Shown: positions 1 to 64,000 of the stretch, piece after piece | How positions within the stretch are numbered: position 1 is the stretch's first letter | How the letters are laid out: every line of letters begins with the position of its first letter | From: Agelas oroides | Taxonomy: Eukaryota > Porifera > Demospongiae > Agelasida > Agelasidae | Length of the DNA stretch: 64,000 nt | Assembly: GCA_949130485.1 (NCBI GenBank) | Contig: OX422195.1 | Span: 3,928,066 to 3,992,065 of the forward strand | Direction: 5' to 3' | Position numbers and translations under genes: made by a program | The notes under the pieces: generated by a model | Seen by the model: only the letters and a program-made list of their open reading frames with translations | The model's database searches: none | Told to the model about the DNA's origin: nothing

Positions 1-3000
1 GCGGGAAAGACCTGATAACGCCGTTTTAATCTCCGAGGAGGTTCTGTGAAGCACGTGAAGGCCTGTTTAAGTGCTAGGGAAGTTCGAGAAAGCAGTTCTG
101 ACCGCCGTGGAGACCTTGTGAGGTTGGTGCAAGCCTGTTTATGCGCAGTAAAAACCTGAATACGCCGTTTTAAACTCAGATGGGGTGCTGGGAAACTTGT
201 GGGGGCCTGTTTAAGTAATAGAGAAGATCGAGAAACAGTTTTCACCACTGTGGAGGCACTGTGATGTTGGTGCAAGCCTGTTGACGCGCGGGAAAGATCT
301 GATAACGCCGTTTTAACCTCCGAGCAGGTACTGTTAAGCAAGTGCCTGCCTGTTTAAGTGCCAGAAAAGAATGTGAAAGCAATTTTCATCACTGTGGAGG
401 CCCTGTGAGGTTGGTGCAAGCCTGCGTATGTGCGGGAAAGACCTGATAACGCCGTTTTAACCTCCGAGGAGGTGCTGTGAAACACGTGGAGGTCTGTTTA
501 AGTATTAGGGAAGTTCGAGAAAGACCGCTGAGGACGCCCAGTGATGTTGGTGCAAGCCTGTTTATATGATGGAAAGACCTGATAGCACCGTCCGAGGAGG
601 TTCTGTGAAGCATGTGGAGGCCAGTTTAAGTGCCAGAGAAAATCGAGGAAGCAGTTTTTACCACTGTGGAAGCACTGTGAAGTTGGTGCAAGCCTGTTTC
701 TGAGCGGAAAAGACTTGACAAAGCCGTTTTAACCTCCGAGGTGTTGCTTCGAAGCACGTTGATGCCTGTGTAAGTGCCAGAGCATATCGAGAAAGCAATT
801 TTCAACGCTATGGAGGCCCTGTGAGAATGGTGCAAGCCTGTTTATGTACGGGAGAGACCTGATAACGCCGTTTGTACCTCCGAGGAGGTGCTGTGAAACA
901 TGTGGTGGTCTGTTTAAGTGCTGGGGAAGTTAGAGAAAGCAGTTTTCACCGCCGTGGAAGCCCTGTGAGGTTGGTGAAAGCCTGTTTATATGCGGGAAAA
1001 CTTGATAACGCCGTTTTAACCTCCGATCAGTTTCTGTTAAGCACGTGCATGCCTGTTTAAGTGCAAGAGAAGAACGAGAAAGCAGTTTTCACCACTGTGG
1101 AGGCCCTGTGAAGTTGGTGCAAGCCTGTTTCTGTGCGGTAACGAACTGATAATTCCGTTTCAACCTCCGAAGAGGTGCTGTGAAGCACGTGGAGTTCTGT
1201 TGAAGTGCTAGGGAAGTTCGAGAAAGCAGTTTTCACCGCTGTGGAGACCCTGTGATGTTGGTGCCAGCCTGTTTATGAGCAGTGAAAACCTGATCACGCC
1301 GTTTTAACCACCCTGGAGGTATTGGGAATCTTGTGGACGCCAGTTTAAGTGATAGAGAAGATCGAGAAACAGTTTTCACTACTGTAGATGCCCTGTGATG
1401 TTGGTGCAAGACTGTTTATGTACGGGAAAGTCTTGATAACGCCGTTTTAACCTCCGATGAGGTGCTGTGAAGCATGTGGAAGCCTGTTTAAGTGCCAAAG
1501 ACGATCAAGAAAGCAGTTTTCACGACTGTGAAGGCACTGTGAGGTTGGTGCAAGCCTGATTACGTGCGTGAACGACCTGATAACGCCGTTTTAACCTCCG
1601 AGGAGGTACTGTGGAGCTCGTTCAGGCATGTTTAAGTGCCAGAGAAGATCGAGAAAGCCCACTGTGGAAGCACTGTGTGGTTGATGCAAGCCTGTTTAAG
1701 CGAGGGAAAGGCTTGATAATGCCGTTTTAACCGCCGAAGTGGTGCTCTGAAGCACGTGCAGGCCTGTTTAAGTGCCAGAGAAGATCCAGAAAGCAGTTTT
1801 CACCACTGTGGACGCTCTGTGAGTTTGGTGCGAGCCTGCTTATGTGCGGGAAAGACATGATAACGCCGTTTTAATCTCCGAGTAGGTGCTGAGAGGCACG
1901 TGAAGGCATGTTTAAATGCTAGTGAAGTTCGAGAAAGCAGTTTTCACCGTCGTAGGGACCCAGTGAGGTTGGTGCAAGCCTGTTTGTGCGCAGTAAAAAC
2001 CTGATTACGCCGTTTTAACCTCCTAGGAGGTGCTGTGAATCATGTGGAGGAATGTTTAAGTGCTAGAGAAGATCGAGAAAACAGTTTTCACCACTGTGGA
2101 GGCCCTGTGATGTTGGTGCAAGACTGTTTATGTGCGGGAAAGACTTGACAAGGCCGTTTTAACCTCCGAGTAGGTGCTGTGAAGCATGTGGAGACCTGTT
2201 TAAGTGCCAGTGATGGTCCTGAAAGCCGTTCTTACCACTGTGGGGTTGGTGCAAGCCTGCTTATGTTCTGGAAAGACCTGATAACGCCGTTTTAACCTCT
2301 GAGGAGGTGCTGTGAAGCACGTAGAGGCTTGTTTAAGTGCAAGTGAAGTTGAAGAAAGCAGTTTTCACCGATGTGGAGACCCTGTGAGGTTGGTGCAAGC
2401 CTGTTTATGCGCAGTAACAAACTGATTACGCTGTTTTATCCACCGAGGAGGTGCTGTGAATCATGTGGAGGCCCGTTTAAGTGCTAGAGAAGATCGAGAA
2501 AACAGTTTTCACCACTGTGGAGGCCCTGTGAGGTTGGTGCAAGCCTGCTTATGTGCGCGAAAGAACCGATAACGCCGTTTTAACCTCCGAGGATGTGCTG
2601 TGAAGCACGTGAAGGCCTGTTTAAGTGCTAGGGAAGTTCGAGAAAGCAGTTTTCACCGCCGTGGAGACCTTGTGAGGTTGGTGCAAGCCTGTGTATGCGC
2701 AGTAAAAACCTGAATACGCCGTTTTAAACTCCGATGGGGTGCTGTGAAGCTTGTGGATGCCTGTTTAAGTAATAGAGAAGATCGAGAAACAGTTCTCACC
2801 ACTGTGGAGGCACTGTGATATTGGTGCAAGACTGTTTCTGTACGGGAAAGACTTGATAAGGCGGTTTTAACCTCCGATGAGGTGCTGTGTAGCATGTGGA
2901 GGCCCGTTTAAGTGCCAGAAAAGATCGAGAAAGCGTTTTTCACCACTGTGGAGACCCTGAGACGTTGGTGCAAGACTATTTATGTGCTGGAAAGACCTGT

Positions 3001-6000
3001 TAACGCCATTTTAAACTCTGAGGAGGTGCTGTGAAGCACGTGTAGGCCTGTTTAAGTGCTAGGGAAGTTCGACAAAGCAGTTTTCACCGCCTTGGAGACC
3101 CTGTGAAGTTGGTGCAAGACTGTTTATGCGAGGGAAAGGCCTGATAACGCCGTGTTAACCTCAGAGGAGGTGCTGTGAAACACGTTAAGGTCTGTTTAAG
3201 TGCTAGGGAAGTTCGAGAAAGCAGTTTTCACCGCCGTGGAGACCTTGTGAGGTTGGTGGAAGCCTGTTTATGCGCAGTAAAAACCTGAATACGCCGTTTC
3301 AACCTCTCAGGAGGTGCTGTGAAGCACTTGGTGGCCTGTTTAAGTGATAGGGAAGTTCGAGAAAGCAGTTTTCACCGCAGTGGAGACCCTGTGAGGTTGG
3401 TGCAAGACTGTTTATGCGAGGGAAAGGCCTGATAATGCTGTGTCAACCTCAGAGGAGGTGCTGTGAAACACGTTGAGGTCTGTTTAAGTGCTAGAGAAGT
3501 TCGAGAATGGAGTTTTCACCGCCGTGGAGACCCTGTGAGGTTGGTGCAAGACTATTTATGTGCGGGAAAGACCTGTTTAAACTCCGAGGAGGTGCTGTGA
3601 AGCACGTGTTGGCCTGTTTAAGTGCTAGGGATGTTCGACAAAGCAGTTTTCACCGCCTTGGAGACCCTGTCAAGTTAGTGCAAGACTGTTTATGCAAGGG
3701 AAAGGCCTGATAACGCCGTGTTAACCTCAGAGGAGGTGCTGTGAAACACGTTGAGGTCTGTTTAAGTGCTAGGGAAGTTCGAGAAAGCAGTTTTCACCGC
3801 CGTGGAGACCCTGTAATGTTGGTGCAAGCCTCCTTATGTGCGGGAAAGACCTGATAACGCCGTTTTAATCTCCGAGGAGGTGCTATGAAGCATGTGGAGG
3901 CCGGTTTACTTGCTAGGGAAGTTCCAGAAAGCAGTTTTCACCGCCGTGGAGACCCTGTGAGGTTGGTGCAAGCCTTTTTGTGCGCAGTAAAAACTTGATT
4001 ACGCCGTTTTAACCTCCGAGGAGGTGCTGTGAATCATGTGGAGGCCTGTTTAAGTGCTAGAGAAGATCGAGAACACAGTTTTCACCTAGCCTCGTTCCCA
4101 GGCCCTGCGCGTTCGTCGCTTGCAGTACGAAATTCGCGCAGAGGGCCTGGGCTCGTTCATCACGTGATGTGTGCCGCAGCTTACGTCACGTCCATTCTAC
4201 TGGAATCAATGATGTCATAGATGAGCTAGAGCCCAGTTTAGCGTTGAAAGAGGCCCACAGAGATCACAGTAATGGTTCGTGTGCGAACTTACCTAAGTGC
4301 GAAAAGTCTCAGCAGCGAAAGAGCACAAGCTGCCATGTTTAGCTGGATAGTAGATGTCTATATTCAGTTACCTTGCCACATCGTGTTACTAGGTCGACCC
4401 TAGATTTCGGCTCCTCATCTTCTTCACCTCGGGTTTACTATTGTAGTCTATCGTACGCGCGTGACCTGTTTAAGGTTCTTCCAACTCCATTTGTGGTTAT
4501 CTCTACAACCAATGCTGCAACACGGCGCGGCCATATCTGGTGTGACGTAAAATTACGGCTGCGGCACACATCACGTGATCAACGAGCCAAGGCCCTCTGC
4601 GCGAATTTCGTACTGCAAGCGACGAACGCGCAGGGCCTGGGAACGAGGCTAGTTTTCACCACCGTGGAGGCCCTGTGATGTTGGTGCAAGCCTGTTTATG
4701 TGCAGGAAAGACCTGATAACGGTGTTTTAAGCTCTCAGGAGGTGCTGTGAAGCACGTGGAAGCCTGTTTAAGTGCTAGGGATGTTCGAGAAAACAGTTTT
4801 CACCGCCGTGGAGACCCTGTGATGTTGGTGCAAGCCTGTTTATGCGCAGTAAAAACCTGAATACGTCGTTTTAACCTCCGAGGAGGTGCTGTGAATCATG
4901 TGGAGGCCTGTTTCAGTGCCAGAGAAGATCGAGAAAACAGTTTTCACCACCGTGTTGGCCCTGTGAGATTGGTGCAAGACTGTTTATATGCGGAGAAGAC
5001 CAGATAAGGCCGTTTTAACCTCCGAGTAGGTGATGTGAAGCATGTGGAGGCCTGTTTAAGTACCAGAGACGATCGAGAAAGCAGTTTTCATGACTGTGGA
5101 TGCCCTGTAATGTTGGTGCAGGCCTATTTATGTGCTTAAAAGACCTTATTACGCCGTTTTCACTGCCGACGAAGTGCTGTGAAGCACGTGGTGGCCTGTT
5201 TCAGTGCCAAAGTCGGTCGAGAAAGCCGTTCTCACCACTGTGGAGGCACTGTGATGTTGGTGCAAGCCGGTTTACCTGAGTAAATCACGTGATAACGCCG
5301 TTTTAACCTCCGATGAGGTGCTGTGAAACACGTGGAGGTCTGTTTAAGTGTTCAAGAAAGCAGTTTTCACCGCCGTGGAGACTCTGTGATGTTGGTGCAA
5401 GCCTGTTCATGCGTAGTAAAAACCTGATTACGACGTTTTAACCTCCGAGGAGGCGCAGTGAATCATGCGGAGGCCTGTTTATGTACTAGAGATGATCGAG
5501 AAAGCAGTTTTCACCACCGTGGAAGTCCTGTGAGGTTGGTGCAAGACTTTGGATGCCCTGTGATGTTGGTGCAAGACTGTTTATGTACGGGAAAGACTTG
5601 ATAACGCCGTTTTAACCCCCGATGAGGTACTGTGAAGCATGTGGAGGCCTGTTTAAGTGCCAAAGACGTTCGAGAAAGCAGTTTTCACCACTGTTGAGGC
5701 ACTGTGAGGTTAGTGCAAGCCTGTTTACGTGCGGGAAAGACCTGATAACACTCCGTGGATGTTCTGTGAAACAAGTGGAGTCCTCTTTAAGTGCAAGAGA
5801 CGATCGTGAAAGCAGTTTTCACCATTGTGGAGGCCGTATGAGGTTGGTGCAAACCTGTTTATGTGCGGGAAAGAATGGATAAACGCAGTTTTAACCTCCG
5901 ATGAGGTGCTTTGAAGCATGTGGAGGCCTCTTTAAGTGCCAAAGGCGATCGAAAAAGCAGTTTACACCACTGTGGAGGCACTGTGAGGTTGGTGCAAGCC

Positions 6001-7347
6001 TGTTTACATGCGGGAAAGAATGTATAAAGGCAGTTTTAACCTCCGAGAAGGTGCTGTGAAGCACGTGGAGGCCTGTTTAATACCAGAGAAATTCGATAAA
6101 GCAGTTTTCACCACTGTGGAGGCCCTGTGATGTTTGTTCAAGCGTGTTTATGTGCGGGAAAGAATGGATAAAAGCAGTTTTAGCCTCCGAGGTGGTGCTG
6201 TGAAGCACGTGGAGGCCTGTGTAAGTGCCAGAGTATATCGAAAAGGCAGTTTCAACCGCTGTGGAGGCCCTGTGATGTTGGTGGAAGCGTATTTAGAAGT
6301 GGGAAAGACCTGATAACGCCGTTTTAACCTCCGAGGAGGTGCTGTGAAACATGTGGAGGCCTATTTAAGTGCCAAAGACGATAGAGAAAGCAGTTTTGAC
6401 GACTGTGGAGGCCCTGTGATGTTGGTGCAAACTTGTTTAATTGCGGGAAAAACCTGATACCACTGTTTTAACCTCCGAGGAGGTGCTGTGAAACATGTGG
6501 AGGCCACTTTAAGTGTCAGAAACGATCGAGAAAGCAGTTTTCACCACTGTGGAGGCCGTGTTAGGTTGGTACAAGCCTGTTTACGTGCGGGAAAGACCTG
6601 ATAAAAGCAGTTTTAACCTATGCGGTGCTGTGAAGCATGTGGAGGCCTGTTTAAGACCGATAATGCGGTTTCCACCACTGTGGTGGCCCTGTGGGCCAGA
6701 GAAGATCGAGAAAGCAGTTTTGACCAATGTGGGTGGCCCTGTGAGGTTGGTTCAAGCCTGTTTATGTGCGGGAAAGATCTGATAAAGCTGTTTTAACCTC
6801 CGAAAAAGTGCTGTGTACCACGTGGAGGCCTGTGTAAGTGTCAGAGGATATCGAAAAAGAGGTTTACACCGCTGTGGAGACCCTGTGAGTTTGGTGCAAG
6901 CCTGTTTATTTGCGGGAAAGACCTGATATCGCCGTTTTCACCTCCGAGGAGGTGCTGTGAAGCTCGTTCAGGCCTGTTTAATTGCCAGAGAAGATGGAGA
7001 AGTAGTTTTTACCACCGTAGTTACCCTGTGAGGTAGGTGCAAGCCTGTTTATGTGCGCAATTTTAACCTCTGAGGAGGTGCTAAACCACGTGGAGGCTTT
7101 TGTAAGTGCCAGAGCATAGCCGTTTTCACCGCTGTGGAGGCCCTGTGAGTTTGATGCAAGTGTGAAAGAACTGATAACGCCATTTAAGCCTCCAAGGAGG
7201 TGCTGTGAAGCACGTGAGAAAATCCAGAAAACAGTTTTCACCACTGTGAAGGCACGGTGAGTTTTGTGCACGCCTATTTATGTACGGGAAAGTCCTGATA
7301 ACGCCGTTTTAACTTCGGAGGATTAAGTGGCAGTAAAGATCGAGAAA
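1..7347 (+). repeat. 144-bp satellite array, block 1 (plus orientation)
   Basis: Head-to-tail units of about 144 bp. Each has two landmarks 72 bp apart, CCTGTTTAAGTGCCAGAG and CCTGTTTATGTGCGGGAAAG, and ends with CTGTGAAGCACGTGGAGG. Units diverge by many substitutions, often CG to TG or CA. The array is broken by a MITE at 4087-4651. Around 3050-3830 a two-unit (288 bp) variant with AGGGAAAGGCCTGATAA recurs, starting near 3131, 3419 and 3697. The segment from 48 to about 250 recurs near 2602-2810. The last recognisable partial unit ends in GATCGAGAAA at 7347, where single-copy-looking DNA begins. Open frames here come from the repeat. Confidence 0.95.
4087..4651. mobile_element. Mutator-like MITE with 94-bp inverted ends
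   Basis: A 565-bp insertion in the satellite. Its ends are inverted repeats starting TAGCCTCGTTCCCAGGCCCT. I can follow the match for 94 bp with two mismatches, and both arms then reach a TTACGTCAC motif after a short offset. It is flanked by a perfect 9-bp target duplication, GTTTTCACC (4078-4086 and 4652-4660), which restores the satellite when one copy is removed. Long inverted ends with a 9-bp duplication are typical of Mutator-like elements. No transposase is inside, so it is non-autonomous. The open frame at 4373-4678 crosses the right end and is not a gene. Confidence 0.9.
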
Positions 7348-7941
7348 TTATTTGTGCTCTTCTCTTTTGCCTCACAGTTGTTAAGTGAATTGGATGATGT
7401 GTGACTATTTTTGACACTACTACAATCAAGTTTACCTGAGCTGGATAACTTTGTTACATTTCATTCCTCCTGCTCCAGTTGCAAAATGTCTTCAACAGTT
7501 GGACGAAGGGGGCATCACTACACCTCCGAAAAGTGGAAATCAAACTGGCATGGCTGATCTGTACACGGTATACACGATAACACTCAGACGATTCAAAAAT
7601 CAAATAGTAGTTTTTCTCCGTAAACAGCCAGTACATTTCAACGATCTTAGCTCAATTATTTCTTCTATCAGCTAAAATCACTCTTTGATCCCTACAGCCA
7701 ACAACCAATATCTTGCTGGACAAACCAACGGCGGCTGCTCTGCTTACACGTGGACAATTTGTACTTCCGGTAGGTGTGGCTGTTGCAAAAGAAAACGCAT
7801 ATTTGGAAGGCTGGCGAAAGGACTGAAAAGTGGTCCGCCCAAGGCCGGGCCAGCCAGACTGGCGACGCCGCCTCTGCTTTGGCAAGAACATCAGTCTCTC
7901 ATTGTGTATTACTACACTATTGAAATGCAATAGCTATCAAT
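7348..7941. other. Non-satellite DNA, no gene recognised
   Basis: This stretch leaves the satellite abruptly. Open frames of 60-92 codons lie on both strands (for example 7685-7933 on plus, with a Cys-Gly-Lys-rich middle), but none matches a family I know, and I see no convincing exon with splice sites. Confidence 0.5.
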
Positions 7942-8178
7942 TATGCTCTTCTTGGTTTCTATGATTGGACGCAGGACACCTTTGCCAGTGCACAATAAAG
8001 GAATTTAAGATGTTATGAGGCAAAAACAGAGGAAATGGCCGGGAGTTGAACCGTCTGGCTGTCATGTCTCAGTGGCAGAGCACTGGCAGCCCAAGCCAGT
8101 GGGTTCAGCTAAATTCCTTTATTGTGCTTAGTCCTTGCTGCATCCAATCGTAGAAACCAAGAACGCATATTAAAATGC
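7942..8178. repeat. Inverted-repeat element with tRNA-like core
   Basis: Two arms of about 58 bp are imperfect inverted copies. The left arm runs from TCTTCTTGGTTTCTATGATT to ACAATAAAGGAATTT; the right arm mirrors it from AAATTCCTTTATTGT to AAACCAAGAACGCAT. The roughly 110-bp centre contains a tRNA-like stretch (see next entry). A second small palindrome, CAAGAACGCAT / ATGCGTTCTTG, lies at the right edge (8159-8186). The right arm shares the word TTGCTGCATCCAA with the dispersed repeats at 8375-8520 and 13425-13560, so these may belong to one family. Confidence 0.65.
8055..8125 (+). other. tRNA-like sequence, probably SINE-type or pseudo-tRNA
   Basis: An A-box-like stretch, TGTCTCAGTGGCAGAGCAC, is followed by a stem-loop of CTGGC and GCCAG around a 7-nt loop (AGCCCAA), where an anticodon arm would be. 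A weak B-box-like GGGTTCAGCT comes next. The loop lacks the usual T before the anticodon, and the T-arm does not close well, so this is not an intact tRNA gene. A tRNA-derived SINE head or decayed tRNA is the likely explanation. Confidence 0.4.
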
Positions 8179-8374
8179 GTTCTTGTAGAAACATATTAGT
8201 GTTCCTGAAAACAAATGCAATTCAATGCATGGATGTTCAGAGGCATACCGTAAATACAAATGGCTTGCTGGTCCTACGGTACAAGTTCCATAGTGGTCTC
8301 ACAAAATTACAACATGGTCTACTTCAAGGACTCACAGCTCCAATTGTGACAGGGATGTCACTATGCTTGAACAC

Positions 8375-8520
8375 GTTTTTATAAACCTCAACCTTTGCTG
8401 TATCCAATGGTACAAGTTTTGTGTCTGAGATACAGTTACACAAATTTACCCATGTGCACCAAAATCATGAAAAATGGTTTATTTTACAGGCTCACAGCTC
8501 CATATCTGATGGGGATGTCA
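8375..8520 (+). repeat. Dispersed repeat family R1, copy 1
   Basis: Matches the reverse complement of 13425-13560 through several blocks: CTGTATCCAATGGT, ACCCATGTGCACCAAAA, and CTCACAGCTCC followed by ATGGGGATGTCAC. A shorter related copy lies just upstream at about 8255-8375 (GGACTCACAGCTCCAA, then AGGGATGTCAC). No coding potential is recognised. It may be an old non-autonomous transposon. Confidence 0.6.
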
Positions 8521-8529
8521 CAATACTTT

Positions 8530-9470
8530 ATGCTCATTGGACTTAAAACAGGTAGCTACACTGCAAGATAGGTACTTCAAACATGAAGGCTCCCATGTAC
8601 TGTTTTACATGATCACAACTATATACAGCTAATCTACCCGAATTTAGACAGGGAACCATAAGATGCGCATAAATCACACCAAGTTGGACAAGTCGGCTTG
8701 AAAAAATCTGGCCATGGTCTGACAAGCCATACAAGTTCCAGTGGCTACATATAACTTTAAGTCCGCTAGCCTTGTTTTCAGGCCACCCTCAGATTTACTG
8801 ATGTCAGATCAAAGTTCAATTCAGAAACCTGTATTATACCATTGATTAAATCATTTTTATGCAGAAATGGTATTTCATTGTGAAATTTTGCCATCATAAA
8901 TAGGATTATCTAGTTCACTTAGTACTTCCAACTTGTTGGAAATTATGAAAAACGTACATGCAGCAAATAGTCTTATGTCGAGCCATCCAGGCCTCCCAAT
9001 GAAGCCATCGAGCCATCCAGGCCTCCCAATGAAAAATTTCTGGTGGATTGATTCAAATTTCTATAGTCAAGAAAGCATGTCTAGCAAAACAGGAATGGAG
9101 CACTGATGCATACAGTTCCCTATTCACTCTTTGATTTTGTTAGCCATCCGATATTCCAGTTAGAAAGCATCCTAAACATTGAATCAAACCAGACATTGTA
9201 GAGAAGCATACATCTGACTACTTGTAGGCCTGTCGCCCCAGGATGGAGTCCTATGAACTTCAGTAGCTATGTGTACATATACCAGAGTAGGTTACGTCAA
9301 CTTATGAATTCTGATGCATTGGCACACTTGTAAATCTACTGAATACCTTAGAAAGAGCTGTAGAACAGTTGGCTGGGTACCTTGGTAAGCAAGCAAAAGT
9401 CAGCAGTCGAGGTCAGCCATGTAGTCTTGCGTGCGAGACTTCCAGCCGCGCCGCGAAGTTGTCTTAGGAA
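8530..9470. other. Non-satellite DNA with one 30-bp tandem duplication
   Basis: No gene recognised. The only structure I see is a short tandem duplication at 8978-9034 (period 30, unit beginning TCGAGCCATCCAGGCCTCCC). At 9429 the sequence TAGTCTTGCG resembles a Mutator-like end, but no matching inverted end is visible. Confidence 0.5.
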
Positions 9471-9472
9471 TA

Positions 9473-9478
9473 TTTAAT
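9473..9478 (-). terminator. Possible poly(A) signal of the candidate minus-strand gene
   Basis: On the minus strand the hexamer ATTAAA, a common variant poly(A) signal, lies about 35 nt beyond the stop codon of the proposed last exon (9511). It supports the gene model only weakly, because such hexamers are frequent. Confidence 0.25.
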
Positions 9479-9510
9479 GGTAGATGTCAAAGCGCGGCGA
9501 TGAGACAAGG

Positions 9511-9549
9511 TCACGCCCATAGCTCCACGCACCGGATGCGGTATTTGGC
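9511..9549 (-). CDS. Candidate exon 3 (last exon) of an unrecognised small gene
   Basis: Read on the minus strand, the acceptor GTTAGATACAG is followed by 12 codons (AKYRIRCVELWA) and a TGA. The phase (0) matches the end of the proposed exon 2. This is the weakest exon of the model: it is short, and its acceptor has only a modest pyrimidine tract. RNA evidence could replace it with another exon. Confidence 0.2.
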   Translation of the reverse strand, partial: AKYRIRCVELWA

Positions 9550-10083
9550 CTGTATCTAACAGGAACCTACTTCAAAAGGCCTGCACGAACATTAAAGCAC
9601 TACACTAGTAACGAAGCGACCGTTTGATAGTATCTTGTACTTTTGGCAGGCAATTTAAGGGAGCGGGTAAATAATTTCACAATAAATTATCTGCTATATA
9701 TATAAAATGTCTCATCTTACTAGTTGTGCAATCAATTACAGCCAAACTTGATATTCAAATACTATCTCTGTAACAAATCTTGATATCATGCTACAGAAGG
9801 AGAGCAGTGGTTGAGTTTTACAATTTTCAGTACGTTTCACTCGCACGGTACGAGAGCCACATACTCCATTCTTGGCGAGTAGAATGTTCAACAGTCGCTA
9901 GAGGGGGCTACGTAGAGTTTTGGTCATAAGCTGTAAAGCTTAACGGATGGTGAGTTGAAACTGTTAGCGTTTCGCGGTACGAACTCTCCCGGGCATTTGT
10001 TAGTCACGAATACTTTACGTTACCCCCTCGACTAACCACTGGAGAAGCTGTTTATAGTAAAGAGAGTTGCTAAAGTCATTTAC

Positions 10084-10254
10084 CTGATTCACGAAGCGTC
10101 CCGAAAAATTGTACCCCTGGCCTTCTCGGAGGGTGTGGCCATTGATGTACGGCGATCGACGACGTAGAAACTTCTCAGGGCTTCCTTCATGCTTTTGTCG
10201 CTTGTAGTACGGCTGTACGGCTAGGTAGCTCTTCGATATTAAGCCAGTGATTTG
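10084..10254 (-). CDS. Candidate exon 2 of an unrecognised small gene
   Basis: A 57-codon block on the minus strand, open and in phase 0 at both ends. It is preceded by a pyrimidine-rich acceptor (TTTTTCTTTTTGAATGAAG) and followed by a good donor (CAG then GTAAAT). The peptide is basic in the middle, with KRQK and FLRRRSPYINGH segments. I do not recognise a family. The block lies in a CpG-containing non-satellite island, and its symmetrical phase agrees with the exon 1 donor. It could be a short lineage-specific protein or chance. Confidence 0.35.
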
Positions 10255-10464
10255 CTTCATTCAAAAAGAAAAACCAGCTGTACAATGGTGGGCGTAAACC
10301 GGAAGCAATTATTGCCCTTGTGTGGTAGCTTAAACAGCAAATAGCAGGGCAGCCCCGAACTGTGGTGTTGGGTAACGAAATTTGCGTGACCGTTGCTGTG
10401 AATGCCTCGGCTACATCAAACACGAGCGCCTCCAGAGGGTTTACAATAACTACGATGGACTTAC

Positions 10465-10545
10465 GTCTGCCTCCATGACCTCTTGAGAAGAAACGGATGG
10501 TTGGTTCTGAGAACTCGTCGAACTCGAAGACGAGAAACACTCCAT
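10465..10545 (-). CDS. Candidate first coding exon of an unrecognised small gene
   Basis: On the minus strand an ATG opens 27 codons, rich in Ser and Gln (starting MECFSSSSSTSSQNQ), that end exactly at a consensus donor, GAC then GTAAGT, in phase 0. With exons at 10254-10084 and 9549-9511 it would give a 96-residue protein of unknown function. The start is the first ATG after the upstream AT-rich stretch. The longer open frame at 10540-10187 on the same strand is in a different frame and would read through the proposed intron, so one of the two models must be wrong. Confidence 0.35.
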
Positions 10546-10690
10546 GATGCCTTTGATATTAATTTTAGCGTGCATTGAATTGAATATTTGTCATGAATTT
10601 CATTAACCAAGCGCACTTAAACGTTCGGGATGATTGTCAATGTCATTCATACGTTAAAAACAGCGATCTCTATAGCTCAACAAATACATA

Positions 10691-10697
10691 TTATATA
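10691..10697 (-). promoter_or_regulatory. Possible TATA box upstream of the candidate gene
   Basis: The minus strand reads TATATAA here, about 145 bp before the proposed ATG at 10545. Such motifs arise easily in AT-rich DNA, so this is only suggestive. Confidence 0.15.
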
Positions 10698-10839
10698 ACT
10701 GTTTAGCCCTACACAGCTATCAGAATCTCTGACTGTACGAGCTGCACGATCTACCACTAAAGCAAGCCAAAAATTTCGCGTTCACGTACATGTTGAATGA
10801 AGTGAATATGAGCTAAAAGCAAACCCTACCTCTACAACT

Positions 10840-10840
<1 letters not shown>

Positions 10841-10870
<30 letters not shown>

Positions 10871-10955
10871 TCCTCAACCTAACCCTCACCCACACCACCT
10901 AATCCCTCATCCTTTACCCTCCATCACCCTCACCCTCACCCACACCCAAACTCCT
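10841..10955. repeat. CCCTCA-type hexamer microsatellite, telomere-like
   Basis: Imperfect repeats of CCCTCA (TGAGGG on the other strand) with variants CCCTAA, CCCACA and CCCTCC. The animal telomere unit is CCCTAA/TTAGGG; one CCTAACCCTCACCC stretch is close to it. The minus strand is G-rich and could form a G-quadruplex. Confidence 0.8.
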
Positions 10956-11189
10956 TATCAATAACACTACGTATTTTGGCTAAGCAGAAACCTGGAAACC
11001 TTATGCATTACCAGTTCCACACTCTGACTCACCATCTAATCATCCATCTCGGCCGTCCCCAGTCAATCCATCTCAGTCACCACCTCCATCCCCAGTTGAT
11101 CTTAGTCGTGGACGTGGACGTGGTAGTCATGGACAGAATGGCCTGACATACCATGCACAGTCAACGTTCTGGAATTATCCATCACTTTG

Positions 11190-11590
11190 GGTGATCCCAC
11201 AACAACTTTTTTGACCCTGTTTACCCTAGTTAGGGAAACGAAAAGGTATGCTGAGAAGTGCATATCTGCAACACATCAGGGTGATCGACTACTTGAGCCT
11301 TTATTGGCTTTACCATTCTGATGGGCATCAATGAGCTCCTGATCTACTGATCAACGAATGACCAGTTGCTAGAAACGATTTATGGAGCTCTCCACCTACC
11401 TGCACTTCGCCAACAATGAGATCGGACAGCCAGAATATGACCGGCCTGCGAAGGTACGCCCGGTGATAACTGCTCTTCAGTTGGAGAATCAGCCATGATC
11501 AAATTCAAAGGAAGATCCTCATGTTGCCCATCAAACGTGGGTTCAAGGTGTGGATAAGGGCAGATTTCACTTTCATCGTCTTGCGATAGA
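11190..11590 (+). pseudogene. piggyBac-like transposase relic, N-terminal half
   Basis: Translated plus-strand pieces in changing frames match the order of conserved piggyBac (DDE_Tnp_1_7) blocks. They are FTLVRETKRYAEKC (about 11223-11262), AFIGFTILMGINEL (about 11299-11340), a YWST-like block whose Trp codon is now TGA, RFMELSTYLHFANNE (about 11377-11420), MIKFKGRSS (about 11495-11520) and KRGFKVWIRAD (about 11532-11564). An Arg-Gly-rich stretch (RGRGRG) just upstream, near 11110, fits the variable N-terminus. Several frameshifts and stops show that it is dead. The C-terminal half of such a protein lies at 16935-18027 in the same orientation. Confidence 0.75.
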
Positions 11591-12720
11591 CCTGGATGAG
11601 ATGACGTACAGCTATTAGCAATGTAGAAGCCTGCTACAATGATGTTACATGTAGCTGTGACAACTAAGTGGAACTTGCTTCAGGACCATAACATTTACTC
11701 CAAAATGACTTTAGACTCAATGTAACCCCCCCAAAATTTCCTGGGGGTGGGGGGGGGGCATGTCCCAAGACTTCCCCAGTGATCCACGCTTTGTGAATCA
11801 TTGTCCCCTCCAACTTCAAATCCTCTACGAAACCCTCTCCGAGTCTCATCATACATGAGCATCTGGCTATGCAAAACCAATTTGAGAGGAAGCTGAACTG
11901 GTAGTGGGTCCAAGAGTTCAAAACTACTTTCATAGTTGTAATGCATGTAAACACAAATGTTCCTTAGCAGTTAATGAAAGCTGCTAGCCATGTTCCCATG
12001 TTGGAGCTTAGCAACCAATGAAGTAAATTGGGTTGTCGTGCAGCAGGGCTGATGTCACCATGCAACAAATATACTTAGCCCTTGGGCCATATATCCCTTG
12101 GGCCATATATCCCTTGGGCTCTGTGCCAATATTTGATGTGTAGTTGTACCCATGCAGTAAGTAATGAGCATGTAATGTGTTCACTTTAGAAAGTGTACAC
12201 ATGTATACAGAGCTGTCAGGAGAGGGTTACCAGATTGCATTGCCTGCTTATATTCACCCCCACAAGACTTTTGACTAGTTTTTCCTAAATTAAACACAAC
12301 ATTTCATGTTCACACAATGGGGTTCCACTCAGGATGTATAGGCAATTTCTGTGGTGTACATTTGTCTAGGAAAATGGTGCAAAGCACTAGGTAGTTCAAT
12401 CTAGATTGAGCAGCGCCAGTTACACGAGTTAGCTGCAAATATGAACGTTCACTATTCCACTCCATTGTTCCATTCCACATTCCAGTCCAGCGATTAGAGA
12501 CGCCCTTCACTTCTACCCGATGACATGTTAAGACATAGGTATTTCAAGCATGACTTTCTCAACATCAATACTGGTGCAATACTTGTACTCACCCATGGAG
12601 TGTGCCAAAATCATGAATTTATCCCACTTCAGAGCTGTGTGTAAAAACCAAACAAACAAGAGTGAACATTACTGGGATGTGTAGTGATAGAATACAATAG
12701 TGATCACTTTACACATGCAC
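11591..12720. other. Non-satellite DNA with G-rich tract and short tandem repeat
   Basis: No gene recognised. There is a C7 run near 11725, followed by a G-rich tract at about 11742-11759. A 16-bp tandem repeat (CCCTTGGGCCATATAT, about 2.5 copies) lies at 12079-12119. The open frames on the minus strand at 11664-11954 read through the G tract and are not credible genes. Confidence 0.5.
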
Positions 12721-13055
12721 ACTTGGGTAAAGCTCGTGCAGGCCTGTTTAAGTACAAGGAAAGATCGAGAAAGCATGTGTGAGAACTTTCGACAAATCCA
12801 TTTTAATCACTGTGTGAAGCTTGAGTAGATGCAAGGGAAGAAGAGGAAATCAATTTTCCCTAGTGTGGTTGTCCAAATGGACGTGCATGCTTGTTTGAGA
12901 CCATTTTTCACCATTGTGACTAAAGCTCGTGTAAGGCTGTTTTGGGGCCGGGAAAGATGGAGAAAGCAATTTACATCACCGTGGACGTCCTGTGAATCAC
13001 GTGCAGGCCTGTTTAAGTACCAGGAAAGATCGAGATTGCAGTTTTCATCACTGAG
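12721..13055 (+). repeat. Decayed satellite patch
   Basis: Isolated, strongly diverged 144-bp-family monomers in plus orientation. Recognisable words include GCAGGCCTGTTTAAGTAC (twice), AAAGATCGAGAAAGC and TCACGTGCAGGCCTG. It is surrounded by non-satellite DNA and looks older than the main blocks. Confidence 0.8.
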
Positions 13056-13424
13056 TCAGAGGAGGTAGTACAGGTATACGGATTTTGTATATGTACGTTA
13101 CGTCTTCCGGTGATATCCATTATGGTAATCGGAGTTAACGAAAGAGCTGTGCCAGACGGCAGATTTCGGCACCATTTGTTCCAAGCTGTGTTCATGCGAA
13201 CAACCTATTCTTCAAGATATGTGTATTTCAGGTAGTCAAGGGTCCACACAGCTGTCGAGACCGCTGTTACTGCTCCCGTTGGTATGTGAGAACGCTGTGA
13301 AGGCCGGGTCCAGCTTCAAGCCTCTGAAATTGGTGAGATTCATAACGCATGAACGCAGGATGCTTGTTACCAGATGAAAGATCTGTTTTTGTGCTCTCAA
13401 AAAATCCTCTCATGATGGGGTGAC

Positions 13425-13560
13425 ATCCCCATTAGATTTGGAGCTATAAGCCCGTGAAGTTAACCATGTTTTGTGGTTTTGGTGCGCATGGTTAATTTTG
13501 TCCAATCGCAGACTTGAACCGTTGGATGCAGCAAATATTGAAGTTTATAATGGTATGTAG
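13425..13560 (-). repeat. Dispersed repeat family R1, copy 2 (reverse)
   Basis: The reverse complement contains TTGCTGCATCCAACGG, AACCATGCGCACCAAAA and AGCTCCAAATCTAATGGGGA in the same order and spacing as the copy at 8375-8520. No coding potential. Confidence 0.6.
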
Positions 13561-13869
13561 GTCTAAAAGTCATTTTTCCCCATGCATTTTACCCAACAGC
13601 CTCATACTCCTCAACTTTCTTCTAGTGGCACTGTATTGTTACGTTTTCTATGCATACAAGTAACTATCCAGGCTGGACGGGTAGATATTTACCATAGTAC
13701 AAGTTCTCAACCTTTCGGTGTATCATCATGTACATTTTGACAGTGTAGTTTGTTTAGAACGTACTAAGTTGTTTCCAGGCAGTGGCTGAGTGTTTTCATC
13801 AGCACAGTTGGTTGCTAGAACCCAGTCTTTTTCATGTGGCAAGTTTGAGTGCTGCAGTTCATTTTGACC

Positions 13870-14265
13870 TAGTCTCGCAGGCCCGACCCACTTCCGCTAG
13901 AGAAGAGAGAGGGTCTGGTGAACAGCGTATACAAGCCGTGTCCCGCCGCACTGTACAGTGCGGTACAATCAGATTGCAGTATTTTGACACATGATTCATT
14001 ACGTCACTGTTTGAGTAGCAATAGCTGTCTTGAAAACGGTGAACATGAGCTAGGGCATTTTTTCCGATACTGCAGAAGCTGTAAAAACACTTCGACTTTA
14101 CTTCTCGGGGAGCGTGCTTACTCCGCAACAGGTAATTCAAAAGTGCATTATTTGAAATCTGGTTACGTCATCCAACTAATTGCATTCCGGTGGGACACGG
14201 CTTGTATACGCAGTTTACCAGACCCTTCCCTTCTCTTGCGGAAGTGGGTCGGGCTTGCGTGACTA
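13870..14265. mobile_element. Mutator-like MITE with 79-bp inverted ends
   Basis: A 396-bp element. The left end starts TAGTCTCGCAGGCCCGACCC and the right end, reversed, starts TAGTCACGCAAGCCCGACCC. The arms stay alignable for about 79 bp with roughly nine mismatches. The flanking 9-bp duplication ATTTTGACC is perfect (13861-13869 and 14266-14274). It has no transposase. It shares the TAG(C/T)C start and the 9-bp duplication with the elements at 4087 and 26436, but its ends form a second family. Confidence 0.88.
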
Positions 14266-16934
14266 ATTTTGACCGCAACGAACTTGGCAAGGTGCCCAGC
14301 TAACCATTAGCATTTGTAAAAAAGTAGACAACATCCACAACTCCAACCACAACGATGGTCTACCATTTTACAATGCTGGGTATGAGCGCACGTTGCGCAG
14401 TATAAACATGTTCGACTCCCAGGACTCACTTCCTGGTTGCTGCGTGGTCAAGCAAGTTGTGAGTTGGCTCTGAGTAGAACCGGTTGCAGTTGAGCTTGCC
14501 ACGTTCCCCACGAAGCCTAGTTAACGGAACTTCTAGCTAATACTCGGTTCGATGAAGGTATACATTCGTAGCAGTTGTTGGGGGGGGGGGGGGGGGGGGG
14601 ATCGACTGTACAGGACAGAGCTAGACATGCATATAAGACTGAGTACAGCATACTTGGTAATTTTGGGCAGTGAAAGCATGTACATGGTAACTTTTTGTCA
14701 CACACAAGTCGATCAAAGTTTCAAGTGTTTGTGTGCATAATTTGTTAGTAACATGGCAAACCTGCTGTTAGCTGTGTGCATTGTGAGCTTGCTCTCAAAC
14801 TATCCATGAAACTTCTACCTTCTCCACTTCTGTGTCACTGCGGTCGTTCCGCCAGAAAAAACAGAGTCAAAACGAAGGCGCATTCAATTAACGGTATCTT
14901 GTCTTCCGGTGAGTTTTCAAAGTAACGAGAAGCAGTATGCACTTAAACCAGTCAGTCTACTATGGAAGCCGTTGTTTACGAACGGTTCGATCGTACCCCG
15001 TACTAGAGGGGTGCGGATTAGCTTGGCACGTTTCGTTTGGACCCCCCTGAGCTACATGAAACAGGTACCATTCAAAAGCGCTGGAATCAGGCTACAAAAT
15101 ATGCAGAAACTAAGCGTGTACACGGTAAAGGGTCTGAGATACACGCTGTGGTATGCGGACCAAAACCCCGCATTCGCCACGTTGTGTAAAAGCACTTGTA
15201 ACGGTACACAGAATCTCTGTGAAGAGCGTCTGAAACGAAGACTTAAGTCAGTAGAAAAGTGATACTTCCTCCTGCAGTACACACTATCCCTCTGAGTTCA
15301 TGTTCTGAGTCGGGTTAGCATAATGAAGAGGATTAGATGGATAAAGTAAGAGTTATAGAAGCAAAAGTCAAAGTTGCCGTGTACCTTGATATTGATTGCG
15401 TTTATCTCTGCCTCTATTTTGCGACTACTGATTCATCCCTATTCTACAGCAGCAGAAAGGAGTAATTTGCGCTGGAGATTCACACTTGTCCCAGTGTTGC
15501 ATGATGTTTTGTTGTGGGGAGCAGGGAACTGACAGTCTCGCTTACACCGAATGTTGTCAGGAAGTTGCTGTAGCAGCATAGTAAGGACCTTGATTGTGCA
15601 TGATCTTGTACACAAAGTGGATAAGCTCCAGGATAATTAATAGTGCATCATAGTCTTCTACCCAGGCTCCTCGTGCCCAGTATGAGACTGGATTTGAACG
15701 GAAGTCCGACAGTATAACAAGAACACAGCATTTTTATATCTGCTGGACCTGGGACAAATTTCTAGCGGCAGAATTAGCAGAAAGTATAAAATTGTGCGCT
15801 TATATTCAAAGTATGCATGCCTTCTGCAAAGTCTTCGATTGCACCGTTAATGCTGTGTTCTTATTTTACATATCAAGCAAAATTCTCATTTCTATACTAC
15901 CGCAAAACCAATCTCACACTGCAAGCTGTGTAGGAGACTATGATACACATCCCCAATTTATTTCCAGCAGTTGTGCAAAGCTAAAGTGATAACAACCAGT
16001 TCCATGCACGTCATCTTGGCTAAGCGAAAACGACGCGCTTTAGCACTTCTCAACGACATTGGGGCTTACCGGCCCGCGTATGTGCGCAGAAACAACCAGT
16101 TTTAGTACCTTCAGTCGGCAATATACTTCCATGCACGTCGTTTTGTCTGTATTTCATGCCTTAGACTTGTGGAACGTACTTAAGTGTACATTAAGCAATT
16201 TATGCGCAGACAAAATTTTAAACACCTGATTGCCTGAAGGTCACGTGATCAGGACTAAAGGGAGCATAATCAACAGAACTATTCTGGTGTTTTAAGAATT
16301 CTGATCTTGAACTGTCAGACGTGTAGGCTGCAGCAGAAGGAATGAACACCAAACATTATCCTAAAAGGGTGATCCTCATTTTCAGTCCTCCCGTACATGA
16401 GAATTGAAACAAAGGGAGTGGAAGTAAATTAGCCATGCCTAAGTCCTTCATAATTGAATAGATCTGGATCAAAGAACTATTTTACGTAACATTTGGCACA
16501 CTAAGCTATAGTTACATCAGATGCACTGGATGTGTGAGCCTGCATACAGTGAAATCAACCTACAAAAACTTGACACTGTTAGAACGGGTCTTTGTAAAAG
16601 CTGGACTCTGGACTATGGACCGATATTTGGATCAAGTTCTGGACCGAGTTTTGGACCGATGCGGAGCTCCACAACGACTCCGAATCAGTTAGCTAAGCTA
16701 GAGCAGAGGTTCTGACATAATGTAAATGTCATTGTTAAGGTTAATTGAGACTTGGGTTCTGTCCCAAGCAGAATGTGCATGAGTTATAGCGGTATTTCAC
16801 GAGAGCGGAGGTAGTAGAAACAAACATTTCTATTGTGAGGCTGAACTGTGCACTATACCACTCACAGACCAATATTTACAACTTTCAAGGTAACAGCCAC
16901 ATTACCATAACTTACTAAGCAAATGTCTTGGGCC
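14266..16934. other. Non-satellite DNA with poly-G tract, no gene established
   Basis: A run of 21 G lies at 14580-14600. A 34-codon open stretch from the ATG at 14806 ends at a donor-like GTGAGT (14909), but I find no matching next exon. The open frame 14909-15262 (117 codons, basic C-terminus) is not recognised. A short imperfect repeat near 16618-16660 (TGGACCGAT) gives a Gly-Pro-Ser-Phe-rich frame of no evident meaning. Nothing else is supported. Confidence 0.4.
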
Positions 16935-18027
16935 GTGCAACTACTTTTTCTCTGTTGGAAGACCTGGAAGATGAGCTGTATGCTTATGGCACTTTCCTCA
17001 AAGACCGAAGGGGTCTTCCACAGGTTATTGTGAAAACCACATATTGATACTGGATACCTGCGTACCATTTTTCCAAGGAGAACTTCCAAGGGGAGAGTCC
17101 AAGTATCGGCAGAGGGGCAACTTGGAGGTGACAACGTGTACATAATGTCCACGAATGTATCTCCCACTGCTAGAAGCGTCGAACCAAGGACGGCCATGTT
17201 GAGAACATCACTTGCCCACTCTAGTCCCGTGCCCAGACCCAACCCTCTCACGAGGAAAGGGTCTGGTGTCACAAGCCTGAATCCTTGGGCTTGCGGAAGT
17301 GTTGAAGCCTTGTAATTGTTAGTGTAGAATTACAAATTGCTCAGTGTTGGATAATGAATATCATAACACGCTTTGAGCGGTACGATTGAAGTACAAGTTC
17401 TCGCTTCTGCATTATTCCAATAAACGCTGCTCTGCGATTTGATTGGCCGCTCCACGCTTCTGGAGCTAGCCCAAGGATTTGGACTTGTGACACCAGACCC
17501 CTTCTCCTCGCGTTAGCTGGGTGGGGTCTAGGCACGAGACTAGCATCGAACTGCACAACAGCTATATGGGTGGGGTTGACCGTGTTCGGATGAAGTCACA
17601 CAAGTTTCATCGGTTTGTCCTTTTTGAACTTACTAGAATTCAACTTTTTTTCCCACAGATACATCTTCTGGATTCTCTTGGACTGTTGTACTGTGCATGC
17701 TTTTACTCTCCTGAAGAACTTTCAGCCAAGCACCGGAAGTACCATCAGGCAACAAGTATTCAAGTCATTCAGGCTTGAATTGGCACAGGGGCTGATTGCA
17801 CCAGCACTTCATGACGCAGCATACAAGTTCACTTCCGCGCCTGCAAAAAGGAGAAGCGAGTGTGGTACAACAGCATAATCAATGGTTGTGCACCATATAG
17901 TGAGGAACGGCATCCAGCTATTAGACTAACTAAAATGAGTATAAACAAGATTTGCAATACCAACTGGTTCAATGAACATGGAACTTTAAGTCAGAACGGA
18001 ATAACTCACAGTGGCTGCGTGTGTTAG
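16935..18027 (+). pseudogene. piggyBac-like transposase relic, C-terminal half
   Basis: Plus-strand pieces follow piggyBac order. LLEDLEDELYAYGTFLKDRR (about 16950-17010) corresponds to the family's ACGT-R-R-G-P block and is followed by a W-D-like and ...VYIMSTNVSPT block (about 17130-17165). After the MITE at 17222-17542 come NSYMGGVDRV (about 17560-17590, the conserved GGVD), YIFWILLDCC with AFTLLKNF (about 17660-17735), FKSFRLELAQGLI and a basic RACKKEKRVW tail, with a stop at 18025. Frame changes near 17610-17660 could be an intron (a CTTTTTTTCCCACAG acceptor is present) or decay. With the MITE insertion it cannot be functional as it stands. Confidence 0.7.
17222..17542. mobile_element. 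Mutator-like MITE inside the piggyBac relic
   Basis: A 321-bp element. The left end TAGTCCCGTGCCCAGACCC and the reversed right end TAGTCTCGTGCCTAGACCC form imperfect inverted repeats that stay alignable for about 70 bp and share GGGTCTGGTGTCACAAG. No clear 9-bp target duplication remains at this copy. It separates two consecutive blocks of the piggyBac reading frame, so it inserted after the piggyBac element. Confidence 0.8.
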
Positions 18028-19075
18028 GCTACGGCTTCACACACTAGAGAAAATTGCTTTCTTCATCTTCCCTGGCATTTAACAGGATCTCCACAGTGGT
18101 TAAAATGGCTTTGTCACACCTTCTGCACGAGCTTCAGAAGACGTCCACTGTGTTTAAAATGGCTTTGTCTGACCTTTCAGCCACTTAAACAGGTCTGCAC
18201 CAGTTACTCTGCACCTTCACAGTGATATAAACAGCTCTCTACATCATTGCTGACACTTAAACAGGTCTGCACGAGCTTCGCAGGTAATCCACGATGGTTA
18301 AAACTACTTTCTCGGACCTTACCCGCACTTAAACACACATTCACGAGCTTTATCCACAATGATGAAAACTGCTTTCTCGATTTTCCTGGCGCTGAAACAG
18401 GCTTGCACGAGCTTCACAAGACCTCCACAGTGGTCAAAACTGCTTTCTCCGTCTTTTCTGGCACTTAAACAGGCCTCAACGTGCTTCACAAAACCTCCAC
18501 AATAGAGAAAATTGATTTCTCATCTTCCCTGGCATTTAAACAGGCTTGCACGAGCTTCACAGGACCTCTACAGTGGTTAAAATGGCTTAGTCGCACATTT
18601 CCGGCACTTAAACATGCCTGCACGAGCTTCAGAGGACGTCCAGTGTTTAAAATGGCTTTGTCGGACCTTTCATCTACTGCACCAGTTACTCTGCACCTTC
18701 ACAGTGATAAAAAACGCTTTCTAGATCATTGCTGACACTTAAACAGGTCTGCACGAGTTTCGCAAGTAATCCACGGTGATTAAAAACACTTTCTCGGTAC
18801 TTAAATACGCATGCACGAGCTTTATAGTACATCCAAAGTGGTGAAAATTGCTTTCGCTATCTTTCTTGGCGATTATACAGGCTTGCACGAGCTTCACAAG
18901 ACCTTTCTCCGTCTTTCCTGGCACTTAAACTGGCCTCAACGTGCTTCACAGCACCTCCATACTAGAGAAAATTGATTTGCTCATCTTCCCTGGCTTCTAA
19001 ACAGGCTTACACGAGCTCCACAGGATCTTCTAAGTGGATAAAAAGGCTTTGTCGCACATTTCCCACACTTAAACA

Positions 19076-19410
19076 CAGTGGCGTAGGAACCGTAGCGGCC
19101 GTAGCGGCTTTGGCCGCTACACTTTTTAGGCCGCAAATTAATATTCATAACCTGCTAAAGTTACTATAATAGCTAAAGCTAGCCTCGTTCCCTGGGAACG
19201 AGCCTAAGCTCAAGCAGCCTCTTCGTTGCACCAGTCTCATATGCAGTTACATTTCCGCTTAAAGTACACTACAAAGCAATCAAAATCTTAGCATGCAGTG
19301 AGATGGCTTTGTATGAGGCTAGTGCACATTTTCACAGGCGAACATTCTTTTACATGTTGTACCGCGCTTCACATGGCCTCTACACTTCAAATTTGCTTCC
19401 TACGCCTATG
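19076..19410. mobile_element. hAT-like non-autonomous element
   Basis: Inserted in the 7-monomer array. Left end CAGTGGCGTAGGAA, reversed right end CATAGGCGTAGGAA (12 of 14). Flanks are 8 bp, CTTAAACA (19068-19075) and TTAAAACA (19411-19418), with 6 of 8 matching. The end sequence and 8-bp duplication suggest hAT. No transposase is present. A 27-bp Mutator-like micro-element is nested inside. Confidence 0.6.
19180..19206. mobile_element. 27-bp micro-element made only of two Mutator-like ends
   Basis: TAGCCTCGTTCCC, one T, then GGGAACGAGCCTA. These are the outer 13 bp of the 4087/26436 element family facing each other, with one mismatch. Flanks AGCTAAAGC (19171-19179) and AGCTCAAGC (19207-19215) look like a 9-bp target duplication with one mismatch. 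It is probably an extreme internal-deletion derivative, or the result of an abortive transposition. Confidence 0.6.
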
Positions 19411-20426
19411 TTAAAACATGAGGACATCCACAGTTTGTAAAATGGCTTTGTCCGACCTTTCAGCTACTTAAACAGGTCTGCACCAGTTGCTCTGCACCTT
19501 CATAGTAATAAAAAACGCTTTCTACATCATTGCTGACACAAACAGGTCTGCATGAGTTTCGTAGGTCCTCTCTGGGCACTTAAATACGCATGCACGAGCT
19601 TTCTCGATCTTTCCTGGCGCTTAAACAGGTTTGCACGAGCTTCACAAGACTTCCACAGTGGTAAAAAACTGCTTTCTCCGTCTTTCCTGGCACTTAAACA
19701 GGCCTCACCGTGTTTCGCAGGACCTAATAGACTAGAGAAAATTGATTTTCTGGCATTTAAACAGGATTGCACGAGCTCCACAGTGGTTAAAATGCCTTTG
19801 TCCCACCTTGACGGCACTTAAACATGCCTGCACGAGCTTCAGAGGACGTACACAGTGTTCAAAATGGCTTTGTCCGACCTTTCAGCCACTTAAACAGGTC
19901 TGCACCTGTAACTCCACACCTTCACAGTTATAAACGATTTCTAGATTTTTGCGGACACCAAAACAGGTCTACAAGAGCTTCGCAGGTCCTCCACGGTGGT
20001 TAAATGTACTTTCTCGGACCTTACCCGCGCTTAAACACGCATGCACGAGATTTATAGCACAACCACAGTGATGAAAACTGCTTTCTCGATCTTTCCTGGC
20101 GCTTAAACGGGCTTGCACGAGCTTCACAAGACTTCCACAGAGGTGAAAACCCCTTTCTCCGTCATTTCTGACACTTAAACAGGCCTCAACGTGTTTCACA
20201 GGACCTCTACACTAGACAAAATTGATTTCCTCATCTTCCCTGGCATTATACAGGCTTGCACGAGCTTCACAGGATCTCCACAGTGGTTAAAATGGCTATG
20301 TCGCACATTCGCGGCAGTTAAACATGCCTTCAGAGGACGTCTAGAATGTTTAAAATGGCTTTGTCGGACCTTTCAGCCACATAAACAGGTCTGCACCAGT
20401 AACTCTGCACGTTCTCAGTATTAAAA

Positions 20427-20832
20427 GGTAGATGGGCCAGGCTCTCTTCTCCTTGGCTGCTGCCCTGTGGTGGCGAAACCGGTTGCGGATGGTTTTAGTG
20501 GTCTGGCCTACGTACATTTTTGAGCATTTTGAACAGATGATGACATAGATGAGGTTAGTGCTAGAACAGGTGAAGGTGTCTGTGAGGTGGAAGGGTTGTT
20601 GTGTGACTGAGGAAGAGATGGTGTGGTAGGAGAGGAGGATGGGGCAAGTAGAACATAGAGCACGGTGGCAGGTTTTAACACGGTAGTTTTCGGAACTTAT
20701 CTGCAGTGGGATGTCGGTGGTGTTTGGGGGGATTTCTCTGAGTGTCCTTGCTGAGACCCTGTGGTTGCTGAGGGCCTTTTCTTTCCTGTAGCTTAGTTGT
20801 GGGGTGGAAAACATTTGTGTGAGGGTTTGGTC
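20427..20832 (-). pseudogene. Penelope-like element fragment with GIY-YIG endonuclease
   Basis: A minus-strand open frame of about 135 codons embedded in satellite. It contains, in order, a basic linker, a Cys pair (CHRALCSTC), then NLIYVIICSKCSKMYVGQTT and RNRFRHHR. The IYVI...YVGQT spacing and downstream Arg/His match the GIY-YIG nuclease that ends Penelope-like retroelement proteins. The family's upstream reverse transcriptase is absent, and the nuclease itself is cut off after KEKRAWPIY, where the frame runs into satellite codons. A GGTA tetranucleotide sits at the left edge (20427) and again just past the right edge (20833). This is a dead fragment. Confidence 0.75.
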
Positions 20833-23170
20833 GGTAAAAACTGCTCTATCGATATTCTCTGTCACATAAAACAGCCGCCACGAGCTTCACAGCACCTCCT
20901 CGGAGGCTAAAACAGTGTTATCAGGTCTTTCCCGCACATAAACAAGATTGCACCAAGCTCACAATGGCTCCTCGGTGGTGAAAACCGCTTTTGTCGATCT
21001 TCCCTGGCTCTTAAACAGGCCTTAACCTGCTTCACAGTACCTCCTGGGTGATTAAAACGGTTTATCACGTCTTTCCCGCACATAAATAGGCTTGCGCCAA
21101 CGTCACAGCGACACCACAGTCGTTAAAACTGCTTTCTTGATCTTCACTGGCTCTTAAACGGGACTCAACGTCCTTCAGAGCACCTCCTCGGCGGTGAAAA
21201 CGGCGTTATAAGGTCTTTCCCGTACGTAAACAGGCTTGCATTCACCTCACAATGCCCCCTCAGATGTGAAAACAGCATTCTAGATCTTCCATTGCACTTA
21301 AACAGCCATGAAAGTGCTTCACACTACCTCCTGGGTGGTTAAAATGGCTTGATCACGTTTTTCCCACACATAAATAGGCTTGCACCAAACTCACAGTGCC
21401 ACGGTAGTGGTAAAAGCTGTTTTCTCGATCTTCTCTGGCACTTAAACAGGCGTCCACGTGCTTCACAGCACATCCTCGGAGTTTTAAACGCCGTTATCAG
21501 GTCTTTCCCGCACATAAACACTCTTGCACCAACCACACAGGCCCTCCACAGTGGTGAAAACTGCTTTCTCGACCTTCTCTGACACGTATACCGGCCTGCT
21601 CATGCTTCAGAGCACCTCCTCGGAGGTTAAAACGGCTTTTTCAGGTCTTTCCCGTAAATAAACAGACTTGCACCAACATCACAGGGCTTCCACAGTGGTG
21701 AAAACTGCTTTCTCAATCTCCTCTGGCACTTAAACAGGCTTCCACATGCTTCACAGCACCTCCTCGGTGGTTAAAACGTCTTTATCAGGACTTTCCTGCA
21801 CATAAACGGGCTTGCACCAACCTCAAAGTGCCACCACAGTGGTGAAAACTGCTCGATCTTCTCTGGCACTTAAACAGGCTTCCACGTGCTTCACAGCACC
21901 TCCTCGGAGGTTAAAACGTCGTTTTCAGGTCTTTGCCGCACATAAACAGGCTTGCACCAAGCTCACAATGGCTTCTCAGTGGTGAAAACCGCTTTTGTCC
22001 ATCTTCCCTGGCTCTTAAACAGTCCTTAACGTGCTTCATAGTACCTCCTGAGTGGTTAAAATGGCTTTATCACGTCTTTCCCGCATATAAATTGGCTTGC
22101 ACCAACCTCACAACGCCACCACAGTGGTGAAAAGTGCTTTCTCGATCTTCTCTGGCAATTAAACAGGACTCAACGACCTTCAGAGCACCCCCTCGGAGGT
22201 GAAAACGGCGTTATCAGGACTTTCCCGGACATAAACGGACATGCACCAACCTCACAGTGCCACCACAGTGGTGAAAACTGCTTTCTCGATCTTCTCTGGC
22301 ACTTAAACAGGCCTCCACGTGCTTCACAACCTCCTGGGAGGTTAAAACGCCGTTATCAGGTCTTTCCCGCACATAAACTGGCTTGCACCAATCTCACAGG
22401 GCCTCCATAGCGGTGAAAACTGCTTTCTCGATGTTCTCTGGCACTTAAACCGGCCTCCACGTGCTTCACAGCACCATATCGGAGGTTAAAACGGCGTTAT
22501 CCTGTCTTTCCCGCACATAAACAGGCTTGCACAAACCTCACAGGGCCACCACAGCGACGAAAACTGCTTTCTCGATATTCCCTGGCACTTAAACAGGACT
22601 GCACGTTCTTCACAGTACTTCCTCGGATTCTAAAAACGGCGTTATCAAGTCTTTCCATCACATAAACAGGCTTGCTCCAACCTCACAGTGCTTCCACAGT
22701 GGTTAAAACTGCTTTCTAAAACTTCTTTGGCACTTAAACAGGCCTCCACGCGCTTCACAGCACCTTCCCTGAGGTTAAAACTGGTTTATCAGGTCTTCCC
22801 CGCACTTAAACAGGCTTGCACCAAGCTCACAGTGCTTCCACAGTGGCCAAAACTGCTTTTTCGATCTTCCCTCGAACTTAAAGAGGCCTGAACGTGATTC
22901 ACAGTACTTCCTGGGTCATTAAAACGGCTTTATTAAGTCTTTCCCGCACATAAACAGGATTGCACCAGCCTCACAGGGCTTCTACAGTGGTGAAAACTGC
23001 TTTCTCGATCTTCTCCAGCGCTTAAACAGGCCTGCACGTGCTTCAGACCACCTTCTCGGCGGTTGAAACGGCGTTATCAGGCCTTTCCCTTTCATGAACA
23101 ATCTTGCATCAACAACACAGGGCTTCCACAGTGGTGAAAACAGCTTTCTCGATGATCTCCGGCACTTATA

Positions 23171-23556
23171 GATGCTTTCACCATTGACGTGTGATGGAAT
23201 TTTGATAAGATGCAAATTGTATAGAAAGCGAAATCAGGAAGTTCCGGTCACGCGTTCTGGGGGGGAAAGAAAGTGCGGCACTGTACGGGCGAGAGAAAAA
23301 ATCTGTCGTAAAAACCACGGAGCTGGTCGTTGCCTTGGAAAGTTCTCTTTGCTAGGTAACGTATGGCACCTTACCGTTCCATAGTAAATATCTTTTCCGG
23401 GACTGATACTTTCCAAGGCTACCAGACCAGAGTCAAACAATTGTCTACATAGAGTGCAGTACAGTTCTTTCCACCCAGAAGGCGTGACCGGAACTTCCTG
23501 TTGAATATATTTTGCATCTTATCAAAATTCCATCTCACGTCAATCGTAAAAGCATC
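23171..23556. mobile_element. Tc1/mariner-like MITE with TA flanks
   Basis: A 386-bp insertion. Left end GATGCTTTCACCATTGACGT, reversed right end GATGCTTTTACGATTGACGT. The arms continue through ATGGAATTTTGATAAGATGC and GGAAGTTCCGGTCACGC for roughly 85-100 bp with small gaps. A TA lies at each side, so the empty site would read CACTTATACAGG-like, a form seen elsewhere in the satellite. No transposase. The open frames inside are on opposite strands and are not genes. Confidence 0.75.
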
Positions 23557-24217
23557 TACGCAGGTCTGAACGTGCGTCAGAGCACCTCCTCGGAGGTAAA
23601 AACGGCTTTATCAGGTCTTTCCCGCACATAAACAGGCTTGCACCAACCTCACAGGGCTTCCACAGTGGTGAAAACTGTTTTTTTCGATTTTCTCTAGCAC
23701 TTAAACAGCACTCAACGTGCTTCAGAGCACCTCCTCGGAGGTGAAGACGGCGTTATCAGGTCTTTTCAGTACATAAACATGCTTGCACCAACAGAACAGT
23801 GCTTTCACGGTGGTGAAAACTGCTTTTTCGATCTTCCCTGGCACTTAAACAGGGCTGAACGTGCTTCACAGTACCTCCTGAGATGTTAAACGGTGTTATC
23901 AGGTCTTTCCCGCATATAAACGGGCTTGAACCAACCTCACAGGGCGTCCACAGTGGTGAACATAGATTTCTCGATCTTCTCTGGCACTTAAACAGGCCTG
24001 AACGGGCTTCACAGTGCCTCCTCGGAGTTGAAAACGGCGTTATCAGGACTTTCCCGCACTAAACAGGCTTGCACCAAAATCACAGTGCTTCCACAGTGGT
24101 GAAAACCGCTTTTTAGATATGCTCAGGCACTTACACAGGCCTCCACGCACTAAACAGGCTTGCACCTACCTCACAGTGTGGTCATAACTGCTTTCTCGAT
24201 CTTCTCTGGCATTTAAA

Positions 24218-24924
24218 GCCGATGATATACGTTTGTACAGGCCTATAAAAACAGAGTCAGACTGCAAAGTCTTTCAACAGGACATCAACAAAATAGTGAA
24301 CTGGATCTCTGCAAACCATCTTACCATTAACGTAGAGAAGACCAAATGCATGACCATCTCTAGACTAAGATCGACCATCCCCCTGCAAGTGGAAGTAAAT
24401 GGACATCAAATTGAAGAAGTTATAACTTTCAAGTACCTGGGTGTCTGGATTTCATCTGAACTAAGCTGGACTAAGAATATTGAAATTACTTGCTCCAAAG
24501 CCAGACGAGTTCTGGGATAAATGTATAGAACGTTTGCACCATATTGCGAACCAGATATCATCATTTCATTATACAAATCCCAAGTCCTCCCCATCCTAGA
24601 TTATGCTTCAGTCGTCTGGGAGCCACACTTGAAGAAAGACAAACTTTTATTAGAAGCTGTCCAGCTTCAGGCCACCAGGATGGCCAGCAGACAATGGAAA
24701 GAAAACGGTGTGTCATTAAATCAAAGATTTGAGCTTCCAACATTAGAAAACAGACGTAAATATTTTAAACTATTACTTACAAGTTTTTAAGTGGTTATAC
24801 TTATTGTCCCACAGGCTATTTTGTACAGCACCCTAACCCAAACCCTAGATTGTTTCATTCTAAATATATTGTTCAACCTTTTGCTAAGACTGAAGATTTT
24901 TATCATTCCTTTTTCATTGACTCT
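24218..24924 (+). pseudogene. LINE reverse transcriptase fragment (CR1/Jockey-like)
   Basis: The frame begins exactly at the catalytic box (ADDIRLYRPI) and continues with NKIVNWISANHLTINVEKTK, FKYLGVWISSELSW and SKARRVLG. A single in-frame TAA follows (24518-24520), then YKSQVLPILDYASVVWEPHL. A frameshift near 24790 leads into QPFAKTEDFYHSFF, the usual end block of these transcriptases. Upstream palm motifs, the endonuclease and any 3' tail are missing: both edges are cut inside coding sequence and abut satellite, with TAAA at each edge. One stop plus one shift make it a pseudogene. Confidence 0.88.
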
Positions 24925-26924
24925 AAACAAGCTTGCACCAACCTCAAAGATCTTCCACAGCGGTGAAAACTGCCTTCTCGATCTTCTCTGGCACTTAAAC
25001 AGGACTCAACGTGCTTCAGAGCACCTCCTCGGATGTGCAAACGGCGTTATCAGGTCTTTCTCGCACATAAACAGGCTTGCACAAACCTCACAGGGCTTCC
25101 GCAGTGGTCAAAACTGCTTTTTCGATCATCCCTTGCACTTAGACAGGCCTGAACGTACTTCACAACACCCTCTTGGTGGTTAAAACGGCTTTATCAGGTC
25201 TTTGCCGCACATAAACAGGCTTGCATCAACCTCACAGTGCTTCCACAGTGGTCAAATCTGCTTTCTCGATCTACTCTGGCACTTGAACAGGCCTCCACAT
25301 GCTTCACAGCACATCCTGGTAGGTTAAAACTGCGTTATCAGGTCTTCTCCGCACATAAACAGGCTTGCACCAACCTCACAGGGCCTCCTCAGTGGTGAAA
25401 ACTGCTTTCTCGATACTCTTTGGCACTTATACAGGCCTCAACGTGCTTTTCAGCACTTCCACGGAGTTTAAAAACGGCGTTATCAAGTCTTTCGCTCACA
25501 TGAACAGGCTTGCACCAACCTCACAGGGCTTCCACAGTGGTGAAAAAACTGCTTTCTGGAACCTCTCTGGCACTTAGACAGGCCACCACGTGCTTCACAG
25601 CACCTCCTCGGATGTTAAAATGGCGTTATCAGGTCTTTCCCACTCATATACAGGCATGCACCAACCTCACACGGCCTCCACAGCGGTGAAACTGCTTTTT
25701 CGATCTTCTCTGGCACTTATACATGCCTGCACGTGCTTCAGAACAACTCTTCGGAGGTTAAAACTACCTTATCAGGTCTTTCCTGCACATAAACAGGCTT
25801 GCACCAACCCCACAGGGCCACTACAGCGATGAAAACTGCTTTTTCGATCTTCTCTGCCCTTAAACAGGCCTACACGTGCTTCACAGCACTTCCTCGGAGG
25901 TTAAAACGGCGTTATCAGGTTTTTCCCCTCTCATATACAGGCATGCACCAACCTCACACGGCTTCCACAGAGGTGAAACTGCTTTCTTGATATTCTCTGG
26001 CACTTATGCAGGCCAGCACGTGCTTCAGAGCACCTCCTCGGAGGTTAAAACTGCCTTATCAAGTCTTTCCTGCACATAAACAGGCTTGCACCAACCTCAC
26101 AGTGCTTCCACAGGGCTGAAACCTGCTTTCTCGATCTTCCCTGAAACTTAAATAGGCCTGAACGTGCTTAACAGCTCCTCCTGAGTGGTTAAAACGGCTT
26201 TATCAGGTCTTTCCAGCACATAAAAAGGCTTGCACCAACCTCACAGGGCTTCCATAGTGGTGAAAACTGCTTTATCGATCTACTCTGGCACTTAAACAGG
26301 ACTCAACATGCTTCAGAGCACCTCCTCGGAGGTGAAAACGGCGTTATCAAGTCTTTCCGGCACATAAACAGTCTTGCACCAACCTCACAGGGCCTCCACA
26401 GCGGTGAAAACTACTTTCTCGATCTTCTCTAGCACTAGCCTCGTTCCCAGGCTCGTGCGTGGGCGGGGAGAAAAGAACCTGGTACACACTGTTTGCGCAT
26501 GCTCAGTTCCACCAGGATTTCTGGGAGTTTGGAAATTCCCGTAAAATCTGCTCCGTTACACTAATCTCCTTAAGGCACGCCGACTTCTTCCGTATAAAAG
26601 ATGCCTGCCACTGACCACGCTCTGTGTACACGATGACGAGGGAGCGACGAAGGTACTCAGCTCTTCGCTTGCGGGAATTGTTCACGCGTTTGTCCATTCC
26701 AGCTAAACGCTGCGGCACGTGACTGATGCAATCTTTCCCTTTGAAGTTTACCGATCGCCTCGAACGAAGCAGTGCAGACCGTTACCGTCAAAGCGATATT
26801 GTTTTTTACTTCAAAACCGCCCGTATGTATCCCACAGAAAGTATAACCAGGCAGTGCATCCTTTCAGAAGGTAAACAAAAATTGACAGTAATTTTAGTGT
26901 AGCGGAGTAGTATGCAGGTTACCA

Positions 26925-26937
26925 AGGTCAAAGGTCA
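26925..26937 (+). promoter_or_regulatory. DR1-type AGGTCA direct repeat
   Basis: AGGTCA A AGGTCA is a perfect half-site repeat with one-base spacing, the preferred site of HNF4/RXR-type nuclear receptors. It lies inside the 26436-27645 element. Function is unproven. Confidence 0.3.
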
Positions 26938-27132
26938 AAGGTATTATCTGACTGGCCCAGAGGGCATGCAGAAAACAACAGCAAATAACAGGAGACACAC
27001 AGATGGCAAAATACACATACACACACTGACGCAGACATGTAGACCATGTTCACGTCAGATAATGTAGTCCTGAAGCTGTCTTGTACAGAGGGAGAAGACT
27101 CTTGAGAGTGCCAGTAACAGAGATATAAGACC

Positions 27133-27507
27133 TCAGACACAATGGCATGATTCATAGGCCATAACCCTGGAACAACTACTACAGTTCCATTGGGCACTCT
27201 TCTGGTCACATGCAGCAGGGATGGGAGTTAACACACGTACACACAAACATGGCGAGCAGACAGACGAGTCTTTGTCAAAGTTCACAAGGTCAGAGAGCAC
27301 TATGTCGATAGTCTCGGCTAATTTCATGTTCAGTATTCCTTGTATGCAGGAGCTGCCACTTCCATTGTCCAAAAGTAAAGGATTATTGCTGAGCATTCTC
27401 AAGCCCCCTGTGCCAGGGACTTCAGGGGAGCAGAATAGGTACCCAACTCCCTTCCCCTCAGTCTTGGTACGGGCACAGAATAAACCCGAGACCTGTTGAG
27501 TGCCCAT
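27133..27507 (-). CDS. Unrecognised 124-codon frame inside the Mutator-like element
   Basis: It opens at an ATG (27507) and contains GVGYLFCSPEVPGTGG, LLLDNGSGSSCIQGILNMK and TIDIVLSDLVNFDKD, then a Cys-rich end. The first 80 residues look protein-like rather than repeat-derived. The DNGSG segment followed by alternating hydrophobic residues vaguely recalls an OB-fold, but I cannot name a family. It may be a host gene piece carried by the element, or chance. The second half (VCSPCLCVRVLTPIPAAC) could be intron. Confidence 0.25.
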   Translation of the reverse strand: MGTQQVSGLFCARTKTEGKGVGYLFCSPEVPGTGGLRMLSNNPLLLDNGSGSSCIQGILNMKLAETIDIVLSDLVNFDKDSSVCSPCLCVRVLTPIPAACDQKSAQWNCSSCSRVMAYESCHCV

Positions 27508-30500
27508 GTCGGAGTCCCTTACTGCTCTTCAGAGCTCTCACTTCATCGTTCAAAATTTCAAGGGAATTTGGCGCATGCGCGAACAGTGTGTACCAGGCAC
27601 TCTTTTCTCCTCCCCCGCACAAGAGCCTGCATGGAAACGAGGATACTCTAGCACTTGAACAGCTCCCCACATGCTTCACAGCACCTCCTCGGAGGTTAAA
27701 ACGGCGTTATCAGTTCTTTCCCGCACATAAACAGGCTTGCGCCAACCTCACAGGGCCTCAACACAGCGGTGAAAACTGCTTTCTCGATATGCTCTTGCAC
27801 TTACACAGGCCTCAACGTGCTTCACAGCAGGTCCTCGGAGGCTAAAACTGCTTTATCAGGTCTTTCCCGCACATAAACAGGCTTGCACCAACCTCACAGG
27901 GCTTCCACAGTGGTGAAAACTGCTTTCTAAAACTTCTCTGGCACTTAAACAGGCCTCCACGTGTTTCACAGCACCTTGTAGGTTAAAATGGCGTTATCAG
28001 GTCTTTCCCGCTCAGAAACAGGTATGCACCAACAACACACGACCTCCACAGCGGTGAAACTGCTTTCTTGATCTTCTCTGGCACTTATACAGGCATGCAC
28101 GTGCCTCCTCCAAGGTAAAAACGGCGTTATCAGGCCTTTCTCTCTCATAAACATACTTGCACAAACCTCACAGTGCTTCCAAAGTGGTCAAAACTGCTAT
28201 CTCAATTTTCTCTGGCGCTTAAACAGGCCTCAACGTGCTTCACAGTACCTGCTCAGAGGTTAAAACCGGGTTATCATGTCTTTCCCGCACATAAACAGGC
28301 TTGCACCAACCTCACAGGGCTTCCACGGTGGTGAAAACTGCTTTCGCAATCTTCTCTGGCACTTAAACAGGTCTGAACGTGCTTCACAGTACCTCCTGGG
28401 TGGTTAAAACGGCTTTATCAGGTCTTTCCCGCACATAAACGTGCTTGCACCAACCTCACAGGAATTCCACAGTGATGAAAACTGCTTTCTCGCTCTTCTT
28501 TGGCACTTAAACAGGACTCAACGTGGACTCAACGTGGTTCAGAGCACCTCCGGGGAGGTGAAAACGGCGTTGTTAGGTCTTTCCCACACATAAAGAGGCT
28601 TGCACCAACCTCACAGAGCCTCCACACAGCGACGAAAATTGCTTTCTCGATATGCCCTGGCACTTACACAGGCCTCAACGTGCTTCACAGCACGTTCTCG
28701 GAGGATAAAACGGCGTTATCAGGTCTTTCCCGCACATAAACAGGCTTGCACCAAACTCACAGGGGCTCCACAGTGGTGAAAACAGATTTCTCGATCTTCT
28801 CTGGCACTTAAACAGGCCTGAACGTGCTTCACAGTACCTCCTGGGTAGGTAAAACGGCTTTATCAGGTCTTTCCTGCACATAAACGGGCTTGCAGCAACA
28901 CCACAGGGCCACCACAGGGTTCAAAACTGCTTTCTCGAACTTCTCTGCACTTAAACAGGCCTCTATATGATTCACAGCACCCCCTCGGAGGTTAAAACGG
29001 CGTTATCAGGTCTTTCCCGCACATAAGCAGGCTTGCACAAACCTCACAGGGCCTCCACTGTGGTGAAAACAGCTTTCTCGAACATCCCTAGCACTTAAAC
29101 AGGTCCACGTGCTTCACAGCACCTCCTCAGAGGTTAAAACGGCATTATCAGGTCTTTCCCGCACATAAGCAGGCTTGCACCAACCCCACAGGGCCTCCAC
29201 AGCGTTCAAAACTGCTTTCTCGAACTTCTCTGCACTTAAACAGGCCTCCACATGATTCACAGCACCCCCTCGGAGGTTAAAGCGGCGTAATCACGTTTTT
29301 ACTGCGCATAAACAGGCTTGCACCAACCTCACAGGGTCTCCACAGCGGTGAAAACTTCTTTCTCGAACATCCCTAGCACTTAAACAGGCCTCCACGTGCT
29401 TCACAGCACCCCCTCGGAGGTTAAAACTGCGTAATCAGGTCTTTCCCGCACATAAACAGGCTTGCACCAACCTCACAGGGCCTCCACAGTGGTGAAAACT
29501 GCTTTCTCGATCGTCTCTGGCACTTACACAGGCCTCCACATGCTTCACAGCACCTCCTCGGAGGTTTAAACGGCATAATCAGGTTTTTACTGCGCATAAA
29601 CAGGCTTGCACCAACCTCACTGGGTCTCAACAGCGGTGAAAACTGCTTTGTCGTTCTTCTCTGGCAATTAAACAGGCCTGAACGAGCTTCACAGTACCTC
29701 CTCGGATGTTAAAACGGCGTAATCAGGTTTTTATTGTGCATGAACAGGCTTGCACCAACCTCACTGGGTCTCAACAGCGGTGAAAACAGCTTTCTCGATC
29801 TTCTCTGGTACTTAAACAGACCTACACGTGCTTCACAGTACCCCATCGGAGGTTCAAACTGGTTTATCAGGTCTTTCCCGCACATAAACAGTCTTGCACC
29901 AACATCACAGTGCTTCCAAAGTAGTCAAAACTGTTTTTCTCAATCTTCTCTGGCACTTAAACAGGCTTCCACGAGCTTCACAGTACCTGCTCGGAGGTTA
30001 AAACGGCCTTATCATGTCTTTCCCGCCCATGAACAGGCTTGCACCAACCTCACAGGGCCACCACAGTGGTGAAACTGCTTTCTCGATTGTCTCTTGCACT
30101 TAAACAGGCTTCCACATGCTTCACAGCACCTCGTCGGAGGTTAAAACTGTGTTATCAGGTTCTTCCCGCACATAAACAGGCTTGAACCAACCTCACAGGA
30201 CCTCCAAAGTGGTGAAAACTGCTTTCTCGATCTTCTCTCGCACTTCAACAGGCCTCTACATGCTTCACAGCACCTCCTTGGAGGTTAAAACGGCTTTCCC
30301 AGGTCTTTCCCGCACATAAACGGGTTCGCACGAGCTTAACAGACCCTCTACAGTGATGGAAACCGCTTTCTCGATCTTCCGTGGGACATAAACAGGCCTG
30401 CATGAGTTTCACAGAACCTCCTCGGAGGTTAAAACGGTGTTATCAGGTCCTCACCGCTCATAAGCAGGCTTGTACCAACACAAGAGGGCCTCGACAGCGG

Positions 30501-31139
30501 TGAAAACATCTTTTTCGATATGCTCTGGCACTTACACAGGCCTCCACGTGCTTCACAGCACCTCCTCAAAGGTTAAAACGGCGTTATCAGGTCTTTCCCG
30601 CACATAAACAGGCTTGCACCAACTTCATAGTGCCTCCACAATGGTGAAAACTGCTATCTCGATCTTCTCTGGCACTTAAACAGGACCCAACGTGCTTCAG
30701 AACACCTCCTCGGAGGTGAAAACGGCGTTATCAGGTCTTTCCTGCACATAAATGGGCTTGCACCAACTTCACAGTGCTTCCACAGGGCTGAAACCTGCTT
30801 TCTCGATCTTCCCTGGAACTTAAATAGGCCTGAACGTGCTTCACAGTTCCTCCTGGGTGGTTAAAACGGCTTTATCAGATCTTTCCCGCACATAAACAGA
30901 CTTGCACCAACCTCACAGGGTTTCCACACTGGTTAATACTGCTTTATCGATCTACTCTGGCACTTAAACAGGCTTCAACGTGCTTCACAGTTCCTCCTGG
31001 GTGGTTAAAAAGGGTTTATCAGGTCTTTCCCGCACATAAACAGACTTGCACCAACCTCACAGGGCTTCTACACTGGTCAATACTGCTTTATCGATCTTCT
31101 GTGGCACTTAAACAGGACCCAACGTGCTTCAGAGCACCT

Positions 31140-32440
31140 CCTCGGAGGTGAAAACGGCGTTATCAGCTCTTTGCCGCACATAAATAGGCTTGCACCAACT
31201 TCACAGTGCTTCCACAGGGGTGAAAACTGCTTTCTCGATCTTCTCTAGCACTTAAACAGGCCTCCAAATGCTTCACAGCACCTCCTTGGAGGTTAAAACG
31301 GCGTTATAAAGTCTTTCCAGCACATAATGAGTTTCGCACCAACCTCACAGGGAGGCCACAGGGGTTTAAACCGCTTTCTCTATCTTCTCTAGCACTTAAA
31401 CCGGCGTCCACATGCTTCACAGCACCTCCTCGAAGGTTAAAACGGCGTTATCAGGTCTTTCCCGCACATAAACAGATTTGCACCAACCTCACAGGGCCTC
31501 CACAGTGGTGAAAACTGCTTTCTCGATCTTCTCTCGCACTTAAGCAGGCCTCTACATGCTCCACAGCACCTCCTTGGAGGTTAAAACGGCTTTCCCAGGT
31601 CTTTCCCTCACATAAACGGGTTTGCACGAGCTTCATAGACCCTCCTCACTGATGAAAACTGCTTTCTCGATCTTCCCTGGCACATAAACTGGCCTTCACG
31701 TGTTTCACAGCACCTCCTCGAAGGTTAAAACGGCGTTATCAGGTCTTTCCCACACATAAACAGGCTTGCAACAACCTCACAGGGCCTCCACAGTGGTGAA
31801 AACTGCTTTCTCGATCTTCTCTCGCACTTAACCAGGCCTCTATATGCTTCACAGCACCTCCTTGGAGGTTAAAACGGCTTTGCCACGTCTTTCCAGCACA
31901 TAAACGGGTTTGCACGGGCCTCACAGCCCCTCCAAGGTGATGAAAACTGCTTTCTCGATCTTCTCTGGCACTTAAACAGGCCTGCACGAGTTTCACAGAA
32001 CCTCCTCGGAGGTAAAAACGGTGTTATCAGGTCTTTACCGCACATAAACAGGCTTGGACCAATCTCACAGGGCCTCCACGGCGCCAAAACCAGCTTTCTC
32101 GATCTTCTCTGATACTTACACAGGCCTCCACGTGCTTTATAGCACCTCCTTGGAGGTTAAAACTGCTTTGCCAGGTCTTTCCAGCACATAAACGGGTTTG
32201 CACGAGCCTCACAGACCCTCCACAGTGATGAAAACTGCTTTCTCGATCTTCCCTGGCACTTAAGCAGGCCTGCACGTGTTTCACAGAACCTCCTCGGAGG
32301 TAAAACAGTGTTATCAGGTTTTTACCGCAAATAAACAGCCTTGTACCAATCTCACAGGGCCTCCACAGCGGTGAAACCAGCTTTCTCGATCTTCTCTGCT
32401 ACTTAAACAGTCCTCCACGTGCTTCACAGTTCCTCCTCGG
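31140..32440. repeat. Segment A, inverted copy at about 57920-59220
   Basis: Several positions pair with a constant coordinate sum of about 90367 (for example 31451 with 58916, 32284 with 58083), including diagnostic variants such as the loss of the TGATAA stop in units reading GACCTGGCAAAG. The copies differ by scattered substitutions and a few small indels. Confidence 0.8.
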
Positions 32441-33625
32441 AGGTTAAAACGGCGTTATCAGGTCTATCCCACTCATAAACAGGCTTGCACCAACCTCACA
32501 GTGCCACCACGGTGGTGAAAACTGCTTTATCGATCTTCTCTGGCACTTAAAAAGGCCTCCACATGCTTCACAGCACCTCCTTGGAGGTTAAAACGGCTTT
32601 GCCAGGTCTTTCCCACACATAAACGGGTTAGCACGAGCCTCACAGACCCTCCACAGTGATGAAGACTGTTTTCTTGATCTTCTGTAGCACTTAAACAGGC
32701 CTCACACAAGCTTCACAGCATCACCTCGGAGGTTAAAACGGCATTATCACGTTCTTCCCGCACATAAACAGGCTTGCACCAACCTCACAGCGCCTCCACA
32801 GTGATGAAAACCGCTTTATCGATCTTCTCTGGTACTTAAACAGGACTCCACGTGCTTCACAGCACCTCATAGAAGGTTAAACTTGCTTTATCAAGTCTTT
32901 GCCGCACATAAACAGGCTTGCACCAGCCTCACAGTGCCTCCACAGTGGTGAAAACTGCTTTCTCGATCGTCCCTGGCACATAAACAGGCCTCCACGAGCT
33001 TCACAGCACCTCCTCGGAGGTTAAAGCGGCGTTATCAGGTGTTTCCCGCACATAAACAGGCATGCACCAACCTCACAGTGGTCAAAACTGCTTTCTCGAT
33101 CTTCTCTGGCATTTAAACACGACAGCACGTGCTTCTAAGCACCTCCTCAGACCTTAAATCGGCGATATCAGTTCTTTCCCACTCATAAAAAGGCTTGCAC
33201 CAACCTTACAGGGCCTCCACAACGATGAAAACTGCCTTCGATATGCTCTCGCACTTAAACAGTCCTCCACGTGCTTCACAGTACCTCCTCGGAGGTTAAA
33301 AAGGTGTTATCAGGTCTTTCTCGCATATAAACTGGCTTGAACCAACATCACATTGCTTCCACAGTGGTCAAAACTGCTTTTTCGATCTTCTCTGGCCCTT
33401 AAAAAAGGCCTGAACGTGCTTCACAGTTCCTCCTGGGTGGTTAAGACGGTGTTATCAGGTCTTTACCGCACATAAACAGGCTTGTACCAATTTCACAGGG
33501 CCTGTTCAGCGGCGAAACCAGCTTGCTCGATCTTCTCTGGTACTTAAACAGGCCTGCACGTGTTTCACAGACCCTCCTCGGAGATTAAAACGGTGTTATC
33601 AGGTCTTTACCGCAAATAAACAGGC
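32432..33625. repeat. Segment D, direct copy at about 43188-44385
   Basis: Offset about 10756-10760 bp. Shared rare variants include GGTCTATCCCACTCATAAAC, AAAAAGGCCTCCACATGC, CACACAAGCTTCACAGCATC and GCATTTAAACACGACAGCAC. Only scattered differences are seen by eye over about 1.2 kb, so the copy is young compared with neighbouring units. Confidence 0.85.
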
Positions 33626-35480
33626 TTGTACCAACCTCACAGCGCCTAGACAGCGGTTAAAACTGCTTTATCGACATTCTCTGGTACTTAAACAGCCCTC
33701 CACGTGCTTCCAAGCGTCTCACAGGAGGATAAACTTGCTTTGACAGGTCTTTCCGGCACATAAACAGGCTTCCACCAACCTCACAGGGACACCACAGTGG
33801 TGAAAACTGCTTTCTCGATCTTCTCTGGCATTTAAACAGGCCTCCACGTGCTTCGCAGCATCTCCTCGGAGGTTAAAACCGCGATATCAGGTCTTTCCCG
33901 CACATATACAGGCTTGCACAAACCTCAAAGTGCTTCCAAAGAGGTCAAACCTGCTTTCTAGAACTTCTCGGGCACTTAAACAGGCCTCAACGTGCTTCAC
34001 AGCACCTGCTCGGAGGTAAAAACGGCGTTATCAGGTCTTTCCCGTACATAAACAGGCTTCCACCAACCTCACAGTGCTTCCACAGTTGTCAAAACTGCTT
34101 TCTCGATCTTCTCTGGCACTTAAACAGGCCTCCACGTGCTTCGCAGCATCTCATCGGAGGTTAAAACGGCGCTATCAGGTCTTTCCCGGACATTAACAGG
34201 GTTGCACCAACCTCACAGGGCCTCCACAGTTGTCAAAACTGCTTTCTCGCTCTTCTCTGGCACTTAAATTGGCCTCGTACGTGCTGACTAGTACCTGCTC
34301 GGAGGTTAAAACGGCGTTTTCAAGTCTTTCCAGCACATAAACAGGTTTGCACCATCCTTACAGCGCCTCCACAATGGTGAATACTGATTTCTCGATCGTC
34401 TCTCGCGCTTAAACATGCTTGCACATGCTTCACAGCACCTCCTCGGAGGTTTAAACGGCGTTATCAGGCCTTTCCCGCACATAAACAGTCTAGTACCAAC
34501 CTCACAGGGCCTCCACAGTGGTGAATACTGCTTTCTCGATCTTCCCTACCACTTAAACAGGACTGCACATGAATCACAGCACCTCCTCGGTATTAAAACG
34601 GTGTTATCAGGCATTTCCCACATATAAACAGGCTTGCACCAACCTCACAGGGCGACATCAGTGGTGAAAACTGCTTTCTGGATCTTCTCTGGCACTTAAA
34701 CATGCCTCCACATGCTTCACAGCACCTCCTCGGAGGTTAAAACGACGTTATCAGGTCTTTCCCGCGCATAAACAGGCTTGCATCAACCTCACAGTGCTTC
34801 CAAAGTGGTCAAAACTGCTTTCTCGATCTTCTATGGCACTTAAACAGGCCTCCACGTACTTCACAGCACCTCCTCGGAGGGGAAAACGGCGTTATTAGGT
34901 TTTTACTGCGCATAAACAGGCTTGCGCGAACCTAAAAGGGGCTCGACATTGGTGAAAACAGCTTTCTCAAACTTCCCTAGCACTTGAACAGGCCACCACG
35001 TGTTTCACAGCACCTCCTCGGAGGTTAAAACGGCGTTATCAGGCCTTTCTCGCGCATAAACAGTCTAGCACCAACCTCACAGGGCCTCCACAGTAGTGAA
35101 TACTGCTTTCTCGATCTTCCCTGGCACTTAAACAGGCCTGCACATGATTCACAGCACCTCTTCGGAGGTTAAAACGGTGTTATCAGGTATTTCCCACATA
35201 TGAACAGGCTTGCACCAACATCACAGGGCGTCAACAGTGGTGAAAACTGCTTTCTGGATCTTCTCTGGCACTTAAACAGACCAGAACGAGCTTCACAGTA
35301 CCACCTCGAAGGTGAAAATGGCGTTACAAGGTCTTTCCCGCACATAAACAGGCTTGCACCAACCTCAGAGGTCCTCCACCATGGTGAAAACTGCTTTCTC
35401 GATCTTCTCTGGCACTTTAGCATGCCTCCACATGCTTCACAGCACCTCCACTGAGATCAAAACGGCGTTATCTGGTGTTT
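33620..35480. repeat. Segment B, inverted copy at about 60251-62110
   Basis: Coordinate sum about 95731 (34415 with 61316, 35454 with 60277). Shared rare variants include CACCTCCACTGAGATCAAAA, the CTAGTACCTGCTCGG variant, and CCTAGACAGCGGTTAAAACT at the far end. Confidence 0.85.
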
Positions 35481-35520
35481 CCCGCACATAAACAGGCTTG
35501 CACCAACCTCACAGGCCTTC

Positions 35521-36440
35521 CAGAGTGCTGAAAACTGCCTTTTCGATATGCTCTGGCACTTACACAGGCCTAAACGAGCTTCACAGCACCTCCTCGGAGG
35601 TTAAAACTGCGTTATCAGGTCTTTTCCGCACATAAACAGGCTTGCACCAACCTCACAGTGCTTCCAAAGTGGGCAAAACTGCTTTCTGGATCTTCTAATG
35701 CACTTAAACAGGCCTCCACGTACTTCACAGCACTTCCTCGGAGGTTAAAACGGCGTTATTAGGTCTTTCCCACACATAAACAGGCTTGCACCAACCTCAG
35801 AGGTCCTCCACCGCGGTGAAAACTGCTTTCTCGATCTTCTCTGGCACTTAAGCAGGCCTCCACATGCTTCACAGCACCCCCACGGAGGTTAAAACGGCGT
35901 TATCAGGTCTTTCCCGCACATAAACAGGCTTGCACCAACCTCACAGGGCTTCCAGAGTGCTGAAAACTGCCTTTTCGATATGCTCTGGCACTTACACAGG
36001 CCTAAACGAGCTTCACAGCACCTCCTCGGAGGTTAAAACTGCGTTATCAGGTCTTTTCCGCACATAAACAGGCTTGCACCAACCTCACAGTGCTTCCAAA
36101 GTGGGCAAAACTGCTTTCTGGATCTTCTAATGCACTTAAACAGGCCTCCACGTACTTCACAGCACTTCCTCGGAGGTTAAAACGGCGTTATTAGGTCTTT
36201 CCCACACATAAACAGGCTTGCACCAACCTCAGAGGTCCTCCACCGCGGTGAAAACTGCTTTCTCGATTTTCTCTGGCACTTAAGCAGGCCTCCACATGCT
36301 TCACAGCACCTCCACGGAGGTTAAAACGGCGTTATCAGGTCTTTCCCGCACATAAACAGGCTTGCACCAACCTCACAGGCCTTCCAGAGTGCTGAAAACT
36401 GCCTTTTCGATATGCTCTGGCACTTACACAGGGCTAAACG
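35521..36440 (-). repeat. 432-bp higher-order repeat, about 2.1 copies
   Basis: CAGAGTGCTGAAAACTGCCT occurs at 35521, 35953 and 36385, exactly 432 bp (three 144-bp units) apart. The intervening copies are almost identical, with a handful of changes, so the tandem duplication is recent. Confidence 0.9.
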
Positions 36441-36796
36441 AGCTTCACAGCACCTCATCGGAGGTTAAAACTGCTTTATCAGGTCTTTCCCGCACATAAA
36501 CAGGCATGCACCAACCTGATAGGGCGTCCACAGTGGTGAAAACAGCTTTGTAGATCTTCACTGGCAAGTAAACAGGCCTTAACGAGCTTCACAGCACCTG
36601 CTCGGAGGTGAAAACTGCGTTATCAGCTCTGTTCCGCACATAAACAGTCTTGCACCAACCTCACAGTGCTTCCCAAGTGGTCAAAACTGCTTTCTAGATC
36701 TCTGGCACTTAAACAGGCCTCTCACGTGCTTCACAGTACCTGCTCGGAGGTTAAAACGGCGCTATTAGGTCTTTCCCCGACATAAACAGGCTTGCA

Positions 36797-37084
36797 CTAA
36801 CCTCACAGGGCCTCCACAGTGGTCAAAACTGCTTTCTCGATCGTCTCTGGCACTTAAACAAGCCTCCAAGTGCTTCGCAACATCTCCTCGGTGGTTAAAA
36901 CGACGCTATCAGGTCATTCCCGGACATCAACAGGCTTGCACCAAACTCACAGGGCCTCCACAGTGGTCAAAACTGCTTTCTCGATCGTCTCTGGCACTTA
37001 AACAAGCCTCCAAGTGCTTCGCAACATCTCCTCGGTGGTTAAAACGACGCTATCAGGTCATTCCCGGACATCAACAGGCTTGCA
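36797..37084 (-). repeat. Two near-identical adjacent 144-bp units
   Basis: TCGTCTCTGGCACTTAAACA starts at 36841 and 36985, exactly 144 bp apart. I see one or two differences between the copies, against many between ordinary neighbours. This is a single-unit recent duplication. Confidence 0.88.
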
Positions 37085-38994
37085 CCAACCTCACAGGGCC
37101 TCCACAGTGGTGAAAACTGTTTTCTTGATCTTCACTCGCACTTAAACAGGCCTCGCACGTTCTTCACAGTACCTGATAGGAGGTTATAACGGCGTTCTCA
37201 GGTCATTCCCGCACATAAACAGTCTTGCACCAATCTCACTCCACAGTGGTGAAAACTGCTTTCTCGATCGTCTCTGGCACTTAAAGAGTCCTCCACATGT
37301 TTCACAGTACCTCCTCGGAGGTTAAAACTGCTTTCATCAGGTCTTTCCCGCACATAAACAGGCTTGCACGAACCTCACAGGGCAACTACAGTGGTTAAAA
37401 CTGCTTTCTCGATCTTCTCTAGCAAGTAAACAGGCCACCAGGTGCTTCGCAGCACATTTTAGTAGGTTAAAAAAAACTATCAGGTATTTACCGCATATAA
37501 ACAGGCTTTCAGCAACCTCACACGGCCTTCACCGTAGTGAAAACTGCTTTCTCGGTCTTCTCTGGCTCATAAACAGTCCTCCACGTGCTTCAAAGCACCT
37601 CATAGGAGGTTAAACTTGCTTTATCAGGTCTTTCCCGCACATAAACAGGCATGCACCAACCTCACAGTGCTTCCAAAGTGGTCAAAACTGCTTTATCGAT
37701 CTTCTCTGGTATTTAAACAGGCCTCCACGTGCTTCACAGCACCTCATCGAAGGTTAAAACGGCGTTAACAAGTCTGTTGCGCAAACTTGCACCAACATCA
37801 CAGGGCTTCCGCAGTGGTGAAAATTGCTTTCTCGATCTTCTCTGTTATTTAAACTGGCCTCCACGCGCTTCACAGTACCTGCTAGGAGGTTAAAACGGCG
37901 TTATCAGGTCTTTCCCGCACATAAACAGGCTTGCACCATCCTCACAGCCCATCCACATTGGAGAAAACTGCTTTCTCGATCGACTCTGGCACTGAAACAG
38001 GCCTGCACGTGCTTCACAGCACTTCCTCAGAGGTAAAAACGGCGTTATCAGCTTTTTCTCGCACATAAACAGGCTTGCAACAACCTCACAGTGCTTCCAA
38101 AGTGGTCAAAACCTATATCGATCTTCTCTGGCACTTAAACAGGCCTCCACGTGCTTCACAGTACTTCCTCGGAGGTTAAACTTGCTTTGTCAGGTCTTTC
38201 CCGCGCATAAACAGGCTTGCACCAACCTCACAGGGACACCACAGTGGTGAAAATTGCTTTCTCGATCTTCTCTGGCACTTAAACAGGCCTCCACGTGCTT
38301 CACAGCATCTCCTCGGAGGTTTAAACGGCGCTATCAGGTATTTCCCGCACATAAACATGCTTGCACTAACCTCACACGGCCTCCACAGCGACGAAAACTG
38401 CATTTTCGGTCTTCTCTGGCACTTAAACAGTCTTCCACGTGCTTCACAGCACCACATAGGAGGTTAAACTTCCTTTATCAGGTCTTTCCCGCACATAAAC
38501 TGCCTTGCACCAACCCGACAGTGCTTCCAAAGTGGTCAAAACTGCTTTCTTGATCTTCACTGGCACTTAAACAGGCCTCCAAGTGCTTCAATGTACCTCC
38601 TGGGAGGTTAAAACGGCGCTATCAGCTCTTTCCCGCGCATACAAAGGTTTGCACCAACCTCACTGCGCCTCCACAGTGATGAAAATTGCTTTCTCGATCT
38701 TCTTTGTTACTTAAACAGGCCTCCACGTGCTTCACAATGACTGCTCAGAAGTCAAAACGGCGTTATCAGGTCTTTCCGCACATAAACAGGCTTGCGCCAG
38801 CCAGATAGGGCGTCCACAGTGGTGAAAACAGCTTTCTCGATCTTCTCAGGCAAGTAAACAGGCCTGAACGAGCTTCACAGCACCTGCTCGCTGGTTAAAA
38901 CTGCGTTTTCAGCTCTGTTCCGCACATAAACAGTCTTGCAACAACATCATAGTGCTTCCAAAGTGGTCAAAACTGCTTTCTCGATCTTCTCTGG

Positions 38995-39415
38995 CACTTA
39001 AACATGCCTCCACATGCATCACAGCACCTCCTCGGAGGTTAAAGCGGTGTTATCAGGTCTTTCCCGCACATAAACAGGTTTGCACAAACCTGACAGGGCG
39101 TCCACAGTGGTGAAAACAGCTTTGTCGATCTTCTCTGGCAAGTAAACAGGTCTGAACGACCTTCCCAGCTCCTGCTCGGTGGTTAAAACTGCTTTATCAC
39201 GTCGTTCCTGCACAAAACAAGCTTGAACCAACTTCACAGCGTATCCACAGTGGTGAAAACTGCTTTCTCGATCTTCTCTGGCACTTAAACACGCCTCGTA
39301 CGTTCTACACAGTACCTGCTCAGAGGTTAAAACGGTGTTGTCAGGTCTTTCCCGCACATAAACACGCTTGCACCATCCTCACAGCGCATCCACAGTGGTG
39401 TAAACTGCTTTCTCG
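38995..39415 (-). repeat. 420-bp segment, direct copy at about 45852-46272
   Basis: Offset 6857 bp. Shared variants include CTGAACGACCTTCCCAGCTC, CACGTCGTTCCTGCACAAAA and CGTACGTTCTACACAGTACC. A similar relation links about 38180-38540 with 40050-40400 (offset about 1873 bp). Confidence 0.85.
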
Positions 39416-41449
39416 ATCGTCTCTGGCACATAAACAGGCCAACACGTGCTTCGCAGTGTCTCCTCGGAGGTTAAAACGGCGCTATCAGGTCTTTCCCGGA
39501 CATAAACAGGCTTGCGCCAACCTCACAGGGCCACCACATTGGTCAAAACTGCTTTCACGATCTTCCCTGGCACTTAAACAGGCCTCGCACGTGCTTCATA
39601 GTACCTGCTGGGAAGTTAAAACGGCGTTATCAGGTCTTTCCCTCACATAAACAGGCTTGCACCAACTTTACAGAGTCTCCACAGTGGTGAAAACTGATTA
39701 CCCGTTCGTCTCTTGCACTGAAACATGCCTCCACACGCTTCACAGCACCTCCTCGGAGGTTAAAACGGTATTATCAAGTCTTTCCCGCACATAAACAGGT
39801 TTGCACCAACCTCACAGGGACACCACAGTGGTGCAAACTGCTTTCTCGATCGTCTCTTGCACTTAAACAGGACTCCACGTGCTTCACAGCACCTCATAGG
39901 AGGTTAAACTTGCTTTATCAGGTCTTTCCCGCACATAAACAGGCTTGCACCAACTTTACAGAGTCTCCACAGTGGTGAAAACTGATTTCCCGTTCGTCTC
40001 TTGCACTTAAACAGGCCTCCACGTGCTTCATAGTACTTCCTCGGAGGTTGAACTTCCTTTGTCAGGTCTTTCCCGCGCATAAACAGGCTTGCACCAACCT
40101 CACAGGGACACCACAGTGGTTAAAACTGCTTTCTCGACTTTCTCTGGCACTTAAACAGGCCTCCACGTGCTTCGCAGCATCTCCTCGGAGGTTAAAACGG
40201 CGCTATCAGGTATTTCCCTCACATAAACATGCTTGCACGAACCTCACACGGCCTCCACAGTAGCGCAAACTGCATTCTCGGTCTTCTCTGGCACTTAAAC
40301 AGTCTTCCACGTGTTCACAGCACCACATAGGAGGTTAAACTTGCTTTATCAGGTCTTTCCCGCACATAAACTGCCTTGCACCAACCCGACAGTGCTTCAA
40401 AAGTGGTTAAAACTGCTTTCTCGATCTTCTCTGGCACTTAAACAGGCCTCCTAGTGCTTCAATGTACCCCCTGGGAGGTTAAAACGGCGCTATCAGGTCT
40501 TTCCCGCGCATACACAGACTTGCACCAACCTCACTGCGCCTCCACAGTGGTGAAAACTGCTTTCTCGATCGTCTCTGGCACTTAAACAAGCCTCCACGTG
40601 TTTCGAAGCACGTCCTCGGAGGTAAAATGGCGTTATCAGGTCTTTCCCGCACATAAACAGGCTTGCACCAACCTGACAGGGCGTCCACAGTGGTGAAAAC
40701 AGCTTTCTCGATCTTTTCTGGCAAGTAAACTGGTCTGAGCGAGCTTCACAGCTCCTACTCGGTGGTTAAAACTGCGTTATTAGGTCGTTCCTGCACATAA
40801 ACAGGCTTCCAGCAACCTCACAGCGAATCCACAGTGGTGAAAACTGTTTTCTCGATCTTCTCTGGCACTTAAACAGGTCTCCACCTGCTTCACAGCACCT
40901 CCTTGGAGGTTGAAACGGCTTTGCAAGGTCTTTCCAGCACATAAACGGGTTTGCACGAGCCTCACAACTCTCAACAGAGATGAAAACTGCTTTCTCGATC
41001 TTCTCTGGCACTTAAACAGTCCTCCACGTGCTTCACAGCACCTCACAAGTGGTTAAATCTGCGTTATCAGGTCTTTCCCGCAGATAAACAGTCTTGCACC
41101 AACATCACAGTGCTTCCAAAGTGGTCAAAACTGCTTTCTCGACCTTCTCTGGCGCTTAAACAAGCCTCCACGTGTATCACAGTACCTGCTCGGAGGTTGA
41201 AACGGCGTTTTCAGATCTTTCCCGCACACAAACAGTCTTGCACCAACCGCACAGATCTTCCAAAGTGATCAAAACTGCTTTCTCGATCTTATCTGGCACT
41301 TAAACAGGCCTCCACGTGCTTCACAGTACCTGCTCGGAGGTTAAAACGGCATTATCAGGTGTTTCCCGCACATAAACAGTCTTGCACCAACCTCACAGTG
41401 CTTCCAAAGTGGTCAAAACTACTTTCTCAATCTTCTGTGGCACTTAAAC

Positions 41450-44400
41450 AGGCCTGAACGTGCTTCACAGTACCTCCTCGGTGGTTAAAACGGCGTTATC
41501 AGGTCTTTCCGCAATTAAACAGGCTTGCATCAACCTCACAGTGTTTCCACAGTGGGCAAACCTGCATTGTCGATCTTCTCTGGCATGTAAACAGGACAGC
41601 ACGTGCTTCCAAGAACCTCCTCGGATGTTAAAACTGCACTATCAGGTCTATCCCACTCTTAAACAGGCTTGCACCAACCTCACAGTGCCACCACAGTGGT
41701 GAAAACTCTTTTCTCGATCTTCTCTAGCACTTAAAAAGGCCTCCACATGCTTCACAGCACCTCCTTGGAGGTTAAAACGGCTTTGCCAGGTCTTTCCCGC
41801 ATATAAACGGGTTAGAACAAGCCTCACAGACCCTCCACAGTGATGAAGACTGCTTTCACGATCTTCCCTGGCACTTAAACAGGCCTGCACGTGTTCCACA
41901 GAACCTCCTCGGAGGTTAAAACGGTGTTATCAGGTCTTTACCGCACATAAACATGCTTGTACCAATCTCACAGGGCCTATACAACGGCCAAACCAGCTTT
42001 CTCGATCTTCTCTGGTACTTAAACAGGCCTGCACGTGTTTCACAGAACCTCATCGGAGGTTGAAACGGTGTTATGAGTTCTTTACCGCACATAAACAGGC
42101 TTGTACCAATCTCACAGGGCCTCTACAGCGACGAAAACCATCTTTCTCGATCTTCTCTGGCACTTAAACATGCTTCCACGTGCTTCACAGCACCTCATAG
42201 GAGGTTAAACTGCTTTATCAGGTCTTTCCCGCACATAAACAGTCTTGCACCAACACCACAGTGCTTCCAAAGTGGTGAAAACAGCTTTCTTGTTCTTCCC
42301 TGGCACTTAAACAGGCCTGCACGTGTTTTACAGAACCTCCTCGGTGGTTAAAATGGTGTAATCAGGTCTTTAAAGCACATAAACGGGCTTGTACCAATCT
42401 CACAGGGCCTCTATAGCGGTGAAACCAGCTTTCTCGATCTTCTCTGGCACTTAAACCGGCCTCCCCGTGCATCACAGTACCTGCTCGGAGGTTAAAACGG
42501 CGTTATCAAGTCTTTCCCGCACATAAACAGGCTTGCACCAAATTCACAGGGCCTGCTCAGTGGTGAAAACTGCTTTCTCGTTCGTCTAAGGCACTTAAAC
42601 AAGTCTCGACATGCTTCACAGCGCCTCCTCGGAGGTTAAGACGGTGTTATCCGGTCTTTCCCGCAAATAAACAGGGTTGCACCAACCTCACAGTGCTTCC
42701 AAAGTGGTGAAACCAGCTTTCTCGATCTTCTCTGGCACTTAAACCGGCCTCCCCGTGCATCAGAGTACCTTCTCGGCGATTAAAACGGCGTTATCAGGCC
42801 TTTCCATCACATAAACAGGCTTGCACCCTCCTCACAGTGCTCACAGTGGTCAAAACTGCTTCTCTGGCACTTAAACAAGTCTCGACATGCTTCACAGTAC
42901 CTCCTCGGGGGTTAAAACGGTGTTATCAGGTCTTTACCGCACATAAACGGGCTTGTACCAATCTCTCAGGGCCTCTACAGCGGTGAAACCAGCTTTCTCG
43001 ATCTTCCCTGGCACTTAAACAGGCCTCCACGTGCTTCACAGCACCCTCTCGGAGGTTAAAACGGCGTTATCAGGTCTTTCCCGCATATAAACAGGCTTGC
43101 ATCAACCTCACAGTGTTTCCACAGTAGCCTAAACTGCATTGTCGATCTTCTCTGGCATGTAAACAGGAGAGCACGTGCTTCCAAGAACCTCCTCGGAGGT
43201 TAAAACGGCGTTATCAGGTCTATCCCACTCATAAACAGGCTTGCACCAACCTCACAGTGCCACCACGGTGGTGAAAACTGCTTTATCGATCTTCTCTGGC
43301 ACTTAAAAAGGCCTCCACATGCTTCACAGCACCTCCTTGGAGGTTAAAACGGCTTTGCCAGGTCTTTCCCGCACATAAACGGGTTAGCACGAGCCTCACA
43401 GACCCTCCACAGTGATGAAGACTGTTTTCTTGATCTTCTGTAGCACTTAAACAGGCCTCACACAAGCTTCACAGCATCACCTCCGAGGTTAAAACGGCAT
43501 TATCACGTTCTTCCCGCACATAAACAGGCTTGCACCAACCTCACAGCGCCTCCACAGTGATGAAAACCGCTTTATCGATCTTCTCTGGTACTTAAACAGG
43601 ACTCCACGTGCTTCACAGCACCTCATAGAAGGTTAAACTTGCTTTATCAAGTCTTTGCCGCACATAAACAGGCTTGCACCAGCCTCACAGTGCCTCCACA
43701 GTGGTGAAAACTGCTTTCTCGATCGTCCCTGGCACATAAACAGGCCTCCACGAGCTTCACAGCACCTCCTCGGAGGTTAAAGCGGCGTTATCAGGTCCTT
43801 CCCGCACATAAACAGGCATGCACCAACCTCACAGTGGTCAAAACTGCTTTCTCGATCTTCTCTGGCATTTAAACACGACAGCACGTGCTTCTAAGCACCT
43901 CCTCAGACGTTAAATCGGCGATATCAGTTCTTTCCCACTCATAAAAAGGCTTGCACCAACCTTACAGGGCCTCCACAACGATGAAAACTGCCTTTTCGAT
44001 ATGCTCTCGCACTTAAACAGTCCTCCACGTGCATCACAGTACCTCGTCGGAGGTTAAAAAAGGTGTTATCAGGTCTTTCTCGCATATAAACTGGCTTGCA
44101 CCAACATCACATTGCTTCCACAGTGGTCAAAACTGCTTTTTCGATCTTCTCTGGCCCTTAAAAAAGGCCTGAACGTGCTTCACAGTTCCTCCTGGGTGGT
44201 TAAGACGGTGTTATCAGGTCTTTACCGCACATAAACAGGCTTGTACCAATTTCACAGGGCCTGTTCAGCGGCGAAACCAGCTTGCTCGATCTTCTCTGGT
44301 ACTTAAACAGGCCTGCACGTGTTTCACAGACCCTCCTCGGAGATTAAAACGGTGTTATCAGGTCTTTACCGCACATAAACAGGCTTGTACCAATCTCGCA

Positions 44401-44670
44401 GGGCCTCCACTGTGGTGAAAACTGCTTTCTCGATCTTCTCTGGCACTTAAACAGGCCTCCACATGCTTCACAGCACCTCCTTGGAGGTTAAAACGGCTTT
44501 GCCAGGTCTTTCCCGCACATAAACATGTTTGCACGAGCCTCACATACCCCCCACAGTGATGAAAACTGCTTTCGCGATCTGTTCTGGCACTTAAACAGGC
44601 CTCCACGTGCTTCAGAGAACCTCCTCGGAGGTGAAGTCGGGGTTATCAGGTCTTTTCTGCACATAAACAG
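41450..44670. repeat. Segment C, left arm of an inverted pair with 49401-51910
   Basis: Near the junction the coordinate sum is about 94070 (44358 with 49714, 43465 with 50604). Farther out it is about 93361 (41460 with 51902, 41899 with 51462), which implies an indel of about 700 bp in one arm. The arms are separated by about 4.7 kb. Confidence 0.8.
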
Positions 44671-44985
44671 GCTGTTTAAGTGCAAGAGAAGATCGAGAAA
44701 GCAGTTTTGACAACTTTGGAAGCACTGTGAAGTTGGTGCAAGCCTGTTTATGTGCGGGAAAGACCTGATAGCGCCGTTTTAACCTCCGAGGAGGTGCTCT
44801 GAAACACGTGGAGTCCTGTTTATGTACCAGAGAATATCGATAAAGGGGTTTTCACTACTGTGGAGACCCTGTGAGTTTGTTGCAATCCTGTTTACATGCG
44901 GGGAAGACCTGATAACGCCGTTTTAACCTCCGAGGGGATGCTGTGAAGCACGTTGAGGCCTGTTTAAGCGCCAGAGAAAATTGAG
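44671..44985 (+). repeat. Small plus-oriented satellite island
   Basis: Orientation flips at ATAAACAGGCTGTTTAAGTG (about 44661-44680) and back at AAAATTGAGAGCACTTAAAG (about 44977-44996). About two units long. Confidence 0.9.
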
Positions 44986-47900
44986 AGCACTTAAAGAGGC
45001 CACCACGTTCTTCGCAGCACTTTTTAGGAGGTTAAAACGGAGCTATCAGCTATTTATCGCATATAAACAGGTTTTCACCAACATCACACGGCCTCCACAG
45101 CAGAGAAAAATGCTTTGTCGGTCTTCTCTGGCACTTAAACAGTCCTCCACGCGCTTCACAGCACCTCATAGGAGGTTAAATTTGCTTTATCATGTCTTTC
45201 CCGCACATAAACAGGCTTCCACCAACCTCACAGTGCTTCCAAAGTGGTCAAAACTGCTTTCTCGATCGTCACGGGCACTTAAACATGCCTCAACATGCTT
45301 CACAGCACCTCTTCGGAGGTTAAAACGGTGTTATCAGGTCATTCCCGCACATAAACAGGCTTGCACCAACATCACTGGGCGTCCAAAGTGGTGAAAAATG
45401 CTTTATCGATCTTCTCTGGAACTTAAACAGGCCTCCACGTGCTTCACAGCACCTCATAATAGGTGAAACTTGCTTTATTAAGTCTTTCCCGCACATAAAT
45501 AGGCTTGCACCAGCCTCACAGGGACACCACAGTGGTGAAAACAGCTTTCTCGATCTTCTCTGGCAATTAAACAGGCCTCCGCGTGCTGCACAGCACATCC
45601 TTGGTGGGGAAAACGGCGCAATCAGGTCTTTCCCACACATAAACAAGCTTGCACCAACCTCACAGATCTTCCAAAGTGGACAAAACTGCTTTCTTGGTCC
45701 TCTCTGGCACTTAAACAAGCCTCCACGCGCTTCACAGAACCTCTTAGGAGGTTAAAACGTCGTTATCATGTCTTTACCGCGCCTAAACAGGCTTGCACCA
45801 AATTGACAGGGCGTCCACAGTGCTGCAAACTGCTTTCTCGATCGTCTCCGGCACTTAAACATGCCTACACATGCTTCACAGCATCTCCTCGGAGGTTAAA
45901 ACGATGTTATCAGGTCTTTCCCGCACATAAACAGGCTTGCACAAACCTGACAGGGCATCCACAGTGGTGAAAACAGCTTTGTCGATCTTCTCTGGCAAGT
46001 AAACAGGTCTGAACGACCTTCCCAGCTCCTGCTCGGTGGTTAAAACTGCTTTATCACGTCGTTCCTGCACAAAACAAGCTTGAACCAACTTCACAGCGTA
46101 TCCACAGTGGTGAAAACTGCTTTCTCGATCTTCTCTGGCACTTAAACACGCCTCGTACGTTCTACACAGTACCTGCTCAGAGGTTAAAACGGTGTTGTCA
46201 GGTCTTTCCCGCACATAAACACGCTTGCACCATCCTCACAGCGCATCCACAGTGGTGTAAACTGCTTTCTCGATCTTCTCTGGCACTGAAACAGGCCTCC
46301 ACATGCTTCACAGCACCTCCTTGAAGGTTAAAACGGCGTTATTAGGTCTTTCCCGCACATACACAGGCTTGCACCAACTTCACAGTACTTCCACAGGGGT
46401 GAAAACTGCTTTCTCCATCTCCTCTGGCGCATAAACAGGCCTCCACATGCTTCACAGCACTTCCTGGGAGGTTAAAACGGCGTTATCAAGTCTTTCCCGC
46501 ACATAAACAGTCTTGCACCAACCTCACAGGGCCGCCACAGTGGAGAAAATGTTTTCTCGATCTTCACTGGCACTTAAAAACAAGCCTCCACATGCTTCAC
46601 AACACCATCGTGGAGGTTAAAACGGCCTTATCAGGTCTTTCCCGCACATAAACTGGCTTGCATCAACCTCACAGGGCCTCCACAGTGGTGCAAACTGCTT
46701 TATCAATCTTCTCTAGTACTTAAACTGGACCCCACATGCTGCACATCACATCATAGGGGGTTAAACTTGCTTTGTCAGGTCTTTCCCGCACATAAACAGG
46801 CTTGCACCAGCATCACATGGACACCACAGTGGTGAAAACTGCTTTCTCGATCTTCCCTGGTACTTAAACAGGCCGCCACGTGCTTCGCAGCATCTCCTCG
46901 GAGGTTATAACGGCGCTATCAAGTCTTTCCCGCACATAAACAGTCTTGCACCTACTTCACAGGGCCTCCACATTGGTGAAAACTGTCTTCTCGATCTTCT
47001 CTGGCACTTAAACAAGCCTCCACATGCTTCACAGCACCATCGTGGAGGTTCAAACGGCTTTATCAGGTCTTTCCCGCACATAAACAGGCTTGCACCAACC
47101 TCACAGAGCCTCCACAGTGGTTAAAACTGCTTTATCAATCTTCTCTAGTACTTAAACCGGCCTCCACGTGCTTCACATCACTTCATAGGAGGTTAAACTT
47201 GCTTTGTCAGGTCTTTCCCGCGCATAAACAGGCTTGAACCAACCTCACAGGGTCACAGCAGTGCTGAAAACTGCTTTCTCGATCCTCCATGGCACTCAAA
47301 CAGGCCTCCACGTGATTCAAAGCATCTCCTCGGAGGTTAAAACGTCGCTATCAGGTCTTTCCCGGACATAAACAGGCTTGCGCCAACCTCACAGGGCCCC
47401 ACATCGGTGAAAACTGCTTTATCGATGTTCTCTAGTACTTAAACAGGCCTCCACGTGCTTAACAGCACCTCCTCGATGGTTAAAACTGCTTTATCAGGTC
47501 TTTCCCACGCATAAACAGGCTTGCACGAACCTCACAGGGCAACGGCAGTGATGAAAACTGCTTTCTCGGTCATCTCTGGCACTTAAACAGGCCACCACGT
47601 GCTTCGCAGCCCTTTTTTGTAGGTTAAAACGGCGCTATAAGGTAATTACCGCATATAAACAGGCTTGCACCAACCTCACAGCACGTCCACAGTGGTGAAA
47701 ACAGCTTTGTCGATCTTCACCCACATAAACAGGCTTGCACCAACCTCACAGGGCCTCCACAGTGGTGAAAACTGTTTTCTCGATCTTCTCTAGCACTTAA
47801 ACAGGCCTCCACATGCTTCACAACACCACCTCGGAGGTTTAAACTGCTTTATCAGGTCATTCTCGCATATAAACAGACTTGCACCAACCTCACCGCGCCT

Positions 47901-49400
47901 CCACAGTGGTAAAAACTGCTTTCTCGATCGTCTCTGGCACTTAAACAGGCCTCCACGTGCTTCACAGCACCTCCTCGTAGGTTAAAACAGCGTTATCAGG
48001 TCCCTCCCGCACATAAACCGGCATGCATCAAGCTCACAGTGCTTCCAAAGTGGTCAAAACTGCTATCTCTATCTTCCCTGGCACTTAAACAGGCATCCAC
48101 ATGCTTCACAGCACTTCCTCGGAGATTAAAACGGCGTTAACAGGTGTTCCCCGCACATAAACAGCCTTGCACCAACCTCACAGCGCTTTCAAAGTGGTCA
48201 AAACTGCTGTCTCGATCTTCTCTGGCCTTTAAACAAGTCTGCACGTGCTTCACAGTACCTCCTCGGAGGTTAAAACGGTGTTATCAGGTCTTTCACGCAC
48301 ATAAACAGGTTTACATCAACCTCACCGCGCCTTCAGAGCGGTGAAAACTGTTTTCTCGATCGTCTCTGGCTCTTAAACAGGCATCCACGTGCTTCACAGC
48401 ACCTGCTCGGGGGTTAAAACGGCTATATCAAGTATTTCACGCACATAAACAGGCTTGCACCAACCTCACAGCGCCTCCACAGTGGTGAAAACCGTTTTCT
48501 CGATCGTCTCTAGTACTTAAACAGGCCATGACGTGTTTCAAAGTACCTGCTACGAGGTTAAAACGGCGTTATCAAGTCTTTCCCGCTCATACACAGTCTT
48601 ACACCAACCTCACCGCGCCTTCACAGCGGTGAAAAATGTTTTCTCGATCGTCTATGGCTCTTAAACAGGCATCCACGTGCTTCACAGCACCTGCTCGGGG
48701 GTTAAAACGGCTATATCAAGCATTTCACGCACATAAACAGGCTAGCACCAAGCTCACAGCGCCTCCACAGTGGTGAAAACTGCCTTCTCGATCGTCTCTG
48801 GCACATAAACAGGCCTCCACGCGCTTCACAGCACCTCCTCGGAGGTGAAAACGGCGTTATCAGGCCTTTCCTGTACATACACAGGCTTGCACCAACCTCA
48901 CATGGCCTCCACAGTTGTGACTACTGTTTTCTCGACCTTCTCTAGCACTTAAACAGGCCTCACACATGCTTCACAGCATCATCTCGGAGGTTAAAACGGC
49001 TTTATCACGTTCTTCCCGCACATAAACAGTCTTGCACCAACCTCAGAGAGCCTCCACAGTGAGTCAAAAGGGGTCAAAACTGCTTTCTCGATCTTTTCTG
49101 GCGCTTAAACCGGACACCACGTGCTTTACAGCACCTCCTCGGAGGTTGAAACGGCGTTATCAGATCTTTCCCGTACATAAACAGGCTTGTACCAACATCA
49201 CAGGGCCTCCACAGTGGTGAAAATCGCTTTCTCGATTATCTCTGGCACTTAAACAGGACTCCACATGTTTCAGAGCACCTCCTCGGAGGTTAAAACGGCG
49301 CTATCAGGTCTTTCCCGCACATAAACAGGCTTGCACCAACTTCACAGTGCTTCCAAAGTTGTCAAAACTGCTTTCTCGATCTTCTCTGGCACTTAAACAG
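44986..49400 (-). repeat. 144-bp satellite block (minus orientation)
   Basis: Same unit as the main block. It contains a 432-bp higher-order repeat (CACCATCGTGGAGG at 46603 and 47035) and a 288-bp repeat (CTTCAGAGCG at 48331 and CTTCACAGCG at 48619). It ends at the inversion junction at 49400/49401. Confidence 0.95.
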
Positions 49401-52400
49401 CCTGTTTATGTGCAGGAAAGACCTGATAATCCCGACTTCACCTCCGAGGAGGTTCTCTGAAGCACGTGGAGGCCTGTTTAAGTGCCAGAACAGATCGCGA
49501 AAGCAGTTTTCATCACTGTGGGGGGTGTGTGAGGCTCGTGCAAACATGTTTATGTGCGGGAAAGACCTGGCAAAGCCGTTTTAACCTCCAAGGAGGTGCT
49601 GTGAAGCATGTGGAGGCCGGTTTAAGTGCCAGAGAAGATCGAGAAAGCAGTTTTCACCACAGTGGAGGCCCTGCGAGATTGGTACAAGCCTGTTTATGTG
49701 CGGTAAAGACCTGATAACACCGTTTTAATCTCCGAGGAGGGTCTGTGAAACACGTGCAGGCCTGTTTAAGTACCAGAGAAGATCGAGCAAGCTGGTTTCG
49801 CCGCTAAACAGGCCCTGTGAAATTGGTACAAGCCTGTTTATGTGCGGTAAAGACCTGATAACACCGTCTTAACCACCCAGGAGGAACTGTGAAGCACGTT
49901 CAGGCCTTTTTTAAGGGCCAGAGAAGATCGAAAAAGCAGTTTTGACCACTGTGGAAGCAATGTGATGTTGGTGCAAGCCAGTTTATATGCGAGAAAGACC
50001 TGATAACACCTTTTTTAACCTCCGACGAGGTGCTGTGATGCACGTGGAGGACTGTTTAAGTGCGAGAGCATATCGAAAAGGCAGTTTTCATCGTTGTGGA
50101 GGCCCTGTAAGGTTGGTGCAAGCCTTTTTATGAGTGGGAAAGAACTGATATCGCCGATTTAACGTCTGAGGTGCTTAGAAGCACGTGCTGTCGTGTTTAA
50201 ATGCCAGAGAAGATCGAGAAAGCAGTTTTGACCACTGTGAGGTTGGTGCATGCTTGTTTATGTGCGGGAAAGACCTGATAACGCCGCTTTAACCTCCGAG
50301 GAGGTGCTGTGAAGCTCGTGGAGGCCTGTTTATGTGCCAGAGACGATCGAGAAAGCAGTTTTTACCACTGTGGAGGCACTGTGAGGCTGGTGCAAGCCTG
50401 TTTATGTGCGGCAAAGACTTGATAAAGCAAGTTTAACCTTCTATGAGGTGCTGTGAAGCACGTGGAGTCCTGTTTAAGTACCAGAGAAGATCGATAAAGC
50501 GGTTTTCATCACTGTGGAGGCGCTGTGAGGTTGGTGCAAGCCTGTTTATGTGCGGGAAGAACGTGATAATGCCGTTTTAACCTCCGAGGTGATGCTGTGA
50601 AGCTTGTGTGAGGCCTGTTTAAGTGCTACAGAAGATCAAGAAAACAGTCTTCATCACTGTGGAGGGTCTGTGAGGCTCGTGCTAACCCGTTTATGTGCGG
50701 GAAAGACCTGGCAAAGCCGTTTTAACCTCCAAGGAGGTGCTGTGAAGCATGTGGAGGCCTTTTTAAGTGCCAGAGAAGATCGACAATGCAGTTTAGGCCA
50801 CTGTGGAAACACTGTGAGGTTGATGCAAGCCTGTTTATATGCGGGAAAGACCTGATAACGCCGTTTTAACCTCCGAGAAGGTGCTGTGAAGCACGTGGAG
50901 GCCTGCTTAAGTGCCAGAGAAGATCGAGAAAGCTGGTTTCACAACTGTAGAGGCCCTGTGAGATTGGTACAAGCCCGTTTATGTGCGTTAAAGACCTGAT
51001 TACACCGTTTTAACCACCGAGGTGGTTCTGTAAAACACGTGCAGGCCTGTTTAAGTGCCAGCGAAGAACAAGAAAGCTGTTTTCACCACTTTGGAAGCAC
51101 TGTGGTGTTGGTGCAAGACTGTTTATGTGCGGGAAAGACCTGATAAAGCAGTTTTAACCTCCTATGAGGTGCTGTGAAGCACGTGGAAGCATGTTTAAGT
51201 GCCAGAGAAGATCGAGAAAGATGGTTTCGTCGCTGTAGAGGCCCTGTGAGATTGGTACAAGCCTGTTTATGTGCGGTAAAGAAATGATAACACCGTTTTA
51301 ACCTCCGATGAGGTTCTGTGAAACACGTGCAGGTCTGTTTAAGTACCAGAGAAGATCGAGAAAGCTGGTTTGGCCGTTGTATAGGCCCTGTGAGATTGGT
51401 ACAAGCATGTTTATGTGCGGTAAAGACCTGATAACACCGTTTTAACCTCCGAGGAGTTTCTGTGAAACACGTGCAGGCCTGTTTAAGTGCCAAGGAAGAT
51501 CGGGAAGGCAGTCTTCATCACTGTGGAGGGTCTGTGAGGCTTGTTCTAACCCGTTTATGTGCGGGAAAGACCTGGCAAAGCCGTTTTAACCTCCAAGGAG
51601 GTGCTGTGAAGCATGTGGAGGCCTTTTTAAGTGCCAGGAAAAGATCGAGGAAAGAGTTTTCACCACTGTGGTGGCACTGTGAGATTGGTGCAAGCCTGTT
51701 TATGAGTGGGATAGACCTGATAGCGCAGTTTTAACATCCGAGGAGGTTCTTGGAAGCACGTGCTGTCCTGTTTACATGCCAGAGAAGATCGACAATGCAG
51801 TTTTGCCCACTGTGGAAACACTGTGAGGTTGATGCAAGCCTGTTTATGTGCGGAAAGACCTGATAACGCCGTTTTAACCTCGGAGAAGGTGCTGTGAAGC
51901 ACGTGGAGGCCTGTTTAAGTGCCAGATAAGATCGAGAAAGCTGGTTTCACCGCTGTAGAGACCCTGTGAGATTGGTACAAGCCCGTTTATGTGCGGTAAA
52001 GACCTGATAACATTGTTTTAACCCCCGAGGAGGTACTGTGATACACGTGCAAGCCTATTTAAGTGCCAGGGAAGAACGAGAAAGCTGTTTTCACCACCGT
52101 GGAGGCGCTGTGAAGTTGGTTCAAGCCTGTTTATGCGTGGGAAAGACCTGATAACGCCGTTTTAACCACCGAGGAGGTACTGTGAAGCACGTTCAGGCCT
52201 GTTTAAGTGCCACAGAAGATTGAGAAAGTAGTTTTGACCACTTTGGAAGCACTGTGAGGTTGGTGCAAGACTGTTTATGTGCGGGAAACACCTGATAATG
52301 CCGTTTTAACCTCCGAGCAGGTACTGTGAAGCACGTGGAGGCCTGTTTAAGTGCCAGATAAGATCGAGAAAGCAGTTTTGATCACTTTGGAAGATCTGTG

Positions 52401-52785
52401 CGGTTGGTGCAAGACTGTTTGTGTGCGGGATAGATCTGAAAACGCCGTTTCAACCTCCGAGCAGGTACTGTGATGCACGTGGAGGCTTGTTTAAGCGCCA
52501 GAGAAGGTCGAGAAAGCAGTTTTGACCACTTTGGAAGCACTGTGATGTTGGTGCAAGACTGTTTATCTGCGGGAAAGACCTGATAACGCAGATTTAACCA
52601 CTTGTGAGGTGCTGTGAAGCACGTGGAGGACTGTTTAAGTGCCAGAGAAGATCGAGAAAGCAGTTTTCATCACTGCGGAAAAGACCTGGCAAAACCGTTT
52701 TTAACCTCCGAGGAGGTTCTATGAAACACGTGCAGCCCTGTTTAAGTGCCAGGAAGGATCGCAAAAGCCGTTTTCACGACTGTGA
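49401..52785 (+). repeat. 144-bp satellite block (plus orientation)
   Basis: Begins at the palindromic junction TTAAACAGCCTGTTTA. The first 2.5 kb is the inverted copy of segment C. It ends at CGACTGTG, where the 3.4-kb retrotransposon starts. Confidence 0.95.
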
Positions 52786-52848
52786 ATGAGACCCGCTTCA
52801 GTACACTGCGGTATATCCAAGACCAAGTAAATTGGAATTTGGAGAGAG

Positions 52849-55200
52849 ATGACCTGTTGCCGATGTAATCGTACGGGCCGCTGCCAGAACTGTGCTTGTG
52901 TGAAAAGAGGACAGCCATGCCAGAGCTGCCTACCACAGCGACTGGGGAACTGTGCTAATACTGTTCAGACTCAGCCGTCCACACCTCAGGCTTCAGCCCT
53001 GGTCTCACAACTCTCTTCACTTTCTGTGACTGTGACAACCATACCTGAGACTCCTCCACGCTCAAGTGCCCTTGAGAATGAACCAACGCTTCCTCAATTT
53101 ACCCCCATGGCAGACCCTGTGTTCACCTGGGGTGAACTTGACTCAACACAGTTTACTGACAACCTCAACGCTGCCTTCGCTGAGGCTGTGCACTGGAAGA
53201 TGAATGTCTTCAGGGTCCCCTATGGGAAAGCAGGGAAGTCATTTGTTTCTGAGCTAGCCAGACTATTTAAGGCTTTTGCCACTAGCTCTGCTCTCGAGTC
53301 TGTTGCTCTGAAAGCAGCTACACTCATGCCTATTCTCCTACTCCAGAAGCCTGCCCGCAAGTCAAAAGCCAAAGACCACATCACATGCCTTGAACGACGA
53401 CTAGACACCTGGCGAGAGGGAGACCTGAATGAATTATTGAGAGAGGGGAGAACAATACAACAACGCATTTCCAAGACTTCACCATCATTCAACAATGAAC
53501 AAATATCTCGCTCATTCGCTAACTTGATGTTCCAGGGTAAGACCAAGGCGGCACTTCGCCTCCTCTCTGAACAGAGTAAGGGAGGTGTTCTCCATGTGGA
53601 TGATCCTATTGAAACTGAGAATGGACAAAGAAAGGTGAGGGACATCCTTCTGGAGAAACACCCTCCATGTCAACCAGTACACAATGACGCAATCATTAAC
53701 GATGACACCCCTGATGTTCACCCTGCTCTGTTCGAATCTCTGGATGCTGCGGCGATTAGATCTGCCGCATTGTACACCAGCGGAGCAGCTGGACCCTCTG
53801 GTCTCGACGCACATGGATGGAGAAGGCTATGCACTTCGTTCAAGACAGCATCCTTTGAGCTTTGCCAGTCCCTTGCTTTGACAGCAAAACGCCTCTGCAC
53901 AGAATTTGTTGATCCAGTAAGCATTGCACCTCTCATGGCCTGCCGCCTCATTGCCCTAGACAAGAACCCTGGTGTTCGGCCCATCGGTATCAGTGACACA
54001 GCTAGACGCATCATTGCTAAAGCCATTTTAAACATCACAAGACAAGACATACAAGAAGTAGCCGGCTCTGTACAACTCTGTGCAGGTCAGATTTCAGGCA
54101 TTGAGGCAGCTGTGCATGCTGTTCGCACCCTGTTTCACAGAGAAGAAACTGAAGCTCTCCTATTAGTTGACGCCAGTAACGCCTTTAACTCCCTTAACAG
54201 ACAAACAGCTCTACACAACATCCAGAGACTTTGCCCCTCCCTTGCTACTGCTCTTATCAACACCTACAGAGCCCCCTCTGAGCTGTACGTAGACGGAGGT
54301 GTACTCCTATCTCGTGAAGGAACCACTCAGGGGGACCCACTGGCTATGCCAATGTACGCCTTGGCAACCATTCCCTTGATCAGGAATTTGAAAGACAGTG
54401 TGAGTGATGTAATTCAAGTATGGTATGCTGATGATGCTTCTGGTGCTGGAAAGATCACCAGACTACGTGAGTGGTGGGAACAACTCAATGCTCTAGGCCC
54501 TGAATTCGGTTATTTCACCAACGCAAGCAAGACCTGGCTTGTCACCAAAGAGAACTGTCTCTCTACTGCAGTAGAGGCTTTCGCTGACACAGATGTAAAA
54601 GTCACCTCAGAGGGCAGACCTTACCTTGGGGCAGCTCTTGGCACAGAGGACTACATACAAGCATTTGTGACCAACAAAATCCAACAATGGGCTGGAGAAC
54701 TAGAGCAGCTGGCATCTATCGCACGCAGTCAACCTCATGCTGCACACGCAGCTTTCACTCATGGGATGACAAGCAAGTGGACTTATCTCACCCGCACGAT
54801 GCCTGGCATTGGCCCAAATCTCTCACCACTTGAAACCATCATTAGAACCAAGCTGATCCCTGCACTTACAGGCAGACCTCCACCGAATGAAACTGAGCGT
54901 GAACTCCTTGCACTGCCAGCCAGACTAGGAGGCATTGCTCTGTCCAATCTTACTCAAGCCACAGATACCGAATTCCTCTACTCCACCAAGATCACTGAAG
55001 CTCTGACAGAAGCAATTCTCCACCAAGACTTTCAGTACCCTGAAGACGTAATCACTCGCCAACTTGAGACAAAAAAGGAAGTACACAAACTGAAACGAGA
55101 TTCTGCTAGACAAGTCTCTGAGCAACTGAAAGAATCCCTGAACCACTCCCTCAAGCAATCCATGGATCTTGCCAAGAAAAGGGAGCCTCATCCTGGCTAA
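52849..55200 (+). CDS. Retrotransposon reverse transcriptase (783 codons, C-terminus shifted out of frame)
   Basis: This would copy element RNA into DNA at a nicked target. Residues 3-36 hold a dense cysteine cluster (CCRCNRTGRCQNCACVKRG, then further CxxC pairs), probably zinc-binding; R2 proteins have a C2H2 finger plus Myb here instead. A Ser/Thr/Pro linker follows to about 95, then a helical region with ERRLDTWREGDLNELL near 180-200. The transcriptase motifs are VRPIGI (376-381), LLVDASNAFN with the first catalytic Asp at 441, TTQGDP (492-497) and YADD (526-529). The thumb region follows, then a basic tail. The ATG at 52849 is chosen because the earlier ATG at about 52788 stops after 14 codons. 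The frame ends at TAA 55198-55200, just after an A-rich run (55174-55182). The C-terminal domains continue in the next frame. The transcriptase itself is fully open, so the insertion is young. Confidence 0.92.
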   Translation: MTCCRCNRTGRCQNCACVKRGQPCQSCLPQRLGNCANTVQTQPSTPQASALVSQLSSLSVTVTTIPETPPRSSALENEPTLPQFTPMADPVFTWGELDSTQFTDNLNAAFAEAVHWKMNVFRVPYGKAGKSFVSELARLFKAFATSSALESVALKAATLMPILLLQKPARKSKAKDHITCLERRLDTWREGDLNELLREGRTIQQRISKTSPSFNNEQISRSFANLMFQGKTKAALRLLSEQSKGGVLHVDDPIETENGQRKVRDILLEKHPPCQPVHNDAIINDDTPDVHPALFESLDAAAIRSAALYTSGAAGPSGLDAHGWRRLCTSFKTASFELCQSLALTAKRLCTEFVDPVSIAPLMACRLIALDKNPGVRPIGISDTARRIIAKAILNITRQDIQEVAGSVQLCAGQISGIEAAVHAVRTLFHREETEALLLVDASNAFNSLNRQTALHNIQRLCPSLATALINTYRAPSELYVDGGVLLSREGTTQGDPLAMPMYALATIPLIRNLKDSVSDVIQVWYADDASGAGKITRLREWWEQLNALGPEFGYFTNASKTWLVTKENCLSTAVEAFADTDVKVTSEGRPYLGAALGTEDYIQAFVTNKIQQWAGELEQLASIARSQPHAAHAAFTHGMTSKWTYLTRTMPGIGPNLSPLETIIRTKLIPALTGRPPPNETERELLALPARLGGIALSNLTQATDTEFLYSTKITEALTEAILHQDFQYPEDVITRQLETKKEVHKLKRDSARQVSEQLKESLNHSLKQSMDLAKKREPHPG

Positions 55201-55952
55201 CCTCTCTGCCGATTGAAGAATTTGGCTTTGCACTCCACAAAGGGGCTTTTTATGATGCACTTGCCCTCAGATACAACTGGCAGCCCCTGCGCACTCCATC
55301 AACATGTGGCTGCAGTGCCAAGTTCTCTGTAGAACATGCTCTCTCCTGTCCCAAAGGAGGCTTCCCCTCAATAAGACACAATGAAATCAGAGATCTAACT
55401 GCCAACCTTCTAACAGAGGTTTGCAATGATGTCCGTATTGAGCCAGAATTGCAACCAATCACTGCTGAATCTCTCACTGGTGCCTCATCTAATGTCCAAG
55501 ATGGTGCACGCCTAGACATTGCTGCCAACGGATTCTGGGGAGGCAGGTTTGAAAGAACTTACTTTGACGTCCGAGTTTTCAATCCATATGCCCCCTCCAA
55601 CCGGCAATCCAGCCTCTCTTCATGTTACCGCAAGCAAGAATCTTCAAAGAAACGTGCGTACGAGCAGAGAGTCAGAGAAGTAGAACATGCCTCTTTTACC
55701 CCACTGGTTCTCTCAGCTACCGGAGGTATGGCAAATGAAGCCACAGTTTTCTACAAAAGACTTGCTTCTTGTCTAGCTATGAAATGGGACCAGTCGTACT
55801 CCTCCACCTTGTCCTGGCTACGCTGTCGCCTGACTTTCTCTCTTCTCCGCTCAGCCATTCAATGTATCAGGGGAGCTCACTCCAGCTGTAGTCATGCTGC
55901 CAAGTCGCCACCTCCCATTGACTTGGCCATCTCTGAACTTCAATGCATCTGA
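55179..55952 (+). pseudogene. C-terminal CCHC and restriction-like endonuclease domain, out of frame with the RT
   Basis: About 257 codons open, one base back from the RT frame, overlapping its last codons and ending at TGA 55950-55952. It has no start of its own that fits, so it is the displaced end of the RT protein. It contains C-x-C-x7-H-x4-C (55305-55349), the knuckle that precedes the nuclease in R2-type proteins. Next is ARLD (Asp at 55515), 16 residues, then FDVRVFNP (Asp at 55566, Arg where many PD-(D/E)xK nucleases have Lys). Family knowledge says this nuclease nicks the target DNA. The shift most likely reflects loss of one base in the A/G run at 55174-55183. A programmed shift is less likely because the run is a poor slippery site. 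Confidence 0.85.
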
Positions 55953-56148
55953 ACTACTTGTGTCTCATTCATTCCTTACTCACTACATTTTTATATATAT
56001 ATATATATTTTTTGTTTTTTATATACCTTTTTTTTTTCCTTACTGTGTGCTTTTAATTTGCCACTTATCCACCAAAGATTGCTTGCATGCACTGTATTTC
56101 TGGGCTTCACATATTACAAAAAAAAATAAAAAATAAAAAAAATGATAT

Positions 56149-59100
56149 AGGTGCAAGCCTGTTTATGTGCGGGAAAGACAAGATAACGCAGTTTTCACCT
56201 CCGAGGAGGTGGTCTGAAGCACGTTGGGTCCTGTTTATGTGCCAGAGAAGATCGAGAAAGCAATTTTCACCACTGTGGAGGCCATGCATGTGAGGTTGGT
56301 GCAATCCTGTTTATGTGCGGGAAAGACCTGATAACGCCGTTTTCACCTCCGGGACTGTACTGTGAAGCACGTGGAGGCCTATGTAAGTGCCAGAGCATAA
56401 CGAGAAAGCAGTTTTCACCGCTGTGGAAACCCTGTCAGGTTGTTGCAAACCTGTTTATGTGCGGAAATACCTGATAAAGCCGTTTTAACCACACAGGAGG
56501 TACTGTGAAGCACGTTCAGGCCTGTTTCAGTGCCAGAGAAGAACGAGAAAGCTGTTTTCACCACTGTCGAAGCCGTGTGAGGTTGGTGCAAGCCTGTTTG
56601 TGTGAGGTAAAGACCTGTTAATGACGTTTTATCCTCCGAAGAGGTGCTGTGATGCACGTGGAGGCCGGTTTAAGTGCCAGAGAAGATCGAGAAAGCTGTT
56701 TTTACCACTGTGGAGGCCGTGTGAGGTTGGTGGAAGCCTGTTTATGTGCGGGAAAGACCTGATAAAGCAGTTTTAACCTCCTATGAAGTGCTGTGAAGCA
56801 CGTCGAGGCCTGTTCTAGTACCAGACAAGATCAATAAAGCAGTTTTCACCACTGTGGAAGCCCTGTGAGGTTGGTTCAAGACTGTTTATGTGCGTGAAAG
56901 ACCTGATAAAGCCCTTTTATCCCCCAAGAGGAACTGTAATGCACTTTCCGGCCTATTTAAGTGCCAGAGAAGAACGAGAAAGCAGTTTTCACCCCTGTGG
57001 AAGCACTGTGAAGTTGGTGCAAGACTGTTTATGTGGGGGAAAGCCTTGATAACGCAGATTTAACCTCCGAGTAGGTACTGTGAACCGGGTGGAGGCCTGT
57101 TTACGTACCAGAGAAGATCGATAAAGCAGTTTTCACCGCTGTGGAGGCCCTATAAGGTTGGTGCAAGCCGGTTTATGTGCGGGAAAGACCTGATAAAAGC
57201 AGTTTTAACCTCCGAGGAGGTGCTGTGTAGCACGTGGAGGCCTGTGTAGGTGCCAGACCATATCGAAAAAGCAGTTTTGACCGCTGTGGATGCCCTGTGA
57301 GGATGGTGCAAGCCTGATTATGTGCGGGAAAGACCTGATAACGCCGTTTTAACCTCCGAGGAGGTGCTAAGAAGCACGTGCTATCCTGTTTAAATGCCAG
57401 AGAAGATTGAGAAAGCAGTTTTGACCACTGTGGAAGAACTGTGAGGTTGTTGCAAGACTGTTTATTTGCTGGAAAGACCTGATAACGCCGTTTTCACCTC
57501 CGAGGTGTTGTGAAGCACGTGGAGGCCTGTTTAAGTAGCAGACATGATCGTGAAAGCTGGTTTCACCGCTGTGGAGGCCCTGTGAGATTGGTACAAGCTT
57601 GTTTATGTGCGGTGAAGACCTCATAACAACGTTTTTACCTCCGAGGAGGTACTGTGAAACACGTGCAGGCCTGTTTAAGTGCCAGGGAAGATCGACAAAG
57701 CAGTTTTCATCTCTGTTGAGAGTTGTGAGGCTCGTGCAAACCCGTTTATGTGCTGGAAAGACCTGGCAAAGCCGTTTCAACCTCCAAGGAGGTGCTGTGA
57801 AGCACGTGGTGGCCTGTGTAAGTGCCAGCGCATATCGAAAAAGCAGTTTTCAGCGCTGTGGAGGCCCTGTGATGTTGGTGCTAGCTTGTTTATGAGTGGG
57901 AAGACCTGATATTGCCGTTTTAACCTCCGAGGAGGAACTGTGAAGCACGTGGAGGACTGTTTAAGTAGCAGAGAAGATCGAGAAAGCTGGTTTCACCGCT
58001 GTGGAGGCCCTGTGAGATTGGTACAAGGCTGTTTATTTGCGGTAAAAACCTGATAACACTGTTTTACCTCCGAGGAGGTTCTGTGAAACACGTGCAGGCC
58101 TGCTTAAGTGCCAGGGAAGATCGAGAAAGCAGTTTTCATCACTGTGGAGGGTCTGTGAGGCTCGTGCAAACCCGTTTATGTGCTGGAAAGACCTGGCAAA
58201 GCAGTTTTAACCTCCAAGGAGGTGCTATAAAGCACGTGGAGGCCTGTGTAAGTATCAGAGAAGATCGAGAAAGCTGGTTTTGGCGCTGTGGAGGCCCTGT
58301 GAGATTGGTCCAAGCCTGTTTATGTGCGGTAAAGACCTGATAACACCGTTTTTACCTCCGAGGAGGTTCTGTGAAACTCGTGCAGGCCTGTTTAAGTGCC
58401 AGAGAAGATCGAGAAAGCAGTTTTCATCACCTTGGAGGGGCTGTGAGGCCCGTGCAAACCCGTTTATGTGCTGGAAAGACGTGGCAAAGCCGTTTTAACC
58501 TCCAAGGAGGTGCTGTGAAGCATATAGAGGCCTGGTTAAATGCGAGAGAAGATCGAGAAAGCAGTTTTCACCACTGTGGAGGCCCTGTGAGGTTGTTGCA
58601 AGCCTGTTTATGTGCGGGAAAGACCTGATAACGCCGTTTTAACCTTCGAGGAGGTGCTGTGAAACACGTGAAGGCCAGTTTATGTGCCAGGGAAGATCGA
58701 GAAAGCAGTTTTCATCAGTGAGGAGGGTCTATGAAGCTTGTGCAAACCCGTTTATGTGAGGGAAAGACCTGGGAAAGCCGTTTTAACCTCCAAGGAGGTG
58801 CTGTGAAGCATGTAGAGGCCTGCTTAAGTGCGAGAGAAGATCGAGAAAGCAGTTTTCACCACTGTGGAGGCCCTGTGAGGTTGGTGCAAATCTGTTTATG
58901 TGTGGGAAAGACCTGATAACACCGTTTTAACCTTCGAGGAGGTGCTGTGAAGCATGTGGACGCCGGTTTAAGTGCTAGAGAAGATAGAGAAAGCGGTTTA
59001 AACCCCTGTTGCCTCCCTGTGAGGTTGGTGCGAAACTCATTATGTGCTGGAATGACTTTATAACGCCGTTTTAACCTCCAAGGAGGTGGTGTGAAGCATT

Positions 59101-59724
59101 TGGAGGCCTGTTTAAGTGCCAGAGAAGATCGAGAAAGCAGTTTTCACCCCTGTGGAAGCACTGTGAAGTTGGTGCAAGCCTATTTATGTGCGGCAAAGAG
59201 CTGATAACGCCGTTTTCACCTCCGAGGAGGTGCTCTGAAGCACGTTGGGTCCTGTTTAAGTGCCACAGAAGATCGATAAAGCAGTATTGACCAGTGTAGA
59301 AGCCCTGTGAGGTTGGTGCAAGTCTGTTTATGTGCGGGAAAGACCTGATAAACCCTTTTTAACCACCCAGGAGGAACTGTAAAGCACGTTGAAGCCTGTT
59401 TAAGTGCCAGAGTAGATCGATAAAGCAGTATTGACCAGTGTGGAAACCCTGTGAGGTTGGTGCAAGCCTGTTTATGTGCGGGAAAGACCTGATAAAGCCG
59501 TTTTAACCACCCAGGAGGAACTGTGAAGCACGTTCAGGCCTATTTAAGTTCCAGGGAAGATCGAGAAAGCAGGTTTCAGCCCTGTGGAAGCACTGTGAAG
59601 TTGGTGCAAGCCCATTTATGTGCGGGAAAGACCTGATAACGCCGTTTTCACCTCCGAGGAGGTGTTCTGAAGCACGTTGGGTCCTGTTTAAGTGCCAGAG
59701 AAGATCGAGATAGCAGTTTCACCA
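56149..59724 (+). repeat. 144-bp satellite block (plus orientation)
   Basis: Resumes at GGTGCAAGCCTGTTTATGTG after the retrotransposon tail. About 57920-59220 is the inverted copy of segment A (31140-32440). About 57660-57790 resembles the reverse complement of about 40880-41010. It ends at a flip within TTTCACCATGTACCAATT. Confidence 0.95.
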
Positions 59725-60090
59725 TGTACCAATTTCACAGGGCCTGTTCAGCGGCGAAACCAGCTTGCTCGATCTTCTCTGGTACTTAAACAGGCCTGCA
59801 CGTGTTTCACAGACCCTCCTCGGAGATTAAAACGGTGTTATCAGGTCTTTACCGCACATAAACAGGCTTGTACCAATCTCGCAGGGCCTCCACTGTGGTG
59901 AAAACTGCTTTCTCGATCTTCTCTGGCACTTAAACAGGCCTCCACATGCTTCACAGCACCTGCTTGGAGGTTAAAACGGCTTTGCCAGGTCTTTCCCACA
60001 CATAAACATGTTTGCACGAGCCTCACATACTTCACAGTGCTTCCAAAGTTGTCAAAACTGCTTTCTCGATCTTCTCTTGCACTTAAACAG
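59725..60090 (-). repeat. Minus-oriented satellite island built from two copied pieces
   Basis: 59725-60028 is a direct copy of about 44241-44545. From 60029 the sequence follows about 49338 onward, through the junction at 60090/60091 to about 60270. The switch point is in CTCACATACTTCACAGTGCT. Confidence 0.85.
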
Positions 60091-63000
60091 CCTGTTTATG
60101 TGCAGGAAAGACCTGATAACCCCGACTTCACCTCCGATGAGGTTCTCTGAAGCACGTGGAGGCCTGTTTAAGTGCCAGAACAGATCGCGAAAGCAGTTTT
60201 CATCACTGTGGGGTGTATGTGAGGCTCGTGCAAACATGTTTATGTGCGGGAAAGACCAGATAACGCCGTTTTGATCTCAGTGGAGGTGCTGTGAAGCATG
60301 TGGAGGCATGCTAAAGTGCCAGAGAAGATCGAGAAAGCAGTTTTCACCATGGTGGAGGACCTCTGAGGTTGGTGCAAGCCTGTTTATGTGCGGGAAAGAC
60401 CTTGTAACGCCATTTTCACCTTCGAGGTGGTACTGTGAAGCTCGTTCTGGTCTGTTTAAGTGCCAGAGAAGATCCAGAAAGCAGTTTTCACCACTGTTGA
60501 CACCCTGTGATGTTGGTGCAAGCCTGTTCATATGTGGGAAATACCTGATAACACCGTTTTAACCTCCGAAGAGGTGCTGTGAATCATGTGCAGGCCTGTT
60601 TAAGTGCCAGGGAAGATCGAGAAAGCAGTATTCACTACTGTGGAGGCCCTGTGAGGTTGGTGCTAGACTGTTTATGCGCGAGAAAGGCCTGATAACGCCG
60701 TTTTAACCTCCGAGGAGGTGCTGTGAAACACGTGGTGGCCTGTTCAAGTGCTAGGGAAGTTTGAGAAAGCTGTTTTCACCAATGTCGAGCCCCTTTTAGG
60801 TTCGCGCAAGCCTGTTTATGCGCAGTAAAAACCTAATAACGCCGTTTTCCCCTCCGAGGAGGTGCTGTGAAGTACGTGGAGGCCTGTTTAAGTGCCATAG
60901 AAGATCGAGAAAGCAGTTTTGACCACTTTGGAAGCACTGTGAGGTTGATGCAAGCCTGTTTATGCGCGGGAAAGACCTGATAACGTCGTTTTAACCTCCG
61001 AGGAGGTGCTGTGAAGCATGTGGAGGCATGTTTAAGTGCCAGAGAAGATCCAGAAAGCAGTTTTCACCACTGATGTCGCCCTGTGAGGTTGGTGCAAGCC
61101 TGTTTATATGTGGGAAATGCCTGATAACACCGTTTTAATACCGAGGAGGTGCTGTGATTCATGTGCAGTCCTGTTTAAGTGGTAGGGAAGATCGAGAAAG
61201 CAGTATTCACCACTGTGGAGGCCCTGTGAGGTTGGTACTAGACTGTTTATGTGCGGGAAAGGCCTGATAACGCCGTTTAAACCTCCGAGGAGGTGCTGTG
61301 AAGCATGTGCAAGCATGTTTAAGCGCGAGAGACGATCGAGAAATCAGTATTCACCATTGTGGAGGCGCTGTAAGGATGGTGCAAACCTGTTTATGTGCTG
61401 GAAAGACTTGAAAACGCCGTTTTAACCTCCGAGCAGGTACTAGTCAGCACGTACGAGGCCAATTTAAGTGCCAGAGAAGAGCGAGAAAGCAGTTTTGACA
61501 ACTGTGGAGGCCCTGTGAGGTTGGTGCAAGCCTGTTAATGTCCGGGAAAGACCTGATAGCGCCGTTTTAACCTCCGATGAGATGCTGCGAAGCACGTGGA
61601 GGCCTGTTTAAGTGCCAGAGAAGATCGAGAAAGCAGTTTTGACAACTGTGGAAGCACTGTGAGGTTGGTGGAAGCCTGTTTATGTACGGGAAAGACCTGA
61701 TAACGCCGTTTTTACCTCCGAGCAGGTGCTGTGAAGCACGTTGAGGCCTGTTTAAGTGCCCGAGAAGTTCTAGAAAGCAGGTTTGACCTCTTTGGAAGCA
61801 CTTTGAGGTTGGTGCAAGCCTGTATATGTGCGGGAAAGACCTGATATCGCGGTTTTAACCTCCGAGGAGATGCTGCGAAGCACGTGGAGGCCTGTTTAAA
61901 TGCCAGAGAAGATCGAGAAAGCAGTTTTCACCACTGTGGTGTCCCTGTGAGGTTGGTGGAAGCCTGTTTATGTGCCGGAAAGATCTGTCAAAGCAAGTTT
62001 ATCCTCCTGTGAGACGCTTGGAAGCACGTGGAGGGCTGTTTAAGTACCAGAGAATGTCGATAAAGCAGTTTTAACCGCTGTCTAGGCGCTGTGAGGTTGG
62101 TGTAAGCCTGTTTATGTGCGAGAAAGACCTGATAACGCCGTTTTATCCTCCGAGCAGGTACTGTGAAGCACGTGGAGGCCTGTTTAAGTGCCAGAGAAGA
62201 TCGAGAAAGCAGTTTTGACCACTTTGGAAGCACAGTGAGGTTGGTGCAAGCCTGTTTATGTGCGGAACAGAGCTGATAACGCAGTTTTAACCACCGATCA
62301 GGAGCTATGAAGCTCGTTCCGTCCTGTTTACTTGCCAGAGTAGATCGATAAAGCTGTTTTCTCCACTGTGGACGCTCTGTGAGGTTGGTGCAAGCCTGTT
62401 TATGTGCGGGAAACACCTGATAACGCAGTTTTAACCTCCGAGGAGGTGCTGTGAAGCTTGTCGAGGCATGTTTAAGCACCAGAGACGACCGAGAAAGCAG
62501 TTTTGACCACTGTGGAGGCGCTGTAAAGTGGGTGCAAACCTGTTTATGCGCGGGAAAGACCTGATAATGCCGCTTTAACCTCCTAGCAGGTCCTGTGAAG
62601 CACGTGCGAGGCCTGTTTAAGTGCCAAAGAAGATCGAGAAAGCAGTTTTCACCACTGTGGATGCGCTGTGAGGATGGTGCAAGCCTGTTTATCTGCGGTA
62701 AAGACCTGATAACACCGTTTTAACCTCCTATCAGGTGCTGTGAAGCACGTGGATGCCTGTTTAAGTACCAGAGAATATCGATAAAGCAGTTTTAACCGCT
62801 GTGGAGGCGCTGTGAGGTTGGTTAAAGCCTGTTTATGTGCGGGAAAGTCCTGATAAAAGCAGTTTTAACCGCCTGGGAGGTACTGTGAAGCTCGTTCAGG
62901 CCTGTTTAAGTGCCAGGGATGATCGAGAAAACAGTTTTGATCACTTTGGAAGCACTGTGAGGTTGGTGCATGCCTGTTTATGTGCGGGAAAGACCTGATG

Positions 63001-64000
63001 AAAGCAGTTTTAACCTCCGAGGAGGTACTGTGAAGCTCGTTCATGCCTGTTTAAGTGCCAGAGAAGATCGAGAAAGCAGTTTTGATCACTTTGGAAGCAC
63101 TGTGAGGTTGGTGCAAGACTGCTTATGTGCGGAACAGAGCTGATAGCGCAGTTTTAACCTCCGAACAGGTTCTGTGAAGCTCGTTCAGGCCTATTTACTT
63201 GCCAGTGAAGATCGAGAAAGCTGTTTTCACCACTGTGGACGCCCTGTGAGGTTGGTTCAAGCCTGTTTATGTGCGGGAATGTCCTGGTAAAAGCAGTTTT
63301 AACCTCCGAGAAGGTACTGTGAAGCTCGTTCTGGCCTGTTTAAGTGCCAGAGACGATCGAGAATGCAGTTTTGACCACTGTGGAGGCGCTGTAAGGTGGG
63401 TGCAAGCCTGTTTATGCGCGGGAAAGACCTGATAATGCCGTTTTAACCTCCGAGAAGGTACTGTGAAGCTCGTTCATGCCTGTTTAAGTGCCAGAGTAGA
63501 AAGAGAAAGCAGTTTTGACCACTTTGGAAGCACAGTGAGGTTGGTGCAAGCCTGGTTTATGTGCGGATCAGAGCTGATAACGCAGTTTTAACCTCCGATC
63601 AGGAGCTATGAAGCTCGTTCCGTCCTGTTTATTTGCCAGAGTAGATCGATAAAGCTGTTTTCTCCACTGTGGACGCTCTGTGAGGTTGGTGCAAGCCTGT
63701 TTATGTGCGGGAAACACCTGATAACGCAGTTTTAACCTCCGAGGAGGTGCTGTGAAGCTTGTCGAGGCATGTTTAAGCACCAGAGACGACCGAGAAAGCA
63801 GTTTTGACCACTGTGGAGGCGCTGTAAAGTGGGTGCAAACCTGTTTATGCGCGGGAAAGACCTGATAATGCCGCTTTAACCTCCTAGCAGGTCCTGGGAA
63901 GCACGTGCGAGGCCTGTTTAAGTGCCAAAGAAGATCGAGAAAGCAGTTTTCACCACTGTGGATGCGCTGTGAGGACGGTGCAAGCCTGTTTATCTGCGGT
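60091..64000 (+). repeat. 144-bp satellite block (plus orientation), runs off the window
   Basis: Starts at the palindromic junction TTAAACAGCCTGTTTA. About 60251-62110 is the inverted copy of segment B. About 62200-62699 recurs at about 63500-64000 with an offset of 1300-1301 bp (nine units), cut by the window edge. Confidence 0.95.

Follow-up and report, generated by a model that had tools for sequence, protein, structure and literature searches.

A dispersed, probable RLE-type retrotransposon of Agelas oroides with a CXC-like N-terminal cysteine cluster

R2 retrotransposons carry N-terminal zinc-finger (ZnF) and Myb domains that help set their target, as described in PMC10499050, which also gives the nuclease residues of R2Bm as Asp996, Asp1009 and Lys1026. 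According to one account, all early-branching LINEs have a ZF/Myb region (PMC5678591), and another account treats the N-terminal ZnF/Myb region as lying outside its definition of LINEs with a restriction-like endonuclease (RLE), though usual among them (PMC3636483). According to the latter, CRE and R4 leave target duplications, and NeSL and most R2 elements leave deletions (PMC3636483).

Here we describe an element in the window (the whole 64,000-nucleotide stretch of Agelas oroides DNA analysed) that is quite probably a dispersed RLE non-LTR retrotransposon, inserted by target-primed reverse transcription, in which a CXC-like N-terminal Cys cluster replaces the ZnF/Myb module. The limits proposed in an earlier note on this DNA, 52786..56148 on the plus strand, are correct for the inserted sequence, but the first ~48 bp (52786..52833, +) form a 5' leader private to this insertion and its array duplicate, as judged by an alignment of 5' ends and by a genome search, in which a 34-nt piece of it occurs at two places, the window copy and locus L002. 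The leader is followed by a conserved stub preceding the ATG (52834..52848, +), which is common, whole or in part, to L003 and L004. The first part of the ORF (52849..55200, +) encodes 783 aa beginning MTCCRCNRTGRCQNCACVKRGQPCQSCLPQRLGNCAN and comprises the Cys cluster, an N-terminal region and the reverse transcriptase (RT). The cluster spans residues 3-37 (52855..52959, +), with Cys at residues 3, 4, 6, 12, 15, 17, 24, 27 and 35, and the RT core (residues 374-586; 53968..54606, +) matches Pfam RVT_1 with an E-value of 9e-9. The end of the linker, a CCHC knuckle of the form CxCx7Hx3C (55305..55349, +), the RLE core with its RHN, GARLD, DVR and ExxKxxxY motifs (55374..55661, +) and a stop codon follow in a second part of the ORF (55137..55952, +). 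Because these CCHC and RLE motifs (55305-55661) lie in a different frame from the RT, the window copy is frameshifted near 55170, and the stop of the first part comes after this frameshift. A 3' UTR with an A-rich tail (55953..56148, +), delimited by its sequence and by the tails of other copies, completes the element. As the note had also observed, the element is embedded in a 144-bp satellite, which flanks it upstream (49399..52785; tandem repeat table to 52679, the final ~100 bp by eye) and downstream (56149..59724; tandem repeat table). The satellite array switches strand at 44672-44986, 49399 and 59725-60090. Elsewhere in the window, a 171-aa minus-strand frame at 20350-20865 contains CSKCSKMYVGQTTKT; we take it to resemble a GIY-YIG nuclease fragment of a Penelope-like element.

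Locus L002 (G000:C13:4021230) lies 40.4 kb downstream on the same contig, has the same flanks and is 98.7% identical to the window copy; the two are best read as a single insertion later duplicated along with the array. The frame of L002 is open over 1034 codons from the ATG, though Cys24 of its cluster is changed to Phe. Of 20 other loci with both pieces, 17 keep RT and RLE in a single frame, the exceptions being L004, L024 and L030. A DNA search of the 259-Mb host genome returned 61 matches, which correspond to ten independent places of the same family (window included), the array duplicate and siblings that are mostly 66-70% identical. Protein searching gave at least 70 matches, with 57 of 433 candidates scored, and many of these lie in open frames of at least 1000 aa. 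We read seven more diverged elements, one of which is 5'-truncated. Between two families, differences at the three codon positions number 220/142/476 across 756 codons, and the LWL85 method gives a dN of 0.29 and a dS of 2.7 (NG86 and YN00 yielded no usable value for the latter). Copies from different families of the group also stand only a few kb apart at G000:C8:4525304/4528328, C3:6152576/6156513 and C8:6676992/6682140, one of these three pairs directly abutting.

The proposal that the element follows the R2-type order of RT, CCHC and RLE holds at the level of sequence motifs. Nine aligned proteins (eight full-length proteins plus L018) carry, in that order, RT motifs, the CxCx7Hx3C knuckle and the RLE residues RHN/RHD, GARLD, DVR/DIR and ExxKxxxY, the window copy itself being frameshifted. 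Pfam RVT_1 was found in all nine (best E 2.4e-10). When 177,635 PDB sequences were ranked with the family profile, three R2 proteins came out on top (E 2.5e-4 to 6e-4, over the RT span alone), followed by a group II intron RT at 0.018. Searches with single proteins returned no R2 match, and the RLE searched alone against Pfam and PDB gave no relevant match. The RT has what we take to be a CRE-like look.

The note had further claimed that a Cys module occupies the place of the C2H2/Myb region, and this is borne out: none of the eight full-length proteins shows a C2H2 pattern within its first 300 residues, the nine proteins have no Pfam match to C2H2 zinc fingers or Myb, and a Cys cluster stands at the N-terminus instead. 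A 40-residue cluster query found 74 genome places, 68 of them at E<0.001, counting cluster matches whatever their context. Across nine diverged elements, C4, C6, C12, C15, C17, C24, C27, P29, G33, C35 and N37 are invariant, so that eight Cys and the final Cys-x-Asn are kept in all; chance is hardly a plausible explanation for a cluster whose eight Cys and Asn37 are invariant at this divergence. L153 lacks the extra Cys before Cys-1 and has an additional Cys ahead of the Asn. A relative outside the host assembly came from a scan of prokaryote genome contigs, where one of 47 pattern matches (L152) encodes one. L152 is a contig of 3.6 kb deposited under a Poribacteria MAG (isolate Plut_88891); its intact 1050-aa frame is 55% identical over the whole length and likewise has a Cys cluster. 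Together with the 74 genome places, this relative rules out the cluster as a quirk of the window copy. Most likely the contig is animal DNA, derived from a marine holobiont; 'Plut' presumably stands for the coral Porites lutea. No relatives were found in viral contigs.

The arrangement of the cluster is suggestive of the CXC domain, and on this sequence likeness we call it CXC-like rather than a CXC domain. The CXC consensus is given as CX[C/H]X2-13CX4-7CXCX5-60CX2-4CX1-2CX2-15CXN, with a signature Asn (PMC3447885). Like members of the CXC superfamily (MSL2, LIN54/tesmin, pre-SET), the element has C-x-C...C...C-x-C-x6-C-x2-C...C-x-N including the signature Asn, two residues past the last Cys (the invariant N37), but it is missing Cys-8, has a gap of 2 rather than 4-7 between Cys-3 and Cys-4 and carries an extra Cys ahead of Cys-1. 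The strict consensus is thus not matched, and a pattern relaxed post hoc fits the cluster and also 61 of 200,000 shuffles. A host MSL2-type CXC, CPCFSQGKPCNRCLCRNCHN, and the element cluster, CACVKRGQPCQSCLPQRLGNCAN, look alike side by side, and a profile comparison with hhalign gave 36% over 17 columns, with 2 of 200 column shuffles scoring as well. Pfam and PDB searches with a cluster alignment, two rows of which were translated by eye and bear a wrong first residue, gave no significant link to CXC, and none of the 22 matches of the MSL2-CXC model in the genome coincides with the 74 cluster places. Three of the host loci, L160 (C7:2806235), L161 (C3:9414619) and L162 (C1:5822295), have MSL2-type CXC domains above the Pfam cut-off. 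That of L160 lies in an MSL2-like frame, and the frames of L161 and L162 are near-identical, with a motif that we take to be OTU-like; these two look like a mobile gene.

The tails in which copies end are A-rich or otherwise variable, and 5' truncation is seen in several. Among 12 elements for which both ends are available, 8 have flank matches of at least 9 nt, versus 6 of 132 mismatched pairs; this comparison leaves out two pairs in which no 3' motif was recognised. Seven of the eight matches stand at the tail end and measure 9-13 bp, one of them within a local tandem repeat, and the eighth (L022), which falls within a satellite, was left uncounted. The target duplications ATTTGCAAGCT, GCAACGCTG, GTAAATGGTACT and AGTCCCAGACC have no common motif. 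The window insertion has no visible target duplication, and by eye ~15 bp of the satellite unit are absent there.

The position of the window copy had led the earlier note to raise the possibility of satellite targeting by way of the Cys cluster, a reading that we now regard as very improbable. In its favor, the window and L003 copies lie in two different satellites and L013 adjoins one; among 63 insertion flanks, 10 match one of the satellites (144 or 192 bp), versus 2 of 40 random samples; and the five insertions in the 144-bp unit (window, L088, L096, L099 and L103) are all oriented alike (binomial p 0.06). Yet the difference from random has a Fisher p of 0.12, and when the window and L003, the donors of the satellite library sequence, are set aside, 8 of 61 flanks match (p 0.31). 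The 63 flanks come from the 74 cluster places less 11 (nine not fetched, the array duplicate and one 5'-truncated copy), with L044, L050 and L058 excluded from the set, and the random samples were drawn from 18 of 141 contigs. The remaining 53 flanks lie outside both satellites. Thus the comparison of insertion sites with the 144-bp unit found copies outside the satellite, the very outcome that the note had named as speaking against its proposal. Within the units, too, positions are scattered: near 4, 11, 25, 77 and 114 of the 144-bp unit and near 185, 7, 9 and 38 for four insertions in one 192-bp satellite, where junctions are the ends of the flank match and hence approximate. Strict satellite targeting is rejected on flanks, random controls and unit positions. 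There may be a mild satellite preference, given the 10 of 63 flanks and the single orientation; with insertion this scattered, the satellite location of the window copy needs no special explanation and is probably incidental. Dispersal also bears on what the cluster does. It could bind another nucleic acid, such as the element RNA, or a host protein, leaving the RLE and CCHC alone to pick the site. Dispersed insertion, which gives no hint of DNA specificity, fits this alternative, as do weak Pfam matches of the cluster, which are spread across RING, EGF and metallothionein models (the last in 3 of 11 members, best E 0.08). Against it, the cluster occupies the same position as the DNA-binding ZnF/Myb region described for R2 (PMC10499050), and its spacing and final Asn resemble those reported for DNA-binding CXC domains (PMC3447885), so that we think this alternative somewhat unlikely.

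The same junctions raise a question of origin for the 5' ends. Full-length copies carry private leaders, with ~50 nt in L003, 45 in L004, ~59 in L018 and 3-10 in another family separating the duplication from the shared stub. The chances seem about even that these leaders are fresh sequence gained with every new insertion, whether as host flank carried along, by template jumping or as repair filler, and not a fixed 5' UTR. The intervals in L003, L004 and L018 favor fresh gain, as does a 34-nt piece of the L018 leader (from the L018/L043 5' ends) that is identical to C22:1344132-1344165, on another contig. On the other side, leader pieces from the window copy, L003 and L004 have no other place in the assembly, apart from the window piece in the array duplicate; blastn with the L018 5' region found no LINE copy adjacent to the C22 source within 1.3 kb; and longer 5' ends are common to siblings. 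A single spliced leader as their shared source was rejected, since they are unlike one another and three of them have no further genomic match. We likewise set aside a target RNA gene or 5' ribozyme: the window contains no tRNA and no Rfam family that reaches the gathering score, and we attribute three sub-threshold matches in the region to chance.

We therefore favor the dispersed RLE retrotransposon with a CXC-like cluster because RT is found in nine of nine proteins, the motif order recurs in all nine and R2 ranks first by profile; because the cluster is invariant, duplications are enriched (8/12 versus 6/132) and 53 of 63 flanks lie outside the tested satellites; and because codon differences (220/142/476 across 756 codons) and LWL85 values (dN 0.29, dS 2.7) accord with it. 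Weighing against it are the searches with the RLE alone and with single proteins, which gave no relevant match, and the window insertion, which has no duplication; against its CXC-like part stand the failure of the strict consensus and the Pfam, PDB and MSL2-CXC model searches, which give no link. From these features we infer how the element would move. One protein would act as both RT and RLE; the RLE would nick the target, the RT would start at that nick to copy the RNA of the element (target-primed reverse transcription), and a second cut would usually leave the 9-13-bp duplication. The CXC-like cluster, probably zinc-binding, would stand where ZnF/Myb would be and probably act as a clamp on DNA or chromatin with little sequence specificity, which would produce scattered insertion. 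More tentatively, and with the balance of probability against it, a distinct RLE LINE group might have swapped ZnF/Myb for an MSL2/LIN54-type CXC zinc cluster and hence have no fixed target, with insertion guided by chromatin and leaders renewed at insertion. A strictly conserved, different Cys module combined with scattered insertion offers a natural setting in which to test how elements lose or change their target specificity, and a retrotransposon would be using a domain known from chromatin proteins, should the module prove to be CXC.

A literature search, largely of titles and abstracts, found no paper joining a CXC-like cluster to an RLE LINE; a named family may exist in Repbase. Among described systems, R2 proteins are the nearest solved relatives by profile and share with this element a single ORF in which RT is followed by CCHC and a PD-(D/E)xK-like RLE. 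The element has the same Asp, Asp, Lys order as the R2Bm nuclease, with wider spacing (residues as given in PMC10499050). It differs from R2 in that no C2H2 ZnF or Myb was found, its CCHC begins CxC and is not CxxC-like, it is dispersed and not confined to one rDNA site (nor does the window contain any Rfam family), and it makes target duplications, whereas deletions are reported for most R2 (PMC3636483). CRE, R4, NeSL and HERO, compared by description alone, have the same domain order (PMC3636483, PMC4640811), and the duplications reported for CRE and R4 are a further likeness. Their members are described as mostly using fixed sites (SL exons, rRNA, tRNA, snRNA, microsatellites), whereas this element is dispersed; HERO and others are reported to be without fixed sites, and in this they resemble the element described here (PMC3636483, PMC4640811).
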